From: an uncultured Bacilli bacterium
GTDB lineage: Bacteria; Bacillota_I; Bacilli_A; RF39; UBA660
Length of the DNA stretch: 54,977 bases
Assembly: GCA_944372455.1 (NCBI GenBank)
Contig: CALVZF010000003.1
Location: forward strand, 1 to 54,977
Reading direction: 5' to 3'
In this document: positions 1-54,977 of the stretch, piece by piece
How positions within the stretch are numbered: position 1 is the first letter of the stretch
How the letters are laid out: the number at the start of each line of letters is the position of its first letter
Position numbers and translations under genes: made by a program
The notes under the pieces: generated by a model
Databases searched by the model: none
What the model was told of the DNA's origin: nothing
The model's input: the letters and a program-made list of their open reading frames with translations, nothing else

Positions 1-78
1 CCTTACATCTCTATTATATTATATTTCCTTCTATATGAAAAGACTATTAACTTTTTTTTCTTTGTCAACAGTCTGAAA

Positions 79-101
79 AATCTCTTATAAATTAAGAGAT
101 T
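79..101 (-). terminator. Terminator after the coat-gene 3' segment
   Basis: A perfect 9-bp inverted repeat (AATCTCTTA and its complement, 5-nt loop) is followed on the minus strand by a T run. It lies 9 bp beyond the stop codon of the 3' coat-gene segment (110-235), as expected for the authentic end of that gene. Confidence 0.8.
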
Positions 102-109
102 TTATAAAA

Positions 110-235
110 TTATCTAAAACAGCAACAAGAACCTTCGTTTAATTGACATACTTCATTTTCTTCACAGCAAGTATAGCATGGTGAATATGTATGTTTATAA
201 ACATGATGGTTTATAACTTTAGTATTGATAGGACA
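110..235 (-). CDS. 3' segment of an interrupted CotD-like spore coat gene
   Basis: This is an open stretch of 41 codons with no start codon of its own, ending in TAA at 110-112. It begins CPINTKVINHH and continues through a Tyr/Cys-rich tail containing YTCCEE and GSCCCF, with eight cysteines. The style (CPINT, paired His, Cys-rich end) resembles the C-terminal half of CotD-type inner spore coat proteins. Upstream in frame it runs into non-coat sequence (IKKGQGHI) that belongs to the inserted element. The matching 5' segment is at 4093-4392. Joining the TG of 235-234 to the TG of 4095-4094 gives HEVPQV followed by CPINTK in one frame, for a 140-aa protein with about 15 Cys. CotD similarity is from memory of the family; the frame restoration is visible directly. 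Confidence 0.8.
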   Translation of the reverse strand, partial: CPINTKVINHHVYKHTYSPCYTCCEENEVCQLNEGSCCCFR

Positions 236-245
236 GATATGTCCT
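225..245 (-). other. Recombination junction, element/3' coat segment
   Basis: On the minus strand the element sequence AAGGACATATC meets TG and then the coat sequence TCCTATC. The TG at 235-234 is the only contiguous sequence shared with the other junction (4095-4094). A 2-bp core is what large serine recombinases use, and one is encoded between the two sites. The crossover point is inferred from reading-frame restoration, not from an empty site. Confidence 0.7.
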
Positions 246-262
246 TGCCCCTTTTTGATAGA

Positions 263-595
263 CTATATTTCTACTATACCATTTATTATGTCTATAACCT
301 CTTCTAATTCTTCTTTTTTTATTTTTTCAACAAATGATAATTTACGAGCATTAAAGTCAATACTTCTAATATGTTCACACAACACAGAACCTTTTACTTT
401 TTTAGTATTTAATAGTTCATAATGAGTAGGAAATTTTTTTGTATTTGTTGTAATTGGACAAATAATTGCCATACTAGTATATTTATTAAATTTATCTTTA
501 CTAATAACTACAGCAGGTCTAAGTCCAGTTTGTTCATGACCTTTAGTAGGGGCAAAATCCATATAACAAATGTCACCTTGTTTTGGTATATACAT
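263..595 (-). CDS. mazF: MazF/PemK-family mRNA interferase toxin
   Basis: The 110-aa protein has the usual length of MazF endoribonucleases. The N-terminal strand GDICYMDFAPTKGHEQTGLRPAVVIS carries the conserved G-E/H-Q-x-G-x-RPAVV signature with the catalytic-site Arg, and the central ICPITT motif contains the conserved Thr. The family cleaves single-stranded mRNA at short sequence motifs. Its start overlaps the mazE stop by one base (TGATG), so the pair is translationally coupled. It is the last gene of the element, 28 bp from the junction with the coat gene. It probably stabilises the element in vegetative cells, as toxin genes on the B. subtilis skin element are thought to do. Confidence 0.9.
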   Translation of the reverse strand: MYIPKQGDICYMDFAPTKGHEQTGLRPAVVISKDKFNKYTSMAIICPITTNTKKFPTHYELLNTKKVKGSVLCEHIRSIDFNARKLSFVEKIKKEELEEVIDIINGIVEI

Positions 596-855
596 CAGTC
601 AATAATTTCCTTTCCTAAATCTTCTCCCCAATCATATGATTCTACTATTCCTTTTTCATTACTTGGTAATTGTTCAAACAATTTAAATCTTTCTTCTAAA
701 GTTAAATGCTTCTTTTTAGCTTTTGTGATTATAATTGTATCTTCTTTTTGTATTAATTCAACTATATCATTTGTTTTTAATTTAAGAGATTTTAAAAAAC
801 TACTTGGAATTCTTATTCCGTCTGAATTCCCCCATTTTTGAAGTCTTGCTTCCAT
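595..855 (-). CDS. mazE: MazE/AbrB-type antitoxin
   Basis: The 86-aa protein has an N-terminal AbrB/MazE swapped-hairpin DNA-binding fold. RLQKWGNSDGIRIPSSFL is the classic MazE signature, and an acidic C-terminal tail (YDWGEDLGKEIID) would bind and neutralise MazF. The start at 855 is chosen because GGAGATGATAATATG places an SD 8 nt before it; a further-upstream ATG at 873 has no SD. It is coupled to mazF through a one-base overlap. MazE proteins normally autorepress their operon, but I did not identify a clear operator. Confidence 0.9.
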   Translation of the reverse strand: MEARLQKWGNSDGIRIPSSFLKSLKLKTNDIVELIQKEDTIIITKAKKKHLTLEERFKLFEQLPSNEKGIVESYDWGEDLGKEIID

Positions 856-938
856 ATTATCATCTCCATTCATTTATAGTATATACAATGTTTATACTTT
901 TGTCAATGTTTTTTTCATTAATTAGTATGAATAATATA

Positions 939-2504
939 TTACAAATTATTAAAAGTAACTTTAACATTTATAGTTTTATCTCCAAATATTTCAATTCTGT
1001 CTATTAGATTAATTATTAATTCTCTACTAGGTTCTTTCATGGTTAAAAATTTATTAATATATTCTATTATAATTTTATTTTTTACTTCTTCATTAATATT
1101 ATCATTAATAGTATTATTTAACTCATTATATCTTTTTTGTTTTATATTTAATTCGTTTTCTAATTTAACTTTTACTCTTTCAAATTGTTCTTCAGTTATC
1201 TTTTTATTTAATTTATCAATGTAAATAACATCTAAATTATCATTTACTTGTTTAATATCATTAGTTAGTGTTTCTAATTCCTTTTTATTATTAAATTTAT
1301 TATCTTCAGTTAAATTATTTAATACATTATTTTTAACTTTATCTTTATTAATATAACTTAAGCACATATTAGTTAATGAATTAATGATTACCTTTTCTAA
1401 TTCATCATAATTATTTGAATGAGTTGTACATAATCTTTGTTTCATATAAGTTCTATAATAGTTACAAATAGTATAACATCTATTATCTTTTTTTCTTCTT
1501 GCTTGGATTGAAATTCTATGTCCACAATCACCACAATATAAAAGTCCATCTAATAAATGATTTTCTTTTTTTTCATTTCTTCCTACATTTTTAGGTATTC
1601 TTTTTTGTACTTCATAAAAAGTTTCTTTATCAATAATAGGTTCATGAGTATTTTCTACAATTATATAGTCTTTAGGATTATTTCTAATAACCTTTTTAAC
1701 TTTATAATTAACTTTACTTCTTCTATTTTGTACCATATCACCCATATACATTTGATTAGTTAAAATATCTCTTATTGTTTTAGAATGCCACTCTCCATAT
1801 TTTAAGTTATAATTGTTTTTCCATTCAAAACTATAATATTGTGCAGGTGTTTTTATTCCTTCATTAGTTAATTGTTTTGCTATTTTAAAAAATGATAAAC
1901 CACTTAAACACATATCAAATATTCTTTTAACTACAAATGCTTGTTCCTCATTTATCGCTAAATGATTTTTATCATTCGCATCTTGATCATATCCAAATGG
2001 AGTTCTACCTCCCACAAACTTGCCTTCTTTTTGTTTTGCTCTTAAACTAGATTTAATTTTTTTAGATATATCTTTCGCATACATATCATTCATAATTGCT
2101 TTGAATGGAGCAATATCATTATTAGAATTATCTAGAAAAGTGTCTATATTATCAGTAACTGCTATATATCTTACATTATGTTCTGGAAAATACTTTTCTA
2201 TTAAATTACCAGTACCAATATAATCTCTTCCAAGTCTAGACATATCTTTAGTAATAACCATATTAACTCTACCTAATTCAATATCATTTAATAATCTATT
2301 AAAATCAGGTCTATCAAAATTAGTTCCACTATAACCATCATCAATATAAATATCATAAACTTTTAAATTATTTTCTTTAACATATTGAAGTAATAAACTC
2401 TTTTGATTTGTAATACTTTCACTTTCTAATGCTTTGTCATCATCTTCCCTAGATAACCTTATATAAAGTCCAACATTATATATCTTATTTAAACTCCCTA
2501 ACAA
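939..2504 (-). CDS. Large serine recombinase of the intervening element
   Basis: The 521-aa protein starts with TTG at 2504 behind a strong SD (AAGGAGG, 6-nt spacing). The resolvase/invertase domain spans residues about 11-150, with the catalytic Ser in YIRLSRED (near residue 18), DDGYSGTNFDRP and the MSRLGRD segment. A recombinase domain follows (about 165-285, PFGYD and INEEQAFVVKRIF). A zinc-ribbon with LYCGDCGH comes next, and then a Lys/Glu/Asn-rich coiled coil. The architecture and length match the SpoIVCA/TndX class, which cuts at a 2-bp core and needs a directionality factor for excision. The gene sits inside the interrupted coat gene and is the obvious enzyme for its insertion and excision. 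Expression timing is unknown. Confidence 0.93.
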   Translation of the reverse strand: MLGSLNKIYNVGLYIRLSREDDDKALESESITNQKSLLLQYVKENNLKVYDIYIDDGYSGTNFDRPDFNRLLNDIELGRVNMVITKDMSRLGRDYIGTGNLIEKYFPEHNVRYIAVTDNIDTFLDNSNNDIAPFKAIMNDMYAKDISKKIKSSLRAKQKEGKFVGGRTPFGYDQDANDKNHLAINEEQAFVVKRIFDMCLSGLSFFKIAKQLTNEGIKTPAQYYSFEWKNNYNLKYGEWHSKTIRDILTNQMYMGDMVQNRRSKVNYKVKKVIRNNPKDYIIVENTHEPIIDKETFYEVQKRIPKNVGRNEKKENHLLDGLLYCGDCGHRISIQARRKKDNRCYTICNYYRTYMKQRLCTTHSNNYDELEKVIINSLTNMCLSYINKDKVKNNVLNNLTEDNKFNNKKELETLTNDIKQVNDNLDVIYIDKLNKKITEEQFERVKVKLENELNIKQKRYNELNNTINDNINEEVKNKIIIEYINKFLTMKEPSRELIINLIDRIEIFGDKTINVKVTFNNL

Positions 2505-2557
2505 TTCTTACCTCCTTCTAGAGAAAATCGCGTACATGATGAAGGTATCTCGCATTT

Positions 2558-2674
2558 TTAATTTTTACAAATCGTTTGAATATATTTTTTAATTTCTTTA
2601 TTTAAAATTTTTATAAGAATATCATTTATATCATTATTTTCATCATAAATATAATTAATCTTGTACTTATCCAT
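2558..2674 (-). CDS. 38-aa protein upstream of the recombinase
   Basis: This small ORF starts with ATG at 2674 behind GAGGTG (9-nt spacing) and ends 53 bp before the recombinase start. It is a charged, Asp/Asn/Lys-rich peptide (MDKYKINYIYDENNDIND then LNKEIKKYI). I recognise no domain. Short ORFs in this position are common in serine-recombinase elements of Firmicutes. A recombination directionality factor or a translational leader are both possible. The coding call rests on the SD and codon pattern only. Confidence 0.55.
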   Translation of the reverse strand: MDKYKINYIYDENNDINDILIKILNKEIKKYIQTICKN

Positions 2675-2729
2675 AACTCTCGCACCTCACTTAAATTTAT
2701 GGATAAATAACTAATTTTAGTAATACTAA

Positions 2730-2758
2730 ATTGTATAATATTTAAATTATATATATTT
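2730..2758 (-). promoter_or_regulatory. Possible sigma-E-like promoter for the recombinase unit
   Basis: On the minus strand AAATATA (2758-2752), a 14-nt spacer and TATACAAT (2737-2730) approximate the sigma-E pattern (KMATATT, 13-14 nt, CATACAnT). The sequence is so AT-rich that a chance match is quite possible. If real it would tie recombinase expression to the mother cell. Confidence 0.25.
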
Positions 2759-2806
2759 TTAGTTTAATTATCCTAAATATCATTATTTTTTATTAATTTT
2801 ACTAAA

Positions 2807-2902
2807 GCAGGATAAGATGATGACACCCCATATAAAAAAGCTTATACAATAAGGACTCATTATAGTGTCATTCTTATTTTGCGCTTATAAAATTTATCCT
2901 AC
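2807..2902. repeat. Nested inverted repeats in a gene-free part of the element
   Basis: The outer arms are GCAGGATAA (2807) and TTATCCTAC (2894), and the inner arms are ATGACAC (2820) and GTGTCAT (2865). The GTAGGAT motif recurs in both arms of the terminator at 2959-3002. No ORF with an SD is visible here (2675-3012). It could be a structured RNA, recombinase accessory sites or the remnant of a small insertion. Confidence 0.4.
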
Positions 2903-2958
2903 TTCGTAAGTTGATACAATGAATAAATTCCTATTTTATAAGATATTAAAGCATATAA

Positions 2959-3002
2959 AAATATCCTACATTTAATAAATTGATTATTTTTGTAGGATAT
3001 TT
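2959..3002. terminator. Bidirectional terminator downstream of fic
   Basis: A 12-bp inverted repeat (AAATATCCTACA and its complement, about 20-nt loop) has T-rich sequence on both sides. It starts just after the fic stop codon at 3013 on the minus strand. Confidence 0.6.
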
Positions 3003-3012
3003 CTATTTTTTT

Positions 3013-3765
3013 TTAATTATTTGCTTCTATTTCAAAATCTAATAATTCTTCGCACATTTTTTCATATAAATCTTGTTCATGTCTGATAGTATCAATTAAG
3101 AACATTTTGTCATTTTCATATTCTTTTAAACCTCTCATATAATAAGGTTTATCATCATCTAATACTATAAATGGCATAATGTTATTTCTTAAACACTCTT
3201 TAAACATTATTATTCTACCTATACGACCATTTCCATCACCAAAGGGATGTATGTGCTCAAATCTAAAATGAAAATCAACGATATCTTCTAAAGTAATATT
3301 GATTTTAGAATTATATTCATTTAATAATTCTTCAATTTTCCCCTCTACATCTTCAGGTGCAGTAGTATTAATAACATTAACCACACCTATTATATTAGGA
3401 ACAACTTTAAATCCTCCAACATTATATCTAGGATTTTCTTCATCATTAGTATTTCTTTTTAATATCTTATTCATTTCAATTATCATATCTTTTGTTAATA
3501 ATTCATCAACATTATCTAACATATAATCAAACAATTTAAAATGATTTTTAGATTACGTTAAATCATCTAATTTTATTAAATCATCACTTTTAGGAATAAA
3601 TGAAGATGTATCAAATATTGCTTCAGTTTGTTCACTAGTTAATCTACTACCTTCTATTTTATTTGAATTATATGCAAAATTAACTTGAGAATAATGATAT
3701 ATATTCCCTTTAAATTTTGATTCTTTTTGTTTAATTAATTCATTCTTGATTTTATTTATATCCAT
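3013..3765 (-). pseudogene. Fic-family AMPylase gene with one in-frame nonsense codon
   Basis: One continuous reading frame of about 250 codons is interrupted only by TAA at 3553-3555, where relatives would probably have Glu (GAA to TAA). The N-terminal part carries the class II inhibitory motif NSNKIEGSRLT. The C-terminal part carries the complete Fic catalytic motif HPFGDGNGRIGR, with His, Asp/Asn and Arg intact. Fic proteins transfer AMP from ATP to target hydroxyls, and the N-terminal Glu blocks ATP binding. Separation of the two parts could release a deregulated Fic domain if translation restarts at TTG 3534, but no SD is seen there. A recent inactivating mutation is the simplest reading. 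The start at ATG 3765 is preferred over GTG 3777. Confidence 0.85.
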
Positions 3766-3809
3766 AATCCAACTCACTTTCGTTTTATATTATTTGATAA
3801 AGAAATTAC

Positions 3810-3977
3810 TCATTTTAATAATTTGTCACTTGCATATTTTATTTCTTTGTCTATAACATTCCAACCTTTTCTTTTACCATTTTTATAATAACAAATTTCC
3901 TTTGAAATAACATGATCATCAATGTTATCATTATCCACTATTTCAAAAGTTTCCTTATTTATATATTTATGATTCAC
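3810..3977 (-). CDS. Small hypothetical protein, 55 aa
   Basis: The ORF runs from GTG 3977 to TGA 3810, 45 bp upstream of fic and co-oriented with it. The product is hydrophilic (VNHKYINKETFEIVD at the start, CYYKNGKRKGWNVIDKE near the end). I recognise no family. The start codon and SD are weak, so this could be a decayed fragment of a longer gene. Confidence 0.35.
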   Translation of the reverse strand: MNHKYINKETFEIVDNDNIDDHVISKEICYYKNGKRKGWNVIDKEIKYASDKLLK

Positions 3978-4017
3978 AATTTTCTTCTTTAAATACTATA
4001 TTAATATTATATCATAC

Positions 4018-4046
4018 AAAAAGACATTTCTTATCAAAATGCCTTT
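4018..4046 (-). terminator. Terminator just inside the element
   Basis: AAAGGCATTT and AAATGTCTTT form a 10-bp stem with one mismatch, followed by a T run on the minus strand. It lies 47 bp past the truncated coat ORF. It would stop coat-promoter transcription before it enters the element's genes in the unexcised state. Confidence 0.5.
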
Positions 4047-4084
4047 AAATTTGTACTTGTTTTCTCTTAAAATTTTGTTCTATC

Positions 4085-4105
4085 ATAAATTATCACACTT
4101 GTGGT
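4085..4105 (-). other. Recombination junction, 5' coat segment/element
   Basis: On the minus strand the coat sequence CCACAAGTG is followed by TG (4095-4094) and then element sequence ATAATTTATG. The junction creates the premature stop: the Cys codon TGT of the intact gene becomes TGA. Together with the junction at 235-234 this defines the proposed 2-bp crossover. Confidence 0.7.
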
Positions 4106-4392
4106 ACTTCATGACAGAATGTTCTATGAACACATTTTTCAATAGGTTGTTCATAAACTGGTTGCATTTTACATCCACAACCCATATTCATATGTGAACC
4201 CATATTCATCATTGGTTCATAAGAAGAATTACATCCACAACTTCCACCTTTCATTGTTGGCATCATTTGAATATTTTTTTCTGATTTGTTAACATATTTT
4301 TGATCAATATCAATATTTGCAAAAATATCATTTCTTGGCATGCTTGGTGTCATTGGTCCAGCATCTATACATCTGTTTTTGTTTAAAAACAT
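4093..4392 (-). CDS. 5' segment of the interrupted CotD-like spore coat gene
   Basis: The 99-codon ORF has ATG at 4392 behind GGGGG with 7-nt spacing. It is Met/Cys/Gly-rich (GGSCGCNSS, MNMGCGCKMQ) and ends EKCVHRTFCHEVPQV directly at the element boundary, where TGA 4095-4093 is half coat and half element sequence. In CotD-like proteins a motif of this kind (HEVPH-x-CP) continues into a His/Tyr/Cys-rich tail, which here is encoded 3.86 kb away at 110-235. The predicted full protein is 140 aa and would be incorporated into the spore coat by Cys cross-linking. In the uninterrupted state of this window only a truncated protein can be made. Confidence 0.82.
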   Translation of the reverse strand: MFLNKNRCIDAGPMTPSMPRNDIFANIDIDQKYVNKSEKNIQMMPTMKGGSCGCNSSYEPMMNMGSHMNMGCGCKMQPVYEQPIEKCVHRTFCHEVPQV

Positions 4393-4414
4393 CTCTTATC
4401 CCCCTTTTCTAGTT

Positions 4415-4440
4415 TATATTATGAACAAAAGGGATAAAGT
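4415..4440 (-). promoter_or_regulatory. Possible sigma-K promoter of the coat gene
   Basis: On the minus strand AC (4440-4439), 15 nt and CATAATATA (4423-4415) fit the sigma-K pattern of AC near -35 and CATAnnnTA at -10. The position, about 20 bp upstream of the SD, is right for a late mother-cell coat gene. The match is short and could be fortuitous. Confidence 0.4.
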
Positions 4441-4460
4441 GTATATGTTTTAACCTATAA

Positions 4461-5357
4461 TCATTTTGTTTTAATATCATTATAAAATTGACCACTTTCT
4501 GTAAACATATTTACATCTGTTGGTACTTTTCTTATTAAATTAATTATTTCTTTTGGAACCTCTTCAAAATTAGAACTAAAATCGCCAACGGCATAAGTTG
4601 AATTCTCGTGAATTTTTTTGATACCTTTAAGTTTATTAATCATTTTAACATTGCATATTTTAGGAATAAAATATCTTATAAAACAATCTTCTTCTGAAAC
4701 CGAAATTTCTATTAACAAAGCATGTCCCTTATCTCTAACCATTAATAAAATATTGTTAGATAAAGACAAAATCTCAGTATTACCACAATCCATGTTATTA
4801 GGAAAACTTTCATAAATTTTTCTAACTAAAACATTATCTTTACCACGTAATACAATCGGATAATTTTCATCATTATATTTTTGTTGCAATATTGGGATAT
4901 CACTATAATAATTTTCATTATTAACTATTGAAGAATGTAATACATGAAGAATTTCATTTATAGAATTTGTCTCTTCAATTAAAAAAATAGGGTCTTTAAA
5001 CGAATATCCAGCTGAATTATTTCTTACATTGTTGATGAAATCAGTATCCATATCAGAAAAACAAGCTTTATAAAATATTTTAAGTTTGTCAAAATCATAA
5101 TTACACTTTAAAAGTTTATCTCTATAAATATTAAAAAGGTTATCAATAAATTTTGTGTAATTTAATTCAAAATTAGTAAGAATTTTTTTCAAATAAAATT
5201 CTATATCATTTAAACACTCATATAAGTTATCAGAATATTCAATTAAAGAATTTTTATTATACCTATATTGCTCTTTAGGAACTATATTATATAAAACAGT
5301 CTTAATTTTTAAATCATATTTAAAAAATTCTTCTACTTTTTTTAGATTAACGTCCAA
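4461..5357 (-). CDS. Hypothetical protein, 298 aa
   Basis: The start is TTG at 5357 behind AGGTG with 5-nt spacing, 17 bp after ffh, so it is probably cotranscribed with ffh. No signal peptide or membrane segment is visible. The N-terminal half is helical and charged; the C-terminal half is mixed alpha/beta (IVLRGKDNVLVRKIYESFPNN, ALLIEISVSEEDCFIRYF). I do not recognise the family. It ends upstream of the interrupted coat gene, but nothing else suggests a link to sporulation. Confidence 0.75.
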   Translation of the reverse strand: MDVNLKKVEEFFKYDLKIKTVLYNIVPKEQYRYNKNSLIEYSDNLYECLNDIEFYLKKILTNFELNYTKFIDNLFNIYRDKLLKCNYDFDKLKIFYKACFSDMDTDFINNVRNNSAGYSFKDPIFLIEETNSINEILHVLHSSIVNNENYYSDIPILQQKYNDENYPIVLRGKDNVLVRKIYESFPNNMDCGNTEILSLSNNILLMVRDKGHALLIEISVSEEDCFIRYFIPKICNVKMINKLKGIKKIHENSTYAVGDFSSNFEEVPKEIINLIRKVPTDVNMFTESGQFYNDIKTK

Positions 5358-5374
5358 AATATCACCTACAACTT

Positions 5375-6682
5375 TTAAAATGGTAACTTCATATTTCCAT
5401 TAGATAACTGTTTCATCATTTTTTTCATTTGTTCAAATTGAGTAATTAATTTATTTACATCCTCAACTTTTTGTCCACAACCTTTAGCTATTCTTTGTTT
5501 TCTACTTGCTTTAATTATTTCTGGATTTCTTCTTTCTTTTGGCGTCATAGATAATACAATAGCTTCTAAATGAGCAATTTGTTTGGGATCAATTGTAATA
5601 TTATTTAAACCCATTTTTTTAGCTCCTGGAAGCATTTTAATAATATTTTCAAGAGGTCCTAATTTTCTAATTTGTTTCATATTGTTTAAAAAGTCCTCTA
5701 GATCAAATTTACCAGATTGTAATCTTTTCGCACTTTTTTTAGCTTCTTCTTCATCAATAACTTCCTCTGCTTTTTCTACAATTGATAGAATATCTCCCAT
5801 TCCTAGAATTCTATTTGCCATTCTTTCTGGATCAAATTCTTGTAATCCATCTAATTTTTCTGATACCCCTATCATTTTTATTGGAACATTAGTTAAATGT
5901 CTTATAGAAAGTGCGGCTCCTCCTCTAGTATCACCATCTAATTTGGTAAGTATAGCTCCTGTTAAAGGAAGAGTACTATTAAATCCTTCAATGATATTTA
6001 TAACATCTTGCCCTACCATACCATCAACTACTAATAAAATTTCATCAGGGTTTATTTCAGTTTTAATATTAACTAATTCATTCATTAAGTTTTCATCAAT
6101 ATGTAGTCTACCAGCAGTATCTATTAATATGTAATCATATTTTTGTTCTTTCGCATATTCTATTGCATTTTTAGCTATATCAACAGGATTAGTATTCCCT
6201 TCTTCATAAACATCAATACTTAGTTCTTTACCAATTTGCTTTAATTGATCAATTGCTGCAGGTCTATATACATCACAAGCAACAAAAAGAGGATTCTTCT
6301 TATATTTTTTTCTAACTAGACTACCAAGTTTTCCAATAGTAGTAGTTTTACCACTACCCTGTAGTCCAACTAACATTACAATTGTAGGATTTTTACTAGT
6401 AATTAAATCTGCTTTTTCTCCACCTAAAAGTTCTACAAGTTCATCCTTAACAATTTTGACAAACATTTCTCCAGGTTTTAAACTTTTTTTTACTTCTTCT
6501 CCTAAAGCTTTCTCTTTAACATCATTTATAAACTCTTTAACTACTTTATAATTAACATCTGCTTCTAAAAGAGCAAGCCTAATTTCTCTTGTCATATCAC
6601 TTATATTATCTTCTGTAATACGACCATACCCTTTTATTTTATCTAAAGCATTTTGTAATCTATCCCCTAAACTTTCAAACAT
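5375..6682 (-). CDS. ffh: Signal recognition particle protein Ffh (SRP54)
   Basis: The 435-aa GTPase has the N domain at about 1-90, the G domain with GLQGSGKTT (G1), VACDVYRPAA, DTAGRLHIDE (G3) and TKLDGDTRGG (G4), and the Met-rich M domain from about 300. The M domain binds SRP RNA and signal peptides, and the protein ends MKKMMKQLSNGNMKLPF. Length is close to the family norm. Ffh delivers ribosomes making membrane and secreted proteins to FtsY, which is encoded 1 kb upstream in the same block, together with YlxM. Confidence 0.98.
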   Translation of the reverse strand: MFESLGDRLQNALDKIKGYGRITEDNISDMTREIRLALLEADVNYKVVKEFINDVKEKALGEEVKKSLKPGEMFVKIVKDELVELLGGEKADLITSKNPTIVMLVGLQGSGKTTTIGKLGSLVRKKYKKNPLFVACDVYRPAAIDQLKQIGKELSIDVYEEGNTNPVDIAKNAIEYAKEQKYDYILIDTAGRLHIDENLMNELVNIKTEINPDEILLVVDGMVGQDVINIIEGFNSTLPLTGAILTKLDGDTRGGAALSIRHLTNVPIKMIGVSEKLDGLQEFDPERMANRILGMGDILSIVEKAEEVIDEEEAKKSAKRLQSGKFDLEDFLNNMKQIRKLGPLENIIKMLPGAKKMGLNNITIDPKQIAHLEAIVLSMTPKERRNPEIIKASRKQRIAKGCGQKVEDVNKLITQFEQMKKMMKQLSNGNMKLPF

Positions 6683-6684
6683 AA

Positions 6685-6831
6685 TTAGTCACCATCTTCT
6701 TGAGTCTCACTATCTGTTTTTCTTTCTTTATCTTCTATTTTCTGATTTAAATTTTCCATATCTAATTTTATTAATTCATCTAGATTTAATTTACCATAAT
6801 TTTCTAAATACTTATTTTTTTCTCTATACAT
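6685..6831 (-). CDS. Small acidic/basic protein between ylxM and ffh, 48 aa
   Basis: The ORF starts at ATG 6831, overlapping the ylxM stop by one base (TAATG), and stops 2 bp before the ffh start. Such tight coupling supports translation. The peptide is hydrophilic and helical (MYREKNKYLENYGKL, LDELIKLDMENLNQKIEDK). It might extend or assist YlxM, but I recognise no domain. Confidence 0.6.
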   Translation of the reverse strand: MYREKNKYLENYGKLNLDELIKLDMENLNQKIEDKERKTDSETQEDGD

Positions 6832-7124
6832 TATAACAACTCCATAATTTGATTTTTTAAATTTTCATCATTTATATTTTTTAAAAGATTTTCAATTAAC
6901 TGATATTTTTTATTTAGATTTAACTTATCCTCATAATAATTAAGCTTTTCAGAAATATCTTTTAATTGTTTATGGACTGCATTTCTACTAACATTGTCAT
7001 TCTCACTTATTTCTTTTAAGGACAAATTATTAAAATAATAATCTTCAAAATATATCTTTTGTTTTTCTGTCAATAAATTTCCATAATAATCATATAAAAT
7101 AATCAATTTAGTATTTTTATCCAT
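6831..7124 (-). CDS. ylxM: YlxM family HTH protein, SRP-associated
   Basis: The 97-aa protein has a sigma-70 region-4-like helix-turn-helix: LTEKQKIYFEDYYFNNLSL then ENDNVSRNAVHKQLKDISEKL. Its length and its position next to ffh are typical of YlxM/P13, which modulates SRP GTPase activity in streptococci. Its start overlaps the stop of the upstream gene by one base (TAATG) and its stop overlaps the following 48-aa ORF, so the group is translationally coupled. Confidence 0.93.
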   Translation of the reverse strand: MDKNTKLIILYDYYGNLLTEKQKIYFEDYYFNNLSLKEISENDNVSRNAVHKQLKDISEKLNYYEDKLNLNKKYQLIENLLKNINDENLKNQIMELL

Positions 7125-7660
7125 TAATTATTCCCTTCCATAATTTTAATATACGATTTTTTATTTTCTTTTTCTAATTTTTCTAAACTTTTTATTGAAC
7201 GTAAAAAACAAGGTGTAAATTGTGGATATTTAGAACCTGTTTTAGTGAAAACATGCGAATTACTTATATTATTTTTATTTTTAATATAAAGTCCTATAAT
7301 TGGTTTTCTTTTATTTTCATTTTTTATAATTCTTAAAAAATTAGAATCTGCTATATTTGAATAATCATCATAAAAAGTAAACCAATTATGAGTTTTATCA
7401 TATAATGGATATTTTTCATATTCATAGTCGTTGAAATCTTTGAAAGCGTTGTACTCATCAACTAAAGAATTAAATAACTCGTTAAAAATTTCATAAATAT
7501 TTCTATCATCTGAAGTTATCTTAAATGAAAAGCCCATTAATCTTTCTGTAGCTTTTTTTCCATTTATCCATAAATAAATATTATTATCATTATTTAAAAC
7601 ATTTAAACATTTTTCTCTATCATTAATAACTAATGACTTGTCTATCTTATATATTTCCAT
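7124..7660 (-). CDS. Hypothetical protein between ftsY and ylxM, 178 aa
   Basis: The start at ATG 7660 (MEIYKIDKSLV) is preferred: AAGGGGG lies 8 nt upstream, and a longer version would overlap ftsY. The product is soluble, with aromatic-rich stretches (YPLYDKTHNWFTFYDDYSN) and a basic C-terminus. I do not recognise the family. The TAATG coupling with ylxM makes it part of the SRP gene block. Confidence 0.75.
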   Translation of the reverse strand: MEIYKIDKSLVINDREKCLNVLNNDNNIYLWINGKKATERLMGFSFKITSDDRNIYEIFNELFNSLVDEYNAFKDFNDYEYEKYPLYDKTHNWFTFYDDYSNIADSNFLRIIKNENKRKPIIGLYIKNKNNISNSHVFTKTGSKYPQFTPCFLRSIKSLEKLEKENKKSYIKIMEGNN

Positions 7661-7673
7661 TTTAATTTCCCCC

Positions 7674-8669
7674 TTAAAATAGATCTTTAAATAATCCATA
7701 AATATATTTTTCAATATCAAATACTTTTAAATCCGTTTCTTTTTCCCCTAGTCCAATAAATTTTACTGGAATATTTACTTCATCCTTGATTGCTAAAACT
7801 ATACCACCTTTTGCAGTTCCGTCTAATTTAGTAAGTACTATTCCTGTTATATTGGTAATTTCTTTAAAACTTTTAGCCTGACTTATTCCATTTTGACCAG
7901 TAGTAGCATCTATTACTAAAAGAGTTTCGTGAGGAGCATTAGGAATTAGTTTTCCAATTACTTTGTTCATTTTTTCTAATTCTTTCATCAAATTAACTTT
8001 ATTTTGTAATCTACCAGCAGTATCTACTAATACAACATCATAATTGTTTTTTAAAGCTTCTTCTAATCCGTCATAGATTACACTTGAAGGATCTTTTTTT
8101 TCTTGGCCTACTACTTTACAACCTATTTTTTCTCCCCACTTTTCAATTTGTTCCACTGCTCCAGCTCTAAAAGTATCACCTGCAACCAATAAAACCTTTT
8201 TTCCCTCGTCTTTAAATTTTCTAGCAAGTTTTCCAATAGTAGTAGTTTTACCTACTCCATTAACACCTACAAATAATATAACAGTAGGACCATTATCTTG
8301 AAAGTTGATTTTATTTACTATTACTTCATTATTTACATAAATAATAAATAATTCATCTACAATAATTTCCTTTAAATCAAGAGTAGATTCTATATGTTCT
8401 TTTTTTACTCTTTTTTTAATTTCATCAATAAAGTTCATAACAGTATTAACACCAATATCTGCCATAATTAAAATTTCTTCTAACTCTTCAAAATATTCAT
8501 TACTTACTTTTTTATACTTATTGCTTAAAAGAGATAATTTAGAAGTAAAAACTTCTCTTGTTTTAACTAATGCTTCATCATATTTTTTTACCTCATCTAT
8601 CTCTTCTTTAGATATATCATCAATTTTATTTTTATTAAAAATATTTTTAAATTTATCAAATAGTCCCAT
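7674..8669 (-). CDS. ftsY: Signal recognition particle receptor FtsY
   Basis: The protein is about 331 aa (start at MGLFDKFKN). The acidic/charged A region is short, followed by the N domain and an SRP GTPase domain with GVNGVGKTTTIGKLA, AGDTFRAGAVEQ, DTAGRLQNK and TKLDGTAKGG. FtsY docks the Ffh-ribosome complex at the membrane and both GTPases activate each other. The ftsY-ylxM-ffh order is typical of Firmicutes; here two small unknown genes are inserted in it. Confidence 0.97.
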   Translation of the reverse strand: MGLFDKFKNIFNKNKIDDISKEEIDEVKKYDEALVKTREVFTSKLSLLSNKYKKVSNEYFEELEEILIMADIGVNTVMNFIDEIKKRVKKEHIESTLDLKEIIVDELFIIYVNNEVIVNKINFQDNGPTVILFVGVNGVGKTTTIGKLARKFKDEGKKVLLVAGDTFRAGAVEQIEKWGEKIGCKVVGQEKKDPSSVIYDGLEEALKNNYDVVLVDTAGRLQNKVNLMKELEKMNKVIGKLIPNAPHETLLVIDATTGQNGISQAKSFKEITNITGIVLTKLDGTAKGGIVLAIKDEVNIPVKFIGLGEKETDLKVFDIEKYIYGLFKDLF

Positions 8670-8724
8670 CATATCACCCCGTATTTAAGATTATATATTA
8701 ATTTATTTAGAATATCAATAAATA

Positions 8725-9756
8725 CTAAACGCTTTCTTTTTGTTTAACTAAATCAGCATAAAACTCTTCCCATAATTTTAAAACGTGTTCTTTACCGTAA
8801 AACTCTGAAATTTCTCTAGAATTTTTTTGACATTTTTTATAAAGCTTTTTGTCTTCTTGTAACATCTTTAACAATTTAACAAATTCTTTATTGTTATTAC
8901 CCTTTAAATATTTTTCAAATAATATATCTTTATATAAATCTAAATCTCTTAAAATTAGTGGAGTTTCAGAATTTACTGCTTCTAATATAGTCATTGGAAA
9001 TAATTCATTATATGAAGGAACAAATAATACATCTGAAATGTTATACATAGTGTTCATTTCTTCTCTTGGAATAATACCTAAAAACTTAACATTTTTAGGA
9101 GGATTATCCATTATCTCTTTTAACTCATTATATCCATCTGTAATTTTTCCAAATGAAAAACCCCCACACCAAATAAATTTGATTTTAGGTAATTTTTTAG
9201 CACATTCTACAAAATCTTTTACCCCTTTTCTAGTTTGAACTTGACCTGCACCTAAGACTACAAAATCATCATCCGAAAATCCATATTTTTCTCTTAATAC
9301 ACTTCTTTTTTTGGGAGAAAATTTACTAAATTTTTCTTTAGAAACATAATTTGGAATATACGTAACTTTTTTTCTATCAATACCAACTTTTTCTAAGTCA
9401 TCAATAAAAGTTGGATTTACAACAACTAATTTGTCTGCTTTATTATAAAATTTAATTACATAATTTTTAAATACTTTAAAAGCGAATTTAGGTAATTTAA
9501 TAGAGCCATCTAAAGTAGTAGGTAAAAAATGCACATAAGCTACATTAATTCCTTTTTTATTTTTTTTCATCTTTATATAATTTGTGGGATCAATAGTATG
9601 TACATGAACAATATCACTAACCTCTTTTGAATTAACTAATATATTTAATTTATCACTTTCTTTAACAAGCGCAACTTGTTCTAAATAAGCACTACCTACT
9701 CCTTGTCCATCAACTTTATCTGCACAACTTAACATATTAATAGTTATTTTATCCAT
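8725..9756 (-). CDS. GT4-family glycosyltransferase, probably glycolipid synthesis
   Basis: The 343-aa GT-B enzyme has an N-terminal GQGVGSAYLEQV loop and the C-terminal sugar-nucleotide site YNELFPMTILEAVNSETP (the E-x7-E motif of retaining GT4 enzymes). It resembles diacylglycerol and glycosyl-diacylglycerol glucosyltransferases of Firmicutes and acholeplasmas. It starts 2 bp after the next gene (9759-10883), a GT28 enzyme of the same pathway type. Together they probably make mono- and di-glycosyl diacylglycerol for the membrane. Substrate assignment is inference. Confidence 0.85.
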   Translation of the reverse strand: MDKITINMLSCADKVDGQGVGSAYLEQVALVKESDKLNILVNSKEVSDIVHVHTIDPTNYIKMKKNKKGINVAYVHFLPTTLDGSIKLPKFAFKVFKNYVIKFYNKADKLVVVNPTFIDDLEKVGIDRKKVTYIPNYVSKEKFSKFSPKKRSVLREKYGFSDDDFVVLGAGQVQTRKGVKDFVECAKKLPKIKFIWCGGFSFGKITDGYNELKEIMDNPPKNVKFLGIIPREEMNTMYNISDVLFVPSYNELFPMTILEAVNSETPLILRDLDLYKDILFEKYLKGNNNKEFVKLLKMLQEDKKLYKKCQKNSREISEFYGKEHVLKLWEEFYADLVKQKESV

Positions 9757-9758
9757 AA

Positions 9759-10883
9759 TTAATCCTCCAACAATTTTGATACCAAATTAAATAATTTTGG
9801 CATTGCATCATTTTTATTTATTTTTTTTATATTTTTTCTTAATTTTTCTAATTTTTTAGAATCTGTAAATAAACTTTCTATTTGTCTAATCATTTCTATG
9901 CTTTCATTAACACTAATAGAACATTTTTGTTTATCTAAATATCTAGCATTAGCTTTTTCTTGTCCTGAAGATTTACCTATAAAAAGCATTGGAACATTAA
10001 AATATAAGCATTCTGTAACTGTAGCTCCACCGGGTTTAGTAATTACTAAATCTGCAATATTAAGTAATTCTGGAACATTATTTATATAATCTAAAATTTT
10101 AATATTAGGATTATCGTAAGTTTTTTTAATTTCTTTTAATTCTTCTCTTAATTTAACATTGTTTCCAGTAATAACAAGGACATTACATTCTAAATTACTT
10201 TTTAAAATCTCTTTAGCGTATTTAGAAGTAATTTTTCCTCTACTGCAAAAGAAAACTAATGTTTTTTTCTCTTCATCTAATTTATAGGTTTTAATAGTTT
10301 TATTTCTATTATACATATTTGGATTAAATTCATCTGATAAAGGAATTCCAATATCTTTTATTTTATTTTTAGATATACCTCTTTTAGCTAATTCCTTTTT
10401 TTCAATTGAATTACCAATAACTAAATAACTTTCATATTTTTCATTTTCTAACCAAAATTCATGAGCTTCATAATCAGTTACAACAGTTATCAGTTTAGAA
10501 TTTAATCCATGTTTTCTTTTGTAATGAGAAATAATAGTACTACAAAAATAATGAGTAGATATTACTAAATCTGGATTAAATTCTAAAATTTTCTTTTTTA
10601 AACCTTTAAATTTAAAAGTAGATATAACCATTGTATTCTTAGGGAATAATTTTATTTTTCTATTAAAGGTATTATAAATAACATCCCATAGATAAGGAAT
10701 ACTAAAGTTAATCTTTTCAAAAGTCTTTTCAGTTAGAGAACCTAAAACAGGAGTAGAAAATTTTAAAATATCAATAAGTTCAATTTGATAATCACCATGA
10801 CTTTGAAAATATTTTTCAATATACTCAGCAATTTTTTTGTGACCAGTGCCGTAAGTGGCATACATTATTAATATTTTTTTCAT
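9759..10883 (-). CDS. GT28-family diacylglycerol glycosyltransferase (UgtP/MGDG-synthase-like)
   Basis: The 374-aa protein has the N-terminal glycine-rich motif YATYGTGHKKIAEYI, as in MGDG synthases and UgtP. The C-terminal GT28 domain has ADLVITKPGGATVTECLYFNVP for UDP-sugar binding. It would transfer glucose or galactose from UDP-sugar to diacylglycerol on the inner face of the membrane. The coupled GT4 gene downstream supports a glycolipid role. MurG is less likely because of the N-terminal GTGH motif. Confidence 0.9.
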   Translation of the reverse strand: MKKILIMYATYGTGHKKIAEYIEKYFQSHGDYQIELIDILKFSTPVLGSLTEKTFEKINFSIPYLWDVIYNTFNRKIKLFPKNTMVISTFKFKGLKKKILEFNPDLVISTHYFCSTIISHYKRKHGLNSKLITVVTDYEAHEFWLENEKYESYLVIGNSIEKKELAKRGISKNKIKDIGIPLSDEFNPNMYNRNKTIKTYKLDEEKKTLVFFCSRGKITSKYAKEILKSNLECNVLVITGNNVKLREELKEIKKTYDNPNIKILDYINNVPELLNIADLVITKPGGATVTECLYFNVPMLFIGKSSGQEKANARYLDKQKCSISVNESIEMIRQIESLFTDSKKLEKLRKNIKKINKNDAMPKLFNLVSKLLED

Positions 10884-10903
10884 ACTCTACTCCTAATACT
10901 TTA

Positions 10904-12553
10904 TTATATTTCTTGAAATACTGTAATAATCATTGGCTTACATTCGGTTTCTTTGTATAGATATTTTCCTAGATTTTCTCTCATAGCAGTTTTAAGTTTA
11001 TTATATTCCACATGTTTATTATCCGTAATATTATTATTTATTACTGTAACGCATAATTTTTTAATTTCATTTAATAGTTCCGCACTATCTTTTATATAAA
11101 CAAATCCTCTAGTGATAATTTCTGGACCAGAGATTATTTTTTTAGTTTTTTTATCTAAAATAGTACTAATTATAACTATTCCATTTTCGCTTAAAACTTC
11201 TCTATCTTTTAAAACTGCTTCTCCAACATCTGATACTACATTACCATCAATTAAAATTTCATCAGTTTTTACTTTTTCAAAATTATCTACTAATTTACCA
11301 TTTTCAAACTCTACTACATCACCGTTTTCTTTCAATAGAATATTTTCTTTTGGAATTCCTAATTCTAAAGCAATATTAGCGTTCGCTACTTGAAAACGAT
11401 ATTCTCCCTTAACTGGAAAATAATATTTAGGATTAAATAAATTAATCATTAACATTAAATCTTCACTAGAAGCATGATATAACAATTGTTCTTTTTTATT
11501 AAACATTATAACATTTGCTCCTATTTTAGCAAGACTATCTGCTATTTTAACTGCACTTCTTTCCACAGAATCACTTATTGGTTCTGCAAAAACAAAAGTA
11601 TCAGTTTCTTTAACTTTAATATATTTATCATAACCATTTATCATTCTATTTATATTTGAGAAAGTTTTTTCTCTATCATTTGAAACTAATATTATAGAAT
11701 CTTTATCATTTACATTTGATAAATCGCCTATTTTCTTTTTGTCAAATTTTAAATATCCCAACTCTAATGCATTATTTATAATTCCTTGTAATGTTTTGCC
11801 CATGATAACTATTTTTCTTTCTGTTTTAGCTACTTCATTAAAAAGTTCCTGTATATTATAAATATGAGCTGCAAAGACATTAAAAATTATTCTATTTTCG
11901 TTTTTAGATAAAATTTCACGTACTTTGGATGCTGTTCTATGATGTGGTGAAGTATGTCCTTTTTTCTCAGCGTACATAGATTCAGAAAGTAAACATAGTA
12001 CTCCTTGTTTTCCTATATAGGCTAGTTTACCAATGTCTGTTTTATAAGCTCCCATCATTGTAGAATCAAATACAAAATCTCCAGTATAGACAATTGCTCC
12101 ATCTTTAGTATTTAATACGTACCCTACTGCATCTGGTATAGAGTGAGTTACACTTATAGGAAAAATACTGTTTTGTCCAAAATTAATTTTTTTATGAGCT
12201 TTAATTTCAATTAGATTATTAAATTTAATATCACAATTTTCTAATTCTCTTTTTAAAACTTCTAAAGTAAATTTTGTCCCATAAATCTTAATATTTGGAA
12301 TTTCCTTTACAATATCTGGAATTCCTCCCATATTTTCATTATGTCCATGAGTTAAAAAGATCCCCTTAACATCTTTAATATTTTCTTTAATGTAATCATA
12401 ATTTGGAAGTATATAATCAATTCCAAATAATTTATCATCCGCATATTTTAAACCCGCATCAAAAACAAAAATATCTTGGTCAACTTTAACCACATACATA
12501 TTTTTACCATTTTCATTTAAACCACCTAGGCTAAATATTTTAATTTTACTCAT
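10904..12553 (-). CDS. rnjB: RNase J2-like metallo-beta-lactamase/beta-CASP protein
   Basis: The 549-aa protein has all RNase J parts: the beta-lactamase domain, the beta-CASP insertion (about 200-360) and the C-terminal domain. The metal-binding motif reads THGHNENMGG rather than HGHEDHIGG, losing the Asp-His pair, as in B. subtilis RNase J2 (HGHDEN). HSIPDAVGY and YTGDFVFD are retained. RNase J2 is a weakly active partner that assembles with RNase J1 for mRNA decay and rRNA maturation. J1 is not in this window. It lies 20 bp upstream of the glycosyltransferase pair. Confidence 0.9.
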   Translation of the reverse strand: MSKIKIFSLGGLNENGKNMYVVKVDQDIFVFDAGLKYADDKLFGIDYILPNYDYIKENIKDVKGIFLTHGHNENMGGIPDIVKEIPNIKIYGTKFTLEVLKRELENCDIKFNNLIEIKAHKKINFGQNSIFPISVTHSIPDAVGYVLNTKDGAIVYTGDFVFDSTMMGAYKTDIGKLAYIGKQGVLCLLSESMYAEKKGHTSPHHRTASKVREILSKNENRIIFNVFAAHIYNIQELFNEVAKTERKIVIMGKTLQGIINNALELGYLKFDKKKIGDLSNVNDKDSIILVSNDREKTFSNINRMINGYDKYIKVKETDTFVFAEPISDSVERSAVKIADSLAKIGANVIMFNKKEQLLYHASSEDLMLMINLFNPKYYFPVKGEYRFQVANANIALELGIPKENILLKENGDVVEFENGKLVDNFEKVKTDEILIDGNVVSDVGEAVLKDREVLSENGIVIISTILDKKTKKIISGPEIITRGFVYIKDSAELLNEIKKLCVTVINNNITDNKHVEYNKLKTAMRENLGKYLYKETECKPMIITVFQEI

Positions 12554-12607
12554 TGTTTCTCCTTTCTTTTTTAGTTATCACTGATAACATTATACAAAAA
12601 AAAAGAA

Positions 12608-12626
12608 GATTTGTAAAATACAAATC
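12608..12626 (-). terminator. Terminator of pdp
   Basis: A perfect 8-bp stem (GATTTGTA and TACAAATC, 3-nt loop) overlaps the pdp stop codon and is followed on the minus strand by TTCTTTTTTTTTT. Confidence 0.85.
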
Positions 12627-13902
12627 ATTCAATAACTCCATAGATTAAATTAGGAATTTCTACTACATCATCTACAATTTTAAAACAATTCATTATTCTT
12701 TCATGAATATTCTCTACTTCTTTGTTATAGTAAACGGTTATTAATTTTTCTTGAACATTTACTGTATCACCAATTTTTTTATGTAATTTTATACCCACTG
12801 AATAATCAATATCATCATATATATTTGATCTTCCAGCACCTAATTCCATAACAACATAACCTAATTTTTCTGTATCAATCTTGCTAATGAATCCGGACTT
12901 AGTTGATTTAATTTCTAATTTTTTACTTTTTACAATTAATTTATTAATATTTCCATTTTGATAATTTACAAATTCTAAAAATTTATTATAAGCACTTTTA
13001 TCAATTAATTTTTGTTTAACCATTTCTAATGCGTCATTAACTGAAATATTTAGTCCTAAAGATACCATATAAGCAGCAATTATTAATGATAGATTAGTAA
13101 TATCAGTTGGACCTTTTCCTTCAAGGGTTTCCATAGCTTCTAATACTTCTAAAGAATTACCAATCATATTTCCTAATGGTTGGTTCATATTTGAAAGGAT
13201 ACAAACTACTTCTTTATTATGATTTTTTCCGATTTTTATCATTAATCTAGCAAGTTTTTTAGCATCTTCTAGATTTTTCATAAAAGCTCCATTACCTACT
13301 TTTAAATCTATGACTATTTTATCTACACCACTAGCTAACTTTTTACTCATAATTGAGGAAGCAATAAGTGGTATAGAATCAACTGTTCCGGTGGTATCTC
13401 TAAGAGCATATATTTTTTTATCTGCTGGAACTAAATTATTATTTCCATAGGCATTGCAAATTCCAATTTCATTAACTTGATCTATAATTTCCCTAATTGA
13501 TAATTTAGTTTTAAATCCAGGAATGGCTTCTAATTTATCAATAGTACCACCTGTAAAACCTAATCCTCTACCACTCATTTTGACTACTTTTACTCCACAA
13601 GAAGCTACTAAAGGAATAACTATTAAAGTGGTTTTATCGCCCACCCCACCAGTAGAATGTTTATCTACTTTAATACCTTCTATTTCTCTTAAATCAATAA
13701 TTTTTCCACTATTTAACATAGAAGTCGTAAGATTAATTGTCTCTTCTTCGGTCATTCCGTTTATACATATAGCCATTAATAAAGAACTCATTTGGTAATC
13801 TTTGATTGAGTTATTAAGATAACTATCAATAACAAATTGTATTTCTTCACTAGTTAAAATTTGAGAATTTCTTTTTTTATTAATTATATCTATTATATTC
13901 AC
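12625..13902 (-). CDS. pdp: Pyrimidine-nucleoside (thymidine) phosphorylase
   Basis: The 425-aa protein carries the family signature KMSGRGLGFTGGTIDKLE and the phosphate-binding KHSTGGVGDKTT loop. The order is N-terminal alpha domain, alpha/beta domain and C-terminal PYNP domain (GAGRSNIYDDID). It splits thymidine, uridine or deoxyuridine into base and (deoxy)ribose-1-phosphate in nucleoside salvage. No deoCBD partners are nearby, and it appears monocistronic with its own terminator. Confidence 0.95.
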   Translation of the reverse strand: MNIIDIINKKRNSQILTSEEIQFVIDSYLNNSIKDYQMSSLLMAICINGMTEEETINLTTSMLNSGKIIDLREIEGIKVDKHSTGGVGDKTTLIVIPLVASCGVKVVKMSGRGLGFTGGTIDKLEAIPGFKTKLSIREIIDQVNEIGICNAYGNNNLVPADKKIYALRDTTGTVDSIPLIASSIMSKKLASGVDKIVIDLKVGNGAFMKNLEDAKKLARLMIKIGKNHNKEVVCILSNMNQPLGNMIGNSLEVLEAMETLEGKGPTDITNLSLIIAAYMVSLGLNISVNDALEMVKQKLIDKSAYNKFLEFVNYQNGNINKLIVKSKKLEIKSTKSGFISKIDTEKLGYVVMELGAGRSNIYDDIDYSVGIKLHKKIGDTVNVQEKLITVYYNKEVENIHERIMNCFKIVDDVVEIPNLIYGVIE

Positions 13903-13949
13903 TTAAACCACCTACTATTATAATAGTATCATAATTTATTTTACAAAAA

Positions 13950-13975
13950 AAGTAGGAAATTATCTTTTCCTACTT
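13950..13975 (-). terminator. Terminator of the first surface-protein gene
   Basis: A 10-bp stem (AAGTAGGAAA and its complement) with a 6-nt loop overlaps the end of the gene at 13974 and is followed on the minus strand by a T run. Confidence 0.85.
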
Positions 13976-15365
13976 AAATATTATTAAACTTACTACTTTT
14001 GTTAACATAAATAATGCCAGCAGTTCCACCTATAAGTGATAGTGCGATTATTCCTAATCCAATTCCTACTCCCGTTTGTGGAGAGTTTTGATCATTATCA
14101 CTTGGTTTTCCATCTACTGCACTGTTATTTTGCCATACTGCATATAACGTTAAATTTGCATCTTTACTATAACTACTTCCTGGATCATAAGTACTATCTT
14201 TACTAGTTGCATTTTTATTTGTTGACCACCCTAGGAATGTATACCCATCCCTTGTTGGTTTTTGTGTACTTAATCTAATTGTTTCTCCTTCATTTTTTGT
14301 TTGCGATGCTGGAGCATTTTCCCCTCCATTTGCATCATATCTTATTGTGTAAGCATCGCATTCGTTATATTCAATTTGATAATCAGCAACCATGTATCCA
14401 ACAAATTTGCTACAAGTATCGCCATTACAATTATATGTTCCAGGCTTTGCATAATAAAGATATGTTCCTTCTTCTTCATTGTCATATGGATCGTCTGGAT
14501 CATCATTAGCATCTATTTCATCAGCAGAATATCCAAAAACAGCCTCACCATTATTACATGATCTACTCATATTGTAGTTATATTTAAATAAATTAATTCC
14601 TTTTTCTGTTAAATGTTTTTCAGAATCTACTTCATTATTTAACTTATTAAAATTAGTTTGATTTAAACTCCAACTTTTGTTTACATAAAAACCAATTTTA
14701 TTGTTACTAGTGTTTTGGTATGGTGAATAAATTTGACCGTTATTTTCACCAAGAGAAATACTAAAGTTTGTTTCACTATTAATTATGGCAGAATTTAACT
14801 CATTAAAAAAGTCATCAGAAAGAAGCCTATTCATTTCTCTTTTACAAGAATCACTACCATTTTCTGAATAATAGTACATTTGGTATAACACTTTAGTTAA
14901 ATCATCAAATGAATTATCATTTTCTGAACTACTGAAATTTCCATCATTAATACAATAATAGTCTGAATCAATTTGTACGCATCTTGAAACCGCAGAAAGA
15001 TTACCATCTAAATCAACAATACTTTTATTAAGATCCCTAGCTAGTAATTTAACAGCTGCCATATATCCTTGCACATAATCATCAGCACTAATTTGTTTAA
15101 ATTGTCCTGACTTAATTTCATATTTTGGAGATTCAAAAAGAACACGTCTTTGATTACTACTTAAACCATTTTTTGTACCCCATTCAGTTGCTGCAGAACC
15201 AGGAACACCACTTTCCTTATTTGTTACAGTCTCTACTTTATTGGTAGATTCAGTAAACAAATAATGATATTTAACTGTCTTACAACTAGCCGCATTTACA
15301 TTAATTGGAAGTATTAATGCTGCCATAGGAATTATAGCTAATATACTTTTTATTTTATGTTTCAT
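13974..15365 (-). CDS. Secreted surface protein with InlB B-repeat and SPQTG sorting signal
   Basis: The 463-aa protein has a signal peptide (residues 1-26, cleavage near NVNAA) and a Cys-containing ectodomain starting CKTVKYHYLF. One InlB-type B-repeat follows at about 345-415 (YTIRYDANGGENAPAS through LTLYAVW), then the linker and SPQTG. A hydrophobic helix and a short basic tail end the protein. SPQTG fits the SP-x-TG signal of class B sortases such as C. difficile SrtB, and a class B sortase is encoded at 16869. The C-terminal 120 residues are almost identical to those of the neighbour at 15484, while the ectodomains differ. Ligand unknown. Confidence 0.88.
   Translation of the reverse strand: MKHKIKSILAIIPMAALILPINVNAASCKTVKYHYLFTESTNKVETVTNKESGVPGSAATEWGTKNGLSSNQRRVLFESPKYEIKSGQFKQISADDYVQGYMAAVKLLARDLNKSIVDLDGNLSAVSRCVQIDSDYYCINDGNFSSSENDNSFDDLTKVLYQMYYYSENGSDSCKREMNRLLSDDFFNELNSAIINSETNFSISLGENNGQIYSPYQNTSNNKIGFYVNKSWSLNQTNFNKLNNEVDSEKHLTEKGINLFKYNYNMSRSCNNGEAVFGYSADEIDANDDPDDPYDNEEEGTYLYYAKPGTYNCNGDTCSKFVGYMVADYQIEYNECDAYTIRYDANGGENAPASQTKNEGETIRLSTQKPTRDGYTFLGWSTNKNATSKDSTYDPGSSYSKDANLTLYAVWQNNSAVDGKPSDNDQNSPQTGVGIGLGIIALSLIGGTAGIIYVNKSSKFNNI
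13980..14355 (-). repeat. Copy 1 of a 375-bp near-identical repeat (surface-gene 3' ends)
   Basis: This encodes the B-repeat, linker and SPQTG anchor. It is aligned base for base with 15490-15865 with only a few differences (for example aatgtatacccatccc versus aaagtatacccatctc). The identity includes silent positions, so recent duplication or gene conversion is implied. Confidence 0.85.
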
Positions 15366-15459
15366 ACTATCCCTCCACTATTATCTATATTAAGATTAGC
15401 ATTTTTCTCACATCATGTCAATAAATTCAATAAATTATTTATCAAAGTCGTCAAAATAA

Positions 15460-15485
15460 AAAATAGGAAGTTATTTTCCTATTTT
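15460..15485 (-). terminator. Terminator of the second surface-protein gene
   Basis: A 10-bp stem (AAAATAGGAA and its complement) with a 6-nt loop overlaps the stop codon at 15484. A T-rich tract follows on the minus strand. Confidence 0.75.
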
Positions 15486-16701
15486 AAATATTTCTAAATT
15501 TATTACTTTTGTTAACATAAATAATACCAGCAGTTCCACCTATAAGTGATAGTGCGATTATTCCTAATCCAATTCCTACTCCCGTTTGTGGAGAGTTTTG
15601 ATCATTATCACTTGGTTTTCCATCTACTGCACTGTTATTTTGCCATACTGCATATAACGTTAAATTTGCATCTTTACTATAACTACTTCCTGGATCATAA
15701 GTACTATCTTTACTAGTTGCATTTTTATTTGTTGACCACCCTAGGAAAGTATACCCATCTCTTGTTGGTTTTTGTGTACTTAATCTAATTGTTTCTCCTT
15801 CATTTTTTGTTTGTGATGCTGGAGCATTTTCTCCTCCATTTGCATCATATCTTATTGTGTAAGTTCCACAATTCTCATTCGTATATTTAACAACATAATC
15901 TATTGCGATAACCCCATAACAAGTATTTGCAGTTTTACCTGCATTAGCTCCACCGTCTACTACATATGTAACACAGCTATTTCCTACATCACTATCAAGT
16001 TCTGGAAAAATATCTTCTCCAGCAAGACTATTAATTTCTTCTTTATAATCATATAGATTAAAGGCAATTTCATTCAATTTATTATGATCACTCAAATTAT
16101 AAGTCTTACTTAATTGAATATTTAATTCATTAGTTGAAACATTAAAACTAGGATTATCGTCAATGTTTCCTACACGAGTTACTTCTGTCAAATAATCATT
16201 TGTTATAGCACTACGAAGCTTACTTTTAAGTTCAGAAATTTTACTACTATCCATATTATAATAATAACTATAATAAATTACTTGATAAAGTTCATCCCAT
16301 TGATTTGGCCTATCAACTATATGCTGACAATAATACTCATTGTCATCTCCTAAAACACAAAAATCTTTTGCTGAACTTGGTAAGTTACCACTATGTGATG
16401 ATGCATAGTTAGCTAAATGTTTTGACACTTCAAAAGTATAATCAATATAATTAGTTAATTCTGTACTATTTAAACTATCATTAATTCCTTCTGCAACAGA
16501 TGTCATATCTATAATACTGCTACTACCTGGATAATAAAATGTTGCAGTAGATGAATCATTAACTACTCCAAGTGCAGAAAATGGTTGGCTAAATAAATAA
16601 TGATAATTTTCTTCACATTCTGCCGCATTTGCTTCCCTTGGAATAATTAAAAACATTAAAGCAACAATTAAACTTGTGATTAATTTTATTTTTTTATTCA
16701 T
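15484..16701 (-). CDS. Secreted surface protein, paralogue with InlB B-repeat and SPQTG
   Basis: The 405-aa protein has a signal peptide at about 1-26 (PREANAAEC), an ectodomain beginning CEENYHYLF, one B-repeat, then SPQTG, a transmembrane helix and the tail NKFRNI. The C-terminal 120 residues match the neighbouring protein almost exactly. The N-terminal 280 residues are only distantly similar, sharing the Cys-x-YHYLF opening and a YYC element. It lies divergent from the class B sortase that probably anchors it. The pair looks like a duplicated adhesin or host-facing protein. Confidence 0.88.
   Translation of the reverse strand: MNKKIKLITSLIVALMFLIIPREANAAECEENYHYLFSQPFSALGVVNDSSTATFYYPGSSSIIDMTSVAEGINDSLNSTELTNYIDYTFEVSKHLANYASSHSGNLPSSAKDFCVLGDDNEYYCQHIVDRPNQWDELYQVIYYSYYYNMDSSKISELKSKLRSAITNDYLTEVTRVGNIDDNPSFNVSTNELNIQLSKTYNLSDHNKLNEIAFNLYDYKEEINSLAGEDIFPELDSDVGNSCVTYVVDGGANAGKTANTCYGVIAIDYVVKYTNENCGTYTIRYDANGGENAPASQTKNEGETIRLSTQKPTRDGYTFLGWSTNKNATSKDSTYDPGSSYSKDANLTLYAVWQNNSAVDGKPSDNDQNSPQTGVGIGLGIIALSLIGGTAGIIYVNKSNKFRNI
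15490..15865 (-). repeat. Copy 2 of the 375-bp near-identical repeat
   Basis: Partner of 13980-14355, in direct orientation about 1.5 kb apart. Homologous recombination between the copies would fuse the two genes and delete about 1.5 kb. Confidence 0.85.
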
Positions 16702-16868
16702 AACTTCAAACCTCTCTATTATTTATACTCCTTATTATAAGTAAATTATATAATATTTAAAATCTTTAGTCAATATCAAATAATTTATTTAATAAATGAA
16801 AGATTACATTGTTTAAATATTACAAATGTGATAATATTATTTTAGAATATAGTATGGAGGTGATTAAT

Positions 16869-18512
16869 ATTAAAGACGTAATAATTTTTCTAGACGATCA
16901 AAAAATAACCTTTTCATACAAAATTGATAATCCTATTAAAATTGTGACTTTAAATGAAACTGAAGAAGAGGAAAATACTGTCAATTTAAAAAACAAGATG
17001 ATTTTTAATGAGAAATATATCAAGGATAATTTACAAATAGTAGCTAATTTTATTAATGGATTAGCTATAACAAATAATATAAATAGTATTTACGTAAAAG
17101 ATTACGATTTATTACCTACTGTGATTAAAGTTATTTCACCATTAAAATCTATAAATAAACTTTACATTATTGAAAATAAAGAATTAACTTTTGAAATATT
17201 TGAGATGATCATGAAGTGCAAATATATAAAATATATAGATTGTCACAGTATTCCATTATATATGTTAGACAAATTAGATAAAAAAGAAATAGTTGTTAAT
17301 TCTAGAATACAGTATATTTCTACGGGTAACTTTATTAGTAAAAATAAATTATTTTCATATTCTAAAATGTTTTATAAAGATTCAATAATGTTTGATAAAG
17401 AATTAGATGAAACAGATATTAATGATTTCAATTTATTTTTAAAAAATAATAACCATCTTAAAGTTGTAGATATATATAACTTTAATTTAGAACTATTAAA
17501 CCAAGTATTAAAATGTTTAAACGATAATAACATAGCTAATATTTTAATTAATATTAGAGCAGACTCTAATAATGCTGAAACTATCAAAGATTCTCTACCT
17601 TTTTTTAAAACAATCAATAAAATGTATAAAGAACAAATGAATATTACTTTTAAAATTAAGTATTCACTAGAATATAGAAGGAAAAATTCTTTAAAACAAG
17701 TATCTATGAATATAGTTACAACTTGTTGTATAATTGTTAATGTATTGATGTTATGTAGTTTTGGAATAATGGAATATAATAACTATATAACTAAAAAAAC
17801 TACTGAAAGTATAAATAATATTGCGCAAGTAGAAATTGATCAAACTGATATTAGTGAAATTGAAACTGAAGAATCAAGCGAAAATGTTAATCATGAAGAA
17901 CCAGAACAAGAGGATTCTCAAAATAATGCTAGTTCAGATAGTACTAAAAATAAATTAACAGAGGATTATTCTAAACTAACTAAAATCAATAGTGATACTG
18001 TTGGATGGTTAAAAGTAAACAATACTAATATTAATTATCCAGTAGTACAAGCAGAAGATAATGATTATTATTTACATCGCGGATTTTATAAAAATAAAAC
18101 CATAAATGGGTGGGTTTTTATGGACTTTAGAAATAAAAAAGATGCGAATAATAGAAACACTATTATATATGGACATAATTTAAAAAATGGTATGATGTTT
18201 GGTAGTCTTAGAAATGTTTTAAATAGCAGTTGGTATAATAATAAATCTAATTTAAAAATTACTTTTAACACAACAAGTAAAAAAATGACATGGCAAATAT
18301 TTTCTACATATGTTATAGATGTTACTAATGATTATATATATACATATTTTGCTAATGATGAAGACTATATGAACTTTTTAACTAAAATTAAAAATAGAAG
18401 TATTAAAGATTTTGGAATAAATTTGACAGCTAGTGATAAAATTTTAACATTATCTACATGTCAAAGTAATGGAACTAGAAGATTAGTAGTTCATGCAAAA
18501 TTAATTAATTAA
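16869..18512 (+). CDS. Class B sortase with a large N-terminal extra domain
   Basis: The C-terminal 190 residues are a class B sortase: TVGWLKVNNTNINYPVVQ, the catalytic His in TIIYGHNLKNG, the catalytic Cys in TLSTCQSNGTRRLVVHAKL and the downstream Arg. A single transmembrane helix (about 17713-17770) is preceded by about 280 residues of unrecognised, probably cytoplasmic sequence. An acidic linker joins the helix to the sortase. Ordinary SrtB proteins are 230-260 aa. The start is uncertain: GGAGGTG (16856-16862) points to an ATT codon at 16869, while ATG 16854 and TTG 16809 lack an SD. It probably anchors the two SPQTG proteins encoded divergently. Confidence 0.9.
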   Translation: MKDVIIFLDDQKITFSYKIDNPIKIVTLNETEEEENTVNLKNKMIFNEKYIKDNLQIVANFINGLAITNNINSIYVKDYDLLPTVIKVISPLKSINKLYIIENKELTFEIFEMIMKCKYIKYIDCHSIPLYMLDKLDKKEIVVNSRIQYISTGNFISKNKLFSYSKMFYKDSIMFDKELDETDINDFNLFLKNNNHLKVVDIYNFNLELLNQVLKCLNDNNIANILINIRADSNNAETIKDSLPFFKTINKMYKEQMNITFKIKYSLEYRRKNSLKQVSMNIVTTCCIIVNVLMLCSFGIMEYNNYITKKTTESINNIAQVEIDQTDISEIETEESSENVNHEEPEQEDSQNNASSDSTKNKLTEDYSKLTKINSDTVGWLKVNNTNINYPVVQAEDNDYYLHRGFYKNKTINGWVFMDFRNKKDANNRNTIIYGHNLKNGMMFGSLRNVLNSSWYNNKSNLKITFNTTSKKMTWQIFSTYVIDVTNDYIYTYFANDEDYMNFLTKIKNRSIKDFGINLTASDKILTLSTCQSNGTRRLVVHAKLIN

Positions 18513-18538
18513 AGAGGTATCAAATGATATACCTCTTT
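18511..18538. terminator. Bidirectional terminator, sortase/XRE gene
   Basis: A perfect 10-bp stem (AAAGAGGTAT and ATACCTCTTT, 8-nt loop) lies between the convergent genes. T-rich sequence follows it on the plus strand. Confidence 0.85.
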
Positions 18539-18895
18539 TTAATTAAACGTTTTATCTAATTTATCAATTATTCTTTTTGGATTTTCTTTTAATTTTGAAT
18601 ATAGTTCATAATGTTTTCTAAGCTCTAAAATAATTTCAATATCTTCTTTTGAAACTGCTACGTTGTATTCGTCTTCGTCTTCTCTAAATTTCATACTTGC
18701 TTCACTATTAAGTAAGTAGTTTGGTGTAGTATTTAAGATTTGTGCTAAATCTATTAAAGTTTCAATATTAGGAGTCCTATTATTCTTTTCATAACAACAA
18801 ATTGAAACTTTGGTTACATTTACTAAGTCTCCAAGTTGTTGTTGAGTAAGTCCTCTTTCTATTCTAAGCTTTCTCAATCTTTCACCATCAAACAC
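18539..18895 (-). CDS. XRE-family transcriptional regulator, 118 aa
   Basis: The start is GTG at 18895 behind AGGAGGTGA. An HTH_3 domain covers residues about 6-60 (LRKLRIERGLTQQQLGDLV, VTKVSICCYEKNNRTPN). A charged helical C-terminus probably dimerises. It is divergent from a second, smaller HTH gene (19036), with TTAGTTA-type repeats between them. It probably represses its own and perhaps the neighbouring promoter. Its targets are unknown; the sortase locus next door is a possibility only by proximity. Confidence 0.88.
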   Translation of the reverse strand: MFDGERLRKLRIERGLTQQQLGDLVNVTKVSICCYEKNNRTPNIETLIDLAQILNTTPNYLLNSEASMKFREDEDEYNVAVSKEDIEIILELRKHYELYSKLKENPKRIIDKLDKTFN

Positions 18896-18915
18896 TAAAT
18901 CACCTCCTAGTTATC

Positions 18916-18970
18916 CATTAGTTAATGCAATTATATATTCCTATAAATAACTAATGTTTTAAATTAACTA
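18916..18970. promoter_or_regulatory. Operator-like repeats between two HTH genes
   Basis: CATTAGTTAATG (18916), ATAACTAATG (about 18947) and ATTAACTAA (about 18963) are three copies of a TTAGTTA-type half-site in alternating orientation. They lie in the 140-bp divergent spacer. This is the layout expected for a Cro/CI-like autoregulated pair. Confidence 0.45.
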
Positions 18971-19035
18971 AAAAGTAACTTTTCTGTTGTAAAACTAAAA
19001 TAAATGCTTTATAATTATAATGGTGGTGGTTAATT

Positions 19036-19251
19036 TTGAGTAAACTTTTTGAATTGAGAAAAGCATGTAACTTTTCTTATCAACAAATGGCCAATAAACT
19101 TAATATAAGTAAAACATTTTATTGGCAAATAGAAAATGAACAAAGAAGACTATCCTACGACATGGCTTATCGGATAGCGCAAATTTTTAATTTAAAGCCA
19201 GATGAAATATTTTTTGAAGAATATAAAAAGAGATTAGAAGCTAAAGATTAA
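19036..19251 (+). CDS. Small XRE-type HTH protein, 71 aa
   Basis: The start is TTG at 19036 behind GGTGGTGG. Nearly the whole protein is an HTH domain (LRKACNFSYQQMANKLN, KTFYWQIENEQRRLSYDMA), with a short charged tail. It resembles YqaE/Cro-like regulators. It is divergent from the 118-aa XRE gene, and its last codons overlap the convergent ssb stop by 4 bp. Confidence 0.8.
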   Translation: MSKLFELRKACNFSYQQMANKLNISKTFYWQIENEQRRLSYDMAYRIAQIFNLKPDEIFFEEYKKRLEAKD

Positions 19252-19592
19252 CTACTAGTCTCTTCTTTTTTAGATTTAGGAGTTAAAAATGAAAGCTTTT
19301 CAACAACTAATTGAATAGTATTAAATTTAGGTAAATTATCTTGTTCAATTGTTTTGGTTTGTAATCTTCCTTTTACTGCTACTAAATCTCCCTTAGACAA
19401 AAAAGTTACTGCTGTTTCCGCAACTCCAGACCATAAAGTACATTCAATAAAGTCAGTTTCATATTCACCATTATGATTTTTAAAAGATCTATTAACTGCA
19501 ATAATTAAATTAGTAACTTTAATATTATTTCCTGTTTCTCTTAATTCTGGAGTTTTAACTAATCTTCCAATTATTATTACATTATTTATAAT
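19248..19592 (-). CDS. ssb: Single-stranded DNA-binding protein with apparent ATT start
   Basis: The 114-aa OB-fold protein begins INNVIIIGRLVKTPELRET after the initiator and continues with IAVNRSFKNHNGEYETDFIEC and LVAVKGRLQTKTIEQ, the SSB core. The acidic C-terminal tip of primary SSBs is absent (it ends KKEETSS), and the length is short. This suggests a secondary SSB rather than the replication one. There is no ATG, GTG or TTG start. An in-frame stop lies at 19607-19605, and AAGGAGG (19606-19600) is followed after 7 nt by ATT exactly where other SSBs have their initiator Met. It overlaps the convergent HTH gene by 4 bp. Confidence 0.9.
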   Translation of the reverse strand: MINNVIIIGRLVKTPELRETGNNIKVTNLIIAVNRSFKNHNGEYETDFIECTLWSGVAETAVTFLSKGDLVAVKGRLQTKTIEQDNLPKFNTIQLVVEKLSFLTPKSKKEETSS

Positions 19593-19651
19593 ATTAATTC
19601 CTCCTTACAAACAAAATATTAAGTTAGAATTTTAAAAAATACAAACAAAAG

Positions 19652-19689
19652 AAAAATGTTTTCTAGACTCCAATCTAAAAAACATTTTT
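19652..19689 (-). terminator. Terminator downstream of the amidase gene
   Basis: AAAAATGTTTT-x-TAGA and TCTA-x-AAAACATTTTT form a long stem around CTCCAA. A T-rich stretch follows on the minus strand. The 85 bp up to the amidase stop hold nothing else I can identify. Confidence 0.7.
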
Positions 19690-19738
19690 GTTATTTGATT
19701 AATAATTATAAATAATTTATACTTTTTAAAGTACTAAT

Positions 19739-21100
19739 TTATAAATTTAGAAACTCTTCAAAACTTTTTTTAATACCTTCAACATACTTATCTTGATTAT
19801 TGATAATGTTCATTAAATCATTATCAGAATTCATAAATCCTAATTCAACAAGGTAACTTTCTACACCCATATTTGAATTATAATAAGTGTTAGCACCATA
19901 ATCTTTGTTTCTTCCGTCTACGTAAGCATTAGTAGCTATTCCTCCTGGTTCTCTTATAATAAATAAATACGGAGTATCAGTTGTTATATTATATGGTTCT
20001 AACCCTGCTTCTTCTGCTGAAGCCTTAGAAGATTCAATTTCAGAATAAGAGAAATTTCTTACATACACACCATTTGTAACTTTGTATGTTACATTTGGTG
20101 AATAAGTAGTATTAGCACTTTTTACTATATTATCTGCTAAAAGTGAAGCAAACTCTAATTTGGCATTTGATGGACAATAAATTTCTATTCCGCCATTTTT
20201 CATTTTATATTCTGCGCTATTTAAATGAATAGATATTAAATATTTAGCTTTTACTTCATTTGGAATTACTGCTCTACCACCTTTACCATACATATCATAA
20301 ATTCCTAAATCTTCTTCATTTGAACCATCTCTAGTTAATTTTACTTTAAGACCTAGACTTTCCAATGATTTTTTCAATTTTTTTCCTACATCTAAAGTAA
20401 TATCTTTTTCTATATAATCCGTTCCATTTATTTTAGTTACAGCTCCTCCATCTTTACCACCATGACCTGGATCAATTACTACATCATATATATTATTAGG
20501 AAGTTTTTCTTCTTTTACAACTATATTCATATAATTTTTATTTAAATCATTTTCTTTATATTTATCAAATGAAATATCTATTTTATTATTTTTATCATTT
20601 TTAGTAATTGTATAGTATTCAACATCTTTATATTCAGTTCCGTTTTTAATACTATAATATTCTATCTTATCTTTAGCGTCTTTATCTTCACTTAAATTTT
20701 TTTGTTTAATTTTTATCAAAATATAATAATTTCCTTTTTTTAAAGTTTCTAAATTAATTCCTTCATTAATATTATCTGAAGTTTTAAAATGAAATTTGTC
20801 ATCATTACCTAATTCATATTCAATTTCAAATTCTTGATCTTTACCTTTTAAATCTCTAAATACTAGTTTAGCTTCTAAAATATTATCTTCATATAACTTT
20901 TTGTCTAAACTACCGTTAATATTTAAATGAGTACCATAAACTATATACTTGGTTAATTCTACTTCTTCTTTATTAAGTGAAGTAAAGAGTAGTCTTTGTT
21001 GTTTTTCTTCTTCTGTTTCGCTAAAAAATTTACTATAAATTAAAAATCCCCCAAGTGCGATAAATAATATAATAATTATTAGTCCTAAAACTTTTTTCAT
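19739..21100 (-). CDS. N-acetylmuramoyl-L-alanine amidase (Amidase_3)
   Basis: The 453-aa protein has an N-terminal membrane anchor (residues about 4-22) and about 180 residues of Lys/Asp-rich extracytoplasmic region. The zinc amidase domain shows DVVIDPGHGGKDGGA (His), DYIEKDITLDV (Glu), ISIHLNSAEY (His) and the late catalytic Glu in YLVELGFMNS. It cleaves the amide bond between MurNAc and L-Ala in peptidoglycan. The start overlaps the sufB stop region (21100), so it appears to be cotranscribed with sufB. A sporulation (CwlD-like) or daughter-cell-separation role is possible and not resolved here. Confidence 0.92.
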   Translation of the reverse strand: MKKVLGLIIIILFIALGGFLIYSKFFSETEEEKQQRLLFTSLNKEEVELTKYIVYGTHLNINGSLDKKLYEDNILEAKLVFRDLKGKDQEFEIEYELGNDDKFHFKTSDNINEGINLETLKKGNYYILIKIKQKNLSEDKDAKDKIEYYSIKNGTEYKDVEYYTITKNDKNNKIDISFDKYKENDLNKNYMNIVVKEEKLPNNIYDVVIDPGHGGKDGGAVTKINGTDYIEKDITLDVGKKLKKSLESLGLKVKLTRDGSNEEDLGIYDMYGKGGRAVIPNEVKAKYLISIHLNSAEYKMKNGGIEIYCPSNAKLEFASLLADNIVKSANTTYSPNVTYKVTNGVYVRNFSYSEIESSKASAEEAGLEPYNITTDTPYLFIIREPGGIATNAYVDGRNKDYGANTYYNSNMGVESYLVELGFMNSDNDLMNIINNQDKYVEGIKKSFEEFLNL

Positions 21101-22437
21101 TATTTTCCTCCAATCATTTTAATGTTTTCTTTTAACAATCTATTTAATTCTATGGCATATTCTAATGGTAATTCATTTCTAAAATCTCCAATAAAGCCCA
21201 TAAGTAAAAGTTCAGTTGCTGCTTCTTCAGTTAAGCCTCTACTCATTAAGTAAAGTAATTTATCTTCATCTATTTTTGAAACGCTAGCTTCGTGTTCAAT
21301 TATGCTGCTATTATTCATATTAGTATTCCTAGGAATAGTATCACTTTTTGATAACTTGTCCATAATTAATGAATCACATTTTACATTACTTTTAGAGTTA
21401 ATGGAATTTTTTCTTATTTCAACTGTACCTCTATAATTAGCTTCTCCACCATTGTTAGAGATAGACTTAGAAATAATTTCACTTTTAGAATTTTTACCAA
21501 TATGTATCATACGTGCACCAGTATCTTGTATTTGATTTTCTTTAGCTAATCCTATTGTAACACATCTTCCAATAGAATTATCACCTTTTAAAATACAGCC
21601 CGGGTATTTCATGGTAACTTTACTACCTACATTACCATCTATCCACTCCATCATTCCGCCATCATCTACTATAGCCCTTTTAGTGACTAAATTATATACG
21701 TCATCACTCCAGTTTTGAATTGTAGTATATCTACATTTAGCGTTCTTTCCAACATATATTTCTACAACAGCAGCATGAAGGGCATCACTACTATAAACTG
21801 GAGCAGTACATCCTTCTATATAATGAAGTTCACTATTATCATCTACTACAATTATAGTCCTTTCAAATTGTCCCATATTCTCTGAATTTATCCTAAAATA
21901 GCTTTGCAAAGGTCTATCAAGCTTTGTATTTTTAGGTATATATATAAATGTTCCCCCACTAAATACTGCACCATTTAAAGCAGTAAATTTATTTTCTTTG
22001 TAGTTTACCAGTTTATTAAAATATTTTTTAAAAAGTTCCGGATATTTTTTAATGGCACTATCAGTATCTAAAAAAATTACTTCTTTTTCTTTAATATAAT
22101 CTAACATATTATGGTATATTACTTCACTTTCATACTGAGCAGATATACCTCCTAAATATTCTTTTTCAGCTTTTATTACTCCGATATTATCAAAAGTTTT
22201 CTCAATATTTTCATTTACTTCATTCCAATTATCATAAATATTATTACTAGCTCTTTTATAATAGTTAATTTTATCAAAATCTAAATTTAGATTTGGACCA
22301 AAATCTGGCATATCAATTTCATAGAAAGCTTCAAGAGATTTTAATCTAAAATCTCTTATCCAATCTGGTTCATTTTTAATTTTAGATATATATTTAATTA
22401 AATCAGTATTTAATTTTTTATATTTCATTTTGTTCAT
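21100..22437 (-). CDS. sufB: Fe-S cluster assembly scaffold protein SufB
   Basis: The 445-aa protein has the SufB/SufD beta-helix core. It includes VFSGGTFIYIPKNTKLDRPLQSYFRIN, HYIEGCTAPVYSSDALHAAVVEIY with the scaffold Cys, and SLIMDKLSKSDTIPRN. The conserved C-terminal helix motif is LYLMSRGLTEEAATELLLMGF. With SufC and SufD it forms the SUF scaffold that builds [4Fe-4S] clusters. It is separated from sufCDSU by two small genes and a terminator. Confidence 0.97.
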   Translation of the reverse strand: MNKMKYKKLNTDLIKYISKIKNEPDWIRDFRLKSLEAFYEIDMPDFGPNLNLDFDKINYYKRASNNIYDNWNEVNENIEKTFDNIGVIKAEKEYLGGISAQYESEVIYHNMLDYIKEKEVIFLDTDSAIKKYPELFKKYFNKLVNYKENKFTALNGAVFSGGTFIYIPKNTKLDRPLQSYFRINSENMGQFERTIIVVDDNSELHYIEGCTAPVYSSDALHAAVVEIYVGKNAKCRYTTIQNWSDDVYNLVTKRAIVDDGGMMEWIDGNVGSKVTMKYPGCILKGDNSIGRCVTIGLAKENQIQDTGARMIHIGKNSKSEIISKSISNNGGEANYRGTVEIRKNSINSKSNVKCDSLIMDKLSKSDTIPRNTNMNNSSIIEHEASVSKIDEDKLLYLMSRGLTEEAATELLLMGFIGDFRNELPLEYAIELNRLLKENIKMIGGK

Positions 22438-22501
22438 TTCATCACCATCTAACTAGATTATACTAAAAAAGGAGCATAAAAAAAAGTCTAATTATAGAGA
22501 A

Positions 22502-22530
22502 AAAACAATCATTTTAATTTTGATTGTTTT
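22502..22530 (-). terminator. Terminator after the suf-associated small genes
   Basis: A perfect 10-bp stem (AAAACAATCA and TGATTGTTTT, 9-nt loop) overlaps the stop codon at 22529. A T run follows on the minus strand, ahead of sufB. Confidence 0.85.
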
Positions 22531-22957
22531 AACTCATATAAGCATATTGTTCTTCCATCTTAACTTTTCTTTTAGTTTTTTCGCGTTTACATTTATTATT
22601 ACATTGGTTTACTTTTTTATTTTCTATAGATTCTAAATAATCTTCTTTATATTTTTGCATTGTATCTAAAATTCCTTGTAAATCTTTACCAGTTACTTTT
22701 TCTTTTGAGTCTATCCAAGGTCTATTTACTACATCAAAGGCAAGTTTGTTTTCTTCAATAACATCAGTATTTAATTCATAAATTTTATCTCCAAAAAAAT
22801 CATATACAAATACAATGTTTAAACCTTTTTGAGGAAGTAAATATCCAATCGTTGTTCCTTTATGTTTAGGTTTTAATCCTTCTCTTGTTTTAACTATATT
22901 ACCAACTACAAAATTAGAAAGCGCAAAACTTTTTGTGTCAAAATTTTTTTCTATCAT
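22529..22957 (-). CDS. Hypothetical GYLLP-motif protein in the suf region, 142 aa
   Basis: I do not recognise the family. The first 85 residues look like a small beta-rich domain (VVGNIVKTREGLKPKHKGTT, IGYLLPQKGLNIVFVYDFFG). The C-terminal third is basic and has two Cys in VNQCNNKCKREK. The IGYLLP element and its setting (GNIV upstream, a Phe/Asp-rich segment downstream) recur in the next gene (23011-23463), so the two may be distant paralogues. It lies in the run sufC-D-S-U-x-x-sufB, which suggests a link to Fe-S assembly or simply shared transcription. Confidence 0.7.
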   Translation of the reverse strand: MIEKNFDTKSFALSNFVVGNIVKTREGLKPKHKGTTIGYLLPQKGLNIVFVYDFFGDKIYELNTDVIEENKLAFDVVNRPWIDSKEKVTGKDLQGILDTMQKYKEDYLESIENKKVNQCNNKCKREKTKRKVKMEEQYAYMS

Positions 22958-23010
22958 AAACTCTCCTCTTTCTATAACATAATAATATGATTTATACTGA
23001 TATTTGTCAA

Positions 23011-23463
23011 CTAATAGTAAGTATTTTTTTTAATATATTCACTATGATTATATTCTGGATTTTCATCGCATATCCAAGCTTTTTTACTTTTTTCAAGGGC
23101 ATTTAAAAATTTACATTTATGTTCTTTAATTAATGAATTTATTACTACTTCTTGAGTATTATAATCTAACTCTAACCTTGAATTTTTAAAGTTAGAACAT
23201 ATAACGTAAAAATAGTCACCCTTTTTTTTATCAATGTTATTTCTAAAAACTTGATCGTATACATTTTTGGAAATAAAATCAAAAACTTGATTATCTGGTA
23301 AAAGATATCCAAAAGTAAAATCTTTTACTACTGAATTTAGTTTATTAGAATCTAAATAAACAATATTACCATAAACTATTTTTCTTTCTTTAAAAATTAT
23401 TTCTTTATTAGTTATTCCTTGTTCTAAAATTGATAAATATTCTAAGATTTCTTTCAATTCCAT
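23011..23463 (-). CDS. Hypothetical GYLLP-motif protein in the suf region, 150 aa
   Basis: The gene follows sufU by 20 bp, so it is probably cotranscribed. It has a helical N-terminus (ELKEILEYLSILEQG), then IVYGNIVYLDSNKLNSV, FTFGYLLPDNQVFDFISKNVY and a Cys-containing C-terminal part (EHKCKFLNALEKSKKAWICDENPEY). It shares the GNIV-to-GYLLP spacing with the gene at 22529. I recognise no domain. Confidence 0.7.
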   Translation of the reverse strand: MELKEILEYLSILEQGITNKEIIFKERKIVYGNIVYLDSNKLNSVVKDFTFGYLLPDNQVFDFISKNVYDQVFRNNIDKKKGDYFYVICSNFKNSRLELDYNTQEVVINSLIKEHKCKFLNALEKSKKAWICDENPEYNHSEYIKKNTYY

Positions 23464-23482
23464 AAATTCATTCCTTAACTAT

Positions 23483-23905
23483 TTAAATATATTTTTCCAA
23501 AATCTCTTTTATTCCATTCCAAGGTAATAAAGCACATTTTTTTCTGTTTGGTTGTTTATAAATTTCATCATATATTATAGCTTCACCAAGTATATCTTTA
23601 TCATAAGCTTTTTCATCTATCATATTTTCATAGTTACTAATTATAGTTAAAGCTTCTTTTACTGTTTTACCAATTAAGGTTTTAATCATAACAGAAGCAG
23701 TTGAAGTAGAAATTGCACAAGCTTCTCCATCAAATCTTATATCTTTTATAATATCATCTTCTATTTTTATCATAAAATCTAATTCATCAATACAACTTTC
23801 ATTATTAGTGTTAATTTTGATATAGCTTTCATCATCTATTAATCCTTTATTTTGAGGATTTTGAAAATTATCTATTAATAAACTTCTTTTTAAATTGGCA
23901 TCCAT
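23483..23905 (-). CDS. sufU: SufU sulfur-transfer protein
   Basis: The 140-aa IscU-like protein has the SufU zinc-site residues in FDGEACAISTSTASVM (Asp and Cys) and RKKCALLPWNGIKE (Cys), and the SufU-specific insertion between them. SufU accepts persulfide from SufS through a zinc-ligand swap in Firmicutes. The gene lies 1 bp from sufS, whose product it serves. Confidence 0.96.
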   Translation of the reverse strand: MDANLKRSLLIDNFQNPQNKGLIDDESYIKINTNNESCIDELDFMIKIEDDIIKDIRFDGEACAISTSTASVMIKTLIGKTVKEALTIISNYENMIDEKAYDKDILGEAIIYDEIYKQPNRKKCALLPWNGIKEILEKYI

Positions 23906-23906
23906 A

Positions 23907-25124
23907 TTAAAGTAATATTTGATTATAAAGCATATCAGTATTTTTTAAAACACTAACTAATTTATCAATTTCTTCTTTGGTATTATAAAAATATAAGCTG
24001 ATTCTACAAGTATTTTTAATATCTAATTCTTCTTTTAAAATTTTAGCGCAATGGCTTCCTGCTCTTACACATATATTATAGTCATTTAAATAAATTGCGG
24101 TATCTTGACTGAATACATCTTTAACATTAAATGCTAAAATTCCACTCTCACTGTTTTCATTATAAATTATTATTTTGTCATTTTCTTTTAATCTTTTTAC
24201 CAAATATTCTTTTAATTTTACTTCATATTCATGTACTTTATCCATATCTAGTAAACTTAAATAATCTATTGCCGCACCTAAACCAATTACTCCTTCTATA
24301 TTAGGAGTACCTGCTTCTAGTCTTTGTGGTAAACTTTTTAATTCTATATTTCCTTCTGGTGAAAAAGAAGCATTCATACCTCCACCAAGATTATAAGGTT
24401 TAAGTTTATCTAAAAGTTCATATTTACCATATAAAACTCCTACTCCAGTTGGACCACACATTTTGTGTCCTGAAAAAACTAGAAAGTCGCAATCTAAATC
24501 CTGTACATCTACTTTTATATGTGGGACTGATTGAGCTGCATCTACTACTACTAATATATTATTTTCATGAGCATAACTAGCTATTTCTTTAATTGGTCTT
24601 ATATCTCCTACTACATTAGTAATATGCGCAAGAGAAATAACTTTAGTTTTAGAATTTACTTTCTTTTTAACATTATCTAAAGTTACCTTTAAGTCTTTGT
24701 CTAAATCTATATAAACTATCTTACAACCTATTTCTTCACATAATCTAAACCAAGGAAGTAAATTTGAAGCATGTTCACTTTTAGTAAGTAAAATTTCGTC
24801 ATCTTTATTTAAATAGTTTTTGAAAAAACCTTGTATAAGCATATTTAATCCTTCAGTAGTACCACTTGTAAAAATAATTTCTTCTGGTTTAGAAGCATTA
24901 ATAAAATCTTTTACTTTTTTTCTAGTCCCTTCATATTTCATATCAGTTTTTAAACTAATATTATAATCCCCTCTATGGGCATTAGAGGTATAATTTTCAT
25001 AGTAATCTTTAATGCTGTCAATAACTAATTTAGGTTTAAATGTTGTTGCACCATTATCAAAATAAATCAAATCTTTATTATTGACCAACATTGGAAATTC
25101 TTCTCTAATATCCATCTTTCTCAC
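23907..25124 (-). CDS. sufS: Cysteine desulfurase SufS
   Basis: The 405-aa class V aminotransferase-fold PLP enzyme shows YFDNGATTFKPKLVI, HITNVVGDIRPI, DAAQSVPH, the PLP lysine in FSGHKMCGPTGVGVLYG and the active-site Cys in RAGSHCAKILKE (the group II RxGHHC-type loop). It removes sulfur from cysteine and passes it to SufU. The start overlaps the sufD stop by 4 bp. Confidence 0.97.
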   Translation of the reverse strand: MRKMDIREEFPMLVNNKDLIYFDNGATTFKPKLVIDSIKDYYENYTSNAHRGDYNISLKTDMKYEGTRKKVKDFINASKPEEIIFTSGTTEGLNMLIQGFFKNYLNKDDEILLTKSEHASNLLPWFRLCEEIGCKIVYIDLDKDLKVTLDNVKKKVNSKTKVISLAHITNVVGDIRPIKEIASYAHENNILVVVDAAQSVPHIKVDVQDLDCDFLVFSGHKMCGPTGVGVLYGKYELLDKLKPYNLGGGMNASFSPEGNIELKSLPQRLEAGTPNIEGVIGLGAAIDYLSLLDMDKVHEYEVKLKEYLVKRLKENDKIIIYNENSESGILAFNVKDVFSQDTAIYLNDYNICVRAGSHCAKILKEELDIKNTCRISLYFYNTKEEIDKLVSVLKNTDMLYNQILL

Positions 25125-25882
25125 CTCCTAAAAATATATTTTTCAAACAATAAATGTTTTTCTTCTTTAGTTAATTTTAAATTATTAACTAAAAAACCAG
25201 TTGTAAGTAAATTAATTGATTCTTCTTTTGAAATTCCTCTACTCATTAAATAAAATAATTCTTTATCATTAATAGGACTTATTACTGAAGAATGTGATGC
25301 AGTTACATCTTGTTCATCAATTAACAATATTGGTTTAATTGTAGAAATATTATCTTTCAAATTTATTATTCTACTTTTTTGATTTAAATTACACCCAATA
25401 ACTTTTTTTGGAACCTTTTCAGTAATTTCAAATATTATATGTTCATTATTAGAAATTCCATTTGAACTTACTAAACTATCAGTTTTACTAGAATTATGAT
25501 ATACATTTAACTTTTGTTTAGTATTGCCTTTACAAGAATAATAATATTCTATTTTTGAACTTAGTCCATTCATATTTATTTCCTTAGTATCATTAATATT
25601 ATCATTAATACTAAAATGGTTAAACAAAAGATTACTATTATTTTTAAGAACTATAAAACTATTTAAATTATTGTTTTCTAATTTGCTCATTAAAAATATT
25701 TTTGCTTCTACATTATCATTTAAATTTATTTCTAAGTTTATATCTTCCTTACTTAAAAGATTTATGCAAAGACTTGTATTATTAATAATATTAATTATAA
25801 TATTTTTTTTAGCTTGCTTTAGGAAAATAGTACTGTCAAGTTGTTTTTCTAAAATGCTATTTTCTATATTTATTATATTCAT
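25121..25882 (-). CDS. sufD: SufD scaffold subunit, short
   Basis: The 253-aa protein is well below the usual length of about 420. It keeps the C-terminal part of the fold: VIGCNLNQKSRIINLKDN, PILLIDEQDVTASHSSVISPIND and the helix motif LFYLMSRGISKEESINLLTTGFL, which matches SufB. The N-terminal helical region is largely missing. It overlaps sufS by 4 bp and follows sufC. SufD pairs with SufB in the SufBC2D scaffold. The reduced size looks like lineage streamlining rather than truncation, because start, stop and coupling are intact. Confidence 0.9.
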   Translation of the reverse strand: MNIINIENSILEKQLDSTIFLKQAKKNIIINIINNTSLCINLLSKEDINLEINLNDNVEAKIFLMSKLENNNLNSFIVLKNNSNLLFNHFSINDNINDTKEINMNGLSSKIEYYYSCKGNTKQKLNVYHNSSKTDSLVSSNGISNNEHIIFEITEKVPKKVIGCNLNQKSRIINLKDNISTIKPILLIDEQDVTASHSSVISPINDKELFYLMSRGISKEESINLLTTGFLVNNLKLTKEEKHLLFEKYIFRR

Positions 25883-25911
25883 AATATCATATTCCCTTTA
25901 TATCATTTATA

Positions 25912-26640
25912 CTAGTAATTTTCAAAACCATTTTTTTCTACCGCAAGCGCTAATGAATAATCTCCAGTTTTTACTATATGTCCTTCTTTTACAATGTGTA
26001 CAAAATCTGGTTTAATGTATTCTAATATTCTAGGATAATGAGTTATTATTATAACACTAGTATCTTTAGTTTCTTTTAGATATTCTAAAGTGTTTTGTGC
26101 TACTATTTTTAAGCTATCTACATCAAGACCTGAATCTATCTCATCTAGTATTACTAGTTTAGGTTTTAGTAATCTCATTTGTAGTATTTCATTTTTCTTT
26201 TTTTCACCGCCAGAAAATCCAGAATTAATACTTCTATAAAGCATATTCTCCTTTAATTGTAAATTTTTACTAAGAGTTTCCATTTCATTCGCAAAGGTAT
26301 ACAAGTTAATTGGTTTATTGCTTTTAGCTCTTAAAGCTGCTTTTAAAAAATCTACATTATTTACTCCTTCAATTTCACTTGGATGTTGATAAGCTACAAA
26401 AATTCCTTTTCTAGCTCTTTCATCAACACTTAACTTTTGTAAATCTTCATCTAAAAATATTATTTCACCACTAGTTACTTTATAGTGGTTATCACCCATT
26501 AAAACTCTTGATAAAGTAGATTTACCTACCCCATTTGGTCCCATAATTACATGGATTTCTCCTTTATTAATATTAAGGTTGAAATTTTTTAGAATCTCTT
26601 TATCCTCCACACTAACATTAATATTTTTAATGTTTAACAT
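25912..26640 (-). CDS. sufC: SufC ATPase of the SUF Fe-S assembly complex
   Basis: The start is chosen at 26640 (MLNIKNINVSVEDKE) behind GAGGTG; an in-frame upstream extension has no SD. The 242-aa ABC-type ATPase has Walker A GPNGVGKST, Q-loop YQHPSEIEGV, signature FSGGEKKKNEILQM, Walker B LVILDEIDSGLD and switch His in IITHYPR. It powers SufBC2D. It is the first gene of the sufCDSU run. Confidence 0.97.
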   Translation of the reverse strand: MLNIKNINVSVEDKEILKNFNLNINKGEIHVIMGPNGVGKSTLSRVLMGDNHYKVTSGEIIFLDEDLQKLSVDERARKGIFVAYQHPSEIEGVNNVDFLKAALRAKSNKPINLYTFANEMETLSKNLQLKENMLYRSINSGFSGGEKKKNEILQMRLLKPKLVILDEIDSGLDVDSLKIVAQNTLEYLKETKDTSVIIITHYPRILEYIKPDFVHIVKEGHIVKTGDYSLALAVEKNGFENY

Positions 26641-26730
26641 AATTTCACCTCTATATAAAATTTTAACACGTTTTATAGAATTTAACAATTATTATAATAA
26701 TTATAGTATAATTTAATTAGGAGTGGTATT

Positions 26731-27534
26731 ATGTCTAAAATTTTTGCTCATAGAGGTTTTGCTTATATGTATGCAGAAAATAGTTTAGAATCAATTAAGG
26801 AAGCTTTATCTATTGATTATATAGATGGTGTAGAAATAGATATAAGAATGACTAAAGATAGACAATTTGTATTAATTCACGACCCAATTTTAAACAATGT
26901 ATCAAATGGAGATGGATTAGTTAATTATTATACTTTAAAAGAATTAAAAAAATTAAAGTTTCATACTAACATAATTGAATATAAAATGTTATATTTAAAA
27001 TCCTTAATTAATAAAGATGGATTTAAAATTAGAAAAAGATTAAGAAAAATTAAAAAACATAAATTTCAAATTACCACTTTAGATAAAGTATTAGAAATAT
27101 TAAATGATAAGATATTATTAATAGAAATTAAGTCTGATATAAATAACGATTTTGATTATGAAAAATTTATTGATTTAATTAATAAATATAAGGGTAAAAA
27201 AATAATGATACAAAGTTTTAATATGAATGTTATTAAACAACTAAAAAAACTAGATAAAAAGCTTAATCTTGGTATACTAATTGCAGATATAAATAAAGAT
27301 ACTAAATTAAGCTTTAAAACTAATTTCATTTCTATAAAAAATGAAGAATTAGATAATTCTATTTTAGTAAATGCATTATATCAAAATAAAATTATAAATG
27401 TTTGGACTGTTGATTATTATAATAAATTAAAAAAGTTAATTAAAAAAATTGATGGAAAAATTAATGATGTTAACATAATTACTAATAATCCAGATTTAAT
27501 ATATAAATATTTTAGAATTTTGAATAAAAAATAA
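26731..27534 (+). CDS. Glycerophosphodiester phosphodiesterase
   Basis: The 267-aa GDPD/TIM-barrel enzyme has the catalytic His in AHRGFAYMYAENSLESI, EIDIRMTKDRQFVLIHDP with metal and acid residues, LLIEIKSD and the late NVWTVD motif. It is cytoplasmic (no signal peptide) and hydrolyses deacylated phospholipid headgroups to glycerol-3-phosphate. An insertion of about 30 basic residues (IRKRLRKIKKHK) lies before the EIKSD strand. It is transcribed divergently from sufC. Confidence 0.93.
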   Translation: MSKIFAHRGFAYMYAENSLESIKEALSIDYIDGVEIDIRMTKDRQFVLIHDPILNNVSNGDGLVNYYTLKELKKLKFHTNIIEYKMLYLKSLINKDGFKIRKRLRKIKKHKFQITTLDKVLEILNDKILLIEIKSDINNDFDYEKFIDLINKYKGKKIMIQSFNMNVIKQLKKLDKKLNLGILIADINKDTKLSFKTNFISIKNEELDNSILVNALYQNKIINVWTVDYYNKLKKLIKKIDGKINDVNIITNNPDLIYKYFRILNKK

Positions 27535-27634
27535 ATTAATAGGACATATTAATAATGATATTTGGATAGTATTCACACAAAAACGCTTGAATGCGTTTTA
27601 TTTTTTTTATAAAATAGTTTTAGGAGATGATAAT

Positions 27635-28024
27635 ATGGATTGTGTTTTTTGTAAAATTATAAAAGGAGAAATTCCTAGTTATACTGTATATGAAGATGAA
27701 ATTGTGAAAGCTTTTTTAGATATTAATCCTAATACTAATGGGCATATATTAATAGTACCTAAAAACCATTATGAAAATATCTTAGATATAGATTTAGATA
27801 CTATGAGTCATATTTTTGAAATTCAAAAAGAATTATATAATTTGGTTAAAGAAAAATTAGGTGCGAAAGGAATTACTTTTGCTCAAAATAATGAATTAGG
27901 ACAAGACATTAAACATTATCATTTACATTTGATTCCAAGATATAGTAATGATGGTTGGGTTAATCATTATAGAGAAGATAATAAATTAGAAGTACAAGAA
28001 GTATTTAAAAAGTTGAAGAATTAA
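27635..28024 (+). CDS. HIT-family nucleotide hydrolase
   Basis: The start at 27635 is set by GGAGATGATAATATG. The 129-aa protein begins with the zinc-type CVFCKIIKGEIPS and has the histidine triad HYHLHLIPRY near residue 100. Members hydrolyse AMP conjugates (AMP-lysine, Ap4A or AMP-NH2). It closely resembles B. subtilis Hit. Confidence 0.94.
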   Translation: MDCVFCKIIKGEIPSYTVYEDEIVKAFLDINPNTNGHILIVPKNHYENILDIDLDTMSHIFEIQKELYNLVKEKLGAKGITFAQNNELGQDIKHYHLHLIPRYSNDGWVNHYREDNKLEVQEVFKKLKN

Positions 28025-28034
28025 TTCTTCAACT
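28011..28034. terminator. Bidirectional terminator, HIT/export-protein genes
   Basis: AGTTGAAGAA and TTCTTCAACT form a perfect 10-bp stem with a TTAA loop and T-rich flanks. It overlaps the HIT stop codon and ends 3 bp before the convergent stop. Confidence 0.85.
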
Positions 28035-28036
28035 TT

Positions 28037-28552
28037 TTAATTTATTATTCCGCCTAATATACCGTAAGAAACTACCATCATAATTATTCCCGCTAGTAAG
28101 ACTCCTAAACATGCAGCAAGAAGTGATTTCTTTTTATTCATATCAAGAATTGCTGCTATTAAACATCCAGTCCAAGCTCCAGTTCCTGGTAATGGAACTC
28201 CTACAAATAATAACAATCCCCAAAATTCTGCCTTTTCTATTTTATCTTTCTTTTTTAAAGCTCTTCTTTCTAATTTTTCAATCCATTTATCAAAGGCTCT
28301 AAATTGCTTAAGTTTTTTAAATAGTGGAGTTATAAACCATAAAATAAAAGGAATTGGCAACATATTAGCAATTAAAGCAACTATAAAACTAGTAACTGGG
28401 TTTGCATGTAACAAAGCCGCAGCAATAAGGCCTCCTCTTAATTCTAAAATAGGCATGATTGAAATAATTGCAATTAATATTTCTTTTCCAAATGGTATAT
28501 CTATTAATCCACCAAAACTGTCTATAAAAACATTTACTAAATTTTCTGTCAT
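28037..28552 (-). CDS. COG2426-type small membrane protein (putative small multidrug export family)
   Basis: The 171-aa integral membrane protein has about four helices and the family motifs ISIMPILELRGGLIAA and GVPLPGTGAWTG. The family was named for a putative drug-export role that is poorly supported; the real function is unknown. It is monocistronic and convergent with HIT. Confidence 0.88.
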   Translation of the reverse strand: MTENLVNVFIDSFGGLIDIPFGKEILIAIISIMPILELRGGLIAAALLHANPVTSFIVALIANMLPIPFILWFITPLFKKLKQFRAFDKWIEKLERRALKKKDKIEKAEFWGLLLFVGVPLPGTGAWTGCLIAAILDMNKKKSLLAACLGVLLAGIIMMVVSYGILGGIIN

Positions 28553-28624
28553 ATTTATCTTCCTTTTACTGCATTATAATTATATTAATTAAATATATGA
28601 AAGTCAAATAAATATTTTAAAAAA

Positions 28625-28645
28625 ACGAGGATTTTACTCCTCATT
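28625..28645 (-). terminator. Terminator of the YjcZ-like gene pair
   Basis: GAGGA and TCCTC form a short stem around a T-rich loop, followed by a run of seven T on the minus strand, 14 bp beyond the stop of the 38-aa gene. Confidence 0.6.
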
Positions 28646-28658
28646 ATTTTAAACTTTA

Positions 28659-28775
28659 TTAGCAAAAGAATGCTGAACCAAGGATGATTGCTAAAAGTAC
28701 ATATAATACAATAATAATTACAAAACTATTATTTCCACCACATGTTCCTCCACATGAATTTTGTACACAAGACAT
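28659..28775 (-). CDS. YjcZ-family sporulation membrane peptide, 38 aa
   Basis: The ORF is preceded by AGGGAGGTGCAG. It has a Cys/Gly-rich head (MSCVQNSCGGTCGGNN) and one hydrophobic helix (FVIIIVLYVLLAIILGSAFFC). This Gly-rich head, VVL core and GSAF end are typical of the YjcZ family found in spore-formers. It is the second of two tandem peptides. The role is unknown in detail; expression is expected during sporulation. Confidence 0.85.
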   Translation of the reverse strand: MSCVQNSCGGTCGGNNSFVIIIVLYVLLAIILGSAFFC

Positions 28776-28793
28776 TTTCTGCACCTCCCTTTA

Positions 28794-28877
28794 TTAAATG
28801 AATGCCCCTAGTATAATTACTAATAAGATAAATAATACTAAAACGATTGCAGCGCAAGAAACGTATGATTGACCCAT
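28794..28877 (-). CDS. YjcZ-like membrane peptide, 27 aa
   Basis: The ORF is preceded by AAGGAGGAATGAATT. The sequence is MGQSYVSCAAIVLVLFILL followed by VIILGAFI, one hydrophobic helix with a very short head. It lies 18 bp upstream of the 38-aa paralogue and is probably cotranscribed with it. The coding call rests on the strong SD and the YjcZ-like pattern. Confidence 0.78.
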   Translation of the reverse strand: MGQSYVSCAAIVLVLFILLVIILGAFI

Positions 28878-29093
28878 AATTCATTCCTCCTTTTTTCTTA
28901 TTCACAGTATTTTATACAAAAAGTATAAGAAGTGTGAATATTTATTGATTAAAAATAATAAATTTTATATTATTGATTATTTTATTTTTTCAAACGTTTT
29001 AATAATTTTTATTATGAAATAACACTTTTTATTGTTTTTTTTATTTTATTTTGTTATTATAATATTGTTTACGTTGAAAGGAGAATTATAATA

Positions 29094-30056
29094 ATGCATA
29101 AAAAAATATTATTAGTATTATCATTTGGATTACTATTTGTTACTGGTTGTGGAAAAGTACCACAATTAAAAAATGGTGAAGAAGTATTTTTACAGGTTGA
29201 TGGTAAAAATGTAAGCGCCAATGACATTTATAATGATTTAAAAGAAAAATATGCTAGAGATGAAATAATTGAAACTATAGATAAAATCATTCTTGAAAAA
29301 AAATATAAAGAAGATGAGGCTTTAAAAGAATATGTTGATGCTCAAATTAACAATTACATTCAACAATATGGCGAAGAAGGCTTTAGGCAAGCTTTAAGTC
29401 AATCAAATATGACAGAAAATGATTTAAGAGCTACAATTGCTTTAGATTATAGAAGAAATTTAGCTGTTAACGATTATGTAAAAGCACAAATTACCGATGA
29501 TGAAATCAACAAATATTATGAAAACGATGTAAGAGGAGATATTAAAGCTAGTCATATTTTAATTAAACCTGATACTACTGATAGTAGTACTGATGAAGAA
29601 AAACAAACCGCTGAAGAAGAAGCTTTAAATAAAGCTAAAGATGTTATTAGTAGGTTAAATAATGGAGAAAAATTTGAAGATTTAGCTAAAGAATTATCTG
29701 ATGATGAAGGTTCAAAAGAAAATGGTGGAGATTTAGGATATTTCTCTAAGGGTAGCATGGTTGATGCATTTGAAGAAGCTGTTGTAAAACTTGAAAATGG
29801 TAAATATACTACAGAGCCAGTTAAATCAGAATATGGGTATCACATTATTTTAAAAGTTGACCAAAAGGAAAAACCAAAATTAAAAGAAGTAAAAGATGAA
29901 ATAATTGATACATTAGTAACTAATAAATTAAATGAAGATGTAACATTAAAATATAAAGCATTATATGAAATAAGAAAAGATGCTAACCTTGAAATTCATG
30001 ATGATGAAACTAAGAAAAAATATGAATCATATATGAAAGAATTAATGTCTAATTAA
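29094..30056 (+). CDS. prsA: PrsA-like lipoprotein foldase (parvulin PPIase)
   Basis: The 320-aa protein has a lipoprotein signal (FVTGC, Cys 19), a SurA-like N-terminal helical chaperone domain and a parvulin domain at about 150-245 (IKASHILIKPDT, NNGEKFEDLAKELSDDEGSKENGG, GYHIILKV). A helical C-terminus follows. PrsA folds secreted proteins on the outer face of the membrane. It is monocistronic, with a TATAAT-like element at about 29058 and SD AAAGGAG. Confidence 0.94.
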   Translation: MHKKILLVLSFGLLFVTGCGKVPQLKNGEEVFLQVDGKNVSANDIYNDLKEKYARDEIIETIDKIILEKKYKEDEALKEYVDAQINNYIQQYGEEGFRQALSQSNMTENDLRATIALDYRRNLAVNDYVKAQITDDEINKYYENDVRGDIKASHILIKPDTTDSSTDEEKQTAEEEALNKAKDVISRLNNGEKFEDLAKELSDDEGSKENGGDLGYFSKGSMVDAFEEAVVKLENGKYTTEPVKSEYGYHIILKVDQKEKPKLKEVKDEIIDTLVTNKLNEDVTLKYKALYEIRKDANLEIHDDETKKKYESYMKELMSN

Positions 30057-30057
30057 A

Positions 30058-30087
30058 AAATAATCACTTCTAAGTAAGTGATTATTT
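30058..30087. terminator. Bidirectional terminator, prsA/glycosidase genes
   Basis: AAATAATCACTT and AAGTGATTATTT form a 12-bp stem between the convergent genes, with A and T runs on both sides. Confidence 0.85.
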
Positions 30088-31194
30088 TTTTACAATGAAT
30101 GCATTTGGAATTCTTCTCATTCCAGAAGGAGTAGCAGCTACTGGATTATTCATTACTTTATTATTAACAACTAAAGTAGTAGAAGATCCACCATCTAAAT
30201 TAGCTGCATTGTAAGCTCCGTAATTATACATAATATCTTGAACATCTTTTATACTAGCTCCAATACTAGTAGCTCTTCTGCCATCTATTACTAACATTAA
30301 AATAATACCATCTTTACGTTGTCCAATAACAGTTCTAGGACCATATCCCCAGCCACCATTACCGTATATTTTACTTTTTTGTCCATTAATAATTAAAAAT
30401 GGACCAAACTGTATAGCATCTCTAATTTTATTTTTTTTAATTTCAGAAATTCCCATATTACCAAGGATTAATTTGTTATCCTCAGTTAATCCAATTAGAT
30501 TACCTCTATCATTATTTTCAAATTTGTATATTATTTCCCCATCTTTAACAGTTAAACCAACTGGAATTCCTCCTTGACTTTTCCAATCTGGATCGTAAAA
30601 ACCTCCTCCATTAATTGCCACTACAGCATCATTATTTTTTGCTATATCTGTAATAAGTTCTCCTTGTTGTCCAAGATATTTAGAATGAGCAATAGTGACT
30701 TTTGATGGATCGTAAACTGCTACTAAAAATCCTTTATAAGTAGCTTCTCTAATTTCAATTACTTTATATAAATTTTCTTCACTAGTTCTTTTAAGAATTG
30801 CTTTCTCATATTTATTAGCGTAGTTTTGATATATATTTTTATCATAATTTTTTATTAAAATATCACTTGTATCTGTTATTTCATTTGTTGAAATAATTTT
30901 ATTTTTTTCTAGAACTTTTCTTATAGTTTCATCATCATAAAACCAAGTTGCTAAATATTGATGATTTAAAGTAGTCATTGCAGTAGTTATTAAAGTTTCT
31001 CTAAAAAATGCCCAAGGACCATATAGTAGGAACAGACCACTACTTAGTAAAAAGATTAATATTGATGATACTATTATAATTACTTTTTTAAAAGTAGACA
31101 TTTTTTTCTTTTCTAACTTTTTTTTAGCTTTTTTTATTTGTTCAGTATCTACAAGACCTGTTAATATTTCAGTATTAAAATTATTGTCCTTCAT
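30082..31194 (-). CDS. Phosphodiester glycosidase (NAGPA/DUF2233) family membrane protein
   Basis: The start at 31194 (MKDNNFNTEILTGLVD) is preferred because AAAGGAAAAC lies upstream; it overlaps the preceding gene by 14 bp. A cytoplasmic N-terminus of about 40 residues is followed by one transmembrane helix (about 45-65). The extracellular NAGPA domain has AINGGGFYDPDWKSQGG, YGPRTVIGQRKDG and LDGGSSTTLV. Family members remove sugar-phosphate blocks or act on exopolysaccharide and wall glycans. The substrate here is unknown. Confidence 0.88.
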   Translation of the reverse strand: MKDNNFNTEILTGLVDTEQIKKAKKKLEKKKMSTFKKVIIIVSSILIFLLSSGLFLLYGPWAFFRETLITTAMTTLNHQYLATWFYDDETIRKVLEKNKIISTNEITDTSDILIKNYDKNIYQNYANKYEKAILKRTSEENLYKVIEIREATYKGFLVAVYDPSKVTIAHSKYLGQQGELITDIAKNNDAVVAINGGGFYDPDWKSQGGIPVGLTVKDGEIIYKFENNDRGNLIGLTEDNKLILGNMGISEIKKNKIRDAIQFGPFLIINGQKSKIYGNGGWGYGPRTVIGQRKDGIILMLVIDGRRATSIGASIKDVQDIMYNYGAYNAANLDGGSSTTLVVNNKVMNNPVAATPSGMRRIPNAFIVKK

Positions 31195-31771
31195 TTTGTT
31201 TTCCTTTATATGTACCATCACCATTAAAATCTATATAATCATTATAATTATTACTAACATAGTGTTTTAATGGATTTTTGTTGTCAATCTTATTACTATT
31301 TAACCATTCATTGTAATCATCAATATTTTTATTAAACATTTCTATATCGTTTACAAATAAATTAATTATTACCTCGTAATTATCATTAAAACTACCACAT
31401 TTTTGATTAATTTCACTATTCATAATTCTAATATTTTTGCATTCTATCTTTAAATTTTTGGAATCATTATCTATTTTTTTGATACTATTTTCATAGTTAG
31501 TTAACAGATTGTTAAAGTTTTCTATTTTATTATCCATTTCTTCATAATAGTTATTACTAAATATTTCACTATATATATTATCTCTTTCTTTAGTTATTTC
31601 ATTAGATTGTGATTTAAATAGATCGTAATTATCAATAATAGTATTTATTTTTTCTTGTGTTTCTTTTTTATCTTTTTGATAATTTTTAAAGAAATTATAT
31701 ATTATTAATGTTAGTATAACTACGATAATTACAATTATTATTGAAATAATGATTTTTTTATTTCCATTCAT
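31181..31771 (-). CDS. Membrane-anchored hypothetical protein, 196 aa
   Basis: One N-terminal transmembrane helix (about 5-27) is followed by an Asn/Lys/Glu-rich coiled-coil-like ectodomain with two Cys (KIECKNIRI and NQKCGSFNDN), which may form a disulfide. It ends YIDFNGDGTYKGKQ. No family is recognised. It overlaps the NAGPA-family gene and probably forms a two-gene envelope operon with it. Confidence 0.72.
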   Translation of the reverse strand: MNGNKKIIISIIIVIIVVILTLIIYNFFKNYQKDKKETQEKINTIIDNYDLFKSQSNEITKERDNIYSEIFSNNYYEEMDNKIENFNNLLTNYENSIKKIDNDSKNLKIECKNIRIMNSEINQKCGSFNDNYEVIINLFVNDIEMFNKNIDDYNEWLNSNKIDNKNPLKHYVSNNYNDYIDFNGDGTYKGKQNEGQ

Positions 31772-31835
31772 ACTCTATACACCCTATTATTAGTATAACA
31801 TTTTTAATTACTGTTATAAATACTTTTTATATAAA

Positions 31836-31857
31836 TAAAACAGCTTACGCTGCTTTA
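31836..31857 (-). terminator. Terminator of the J-domain/DUF1292 operon
   Basis: TAAAACAGC and GCTGCTTTA form a 9-bp stem with one mismatch and a TTAC loop, followed on the minus strand by a T-containing tract, 7 bp past the stop at 31864. Confidence 0.6.
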
Positions 31858-31863
31858 TTAATA

Positions 31864-32127
31864 TTAACTGTTATTTTCTGCATAATCAAGATAATTCATA
31901 GTAAATGCTGTAACTAAAAACTCTTTAATTTTTTCATCTTGTACTTTTTGTACAGTAATTTTTCCATTATCATTAAATTCTTCTAAAAATATATATTCGT
32001 TTGTAATATCAGACATATCAGCTTTTATACCTACGGCATAGAAAAATTTTCTATTTTCAATATTTGTAGTATCTAAAAGTAAATAGTGTAAATTATTATC
32101 TAAATCAATAATTGTATCTACATTCAT
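31864..32127 (-). CDS. DUF1292-like small protein, 87 aa
   Basis: The protein is about 87 aa and resembles the DUF1292 group (IIDLDNNLHYLLLDTT, NEYIFLEEF, GKITVQKVQDE). It is soluble and acidic. It overlaps the J-domain gene by 4 bp (ATGA) and is therefore coupled to it. The function of DUF1292 is unknown. Confidence 0.65.
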   Translation of the reverse strand: MNVDTIIDLDNNLHYLLLDTTNIENRKFFYAVGIKADMSDITNEYIFLEEFNDNGKITVQKVQDEKIKEFLVTAFTMNYLDYAENNS

Positions 32128-33308
32128 CTTTGAATACCTCCAACATTTTCAATAGGTATCAATCTATTATTATTTGCTTCTAATAATAGTTTTTGATTTT
32201 TTAAATCTTCTAGTTGAAGTTGTCTATCATTTGTATCCTCATTTTTATTATTTTCGTTATTTTGAACTTCTTCAGATGTATTTTTATTTGTTTTAAATTT
32301 ATTTAATACTTTATCTACTAATTTTTTTGCGGCAAATCCTAACGCTCCTACACTTGTAACATTAAGTGTAAGTGCGGCTAAAACACTAGCCTTAGCTGCT
32401 TCTGCATTTATTAAAGCTCCATTTATACTTGTCCATAAGCCAGATGGTGCATAACTAGCTCCAATTACTTTGCCCAAAACAAGATTAAAACCATGAAGAG
32501 CCTCTTTTATTATTGGGACTGAAGTATTAGCCCACAAAGTTGAGTTCGCACTCATTAAAGCGGGAATTAAGTAAGCTTGAGCTACTATACAAAAGGCAGC
32601 TAATCCTGCAGCTATTAAAAGTTGTTTTTTATGTTTTTTTAAAAAGTCTACCGCTTTTCTAATTCCTTTAACTTCATGTTTTTCATCATCTATTTTAGTA
32701 ATTGGATCAACCATTTTTGGTGGATTATAAGGTTGTAAATTGTTATTTGGATTATTAATTGATAATGCATTAGAATTTGAAGGAACTAACTCCTTAGGTG
32801 ATGGGACATTAGAATATTTATGAGCATAATATTTTAACATATCATCATAATAAGGATCAGTTTTACTTACGTTATCTAAAATCTCATGAGGATATTTAGC
32901 TCTAGGTTTTGGTATATTAGTGTTAGGATAATATTCTACTTTATTATTAATACCAAAAAAGCTATAATATTGTTTTAAATATTTTTCATATTCTTCAAAA
33001 CTTTGATTAGCCTCTTTTTTCCTAGGTACTGGTATATTAGTTCCAGGAATTATTTTGCTAGTCATTTTTTCATTAAGTTCTAAATGATTTTCTTTCTTCT
33101 TTTTAATTTGTTCATAAGCATCGTTAATTTTTTGAATGATATTATAATTTTCACTACTAGTATTTAAATCAGGATGATATATTTTTACTAATTCATTACG
33201 TCTACTAGTAATTTCTGCAAAACTATTATTTGGAGTAACACCTAATATGTCATAAGGATCATTACTATTAAAATCTGATTTTAAAAATGTATTACCATTT
33301 TCATTCAT
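32124..33308 (-). CDS. J-domain protein with C-terminal membrane region
   Basis: In the 394-aa protein a DnaJ domain occupies residues about 17-75 (DPYDILGVTPNNSFAEI, KIYHPDLNTSSENYNIIQKINDAYEQI) with the HPD tripeptide that stimulates DnaK. There is no Gly/Phe region or zinc finger. Two proline-rich repeats follow (IPGTNIPVPRKKE and YPNTNIPKPRAKY), then hydrophobic segments at about 230-250 and 310-335 and a Gln/Asn-rich tail. It may recruit Hsp70 to the membrane; the partner is unknown. Confidence 0.82.
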   Translation of the reverse strand: MNENGNTFLKSDFNSNDPYDILGVTPNNSFAEITSRRNELVKIYHPDLNTSSENYNIIQKINDAYEQIKKKKENHLELNEKMTSKIIPGTNIPVPRKKEANQSFEEYEKYLKQYYSFFGINNKVEYYPNTNIPKPRAKYPHEILDNVSKTDPYYDDMLKYYAHKYSNVPSPKELVPSNSNALSINNPNNNLQPYNPPKMVDPITKIDDEKHEVKGIRKAVDFLKKHKKQLLIAAGLAAFCIVAQAYLIPALMSANSTLWANTSVPIIKEALHGFNLVLGKVIGASYAPSGLWTSINGALINAEAAKASVLAALTLNVTSVGALGFAAKKLVDKVLNKFKTNKNTSEEVQNNENNKNEDTNDRQLQLEDLKNQKLLLEANNNRLIPIENVGGIQR

Positions 33309-33410
33309 ATTTTCACTTCCCCGTATAATATATTTTATAATTTATAATACTTACCGACTATTTACTTTTAATAATACTCTAACGGTACTTATTAGTATAT
33401 TTCTTATTAA

Positions 33411-33439
33411 AGAATACAATAAGTTTAAGTCTTGGTCAA
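33411..33439 (-). promoter_or_regulatory. Sigma-A promoter of the J-domain operon
   Basis: TTGACC (33439-33434), a 17-nt spacer and TATTCT (33416-33411) on the minus strand, about 100 bp upstream of the J-domain gene start. The 163-bp spacer otherwise holds no gene. Confidence 0.6.
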
Positions 33440-33471
33440 GTCTTTTTATTAATATATAAACTAAAATAAAG

Positions 33472-34476
33472 TTAATTAAGTTCTAATACTGGAACAGCAT
33501 TTAGGGTTAAATCAGCAGTTATTCCTTTTTTTAAAGCATAGTAAGCAGCGCAACCTATCATAGCAGCATTATCTGTACAATATTCAATTGGTGGAATTAA
33601 TAGTTCAATATTATTTTCCTTACAAAGTTTATTTAGACTATCTCTTAAACCTTTATTGGCTGCTACCCCACCAGCTACTATTAATTGTTTAATATTATAT
33701 TCTTTAACTGCTTTAATAGTTTTCTTACAAATAATATTTACAACTGTTTCTTGAAAAGAACACGCTAAATCTTTTTTATTAATTTCATTTCCTCTTTGTT
33801 TTTCGTTATGCGCTAAATTAATAACTGCACTTTTTATTCCACTAAAACTAAAATTATAGCTGTCATCGTCCATTGGTGTCGGAAGTTTATAAGTATGATT
33901 TCCCATTTTAGCTAATTTATCAATTCTTGGTCCCCCTGGGTATGGAAGATCAATAACACGGGCTACTTTATCATAGGCTTCACCTATTGCATCATCTAAA
34001 GTTCCACCTAGATATTCAAAAGAATAGTCTTCTTTCATAAGAACTAACTCTGTATGTCCTCCGCTTACTACAAGGGCAATTAATGGAAATTTAAATTTCC
34101 CAACTAATCTATTAGCATATATATGTCCAGCAATATGATGCACTGGAATTAAAGGTTTGTTATATATAAAAGATAGTGTTTTAGCACATTGTAATCCCAC
34201 TAATAACGCACCAGATAGTCCTGGTCCATAAGTTACTCCAATTGCATCTATGTCTTCTAATTTCATGTTAGATTTATCCAATAATTCTTCTAAAACTATT
34301 GTAATATTCTCTATATGGTTTCTTGAAGCTATTTCAGGGACAACCCCACCATATTGTTTATGTATATCCATTTGCGATAAAGTAACTGTTCCAATTTCGG
34401 TATTTCCATTTTTAATAATACTCATACTTGTTTCATCACAACTAGATTCTATTGCTAAAATAAATTTATCATTCAT
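33472..34476 (-). CDS. tsaD: tRNA threonylcarbamoyladenosine transferase TsaD
   Basis: The start at 34476 (MNDKFILAIESSCDETS) is preferred over the ATG 9 bp upstream. The 334-aa ASKHA-fold protein has the metal ligands in VHHIAGHIYAN, VSGGHTELVLM, GEAYDKVARVI and the C-terminal EYCTDNAAMIG. With TsaB and TsaE, encoded just upstream, it transfers the threonylcarbamoyl group to A37 of ANN-decoding tRNAs. A terminator separates it from rimI-tsaB-tsaE. Confidence 0.97.
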   Translation of the reverse strand: MNDKFILAIESSCDETSMSIIKNGNTEIGTVTLSQMDIHKQYGGVVPEIASRNHIENITIVLEELLDKSNMKLEDIDAIGVTYGPGLSGALLVGLQCAKTLSFIYNKPLIPVHHIAGHIYANRLVGKFKFPLIALVVSGGHTELVLMKEDYSFEYLGGTLDDAIGEAYDKVARVIDLPYPGGPRIDKLAKMGNHTYKLPTPMDDDSYNFSFSGIKSAVINLAHNEKQRGNEINKKDLACSFQETVVNIICKKTIKAVKEYNIKQLIVAGGVAANKGLRDSLNKLCKENNIELLIPPIEYCTDNAAMIGCAAYYALKKGITADLTLNAVPVLELN

Positions 34477-34538
34477 ATAAATCACCCGTAATACGTAACT
34501 ATTTTACTACACTTTTAATAATTTTACAAATTAAAAAA

Positions 34539-34564
34539 ACATCTCATTAAAATATTTGAGATGG
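34539..34564 (-). terminator. Terminator of the tsaE-tsaB-rimI operon
   Basis: ACATCTCA and its complement TGAGATGG form a stem (10-nt loop), and TTTTTTT follows on the minus strand. It lies 5 bp past the rimI stop. Confidence 0.8.
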
Positions 34565-34569
34565 TATTA

Positions 34570-34959
34570 TCATAATTTTTTTTCCATTAAAATTCCATCT
34601 ATTCCATTATAATACCCTTTTCTTTTAGCCACTTCTTTAAATCCAAATTTTCTATATAGACTAATCGCACTATTATTTTTTATATTGACCTCTAAAGTTA
34701 TATTATCTTTTTCTTTAACTTCGTTAATTAAATAACTTAACAAATTATAAGCAATATGCTTTCTACGACAATTTTTATGGGTAAAAATGTAAATTATTTC
34801 TACTTTCTCATATATAACATCATAAATTAAAAAACCCAATACTTTATCAGATTCTAAATAAACTATTGTGTTAGTAAAAGGACTTTTACTTAACAAAACC
34901 TTTTTATTATCTGAAATTTCCTTTATTTGATTAAAATAATTATCTGATTTTACAATCAT
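34570..34959 (-). CDS. rimI: GNAT N-acetyltransferase, RimI-like
   Basis: The 129-aa GNAT fold has the acetyl-CoA loop CRRKHIAYNLLSYLINEV and the late NNSAISLYRKFGFKEVAKRKGYY. In Firmicutes RimI-type enzymes (acetylation of ribosomal protein S18 N-terminus) commonly sit between tsaB and tsaD, as here. It is coupled to tsaB, whose stop lies at 34959. The sequence is short and diverged, so the S18 role is inferred from position. Confidence 0.85.
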   Translation of the reverse strand: MIVKSDNYFNQIKEISDNKKVLLSKSPFTNTIVYLESDKVLGFLIYDVIYEKVEIIYIFTHKNCRRKHIAYNLLSYLINEVKEKDNITLEVNIKNNSAISLYRKFGFKEVAKRKGYYNGIDGILMEKKL

Positions 34960-35549
34960 TAAATCACTTCTTTTAAATAGTTTGGATTAACTTCATGTGG
35001 ATTAATAAGAGCTTGTTTATTATAATATTCAATTATTTTTTCAATATTTATATTTTGATTTAAATTATTCTCTGTTACTTCAATTGTTTTTATATTTCCT
35101 TTTAACTCTCCTATTTTCTTTTCAAGTTCTTCTTGGTTTATTAATTTTTCAAATAAAGTATTATAATTTTTGTCATAAACACCTACAAATGATAAATCTT
35201 TTTTATCTTTCATTATAACTAAATAATTATCATAGTTATTATAATTTAATATTTGCATTTTTAAACTTGATACTGTAACTATTTCTTTTTTTAAGGCATA
35301 AGCAATTGTTTTAGCAATTGTTACTCCTATTCTTATACCTGTAAATGAACCTGGACCATTTACTACGTATATTTTTGAAATATCTTTAACATATAGAGAA
35401 TTTCTTTCAAGAATTTCTTTTAATTTTTCCACTGCATAAATAGAGTGTTCTCGTAATGATTCTATTTTTAAAGTGTCAACTAATTTTTGATCCTTTACAA
35501 TAGCTAAAAGTAAAGTTGTAGAAGAAGTATCTAAAAAGAGGCTTATCAT
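34959..35549 (-). CDS. tsaB: TsaB, threonylcarbamoyladenosine complex subunit
   Basis: The 196-aa protein has SLFLDTSSTTLLLAIVK at the N-terminus and GPGSFTGIRIGVTIAKTIAY, the TsaB signature. It is an inactive ASKHA partner that dimerises with TsaD. The C-terminal half is short and diverged. The start overlaps the tsaE stop. Confidence 0.95.
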   Translation of the reverse strand: MISLFLDTSSTTLLLAIVKDQKLVDTLKIESLREHSIYAVEKLKEILERNSLYVKDISKIYVVNGPGSFTGIRIGVTIAKTIAYALKKEIVTVSSLKMQILNYNNYDNYLVIMKDKKDLSFVGVYDKNYNTLFEKLINQEELEKKIGELKGNIKTIEVTENNLNQNINIEKIIEYYNKQALINPHEVNPNYLKEVI

Positions 35550-35998
35550 TATAAAACAGCCTCACATATTTCTTCGTATTTTTCTCCGTGTGGAGTAATT
35601 TTAAATATTCTTACATCTTCATCTACTACTTTAATATTTATATCTAATCTTTCTTCTGGTAAATAATCTTCTATCATATCAGCCCATTCTATAACTACTA
35701 TACCACCTTTTTTGTAGTATTCGTCTAATCCTAGTCCGTCTACTTTACCGTTTAATCTGTAAACATCCATATGATATAGTGGTAACTCTCCATTGTATTC
35801 TTTAATAATATTAAAGGTAGGAGAAGTAATAGTTTCATTTATTCCTAATGCATCGGCAATTCCTTTTGTAAAAACTGTCTTACCGCTTCCAAGATCGCCT
35901 CTAAGACAAATAATCATGTTTGGAAATTTTTCTGATTCAAAGTTTTGGGCTAACTCAATTGTTTCATCTTCATTTTTTGTTGTAACTTTGTATTCCAT
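35549..35998 (-). CDS. tsaE: TsaE, ATPase of tRNA t6A synthesis
   Basis: The start at 35998 (MEYKVTTKNEDE) is set by AAAGGTGATAATAAAATG. The 149-aa P-loop protein has Walker A LRGDLGSGKTVFTKGIA and SPTFNIIKEYNGELPLYHMDVYRL, the TsaE signature, then VVIEWADMIEDYLP. It resets the TsaBD complex after each round. It is the first gene of tsaE-tsaB-rimI. Confidence 0.96.
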   Translation of the reverse strand: MEYKVTTKNEDETIELAQNFESEKFPNMIICLRGDLGSGKTVFTKGIADALGINETITSPTFNIIKEYNGELPLYHMDVYRLNGKVDGLGLDEYYKKGGIVVIEWADMIEDYLPEERLDINIKVVDEDVRIFKITPHGEKYEEICEAVL

Positions 35999-36118
35999 TT
36001 TATTATCACCTTTCAACTTTAATTTCAAATCTATTATATCAGAATAAATTATATATATTCAACTCTTTTTTAAATTTTGTAAATTAATTTCATATTATTA
36101 ACAAAGGGATTGAATTTT

Positions 36119-36475
36119 ATGGAAGAAACGAATGAGATAGAACAAATTAATTTATACATTATTGGTGTTATTGTAATTATATTAGTCTTGTTACATGCTA
36201 TTTATTTACTTACAGTAAGGAAGAAAAAAGTTTTAAATGAAGAGACTATAAGCGATGAGGAATATATTCTACAAGGACTTACTAATAGAATAATTGCGGG
36301 AATTGTGGTTTTTATGTTTTTTTGTTTTGCCTATAATAATTTTTCTAATCTTGAAGAGAAAACAACTAATAGTTATTTGCAGTTATCGGTATCGGTTTTA
36401 GCTCTTATAGCTGTTAGTATTGAAATATATTTAGCCTATAGTGCTTATATATCAATTCAAGAAGAAATTTTATAA
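36119..36475 (+). CDS. Small membrane protein, 118 aa
   Basis: The start at ATG 36119 follows AAAGGGA. Three hydrophobic segments (about 12-33, 60-80 and 90-112) surround a basic/acidic cytoplasmic loop (VRKKKVLNEETISDEEYIL). No family is recognised. It is divergent from tsaE and convergent with the next membrane protein. Confidence 0.65.
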   Translation: MEETNEIEQINLYIIGVIVIILVLLHAIYLLTVRKKKVLNEETISDEEYILQGLTNRIIAGIVVFMFFCFAYNNFSNLEEKTTNSYLQLSVSVLALIAVSIEIYLAYSAYISIQEEIL

Positions 36476-36488
36476 AGATTTTAAATAA

Positions 36489-36515
36489 AAAAATCATTGA
36501 TTATTCAACGATTTT
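36489..36515. terminator. Bidirectional terminator
   Basis: AAATCATTGA and TCAACGATTT form a 10-bp stem with one mismatch between convergent genes, flanked by A and T runs. Confidence 0.75.
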
Positions 36516-36520
36516 CAAAA

Positions 36521-36958
36521 TTATTTCTTTTTCTTTTTAGTATTTTTTTTCTTCTCTTCCTTAATTCTAGCTTTTTCCTCTTTAAATTCCTTTTTATAAG
36601 CCGGCTTTAATTGATAACCGTAAGTTTTATATGACCAACCAAGCAACATACCTATTCCATAACTAAATGAATATATTAATGAATATACAAATAAATCAAC
36701 TGAATAAAACCAGAAGATAGCTGGAATAAATAAAAGTCCAGGGATTAAGCACATAAAAAAGTTTAGTCTATATTTATATGAATCATAAGTTGAAATGGTA
36801 ATAATTATTAATAGATTAAACACTACTAAAAATAAAGCATTTATTATATCTCTAGCACTTTCACTAAGAAACTCTATTGATATAAAAGGAATTAGATACA
36901 TTATAATTAAGTATATTAAGACTTGTATGCCTACTCTTTTATAAATATCTTTAAACAT
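36521..36958 (-). CDS. Membrane protein with basic tail, 145 aa
   Basis: Four hydrophobic helices (about 10-30, 38-55, 67-85 and 88-112) are followed by a strongly Lys-rich C-terminus (EEKARIKEEKKKNTKKKKK). No recognised family. It is monocistronic. Confidence 0.7.
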   Translation of the reverse strand: MFKDIYKRVGIQVLIYLIIMYLIPFISIEFLSESARDIINALFLVVFNLLIIITISTYDSYKYRLNFFMCLIPGLLFIPAIFWFYSVDLFVYSLIYSFSYGIGMLLGWSYKTYGYQLKPAYKKEFKEEKARIKEEKKKNTKKKKK

Positions 36959-37066
36959 ATCACACTCTCCTTATATTTACATTAAAATTAAATCATATTT
37001 TGAAAAAATATGCAACTAATATCATTATTTTTATTTGAATGCATAATTTATTATTGGGTGGTAATT

Positions 37067-37588
37067 ATGAATGAAAATTTTAAAGTAGCTTTAAATATTC
37101 CATATCCTAAAATAGAAATATCTAGTAAAGATCCAAATTTTGCTTATAAAATTTTTAATGTTTATGCGGGAAAAGTTAGTGAACTTAGTGCAATTACTCA
37201 ATATTCATTTCAAAGTTTTTATTTGAAAAATTATTCTGAGTTAAGTAAGATTTTAGAACAAATTGCGGAAGTAGAAATGAGGCATTTAAAAATATTAGGA
37301 GAATTAATAAAAGAATTAGGATTAACTCCATATTATGTTACCTATTGCTGTGGAAATAGGGCTAATCCATGGAATGCTGATTTCATAGATTTTACTACTG
37401 ATTATAGAAGTATGTTACTTAGTAATATTAATTCCGAAGTTATTGCAATTAAAGATTATAATAATTTAATTTCATATACAAATGATCCAAATATAAAAGA
37501 AATAATTAAAAGAATTATAATAGATGAAGAACATCATCTTAAAATTTTTACTGAATTATTAAGACAGTATGACTCTTATGAAAACTAG
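37067..37588 (+). CDS. Ferritin-like diiron protein, 173 aa
   Basis: The start at 37067 (MNENFKVALNIPYPKIEI) follows GGGTGGT. The fold is a four-helix ferritin-like bundle with two EXXH-type metal motifs: EVEMRHLKIL and DEEHHLKIFTELL, plus supporting Glu in GKVSELSAITQY and NINSEVIAIKDY. It resembles the rubrerythrin/CotJC-like proteins of spore-formers that are annotated as ferritin-like. Iron storage, manganese catalase or coat incorporation cannot be separated from sequence. Confidence 0.82.
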   Translation: MNENFKVALNIPYPKIEISSKDPNFAYKIFNVYAGKVSELSAITQYSFQSFYLKNYSELSKILEQIAEVEMRHLKILGELIKELGLTPYYVTYCCGNRANPWNADFIDFTTDYRSMLLSNINSEVIAIKDYNNLISYTNDPNIKEIIKRIIIDEEHHLKIFTELLRQYDSYEN

Positions 37589-37618
37589 TTAAAAATTAAA
37601 TTTTTAACTAGTTTTCAT
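37578..37618. terminator. Terminator, 20-bp perfect hairpin
   Basis: The left arm ATGAAAACTAGTTAAAAATT covers the last codons and stop of the ferritin-like gene. The right arm is its exact complement after a single base. T-rich sequence follows. A second stem-like A/T tract at about 37660-37702 precedes the convergent transporter gene. Confidence 0.75.
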
Positions 37619-37689
37619 ACAATTTGTAGCAGATTATAGGTGATGCTTTTTTGCTTTCAAAATAAAAAAAGAAAAATAAATTTCCTTTT

Positions 37690-38325
37690 TTATTTTTCTT
37701 TTTTGTGCATACTTACTAATAAACCAATTGGTATTATAATTATAGTTGCTACTACGCCTATTACAAATTGATTAATTAATTGAATTACTAATTCATTTGA
37801 AGGTATAGTTCCTACTTTTGAAATTAATACAAATATAACTGCATCTAAAATTATTCCTAATAAAACAGCTAAAGCAATCGCAACTCCTTTAAAAGTGTTT
37901 TTTCTTGCAAATTTGTAAAGATAAATACATATAATTTGACTAACTACAAATCCAATTAACGATGCTATTATTGATCTTAAAGCTGGGAAAACTATTCCAG
38001 CTGCACTTGAAGTTCCAAATAAAACGGCTAAAGCATTAGATTTATCAATAGTATCAATTTGATTAGGTAAATTAAGTGTAATTGTTATAAGTACCAATAC
38101 AATTATTTGAATCAAAACTGCACTTAATACACTTTTAAGTGAAGATTTATGTCCATATAACTCTGTAATAGCTACTGTACATAAAAATGTAAATGGATAT
38201 ACAAAGAAACTACAAGCTAAAGGTAGTTTTGCAACCACAGTAATTTTTAGTGCTAAAATATTAGACATAACTAATAAAACAGCTAGTAACGCTGAAAAAA
38301 ATATTTTTCTTCCATCCTTTGTCAA
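37690..38325 (-). CDS. Queuosine precursor transporter, YhhQ/VUT family
   Basis: The start is TTG at 38325 behind AGGAGGG with 6-nt spacing. The 211-aa protein has six predicted membrane helices and the family motif FVYPFTFLCTVAITELYGHK. YhhQ proteins import preQ0/preQ1 or queuine for tRNA queuosine modification. No preQ1 riboswitch is visible in the short leader. Confidence 0.88.
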   Translation of the reverse strand: MTKDGRKIFFSALLAVLLVMSNILALKITVVAKLPLACSFFVYPFTFLCTVAITELYGHKSSLKSVLSAVLIQIIVLVLITITLNLPNQIDTIDKSNALAVLFGTSSAAGIVFPALRSIIASLIGFVVSQIICIYLYKFARKNTFKGVAIALAVLLGIILDAVIFVLISKVGTIPSNELVIQLINQFVIGVVATIIIIPIGLLVSMHKKEK

Positions 38326-38384
38326 AATAATCCCTCCTACTATCTCTATCTACATTATATATTAATAATAAATAAAAGTAAATA

Positions 38385-40319
38385 TTATTTTTTTTTGTTA
38401 TACATTAAAAATTTTAAATTTAAAATAAGAATTTCAATTATTAGAATTATTGGTAAAATACCAATAATTCTAACACAAGATAAAATGACAATAGTTAAAA
38501 GATTTATAAAAGTTAAAACGCTCAATATAAAAATCAAACGCTTAGTTTTTTCTAAAAATTTATATAGTGTAATCATAGTTTTTCTAAAGGTATTAAACGA
38601 ATTATCATATAAAATTATATCAGAAAAATCCATTAAAGCACTTTTATTAAATTTACTAAGAGTAATTTTTATGCTAGAATTTTCAAAATTTATTAAATCT
38701 TTTAAAGAATTAAATGTTGTAATAGTATAAAGAGAATTCTTTTCTAATAAATCAATTATTCTCTTTTTATTTTTATCCTTTATTTTAGAAAATATTCTAT
38801 TTTTTTTAAGTTTATTTAATAATTCTTCATCTGAGCTTTCAGTTATTATTTTATCATCTAATATTTCTTCAGTATCAATACCTAAATTTTCTCCCAAAGC
38901 TTTTGAAATAATTTTATTATCATTAGTAAATATTAATGTTCCTATATTTTTATTGTTGTATTCTTTGATAAAACTTTCAATACCATGTTTAGGAAAGTCA
39001 TATAGTGCTATTAATCCGTCAAAATGAATATTATAATTAAATATATCTAATTCTATAGAGTTAATTTGCTTAGAAGCTATTCCTATTACAACAAGTCCTT
39101 TTTTATATAAACTTTTTTGAAAATTATGTAACCTATATTTTTCTTCTACATCAAGTTCACAAATGTCAAATATACTTTCTAAATCTCCAGATACAAATAA
39201 ATGATTTTTATTTTCAAATTTATAAATTGATGCATAAAGATTATTTTTTTCATCATAGGGATATTGTTTTACTAAATTATTAAAAGTTACTTCCTTGTTA
39301 TAATATTTATTTATAGAATCAAACATATCACCTTTTTTTGAACTTGGATTTGAGAGAATTGCATTTAATAATAATTCATCTTTAGGAATATTATTTGAAT
39401 ATATTTCTTTTACTTTCAAAATACCTTCAGTAATAAAATTTTCTTTGTTTAAACACAAATAATTAATTTTTGAAATTTTGCGAATAATTTTTTTATTTTT
39501 TACATATATATTATATTTTAAAGCTTTATTAAAATATGTATTCATAAAACTTTTTAAAGTATAACTAAAATTTAGTAACAATACGGAAATTAGAATTGAA
39601 GAGTTAATAATAAACCCACTATATACATCTAAAGTAAAAATTACTACTAATAGTGATATTAAATATATAACTATACAAATTATATCAACAACATTTGATA
39701 TTTTATCCATCTTATTTTTAGATTCTAATTTATTTAAATAGAAAAAAGTATTTAATCCTATATTAGTAATTTTTATAGTAGCTGTACCTTTTAAAATTAA
39801 GCTACCTTCATATAAATAATTAGATTTTAAAATATCATTTTTATTTAATAATGATGTATTTTTTTTAACAAAGTTATTAAATTCTTTTACATATAAATTT
39901 TTAGCTTTTACTATTAAACCATCTACTGGTACCCTTTCTCCTTCTTTAACAATTAGAAGATCATCTATAGTTATTTCACTAGACTTTATAAGTTTTTCTT
40001 CTCCATTTCTAATAACTGTATATTTATAATTAAGTAATTCACTATTTTCTAACATATATTTATTATTTATTTTATTATTGATTAATCTAACAATAATTAA
40101 TATTAGGTAAGAAATTAGTATAATTATTGCAACTAAATATTCTTTTTTTAAAAGATTTATAATTATAATTATCACTACTGGTAAAATTATTAATCCTACA
40201 ATATTAATAATAGTTGATATTGTATTATATTTAGTGGTAGATGTTTTAATATTTTTACCATATAATTTTTGATTATTATCAACTTGTTTATCTGTAAGTC
40301 CTTTTAATACTTCTTCCAT
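38385..40319 (-). CDS. P-type-ATPase-like protein lacking all catalytic motifs
   Basis: The 644-aa protein has an intact reading frame and follows the P-type ATPase fold from N-terminal cation-ATPase region to the TM5-6 end. GERVPVDGLIV and LYDFPKHGIESFI (for the usual EDPPRPGV) align well. The phosphorylation motif DKTGT reads NKENF (YLCLNKENFITEGILKV), so the acceptor Asp is Asn. TGES is absent, TGDN reads TNDN, and the hinge GDGxNDA is replaced by TTFNSLKDLI. It therefore cannot run a P-type cycle. The open frame and conserved spacing suggest selection for a non-catalytic role. It is followed in the same direction, upstream, by the Clp-like gene at 40369. Confidence 0.85.
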   Translation of the reverse strand: MEEVLKGLTDKQVDNNQKLYGKNIKTSTTKYNTISTIINIVGLIILPVVIIIIINLLKKEYLVAIIILISYLILIIVRLINNKINNKYMLENSELLNYKYTVIRNGEEKLIKSSEITIDDLLIVKEGERVPVDGLIVKAKNLYVKEFNNFVKKNTSLLNKNDILKSNYLYEGSLILKGTATIKITNIGLNTFFYLNKLESKNKMDKISNVVDIICIVIYLISLLVVIFTLDVYSGFIINSSILISVLLLNFSYTLKSFMNTYFNKALKYNIYVKNKKIIRKISKINYLCLNKENFITEGILKVKEIYSNNIPKDELLLNAILSNPSSKKGDMFDSINKYYNKEVTFNNLVKQYPYDEKNNLYASIYKFENKNHLFVSGDLESIFDICELDVEEKYRLHNFQKSLYKKGLVVIGIASKQINSIELDIFNYNIHFDGLIALYDFPKHGIESFIKEYNNKNIGTLIFTNDNKIISKALGENLGIDTEEILDDKIITESSDEELLNKLKKNRIFSKIKDKNKKRIIDLLEKNSLYTITTFNSLKDLINFENSSIKITLSKFNKSALMDFSDIILYDNSFNTFRKTMITLYKFLEKTKRLIFILSVLTFINLLTIVILSCVRIIGILPIILIIEILILNLKFLMYNKKK

Positions 40320-40368
40320 GATTTCACATCCTATATGTTTTAAAAAAAATAAACGATTAAGTTTATTT

Positions 40369-41334
40369 TTAATTTGTACTCACATTTTCTTCTTTTAATA
40401 AATCATTAAATTCTATTTTAAATCTTTCAATTTCTTTTTTTAGGGTATCTGGGTATATTGAATTACAATTTTTAACTGCTTGCCAAACATGTTTCATTTT
40501 AATTTTTTTCTCATTATCAAAAACTGCATAAGAAAATACCTTTTGTAAAAGCGCTAAAGAAATGTCTGGATATCTAGATGATATTTCGTAATATCTTTTA
40601 TATTCGGAAGTCATTTCTACTAAAAATACACATATTCTTTCCATAATATAGTGAGTATAATCAAATTTTACACCTGTTTGACTTTCCATTTTAGGAATTG
40701 TACCCATCATTATTTTTACAGTAGTTACTTGATCAGGTTCTGAAATATCTATTTTTTCAAAACGTCTTATAAAAGCTCTATCACGAAGCATATATCTTTC
40801 ATATTCTTCACTTGTAGTAGCTCCTATTAATTTAACATTACCACGTGCTAAAGCAGGTTTTAAAATATTAGCAAAATCTAATGAAGAACCAGTTTTTGCC
40901 CCTGCTCCCATTAGAGTGTGAATTTCATCTATAAATAATATTATTTTATCTTGTTTCATTACTTCCTGAATAAGTATTTGAATTCTTGAATCTCTTTCAC
41001 CATCACTAACACTTTCACCTAATAATGAAGCAGTTGCAATATTAATTATTGTATATCCTTTTAATGCATCAGGGACATCATTATTTTGAATTTTATAGGC
41101 TAATCCTTCTACTATAGCAGTTTTACCAATACCAGCTTTACCTGTTAAAACAGCAGATTTATCAGGGGTAAGTAAAATCAAAATTAGCTCTTTTATTTCA
41201 TTTTCACGGGCTATTGCAGGATTTGTAATGTATTTCTTTTTTGTTAAATCCTCTCCATATCTTTCTAAAACACTAAATGTATTATTATTTAAATCTGTTT
41301 TAGGATTATTACTAATGTCAATAAATTCATCCAT
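40369..41334 (-). CDS. Stand-alone Clp D1-type AAA+ ATPase
   Basis: The start at 41334 (MDEFIDISNN) follows TGGAGG. The 321-aa protein corresponds to the first AAA+ module of ClpA/B/C only: ERYGEDLTKKKYITNPAIARENEIKELI, Walker A GKAGIGKT, Walker B ILFIDEIHTLMGAGAKTG, sensor GATTSEEYERYMLRDRAFIRRFEKI with arginine finger. It lacks the Clp N-domain repeats, the M-domain coiled coil and D2, so also the IGF loop for ClpP. It may be a specialised unfoldase or a regulator; the substrate is unknown. Confidence 0.85.
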   Translation of the reverse strand: MDEFIDISNNPKTDLNNNTFSVLERYGEDLTKKKYITNPAIARENEIKELILILLTPDKSAVLTGKAGIGKTAIVEGLAYKIQNNDVPDALKGYTIINIATASLLGESVSDGERDSRIQILIQEVMKQDKIILFIDEIHTLMGAGAKTGSSLDFANILKPALARGNVKLIGATTSEEYERYMLRDRAFIRRFEKIDISEPDQVTTVKIMMGTIPKMESQTGVKFDYTHYIMERICVFLVEMTSEYKRYYEISSRYPDISLALLQKVFSYAVFDNEKKIKMKHVWQAVKNCNSIYPDTLKKEIERFKIEFNDLLKEENVSTN

Positions 41335-41416
41335 TTTTAATCCTCCATTCAATTATTATTATAACATAATGTAAATTAAAATACATAAAAAGTATGATTT
41401 TTAATAACAATCATAC

Positions 41417-41581
41417 TTATTTTTTTAAACAACTTTCTATCATACTAATTATTACATTATTAAAAGAAGTATTGTTTTCTTTTGCAATTTTATCTATTTC
41501 TTTGACTAATGCTTCTTTAATATATAAAGTTTTATAAATAGCATTTTCTTTTTTCTTAGTATTTTTTATTTCAAAAGCCAT
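41417..41581 (-). CDS. Small ribbon-helix-helix-like protein, 54 aa
   Basis: The ORF has ATG at 41581 after AGGTGATTGA. A basic N-terminus (MAFEIKNTKKKENAIYKTLYI) is followed by two helices (ALVKEIDKIAKENNTSFNNVIISMIESCL). This is the strand-helix-helix pattern of Arc/MetJ-type or RelB-like DNA-binding proteins. No partner toxin is adjacent. It may be a transcriptional regulator of itself or of the divergent gene at 41671. Confidence 0.7.
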   Translation of the reverse strand: MAFEIKNTKKKENAIYKTLYIKEALVKEIDKIAKENNTSFNNVIISMIESCLKK

Positions 41582-41670
41582 TCAATCACCTACTACTTAC
41601 TAAATATAATTCTAATATATTATGTTATAATTATTATGCTCAGTACTTCATTTTTTATAGGGGGAATTTT

Positions 41671-41886
41671 ATGGTTAATAAAAATGAGTGTTTAAAAACA
41701 CAAAAAGAGTTAAAGAGGGAAATAATTGAATTTGAAGATTTCTTAATTCAAAAAAGACTTTATGAAATTGAAAAACTAGTAAAAACTTTGGTAAAAACCA
41801 AAAATAAGAATAGACGTTCTAAACTTTACGAAAAATTAAATAATGAATTTAAACTTATAGAACTTTATTATGATAATAATCTATGA
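41671..41886 (+). CDS. Small charged helical protein, 71 aa
   Basis: SD GGGGGAA precedes the ATG. The product is a Lys/Glu-rich coiled-coil-like peptide (LKTQKELKREIIEFEDFLIQ, RLYEIEKLVKTLVKTKNK) with no recognised domain. It is divergent from the ribbon-helix-helix-like gene and convergent with the histidine kinase. Confidence 0.6.
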   Translation: MVNKNECLKTQKELKREIIEFEDFLIQKRLYEIEKLVKTLVKTKNKNRRSKLYEKLNNEFKLIELYYDNNL

Positions 41887-41892
41887 TAAATG

Positions 41893-41926
41893 AAAAAAAA
41901 TGAAAATTAATTTTTTCATTTTTTTT
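41893..41926. terminator. Bidirectional terminator
   Basis: AAAAAAATGAAAA and TTTTTTCATTTTTTT form an A/T stem between the 71-aa gene and the convergent histidine-kinase gene. Confidence 0.65.
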
Positions 41927-43190
41927 CTATTACAAATTTAACACCTTTTTTAGTATTTTCAACTTTTATAGTATAACCTAATAAATCACATGTCTTATTT
42001 ACTATTGATAACCCTAGACCAAACTGTCCTTTAATCCCTTTTTTGTATGGAGAAAATATATCTGTTATTATTGTTTCATCTATTGGTTCTCCATCATTAA
42101 ATAAAGACATTTTTCTATGACCAATATTAATTTCTATTTTACTTTCCGCATATCTTATAAAATTAGTAAGTAGATTATCAACTATTGATTCCCACATATC
42201 AAAAGTTCCTTTAAAGTATATAGGGCTTTTTTTATATAACACTTTAAATTGAATTTTATTGTTTTCTGGAATAAACTTTTCAACACTTTTATTTACAACG
42301 TCTATTATGTTTACTTCTTCTTCTGTTTGTGAATAACGTTCTTTTAAATACTCTATTTTATTTAGTTGAAGTAAACTTTTAACTTTAGAGTCTAATTTAT
42401 TTATTTGTTCTTCTACTACTTCTCTTGTTTGTTCTGTACTCATTACTCCATCTTTATTAGCTTCAATGTAAGATTTTATAACTGCAATTGGAGTTTTAAA
42501 GTCATGTGATATATTTTGATACATTTCGTTTTTAAAATTTTCTTGTTCTAAAATCATAAGTCTAACATCTTCTATAGTTTTTTCAAGAATTTGCAATTCA
42601 TCTTCTACTTTGATTTTAGAACTATGATCAAATTTATCATTATTTATATTTTTAACCTTATTTATTAATATTCCTATTTTATGAACAAGAAAGTTACACC
42701 AAATTAATAGAGCAATTAATATTACTAAAAATGTCATTATAATTACTGGTAAAATTGCGACAAACAGTCTATTTTTCATATTATTTATCAATTTTTCATC
42801 AGTAATAGTTACTTTAGTTATATTTTGGTTATTAACAGTAGCTACATAGTAAAATTTATTATTTTTAATTTTAAAAGTTCCATGTTCATAATTTATAAGT
42901 GATAATACACTTTTAAAATCATCAGTTTTTAAAACTTTTTCTGCATTATTACTTATTAACATTTTGTTATTATTGGAAATTTCAATATAAACGATATTGT
43001 CATTAAAATATTCTGATGATATGTTATTACTAAAATATTTAAGGGGTTGATTTAAAAAATTATATACTGTTTCTTCAAAGTAAGGTAATAAAGCACGGGG
43101 TAAAAATATTGTAAGTGATAATGTAAGAATTAAAAAGACGCCAAGTGAAATTAATACTAATTGATTAGATAATGATATTTTATTTTTCAT
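41916..43190 (-). CDS. Sensor histidine kinase
   Basis: The 424-aa protein has two transmembrane helices (about 10-30 and 148-170) flanking an extracytoplasmic sensor of about 115 residues, then HAMP. The dimerisation/His box is NISHDFKTPIAVIKSYIEA, and the ATPase domain has an N box DNLLTNFIRYA, G1 NDGEPI and GQFGLGLSIV. It autophosphorylates on the H-box His and passes phosphate to the response regulator whose stop overlaps its start (ATGA). The stimulus is unknown. Confidence 0.95.
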   Translation of the reverse strand: MKNKISLSNQLVLISLGVFLILTLSLTIFLPRALLPYFEETVYNFLNQPLKYFSNNISSEYFNDNIVYIEISNNNKMLISNNAEKVLKTDDFKSVLSLINYEHGTFKIKNNKFYYVATVNNQNITKVTITDEKLINNMKNRLFVAILPVIIMTFLVILIALLIWCNFLVHKIGILINKVKNINNDKFDHSSKIKVEDELQILEKTIEDVRLMILEQENFKNEMYQNISHDFKTPIAVIKSYIEANKDGVMSTEQTREVVEEQINKLDSKVKSLLQLNKIEYLKERYSQTEEEVNIIDVVNKSVEKFIPENNKIQFKVLYKKSPIYFKGTFDMWESIVDNLLTNFIRYAESKIEINIGHRKMSLFNDGEPIDETIITDIFSPYKKGIKGQFGLGLSIVNKTCDLLGYTIKVENTKKGVKFVIEKK

Positions 43191-43840
43191 GATAATCTAT
43201 ATCCAAATCCATATATAGTACTAATTTTTAACTTAGGCATTTTTTTTCTTAGACGTCTTACTAAATCATCAACTACCCTATCACTACCATAATAACCAGT
43301 TCCCCAGATTTTTTCTATTATTAATTCTCTATCTAAGGATTTATTTTTATTTTCTAAAAATAATATAAGTAAATCAAATTCTAAAGTAGTCAAATTTATT
43401 TCTTTATTATTTTGAACGACAACTCTTTTATTTAAATCTATTTGATAATCCTCATAATTTAAATGATTATATTCTGATTTATAAACTCTTTTAATCATAT
43501 TATTAACTCTTAAAACTAATTCTTTAGGAGAATATGGTTTAGTAATATAATCATCACTTCCAAGTTCTAATCCTATTATTTTATCTAGGTCTTGATCTCT
43601 AGCAGAAGTGAATATTACTGGTACAATATCATTTTTTTCTCTTATTTGTTTAATGATATCATACCCGCTAATATCATCTTCTAACATAATATCAAGAATC
43701 CAAAGATCAATTTTATCTTGTAAATTAAGAGCATCCATTCCTTTAGTTAAACTAATTACATCAAAACCAGCTTGCTTAAGATAAGTAGTTATTAAATTAT
43801 TTAAATCTTTTTCATCTTCTACTAAACATATCTTATACAT
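43187..43840 (-). CDS. OmpR-family response regulator
   Basis: The start at 43840 (MYKICLVEDEKDL) follows GGTGAG. The 217-aa protein has a receiver domain with ED pair, phospho-acceptor Asp in DLWILDIMLEDDISG, Thr/Ser in VIFTSAR and Lys in YITKPYSPKEL. A winged-helix DNA-binding domain follows (TLEFDLLILFLENKN, RVVDDLVRRLRKKMPKL, STIYGFGYRL). It forms the two-component pair with the downstream kinase. Confidence 0.96.
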   Translation of the reverse strand: MYKICLVEDEKDLNNLITTYLKQAGFDVISLTKGMDALNLQDKIDLWILDIMLEDDISGYDIIKQIREKNDIVPVIFTSARDQDLDKIIGLELGSDDYITKPYSPKELVLRVNNMIKRVYKSEYNHLNYEDYQIDLNKRVVVQNNKEINLTTLEFDLLILFLENKNKSLDRELIIEKIWGTGYYGSDRVVDDLVRRLRKKMPKLKISTIYGFGYRLS

Positions 43841-43869
43841 AAAACTCACCAATTAAATTATAACATTTT

Positions 43870-43941
43870 TTATACATATATGACATTTACTTTGTAAAAA
43901 AGGTTTAAAATTATATTTATTTTATTTCTTAATATATCCAT
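43870..43941 (-). CDS. Possible 23-aa leader peptide upstream of the response regulator
   Basis: ATG 43941 follows AAGGAGG with 7-nt spacing; the ORF ends 30 bp before the regulator start. The peptide (MDILRNKINIILNLFYKV, then NVIYV) is not recognised. It overlaps a TTTACTTTGTAAA palindrome. A strong SD in front of a very short ORF may mark a leader, but chance cannot be excluded. Confidence 0.3.
   Translation of the reverse strand: MDILRNKINIILNLFYKVNVIYV
43886..43898. promoter_or_regulatory. Palindrome upstream of the two-component operon
   Basis: TTTACTTTGTAAA is a 13-bp palindrome about 45 bp upstream of the response-regulator start. It may be an operator, perhaps for autoregulation. 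Confidence 0.3.
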
Positions 43942-44037
43942 AAAGCAACCTCCTTATAGCTTTATTATAATAAGAAAAAAGTTATTTATTATGTTTTAAA
44001 TGTGTTAAATTGTGGGATAAATTATCAAGTACAAAAA

Positions 44038-44063
44038 AATTCACTCTATAAATAAAGTGAATT
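44038..44063 (-). terminator. Terminator of uppP
   Basis: AATTCACT and AGTGAATT form a perfect 8-bp stem (10-nt loop), followed on the minus strand by seven T. It overlaps the uppP stop. Confidence 0.85.
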
Positions 44064-44865
44064 AAAATATAAATTTCAATAAAACAAGTAATGCAAAAAT
44101 TAATCTATAATAAGCAAAAATTGCAAAATCATTTTTCTTAACATAATTCAATAAAAATTTAATACTTAATATTCCAAAAATTGCAGCTGTTACTATTCCT
44201 ATTACTAAATTTAAATTAAATTGAGCTACCATATCTCCAAATTTTAAAATTGTTGCTCCAAAAATAATTGGTGTTGAAAGCATAAATGAAAATTTAGCAC
44301 ACGCCTCTCTAGATACTCCCATAAGTCTTCCTGCTAAAATAGTTGTACCTGATCTCGAAAATCCTGGGAAAATTGCTAAAGCTTGACTAAGTCCTATTAA
44401 GAATGTTTGTTTTAAAGTTAGATTTTTGTATTCTGTTTGATTTTTATAATGTTTTTCTGCCCATTTATCACCTAAATAAATAAATATACCCATAACTGCT
44501 AACGCTAAAGCAATAAGTAATGGTAATTTTCTAAAAACTGTCTCTACATATTCTTCTAATAATTTTCCTATTAATGCTCCAGGTATAGTTGCTATTACTA
44601 AATACCAAAACATTTTATTTTCAAAAGAATCTTTTTTATGAAATACTTTATTAATAACTCCTTTAGCAAGGATAATCCAATCTTTAAAGAAAACCGATAA
44701 TACTGCAATTAAAGTACCAAAATGTAAGGCTACATCAAAAGCTAGTGATTGTTCCTCAAACCCTAATAAGTAAGGTACTAATATTAAATGTGCAGAACTT
44801 GATATAGGTAAAAATTCTCCAATACCTTGAACTATACCTAATAATATACTTTGTAAAATTTCCAT
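44062..44865 (-). CDS. uppP: Undecaprenyl-diphosphatase UppP (BacA)
   Basis: The 267-aa polytopic protein has the two family motifs LLGIVQGIGEFLPISSSAHL (Glu-rich active-site loop) and FPGFSRSGTTILAGRLMG (Arg/Ser phosphatase loop). It dephosphorylates undecaprenyl-PP to recycle the lipid carrier for peptidoglycan, and confers bacitracin tolerance. The two-component system next door could respond to envelope stress, but nothing in the sequence proves that link. Confidence 0.97.
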   Translation of the reverse strand: MEILQSILLGIVQGIGEFLPISSSAHLILVPYLLGFEEQSLAFDVALHFGTLIAVLSVFFKDWIILAKGVINKVFHKKDSFENKMFWYLVIATIPGALIGKLLEEYVETVFRKLPLLIALALAVMGIFIYLGDKWAEKHYKNQTEYKNLTLKQTFLIGLSQALAIFPGFSRSGTTILAGRLMGVSREACAKFSFMLSTPIIFGATILKFGDMVAQFNLNLVIGIVTAAIFGILSIKFLLNYVKKNDFAIFAYYRLIFALLVLLKFIF

Positions 44866-44970
44866 AATGTATAATGCTCCTTCATTTATAAATTATATTA
44901 AAATTATATTGTAAATATTATTTTATGTAAAGCTGTTTTAAAAAAAATTATAATTGAATTAAAAATTTTA

Positions 44971-44999
44971 TTGACAATTTATAAGTAAATGCATAAAAT
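44971..44999 (+). promoter_or_regulatory. Promoter of tRNA-Gly(GCC)
   Basis: TTGACA (44971-44976), a 17-nt spacer and TAAAAT (44994-44999), 12 bp before the tRNA. Confidence 0.8.
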
Positions 45000-45011
45000 A
45001 ATATATGTAAT

Positions 45012-45086
45012 GCACACGTGGTTCAATGGTTAGAATATGGCCTTGCCAAGGCTGTGATGAGAGTTCGATTCTCTTCGTGTGCTCCA
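45012..45086 (+). tRNA. tRNA-Gly (anticodon GCC)
   Basis: The acceptor arms GCACACG and CGTGTGC pair fully, with discriminator T and encoded CCA. The anticodon stem-loop is GGCCTTGCCAAGGCT with anticodon GCC, and the T arm is GAGAGTTCGATTCTCTT. The gene is 75 nt. Confidence 0.95.
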
Positions 45087-45133
45087 TTTGAATACAACTT
45101 ACGGACTGTAAAAAGTTCGTAAGTTTTTATTTT
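45082..45133 (+). repeat. tRNA 3'-end and terminator repeat, copy 1
   Basis: CTCCATTTGAATA-x-AACTTACGG and the following hairpin AACTTACG...CGTAAGTTTTTATTT recur imperfectly at 47597-47648. Copy 1 includes the CCA end of the tRNA-Gly gene. Confidence 0.65.
45097..45129 (+). terminator. Terminator of tRNA-Gly
   Basis: ACTTACG and CGTAAGT form a 7-bp stem, extended by GAC/GTT pairing, followed by TTTTT. Confidence 0.8.
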
Positions 45134-45184
45134 AAATAAATATTAAACTTTCATGTTCTCTTTCTAGGAAGGAGGACATTTTTT

Positions 45185-45415
45185 ATGGTTAAATTTAAGA
45201 CTATTCAGATTTTAGATCCAGACATGGAAATACTTGAAGTGATTAAGGAATATAAATGCAGAGTTAAAAATGGCAAGGTTAAACATTTATTACATACGGA
45301 TTTACAACTTATAAAACCTACTGAATATTTAATTACATATCCTACTACTCTTACAATATTAGAATACAATGAAAATGAAATATTTAGTAAATTATTTTAT
45401 ATTAAAAAAGTATAA
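45185..45415 (+). CDS. Hypothetical protein, 76 aa
   Basis: A strong SD (GGAAGGAGGAC) precedes ATG 45185. The product is a small mixed alpha/beta protein (FKTIQILDPDMEILEVIKEY, HLLHTDLQLIKPTEYLI). I recognise no family. It lies just after the tRNA-Gly terminator, at the start of the repeat-bounded islet. Confidence 0.6.
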   Translation: MVKFKTIQILDPDMEILEVIKEYKCRVKNGKVKHLLHTDLQLIKPTEYLITYPTTLTILEYNENEIFSKLFYIKKV

Positions 45416-45473
45416 ACAAAAATATAATCTCAAAGAAATTAAATAAATACTCATAAAATTATCAAAATAAAGT

Positions 45474-45513
45474 CTTTTATTTGTTTTGTATAAACATCCA
45501 AAACAAATAAAAG
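45474..45513. terminator. Bidirectional terminator, 15-bp perfect stem
   Basis: CTTTTATTTGTTTTG and its complement CAAAACAAATAAAAG are separated by 10 nt, between the 76-aa gene and the convergent dedA gene. Confidence 0.8.
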
Positions 45514-45526
45514 AAATAATATAAAT

Positions 45527-46147
45527 TTAATTGTTCTTGGTATTTTTTCTTCTTTTGTAAAACCAAATGATGAAAATAATAAAAATTAGTCCAAGTAAAA
45601 TTACTACTAAATGAGAATAAGTATCAAAAATTCCTAGTATACTTTTCCAATTACTTCCTAAAATATTACCTAATGTTATTAAGATAATATTCCAAATTAA
45701 AGAGCCTAAAGTAGTATAAATTAAAAATTTTATCATTGGCATTTCACTCATGCCAGCAGGAATAGAAATAAGACTTCTTACTAAAGGAACAAATCTACAG
45801 AAAAAAACTGTTTTTTGTCCCTTTGTATCAAACCAATGATCAGCATTATCAATATCACTATTTTTTAATCTCAATATCTTACCTAATCTTCCCGATAATA
45901 TTCTTTTTAATCTTTCTTTATTAAAAATTCTACCAATATAATATAAAGCAATTCCTCCACATACTGAACCTAACGTAGAAGCAATTACCATACCCAATAT
46001 ACCAAGTTTAGTATAAGTGGTCATAAACCCTCCAAATAATAGTATTACTTCTGATGGTATTGGTGGAAATACATTTTCAATCATGATAAGTAAAAATACC
46101 CCCACATAACCAAATTGATTCATTATATTTAAAATTAAATCTTGCAT
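45527..46147 (-). CDS. DedA-family membrane protein
   Basis: The 206-aa protein has about five membrane helices and the family features ENVFPPIPSEVILLFGGF, IASTLGSVCGGIALYYIGR and the basic FFCRFVPLVRSLISIPAGMSEM. DedA/VTT proteins include undecaprenyl-phosphate and phospholipid translocases. With uppP 1.2 kb away, a lipid-carrier role is attractive but unproven. It is intact, unlike its decayed upstream neighbours. Confidence 0.93.
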   Translation of the reverse strand: MQDLILNIMNQFGYVGVFLLIMIENVFPPIPSEVILLFGGFMTTYTKLGILGMVIASTLGSVCGGIALYYIGRIFNKERLKRILSGRLGKILRLKNSDIDNADHWFDTKGQKTVFFCRFVPLVRSLISIPAGMSEMPMIKFLIYTTLGSLIWNIILITLGNILGSNWKSILGIFDTYSHLVVILLGLIFIIFIIWFYKRRKNTKNN

Positions 46148-46246
46148 ATTTGCCTCCTAACTACTTATAATTATTACACAAAAATCTAAAAAAGTTGGAC
46201 TATTTTATAATTTTTCCCCACAATTTTTACAATATTTATTATTATT

Positions 46247-46600
46247 TTAAATTATATGATGACACTTTTCGCAAACCTTATTAACTTGGCTACCGCAGTA
46301 AGGACAGTAAGCTACATTTTTCGTTAATGAAATACTACATTTAGGACAATTTATTCTTTTTATATATATATAATATAGATTATTACTCCAAATATATTAG
46401 TAAATAAAACGAGTATTGTCCAAAAATAAGTGTCTAGCTTAATTTTAAAACATTTTGATAAATTAGTAAACTGGTAATTACTAAATAAAGCATAAAAAAC
46501 ATTATAAAAGTTGAAATAGAAAGTTTAAGATAAAAATAACTGTTAACTACAGGTGTTATTTTAGCAACTATTACAATTTGCTCACTTACACTATTTAAAT
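46247..46600 (-). pseudogene. Decayed membrane/zinc-ribbon protein
   Basis: The C-terminal end is a clear double zinc ribbon (RINCPKCSISLTKNVAYCPYCGSQ then VCEKCHH, stop at 46247). Upstream, in another frame, is a membrane helix of PLD-nuclease N-terminal type (TILVLFTNIFGVIIYIIYI). The frame changes at a run of TA dinucleotides (46361-46374), and further stops lie upstream. The gene has therefore been lost through repeat slippage and more. The left boundary is reliable; the right boundary is approximate. Confidence 0.6.
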
Positions 46601-46639
46601 AAGTAATCAATCTTATTCATTCTTTATTCACATAATTTA

Positions 46640-47015
46640 TTATATTCTTGTTACTTCTTCTAACCAAACATTCTCAATATTTTCTCCAGGTACTTCAACT
46701 GAAATATGCGAGAACCAAGAATCTTTTTTTGACCCATGCCAGTGTTTTACATTTTTTGGTATTACAATTACTTTACCTGTTTCTAAACTAATGAACTCTT
46801 TTCCATCTTCCTGATACCCACCAAACCCTGCAGTACAAATTGAGATTTATCTTCCACCTTTTGGAAACTCTTGAATACATCATTTCTAAATCTTGGTTCA
46901 AAAGTAACATTCGCTAAAGATACTGATGTTTCCTGCGGATTAGTAAGTGGATTTAAATAATTATTGCCAATAAAATATTTTGCAAAAACTGTATTAAGTT
47001 GCTCTAATCTAATTG
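46640..47015 (-). pseudogene. Decayed cupin-domain protein
   Basis: The stop is at 46640-46642. Readable pieces are TAGFGGYQEDGKEFISLETG, KVIVIPKNVKHWHGSKKDSW and FSHISVEVPGENIENVWLEE in one frame. LTNPQETSVSLANVTFEPR is in another, upstream of a deletion that removed the HxH metal site. This is a cupin of the kind often joined to carboxymuconolactone-decarboxylase domains in gut bacteria. It follows the decayed flavodoxin directly. Confidence 0.65.
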
Positions 47016-47019
47016 TTTT

Positions 47020-47432
47020 TTATTCATTATCTTTGCTATACACTTTCTTAATAAAATCAAATGTACTCTAGACTTTTGCCCAAGTGAAATAAAACGTCAA
47101 TTGTGTAACCTTTTCTACAACTTCATCTGGAAATGAACCTTGAGCAAATAAATATAAATTCTTGCTTTAGCTTCAGGTAACATATAAAATCTATCTATAA
47201 ATACTTTTAATATTCTACTAACTGTGTACCAATAAATAGATGTGCCGACAACTAAAGTATCCTAAGATTTTGTCTTTTCTAAAAGTTCTTTTATTTGGTC
47301 ATCACTAAATATTTGACCATATTGTGAAATTTTATAATCAGAGATTTGCATAGTTTCATGATTAATGTCTTTTAATGGTGCCTCACTAATCAGATAAGTG
47401 TTACCATTTTTATTAGAAAAAATTTTAGTCAT
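47020..47432 (-). pseudogene. Decayed flavodoxin-family NAD(P)H-dependent oxidoreductase
   Basis: The frame opens at ATG 47432 with MTKIFSNKNGNTYLISEAPL, reads to KELLEKTKS and hits TAG near 47262. Beyond it the same gene continues as DTLVVGTSIYWYTVSRILKVFIDRFYMLPEAK. It then shifts frame (FAQGSFPDEVVEKVTQLTFY) and ends about 47020 (KVYSKDNE). FMN-binding-loop and YW motifs identify the family. There are at least one stop and two frameshifts. Confidence 0.7.
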
Positions 47433-47596
47433 AATTTCCCTCTTTGCATTAAAATAATACACATGTGTGCAACACCCGTATCAAGATTTAAAAAACTATT
47501 CTTTACATATTAAAACATGGTATATTATTATAACCAACGAAAGATTATATGTACTTTTTCATTATTGTAAAAAGGCGTAGATAAATACGACACTCA

Positions 47597-47648
47597 CTCC
47601 ATTTGAATATAACTTACGGCCTATTTAATGTTAGTAAGTTTTTATTTA
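47597..47648 (+). repeat. tRNA 3'-flank repeat, copy 2
   Basis: CTCCATTTGAATATAACTTACGG, then a diverged loop and GTAAGTTTTTATTTAT, match 45082-45133. The sequence upstream of CTCCA does not form a tRNA. The stretch 47463-47846 otherwise contains no gene I can support, only hairpins, including GTGTTATAT/ATATAACAC at 47748-47769. Confidence 0.6.
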
Positions 47649-47747
47649 TTTGTAATAATTTAGTGTTATTAATAAAAAGAACACTTAACTAATTTAATAG
47701 TTATAGTGTCCACCCAATAAAATTTAATCAAGAAATATATTTCTTTA

Positions 47748-47769
47748 GTGTTATATTAAAATATAACAC
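47748..47769. repeat. 9-bp perfect inverted repeat
   Basis: GTGTTATAT and ATATAACAC flank TAAA. It lies between the islet repeat and the convergent-side hypothetical gene at 47847. It may act as a terminator or operator. Confidence 0.45.
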
Positions 47770-47846
47770 CTTATGTAAGCTTACAAATTAATTATACAAA
47801 ATTTTAACTTTTTTTTCAATAATTAAAATCTGAAATTTAATGAAAA

Positions 47847-48080
47847 TTAATTTTCAACTAAATTAGCAACTATTAAATCGTTTATAAAAGAAATATTTCT
47901 TTTTGTTATATGTTTACTTTTATTTATAAAAATAGTTCTATCTTTTATCAAAATATCAATAGTAATAACAGAATTACCATATATAATCTTTTTTTGATAT
48001 GTAGGAAAAAGTAAATATGGTTCATAATTATATCCAAAAAATTCTAATACATCAAGCCAAATTCCTTTTCTTATTTTCAT
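47847..48080 (-). CDS. Hypothetical protein, 77 aa
   Basis: A start at ATG 48080 follows GAGGTG. The sequence is mixed (MKIRKGIWLDVLEFFGYNY, IITIDILIKDRTIFINKSK) and no domain is recognised. It is 66 bp downstream of the bile-salt-hydrolase-family gene and may be cotranscribed with it. Confidence 0.55.
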   Translation of the reverse strand: MKIRKGIWLDVLEFFGYNYEPYLLFPTYQKKIIYGNSVITIDILIKDRTIFINKSKHITKRNISFINDLIVANLVEN

Positions 48081-48146
48081 GGAAACACCTCATATTTAAA
48101 GTATTTCCATATTATTAATATTAATTACAAAAGAATTAAGCTATTA

Positions 48147-49121
48147 TTAATTTTGAAAATTTATTTGTTCTTCCATTATTAATGGATATCGTATTAGTTC
48201 ATTTCCATTTAAATTTTCTTTATGCATATTTACTGCACTAATTTGATGATTATCATAAGTTGTGTAATAATAAATACCTTTATTTATATTGCAACATGAG
48301 GTATAAAGAGTGATTTCATACTTTCCATTGCCTAAATCACAACATCCTCTTTGTTGTTCAACAGAATTAAGAATATGAAAAAATTGACTAACACTATTCA
48401 TTTCGTTATCTGAAGAAACAGAGTTCATTTTTGTGAAAGCTACTCTTACAAATCTAGATTGGGATGACAAATCTCCAGGAAGTCCTATTGCACCCATTCC
48501 ACGACTATATTCTTGTAAATCAAGTCCTCTTGCAAACTTAGACTCTGGAGACTTTGGAGATAAATTTATATAATTATTCAAACTAAACATTTGTACATCA
48601 AATGGAGGATTATTTGTTAAAACCCCTATTGGATTTTCATAAATTTTAATGCCCTCTTTTACCGCTTCAACAGTTATAGATTCTGTACTATCCGAAATAA
48701 TCCAATGAAGCATTGCTACTGGTAAATCATTATTAAATGTGACATTTAATAAATTTATTTTTCTAATTAAATTTTGGGCTTCTTTTACAGTAGTACATTG
48801 ACTTAGAATCCATGGAATAAATTCAAATTGGGCAATATTATCTTTTCCTTTTATACTTTCATTGTACGATGCATTACCGACAAAATTTAGTCCAGCTATA
48901 GCTAACCCTTTTTCATTAATTGCATCATAATATAGTGGATAATTATTTATAACATGGGCCATTCCAATTATTGCGTAATTAGATTTTATACTCTTTTTTT
49001 CTCTAAAGTTAAATATATAGTTTCTAGGAGTAATAGTAACTTCATCTCCGTACGAAAACTCATAATCTAAAGTACGCCCAAAATAAAAATCTTTCGTCTT
49101 ATAAGTTGCTGCTGTACACAT
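48147..49121 (-). CDS. Choloylglycine hydrolase family protein (bile salt hydrolase/penicillin V acylase type)
   Basis: The 324-aa Ntn hydrolase has the catalytic Cys2 (MCTAATYKTK) exposed after Met removal, Arg16 and Asp19 in FGRTLDYEF, Asn79 in LAIAGLNF, Asn170 in GVLTNNPPFD and Arg223 in SQSRFVRVAF. That is the full BSH/PVA active-site set. These enzymes hydrolyse conjugated bile salts or related amides in the gut. No signal peptide is present, so it is cytoplasmic. BSH versus PVA activity cannot be decided here. Confidence 0.93.
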   Translation of the reverse strand: MCTAATYKTKDFYFGRTLDYEFSYGDEVTITPRNYIFNFREKKSIKSNYAIIGMAHVINNYPLYYDAINEKGLAIAGLNFVGNASYNESIKGKDNIAQFEFIPWILSQCTTVKEAQNLIRKINLLNVTFNNDLPVAMLHWIISDSTESITVEAVKEGIKIYENPIGVLTNNPPFDVQMFSLNNYINLSPKSPESKFARGLDLQEYSRGMGAIGLPGDLSSQSRFVRVAFTKMNSVSSDNEMNSVSQFFHILNSVEQQRGCCDLGNGKYEITLYTSCCNINKGIYYYTTYDNHQISAVNMHKENLNGNELIRYPLIMEEQINFQN

Positions 49122-49173
49122 AAAATTTTCTCCTTTTCTTTTATAAAACCTAAATATTAATTTAATTAATAAA

Positions 49174-50193
49174 TTATTTTTCTTTTTTATTATTGAAAAA
49201 CCTATGAATTAAAAATTTATTATTCTTTTTCTTTGCTTCTAATGGTTCAGATTTTTTTAGTAGAAAATATATTATAGGTTGACTTAACATTCTTGAAAAA
49301 AATCTAGTTGTTCTTTTAGTTTCTTTATCAACTCTATTATAATATGTTTCTAATGTATCATGTCTAAAATGCAAAATATCGTTTAATTTGTCGCCATCTA
49401 GAAAATATCCACAATGAAAATTCTTTTCTGCAAAAGCCATATCTTTCAAATATTTAATATTTAAACCATATATTTTAAACATATTAGTTAAGAATTCTCT
49501 ATAGGTTGTTCTACATTTTTCTCCACCGCCTAAATTGAAAATTTTGTGTTTTAATTCTTTTTCATATTCTATAGATTTTACAAATGCTGTAGCTGTATCA
49601 ATTGTAGTAGCTATTTCTAATTTAGTATCTAGTGGCATGTGAAACATCAATGGATCAATATCTGGTCTTCCCATTATACCAGTAAGTCTAAAAATAGTAT
49701 AATTAATTTTAGAACTTATTATCATCTTTTCAGTTTCTATTTTAGTTAATGCATAATAATCCCCTTCACTTGGATTTAAATCATCACCTACTTTTATCCA
49801 GGGATTACTAATTCTATCTCCATAAACACTAACAGAAGAAGAATAAACTAAAAAACAATTTTTATTTGTTTCGTTAATCGCATCTACAATATTTTTAGTA
49901 CCAAAATAATTTACTTTTCTAGTTAGTTCTGGATTTTTATCCGCTAATGGAGGAATAACAGCAGCTAAATGGATAACAACATCTTTACCCTTAACTAAAG
50001 TTTTAATCAGTTCATAATCATTTATTGAACCATATACTATGTTTATAACATTTTTATAAATTTCTAATCTTTTTCTTGATTTTTTATTATCTAAATCTAA
50101 AACAGTAATTTCATATTTATTTTTTTTCATTAATTGTTTTAGTGTCTCATATCCTATACTACCTGCTGCTCCAGTAATTAAAATTTGTTTCAT
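49174..50193 (-). CDS. NAD-dependent epimerase/dehydratase family protein
   Basis: The start at 50193 (MKQILITGAAGSIGYETL) follows AGGAGATGG. The 339-aa extended SDR has the NAD-binding TGAAGSIG, VIHLAAVIPP, catalytic SSSVSVYG and YYALTK (Tyr-x3-Lys), and a basic, partly hydrophobic C-terminal extension (FSRMLSQPIIYFLLKKSEPL). The substrate is probably a nucleotide sugar or a small carbonyl; it cannot be specified. Confidence 0.88.
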   Translation of the reverse strand: MKQILITGAAGSIGYETLKQLMKKNKYEITVLDLDNKKSRKRLEIYKNVINIVYGSINDYELIKTLVKGKDVVIHLAAVIPPLADKNPELTRKVNYFGTKNIVDAINETNKNCFLVYSSSVSVYGDRISNPWIKVGDDLNPSEGDYYALTKIETEKMIISSKINYTIFRLTGIMGRPDIDPLMFHMPLDTKLEIATTIDTATAFVKSIEYEKELKHKIFNLGGGEKCRTTYREFLTNMFKIYGLNIKYLKDMAFAEKNFHCGYFLDGDKLNDILHFRHDTLETYYNRVDKETKRTTRFFSRMLSQPIIYFLLKKSEPLEAKKKNNKFLIHRFFNNKKEK

Positions 50194-50296
50194 AAAACCA
50201 TCTCCTGAATTAATATTCAATTTAATTATAGTCCAATATTTAAAATTATTAAACATAAATTATTAATTTTTACTAATATTATTAATGGTGAGTATT

Positions 50297-50560
50297 ATGG
50301 ATCTTAAGAAAACTTTTGGAAAAAATATGAGATATTATAGATTTTTAAGAGGTTATACACAAGAAGAATTTGCAAAAAAAACTTTTTCAAGTGTTACTTA
50401 TATAAGTAATATTGAAAACGGAAAAAATAGTCCCTCGTTTACTAAAATTGAAATTTTTTCCAAAATATTAGATGTTCCTACTAAATATCTTTTTGATAGT
50501 AAAATAAATAATTTTATGATAGAAAAAGATATTAGAAAGCATCGTAATAAAAAAGAATAA
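50297..50560 (+). CDS. XRE-family HTH regulator, 87 aa
   Basis: The start at ATG 50297 follows GGTGAG. An HTH_3 domain (FGKNMRYYRFLRGYTQEEFAKKTF, SVTYISNIENGKNSPSFTKI) fills residues 6-62, followed by a charged tail. It is divergent from the epimerase gene and 117 bp ahead of a helicase gene in the same direction. Confidence 0.88.
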   Translation: MDLKKTFGKNMRYYRFLRGYTQEEFAKKTFSSVTYISNIENGKNSPSFTKIEIFSKILDVPTKYLFDSKINNFMIEKDIRKHRNKKE

Positions 50561-50676
50561 TTTTAAAATTTAATTACATATATTTTTAAATTTTAAATAT
50601 ATAAAAGTTAAATTTTCTTTCTTTTTACGTTTTGACAAAATCCTAACAATTTATTTTTATTATTGTTGGTGATTTA

Positions 50677-52452
50677 ATGAATAAAAGAGAAATGATTAAA
50701 GCTTTTAATAATGAGTTTACTTTAGAATATATAGATTTTAATAAAGAACAGTATTTAAAAAACAAGTATGAAGAACTTTTTAATTCAATAAAAAAAACTA
50801 AGGATTATATAAAGAATAAGAATTATTGTAACTTTATATATAATTATAATAATATTGATGAATATGTAAAATATAAAAACAAAAAATTTATAGAAAAAGA
50901 ACTTTTTGAATCTAGAATGCTATTTAATAATATAAATGGTTTTAGCCTAGATGAATTTCAAAGAAAAGCAATTATAACTGATGAGGTAAGTAATCTTGTA
51001 ATTGCAGGAGCTGGTAGTGGAAAAACTCTTACAATGATTGGAAAAGTAAAATATTTGATAGAAAGACAAAATGTAAAAGAAGAAGAAATATTATGTATCT
51101 CTTTTACAAATGAAACTGTTAAAAGTTTACAATCTAAAATTAATAAAGATTATAATGTTGACATTTATACTTTTCATAAATTAGCGCTTAATATTATTAA
51201 AACTATTAATAAAAATGTTAATATCTCCCTTGAATCTTATCTTAAATATATTATTGATGAATATTTTTTAATTATTAAAGATTTTGAAATTGTACAAAAA
51301 TATATATTAGTTTATTTTGATGAATATACTGGTAAAAAAAGAATAAATAAAAGTTATTGTAATTTAATTAAAAGTAGAAAATTTGGTTCATTTAAAAAAC
51401 TGATTCAAAAATTTATTTTATTATTAAAATCAAATAATTATACTATTAATGATATTGATATCTTTTTAAATAGAAATGTAAAAGAATTTAAGTTAGAAAA
51501 GCAATATAAAAATAAGATATTTTTAAAGTTAGTATTTAACATTTTTAAAATTTATAATGCTGAACTTTTATCCACAATGTCTGTGGATTTTGATGATATG
51601 ATTAATCAAGCAAGTGAGATAATTAAAGATAGAAAAGTTAATTTAAAATATAAATATATTATAATTGATGAATACCAAGATATTTCATTTACTAGATTTA
51701 ATTTAATTTTAAATATGATAAAATGTTTTAAATGTAAACTAATAGCTGTTGGAGATGATTATCAATCAATTTATAGATTTACAGGATGTGATATAAATTT
51801 ATTTTTAGATATTGAAAAATATTTTGAAAGAGTATCAATTTTAAAAATACAAAATACTTATAGAAATTCTCAAGAGTTAATTGATACTGCAGAAAACTTT
51901 ATTACAAGAAATCCATTCCAAATAAAAAAACACTTAGTTTCAATGAAAAGTGTTAGAAAACCAATTAAGGTTATTTTTAATAATAATTTAAAATCAACTT
52001 TTGAAAAAATAATTTTATATATTTATAATAAACATTTAGCCCCTATACTTATTCTGGGAAGAAATAATGACGATATATATGAATTTATGGATAATACTAA
52101 ATTTATAATAAATAGTGATGGAACAATAATATATATTAAAAATCAACATATGAAGCTTAAATATTTAACTGTTCATAAATCTAAAGGTTTGGAAGAAGAG
52201 GTAGTTGTAGTAATTAACATGAAAAATGAATTATTGGGTTTTCCTAATAAAATAGAAGATGATAAAGTTTTAAGTTTAATTAATAAAAAATCTAAATATT
52301 TATATGATGAAGAGCGTAGACTTTTTTATGTAGCACTTACTAGAACTAAAAGTTTGGTTTATCTTTTAGCTTCTAAGAATAATATTTCTATATTTTTAAA
52401 AGAAATTTTAAAAGATGACAATGTTGATATTTTAAAATTTAATAATATCTAG
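50677..52452 (+). CDS. UvrD/PcrA-like superfamily I DNA helicase, 591 aa
   Basis: Motif I is VIAGAGSGKTLTMIGKV, motif II IIIDEYQDISFTR, motif III VGDDYQSIYRFTGC, motif V TVHKSKGLEEEVVVV and motif VI RRLFYVALTRTK, all intact. The protein is shorter than PcrA (about 720 aa), with reduced 1B/2B insertions and a unique Lys/Asn-rich N-terminal 90 residues. It resembles HelD/helicase-IV-like enzymes. It may be a second UvrD-type helicase for repair or conflict resolution. It overlaps the convergent gene by 14 bp. Confidence 0.93.
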   Translation: MNKREMIKAFNNEFTLEYIDFNKEQYLKNKYEELFNSIKKTKDYIKNKNYCNFIYNYNNIDEYVKYKNKKFIEKELFESRMLFNNINGFSLDEFQRKAIITDEVSNLVIAGAGSGKTLTMIGKVKYLIERQNVKEEEILCISFTNETVKSLQSKINKDYNVDIYTFHKLALNIIKTINKNVNISLESYLKYIIDEYFLIIKDFEIVQKYILVYFDEYTGKKRINKSYCNLIKSRKFGSFKKLIQKFILLLKSNNYTINDIDIFLNRNVKEFKLEKQYKNKIFLKLVFNIFKIYNAELLSTMSVDFDDMINQASEIIKDRKVNLKYKYIIIDEYQDISFTRFNLILNMIKCFKCKLIAVGDDYQSIYRFTGCDINLFLDIEKYFERVSILKIQNTYRNSQELIDTAENFITRNPFQIKKHLVSMKSVRKPIKVIFNNNLKSTFEKIILYIYNKHLAPILILGRNNDDIYEFMDNTKFIINSDGTIIYIKNQHMKLKYLTVHKSKGLEEEVVVVINMKNELLGFPNKIEDDKVLSLINKKSKYLYDEERRLFYVALTRTKSLVYLLASKNNISIFLKEILKDDNVDILKFNNI

Positions 52453-53173
52453 TATTTTTTTTAAATAGTTCATAAAACATTTCAGGATAACTGCATACAA
52501 AAGTTGTTTTATTAAATATTATATCTCTATTTGCATTAGAATTTTTATGAAAAAATTCAAAAACTAACATTAAATCATTACCATCAACAACTTTAACCAT
52601 AATTTCTTTTCCTAAATTTAATTGTTGTAATATTATTTCTTCATTTAACATTTCACTACTTAAAACGTAATAATCTGTAGTTATATAAGTTAAATCATTA
52701 GGAGCTATTTCCCATCCAATTTTAAAACTTTTTATTTGATTAATCATGTAATCTATTAATAATCTATTTGTACTATGTAATGAGATATTTAAATTTTTAT
52801 GTTTTTCTACTATATCTTTAATTTTAGAAATATATTCCCAATTTTTTTGATTAATTAATTTAATAGTAGATTCAGATAGTGGTGGAATGATAATTGGGGT
52901 AACATTTATAACTATTTTTTTAGTCCAAGTATCTAATCTATTAAGTAGAGTATCTAGTTCTATTATACAGGTTTTATCTAGTTTTTCTATTGTATTATTT
53001 TGTAAATCTTCTAATGATAAGTTATCTTTAGGATCTATACTGTATGCTATAATGTTACCATCTTTTGATTGAACAATATATATATACATTCCATTAATAT
53101 AGGTACTTTTTTCTACTATATCAAGAAAATTTACAGGATTAGAAATATTATTTTTATATGCAATTATACTCAT
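52439..53173 (-). CDS. Hypothetical protein, 244 aa
   Basis: The ORF is not recognised with confidence. The alternation of strands and helices (CIIELDTLLNRLDTWTKKIV, INVTPIIIPPLSESTIKLI, LNISLHSTNRLLIDYMINQ, YYVLSSEMLNEEIILQQLN, KEIMVKVVDGND) is reminiscent of a TIM barrel, possibly a GDPD-like or EAL-like fold without the catalytic His/Glu motifs. The overlap of 14 bp with the helicase gene is convergent. It is monocistronic. Confidence 0.65.
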   Translation of the reverse strand: MSIIAYKNNISNPVNFLDIVEKSTYINGMYIYIVQSKDGNIIAYSIDPKDNLSLEDLQNNTIEKLDKTCIIELDTLLNRLDTWTKKIVINVTPIIIPPLSESTIKLINQKNWEYISKIKDIVEKHKNLNISLHSTNRLLIDYMINQIKSFKIGWEIAPNDLTYITTDYYVLSSEMLNEEIILQQLNLGKEIMVKVVDGNDLMLVFEFFHKNSNANRDIIFNKTTFVCSYPEMFYELFKKNTRYY

Positions 53174-53225
53174 ATCTTATCACCTATTTAATTTTATGTT
53201 TTTTACCTATTAAAATTCATAAAAT

Positions 53226-53252
53226 TAAAAGGACATATATTATATGCCCTTT
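53226..53252 (-). terminator. Terminator-like hairpin upstream of the 244-aa gene
   Basis: AAAGG-x-CATATA and TATATG-x-CCTTT form a stem, and TTTTAATTTT follows on the minus strand. It could end transcripts from the NUDIX/HAD pair or from an RNA in the gap. Confidence 0.55.
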
Positions 53253-53492
53253 AAAAAGTTTCGGAGTGAGAATTTATTGTATATTTATGACTCGGAATAA
53301 GCAGTAACACATCATTATTCCATGTCTTTTTGTAAGGTTTGTAAATTTTAAATTAGTTATGTAATTTTTAGGAGTGAGAAAACATAACTTTTTAACAACG
53401 ATATCTTATAATATCTATATAATCATCTACCATCTCCTTTCTTACAATACAAGTATATAAAAAGAATATGGGATAATTATGGGATAATAAAT
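53253..53492. other. Gene-free 240 bp with repeated GGAGTGAGAA motif and hairpins
   Basis: GGAGTGAGAA occurs at 53263 and again at 53371. The second copy lies in the loop of AGTTATG/CATAACT, and a GGAATAA/TTATTCC stem lies between. No ORF with a sensible SD is present except a 13-codon minus-strand frame after AGAAAGGAG. It might be a small RNA or leader. I do not recognise an Rfam family. Confidence 0.35.
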
Positions 53493-54017
53493 TTAAATTG
53501 TGAAATTCTTAACTAATTGAAACATTTCAATATGTAGAGGATCTTTACCAAAAACTAATTTATTATCTTTTCTTTTAATTCTTCTAATTAAAGAGTCAAT
53601 ACTATAAAATTTTAATTTTGTAAGTTCTTCTTTTTGAATTGTAAAATCTTTTATTTGTTTATTAGTTTTTAAAACATAAATGTAAATAAAAGCTTTATTT
53701 GTTTTATCTTTCTTTATGTATATTTCTAAAAATCTTAAATCTTTTGAATTTACAGATAATCCAATTTCTTCTTTTAACTCTCTTACTGCTGTTAATTTTG
53801 GAGTATCACCACTTTTAACATGTCCTGCCATAAGTCCCCACTTTCCAGGATAGTTATGTCTTTTATAACTTCTTTTTTGAAGTAAAATTTTATTCTTTTT
53901 GTTTATTACTATTACAACTGCTTCTCTATGCCATAATCCTAATTTATGTACTTCTTTTCTATCTAACTTTTGTCCTGTTGCTTTATTGTTCTCATCATAT
54001 ATATCTAATAATTCCAT
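53493..54017 (-). CDS. NUDIX hydrolase, IPP-isomerase-like
   Basis: The 174-aa protein begins MELLDIYDENNKATGQKLDRKEVH, as in YfcD/Idi-like NUDIX proteins. The NUDIX box runs from GHVKSGDTPKL to TAVRELKEEIGL; the usual first Glu of the box (G-x5-E) is Asp. It hydrolyses a nucleoside-diphosphate derivative or acts on a related diphosphate. It lies 1 bp downstream of the HAD gene and is cotranscribed with it. Confidence 0.9.
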   Translation of the reverse strand: MELLDIYDENNKATGQKLDRKEVHKLGLWHREAVVIVINKKNKILLQKRSYKRHNYPGKWGLMAGHVKSGDTPKLTAVRELKEEIGLSVNSKDLRFLEIYIKKDKTNKAFIYIYVLKTNKQIKDFTIQKEELTKLKFYSIDSLIRRIKRKDNKLVFGKDPLHIEMFQLVKNFTI

Positions 54018-54018
54018 T

Positions 54019-54720
54019 TTATCTTTGTTCTCTACTTTCTATATAGTCTATATAATCTGCTACACTATTAAATTTAATATTACATACTTTTAATAAATCT
54101 TTTGTTGAATTTTTCATACATGCTCCATTAAATTCATTTATCATATTTATATCATTAATAGTATCTCCAATAGTATAGATTTTTTCAAAATTTAATAAAC
54201 TTTTTAAAAACAATATACCATTAGTTTTTGTTACTGATTTTTCAGTTATATTAATCCAATTATCACTAATATATCCATGTATATTACTATATTTTGAAGT
54301 TAATTCAACTAATAAATTTTTTGAAAATGCACTATCAATTTCTTTTATTATTATTGCATTTACTTCATTTTCAATTTTTTTAGAATAGTCATATCCAGTA
54401 TCTATAAAGGTTATATCTAAAAGATTTTTTACTTCTAGATCTTTAAAGATACTTTGAGCGGTAAGTAAATCTATATCTTTTTTATACAATAATTTACCAT
54501 TATTATTAAATATGGTTCCACCATCATTACATATTAAATAATTGAAAGGTATGTTATATTTCATTATCATTTTACTTATGTCAATGTAACTTCTTCCAGT
54601 GGCAATTACAAATAAGTTTCCTCTATTAATAAACTCATTTATTTTTTCTATATTTTTTTTAATTTGTTCATCACTTGTATAAAGAGTATTGTCGTAATCT
54701 GAAACTAATACTTTTTGCAT
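54019..54720 (-). CDS. Cof-type HAD-superfamily phosphatase
   Basis: The 233-aa HAD hydrolase has motif I VSDYDNTLY, motif II VIATGRS, motif III Lys in VTKTNGILFL and motif IV YTIGDTINDINMI. The C2B cap marks the Cof subfamily, which dephosphorylates sugar phosphates or cofactors such as FMN/PLP. It forms a pair with the NUDIX gene. Confidence 0.93.
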   Translation of the reverse strand: MQKVLVSDYDNTLYTSDEQIKKNIEKINEFINRGNLFVIATGRSYIDISKMIMKYNIPFNYLICNDGGTIFNNNGKLLYKKDIDLLTAQSIFKDLEVKNLLDITFIDTGYDYSKKIENEVNAIIIKEIDSAFSKNLLVELTSKYSNIHGYISDNWINITEKSVTKTNGILFLKSLLNFEKIYTIGDTINDINMINEFNGACMKNSTKDLLKVCNIKFNSVADYIDYIESREQR

Positions 54721-54787
54721 AAGGTGCTCCTTTCTATTTATACTAATAATAGTATATCAAAAAATTCAATTTTTGTATTATTTTTTA

Positions 54788-54815
54788 TTGACAAATGAAT
54801 ATAATATGGTATAAT
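54788..54815 (+). promoter_or_regulatory. Promoter of tRNA-Gly(UCC)
   Basis: TTGACA (54788-54793), 16 nt and TATAAT (54810-54815), 20 bp before the tRNA. Confidence 0.85.
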
Positions 54816-54835
54816 TTATATTGCCTACTGATTTT

Positions 54836-54909
54836 GCAGACGTAGTTTAATGGTAGAACCTCAGCCTTCCAAGCTGACTGCGTGGGTCCGATTCCCATCG
54901 TCTGCTCCA
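54836..54909 (+). tRNA. tRNA-Gly (anticodon UCC)
   Basis: The acceptor GCAGACG pairs with CGTCTGC, with discriminator T and CCA encoded. The anticodon loop CTTCCAA gives UCC, and the T arm is TGGGTCCGATTCCCA. The gene is 74 nt. It is the second glycine tRNA in the window. Confidence 0.96.
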
Positions 54910-54954
54910 GTGACGTTTCTGTTCGAACTTTTATAGTTTGAACTTGAGATACAT

Positions 54955-54977
54955 ATCAATCCGTTCGGGTTGATTTT
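54955..54977 (+). terminator. Terminator after tRNA-Gly(UCC), cut by the window end
   Basis: ATCAATCC and GGGTTGAT (one G-T pair) close a GTTC loop and are followed by TTT at the window edge. Confidence 0.75.

Follow-up and report, generated by a model that had tools for sequence, protein, structure and literature searches.

The reading frame at 38385–40319 on the minus strand of the window (the whole stretch of 54,977 nucleotides analysed here) encodes a protein that is a P-type ATPase by descent and that, as read from its alignments, fails all tested functional hallmarks of this superfamily. P-type ATPases are textbook pumps. The gene described here nevertheless appears to be maintained across three genera as a dead pump, and its product probably has a non-pumping role at the membrane. 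Our preferred explanation, which we hold to be likely though well short of certain, is a membrane-anchored pseudo-P-type ATPase that is kept for the contacts of its A and N domains, as a scaffold or regulatory partner, and that neither pumps nor hydrolyzes ATP.

The frame opens with ATG and runs, as the initial annotation had read it, through 644 codons with zero internal stops; given that a random codon is a stop at a rate of 10.9% for the local base composition, 644 open codons are expected by chance with P = 5e-33. By its sequence matches, the product is a genuine P-type ATPase homologue. It is matched over its full length by TIGR01647 (NCBIfam; residues 7–636, E 1.6e-28) and by Pfam E1-E2_ATPase (E 1.2e-13), and a phmmer search against the PDB returned Ca2+-, Mg2+- and Na,K-ATPases, with the Listeria Ca2+-ATPase, MgtA and the Na,K-ATPase as the best solved relatives. 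This significant full-length similarity places it in the superfamily by descent. Structure prediction and comparison with cation ATPases, proposed in the initial annotation as a check on the P-type fold, agreed with the profile searches: an AlphaFold2 model built from a four-row alignment reached a pLDDT of 56, and all 50 of the 50 matches listed in a structural search with this model were P-type ATPases (best Foldseek E 1e-20, Z ~20). The low pLDDT points to the shallow alignment rather than to misfolding, since the intact pump of genome G025 (described below) reached 55.7 under the same four-row conditions. The source genome (1.15 Mb, 94.7% complete, 49 contigs) encodes three other P-type ATPases whose DKTGT and GDGxND motifs are intact; none of the three adjoins the dead pump within the window. 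An assembly artefact as the source of the dead gene was ruled out, as independent assemblies agree on this kind of gene.

Motif replacements in the window protein were read from its alignment to an intact relative (Table 1). The substitutions and losses first noted at DKTGT, TGES, TGDN and GDGVND were all recovered in this alignment. The phosphorylatable Asp that a functional P-type ATPase carries in DKTGT is absent (NKENF), the A-domain TGES loop is deleted (ESSLTGESV becomes EFN-----NFV), TGDN reads TNDN, and the Mg2+-binding GDGxND motif is replaced (TGDGVND becomes TFNSLKD, residues 535–541). Further losses, beyond those noted at first, comprise the nucleotide lysine of the N-domain KGA motif (SGD), the M4 PEE motif and helices M7–M10; the protein stops at the end of M6, ~150 residues short of the intact relative. 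Thus, where a P2/P3 cation pump has ten helices and an M4 proline/acid motif, the window protein has six helices and LLN. The statement that the whole P-type architecture is recognisable therefore stands for M1–M6 and the A, P and N domains, but not for M7–M10. Similarly, the description of a fold without any catalytic residues is right for the main motifs and slightly too strong in its wording, because D467 (the Asp of TGD), K518 (the P-domain Lys) and D541 (the second Asp of GDGxND) survive. With Asp changed to Asn at the phosphorylation site, and the E-loop, the Mg site, the ion site and M7–M10 gone, we infer that the window protein is catalytically inactive. The positions of SERCA F487, K492 and K515 are occupied by Y, N and S in its N domain, and this loss of nucleotide-binding residues makes ATP sensing, one form of the sensor role suggested at the outset, unlikely for the window copy, though three relatives keep the residues.

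Table 1. Positions of the pseudo-P-type ATPase, its domains and altered motifs, and its neighbours in the window
Feature	Position	Strand	Remarks
Queuosine-precursor transporter (TIGR00697 / Vut_1)	37690..38325	-	Downstream neighbour of pump
Promoter-like element ATTTACTTTTA-N-TATAAT	38354..38382	-	Between pump stop and transporter start
Pseudo-P-type ATPase frame, 644 aa	38385..40319	-	M1–M6 and A, P, N domains; M7–M10 absent
Site of GDGVND	38697..38714	-	FNSLKD; first Asp lost, last Asp kept; alignment to intact relative
Site of TGDN	38916..38927	-	TNDN, residues 465–468, Asp kept; alignment to intact relative
N domain	39096..39401	-	Identity 0.40 dead vs 0.33 active
Site of N-domain nucleotide-binding KGA	39183..39191	-	SGD; alignment to intact relative
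Site of DKTGT phosphorylation motif	39435..39449	-	NKENF, residues 291–295; alignment to intact relative
Site of M4 ion-site motif PEE	39570..39578	-	LLN; alignment to intact relative
A domain	39720..40031	-	Identity 0.49 dead vs 0.52 active
Site of TGES dephosphorylation motif	39870..39884	-	EFN/NF, loop ~5 residues shorter; alignments
AAA ATPase, ClpA/ClpB D1 type only, 327 aa	40369..41352	-	Upstream neighbour of pump

A search for the same loss pattern among relatives, also proposed at first, yielded five further dead copies, so that the family comprises the window copy and five relatives (26–46% identical) in three genera. All six frames are open, end after M6, and lack both TGES and the Mg-binding Asp of GDG. 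The window genus is represented by three genomes in our collection, and both of the others carry an open dead counterpart, namely G001 (37% identical over the alignment; DKFGI, SEDK and GNKVND, no TGES) and G002 (33%; DKTNY and TEDN, GDG deleted, no TGES). Two copies from a second genus, G260 (DKSKF) and G163 (DKTGI), came from a profile search of 386 family genomes and likewise end after M6 without TGES or GDG, while the sixth copy, of 596 aa and more worn still, was found in G181 of a third genus by inspecting the neighbourhood of the AAA gene. Three of the relatives' genomes are uncultured Bacilli or Bacillota MAGs. The loss of the same catalytic elements in six orthologues argues that the pump was rightly called dead, as far as motifs can indicate this. 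The extent of loss varies: the phosphorylatable Asp is kept in four of the five relatives (G001, G002, G260 and G163), and the nucleotide residues are kept in the G001, G260 and G163 copies and lost in those of the window and G181. One genome of the genus of G260 and G163 carries a complete pump at the same locus. This orthologue (G025, loci L020/L119; MAG CALVYE01, uncultured Bacilli bacterium BRZ_FK__bin87) lies, as in the window, between the AAA and transporter genes, is 31% identical to the window pump and has the subfamily block FDICDLNVEEKY in common with it; unlike the window pump, it has 811 aa, ten helices and all motifs (TGES, DKTGT, TGDN, GDGVND and PEE).

The order of genes in the dead loci is a ClpA-D1-like AAA gene, then the pump, then usually the queuosine-precursor transporter. 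At all six dead loci, and at the active one of G025, the AAA gene adjoins the pump, and the transporter gene follows directly in five of the six as well as in G025. The G181 locus (L091 3743-6547) is rearranged with the AAA–pump pair kept, an opposite-strand HIT-family gene replacing the transporter after the dead pump. A promoter-like ATTTACTTTTA...TATAAT element is kept in all five dead loci with the transporter gene (window, L023, L024, L057 and L056; two genera) and was looked for but not found at the G025 locus, whose full-length pump runs into the start of the transporter gene with an ATGA overlap. Upstream of the pump, a ribosome-binding-like AGGATGTGA is kept in three dead copies, the window included. 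The AAA protein, 84% identical within the window genus, resembles the first ClpA/ClpB ATPase domain only, with no N domain and no second ATPase domain, and in G025, G260 and G163 it bears an N/Q/Y-rich N-terminal extension of ~130–200 residues. Elsewhere in the window (48147-50256, minus strand), a choloylglycine (bile salt) hydrolase-like gene lies beside a 3-beta-HSD/epimerase-like gene, which is consistent with a gut habitat.

Is the gene maintained, or is it decaying slowly? A slow-dying pseudogene, in which the need for the pump has gone and only recent inactivation or chance has left the frame open, would account for several properties of the locus. The dead copies drift toward N, I and K, the GC content of the pump is 16–20% vs 25–30% in the AAA and transporter neighbours, and dN between G000 and G001 reaches 0.70 for the pump, whereas the AAA gene has 0.09, the histidine kinase 0.17 and the transporter 0.32. 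Only 48 of the 140 columns that are invariant in active pumps remain in the dead copies (92/140 lost). Frame decay does also occur in the active subfamily, in which L046 (G150:C10:20799-22682) has five in-frame stops (3 TGA, 2 TAG) ahead of a frame that is otherwise motif-complete; L046 is an apparent true pseudogene and a contrast to the dead-pump family. Together, fast evolution and the N/I/K and AT drift look like weak constraint. Against a dying gene, frame decay at this locus, named beforehand in the initial annotation as the result that would tell against a maintained gene, was looked for in the six orthologues and found in none. Neutral drift simulated from the intact pump or from G001 to 36–45% identity produced a mean of 34–40 stops (range 24–50), whereas zero were observed per copy. 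In the dead copies, second codon positions have diverged far less than third positions, and a codon model rejected omega = 1 for each pair of dead copies tested (LR 189–421); only this test of omega = 1 was used, as dS and third positions are saturated (GC3 ~9%) and the value of omega is not estimable. The check for purifying selection in relatives thus came out in favour of a maintained gene, with catalytic residues lost and the frame under purifying selection across species, as for a maintained pseudoenzyme. Accordingly, the codon comparisons and six open orthologues support a maintained gene over an ageing pseudogene, and we regard slow decay as improbable. The fast dN and low GC do indicate that the constraint, though real, is weaker and narrower than that on a working pump.

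Where this constraint lies was revealed by a comparison of mean pairwise identity per domain between five dead copies and six active subfamily pumps, the active set being phylogenetically wider. Apart from the A and N domains (Table 1), identity is lower in the dead than in the active set throughout: 0.36 vs 0.62 in the P domain after N, 0.27 vs 0.54 in M1-M2, 0.24 vs 0.53 in M3-M4, and 0.29 vs 0.62 in M5-M6. The difference between A + N and TM + P identity is +0.118 in the dead copies and -0.179 in the active pumps, a domain by state interaction of 0.297 (95% CI 0.233–0.363, permutation p 1e-4). Likewise, sites conserved in active pumps are kept in dead copies at fractions of 0.69 in A, 0.54 in N, 0.40 in P and 0.23 in TM. 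Conservation within the dead family peaks in the N-domain block LES[IL]FDIC.LDVEEKY (window residues 380–395), and the A-domain strands around residues 102–190 come next. Uniform neutral decay would have flattened the differences between domains, and residual pump function would have left the P domain and the membrane part most conserved; the pattern fits neither, and such heterogeneous constraint also speaks against the dying gene considered above. Selection on the pump has shifted to the A and N domains rather than ceased.

The same pattern bears on two further explanations, in which the protein still moves something across the membrane. In the first, a passive channel or gated leak, ions would pass through the membrane part of six helices, with A/N-domain movement as the gate. 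Although core helices M1–M6 are all retained as hydrophobic segments, their identity in dead copies is only 24–29%, M4 is not lined by any conserved polar or charged residue, and what constraint is left sits in the soluble domains, which makes a channel very improbable. Alternatively, an ion or lipid could be transported by non-canonical chemistry, as was argued for human ERMA/TMEM94, which is reported to drive ATP-dependent Mg2+ uptake despite comparable losses (DKQGI, GSSANL, no TGES; PMC13322241). The phosphorylatable Asp of four relatives and the nucleotide lysine of three would be compatible with such chemistry. However, Asn stands at the phosphorylation site of the window protein, an exchange that inactivates ERMA, SERCA and the Na,K-ATPase (PMC13322241); neither the M4 ion site nor M7–M10 remains, and conservation across the dead family is lowest in the membrane helices. 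Moreover, a second group found no ATPase activity for TMEM94 (PMC12134183), and its status as a pump is disputed. We consider an unorthodox active transporter unlikely.

Whether catalysis was lost once or repeatedly depends on the tree consulted. Species trees built on rpoB and on the genes flanking the pump nest the intact G025 within the dead group, next to dead G163. The full pump tree unites the dead copies in one clade (100/100), also when the motif columns and M7–M10 are removed, and an AU test rejects a grouping of G025, G163 and G260 (p 0.0002 and 0.003). The common N/I/K drift can, however, draw dead copies together in this tree. A tree of the A and N domains, which are still constrained and have comparable rates, joins intact G025 with dead G163 (91/80), in agreement with the species tree, while rejecting neither grouping. 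The species and A + N trees argue for repeated loss of catalysis; the promoter-like element common to five dead loci, not found in G025, argues for a single origin, followed by restoration or replacement in G025. We offer only tentatively the idea that pumps lying between the AAA and transporter genes in this clade lost catalysis and M7–M10 convergently, in several events, and became dead six-helix scaffolds whose A and N domains stayed under selection; the A/N head would then have a second, non-transport function older than the loss.

These findings lead us back to the pseudo-P-type ATPase acting by contact. Its ancestor would have been a P2/P3-like cation pump that lost phosphorylation, dephosphorylation, Mg2+ coordination, nucleotide binding, the ion site and M7–M10. 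Selection would keep a six-helix membrane anchor, in line with the membrane segments M1–M6 of the dead copies, which remain hydrophobic, and this anchor would expose intact A and N domains on the cytoplasmic side. The protein would then most likely act by protein contact, as a scaffold or regulatory partner of a membrane or cytosolic protein. We infer that the gene is expressed and has such a role. The initial suggestion of a scaffold or regulatory subunit fits the constraint, with A and N kept and the ion path and P released. Candidate partners would be either the ClpA-D1-like AAA protein encoded beside the pump or an active P-type pump of the same cell. The AAA protein is a constant neighbour of the pump, yet does not depend on it. 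As an obligate partner it is a weak candidate, as 340 of 386 family genomes carry the AAA gene, which is present family-wide without the pump, and a pump beside it was absent from all seven outgroup loci inspected outside the three genera. In the more specific form of our explanation, the dead copy would join an active P-type ATPase in mixed oligomers, formed via the A and N domains, and serve it as a decoy or regulatory partner. The three intact pumps of the source genome would offer targets, oligomeric P-type pumps exist (dimeric MgtA, PMC10925321; hexameric Pma1, PDB 7vh5), and in other enzyme families dead paralogues are known to activate live enzymes (PMC5201418). No specific target pump is indicated, however, and no intact pump adjoins the dead gene in the window; this form is conceivable but rather doubtful.

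If confirmed, a contact-based pseudo-P-type ATPase would mean that selection can act on the A and N domains separately from transport, and would call for caution against annotating dead-pump proteins as cation-transporting ATPases. The occurrence of a live pump at this locus in one species, and of dead versions in related species, also offers a natural comparison for A/N function without pumping. A literature search lacking most subscription journals found no published bacterial P-type ATPase family that is dead yet maintained. Among solved structures, the best sequence relatives of both the dead and the intact forms are the Listeria Ca2+-ATPase LMCA1 (PDB 6zhf/9euq) and other P2A pumps, which, unlike the window protein, are catalytically complete and have ten helices. 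Pseudoenzymes in general (PMC10211241) and the trypanosome prozyme (PMC5201418) resemble the dead pump in having lost catalytic residues with the fold under selection, but belong to other enzyme families. Going by published descriptions, the nearest parallel appears to be human TMEM94/ERMA, of which the dead pump, if confirmed, would be a small bacterial counterpart. Both combine a P-type architecture with A, P and N-like domains, altered DKTGT and GDGVND motifs, a short TGES loop without the motif, and a gene under selection despite these losses. In contrast, TMEM94/ERMA is a eukaryotic ER protein with ten helices and large insertions that keeps the Asp, whereas the window protein has Asn at this site and six helices, and lies within a bacterial pump subfamily.
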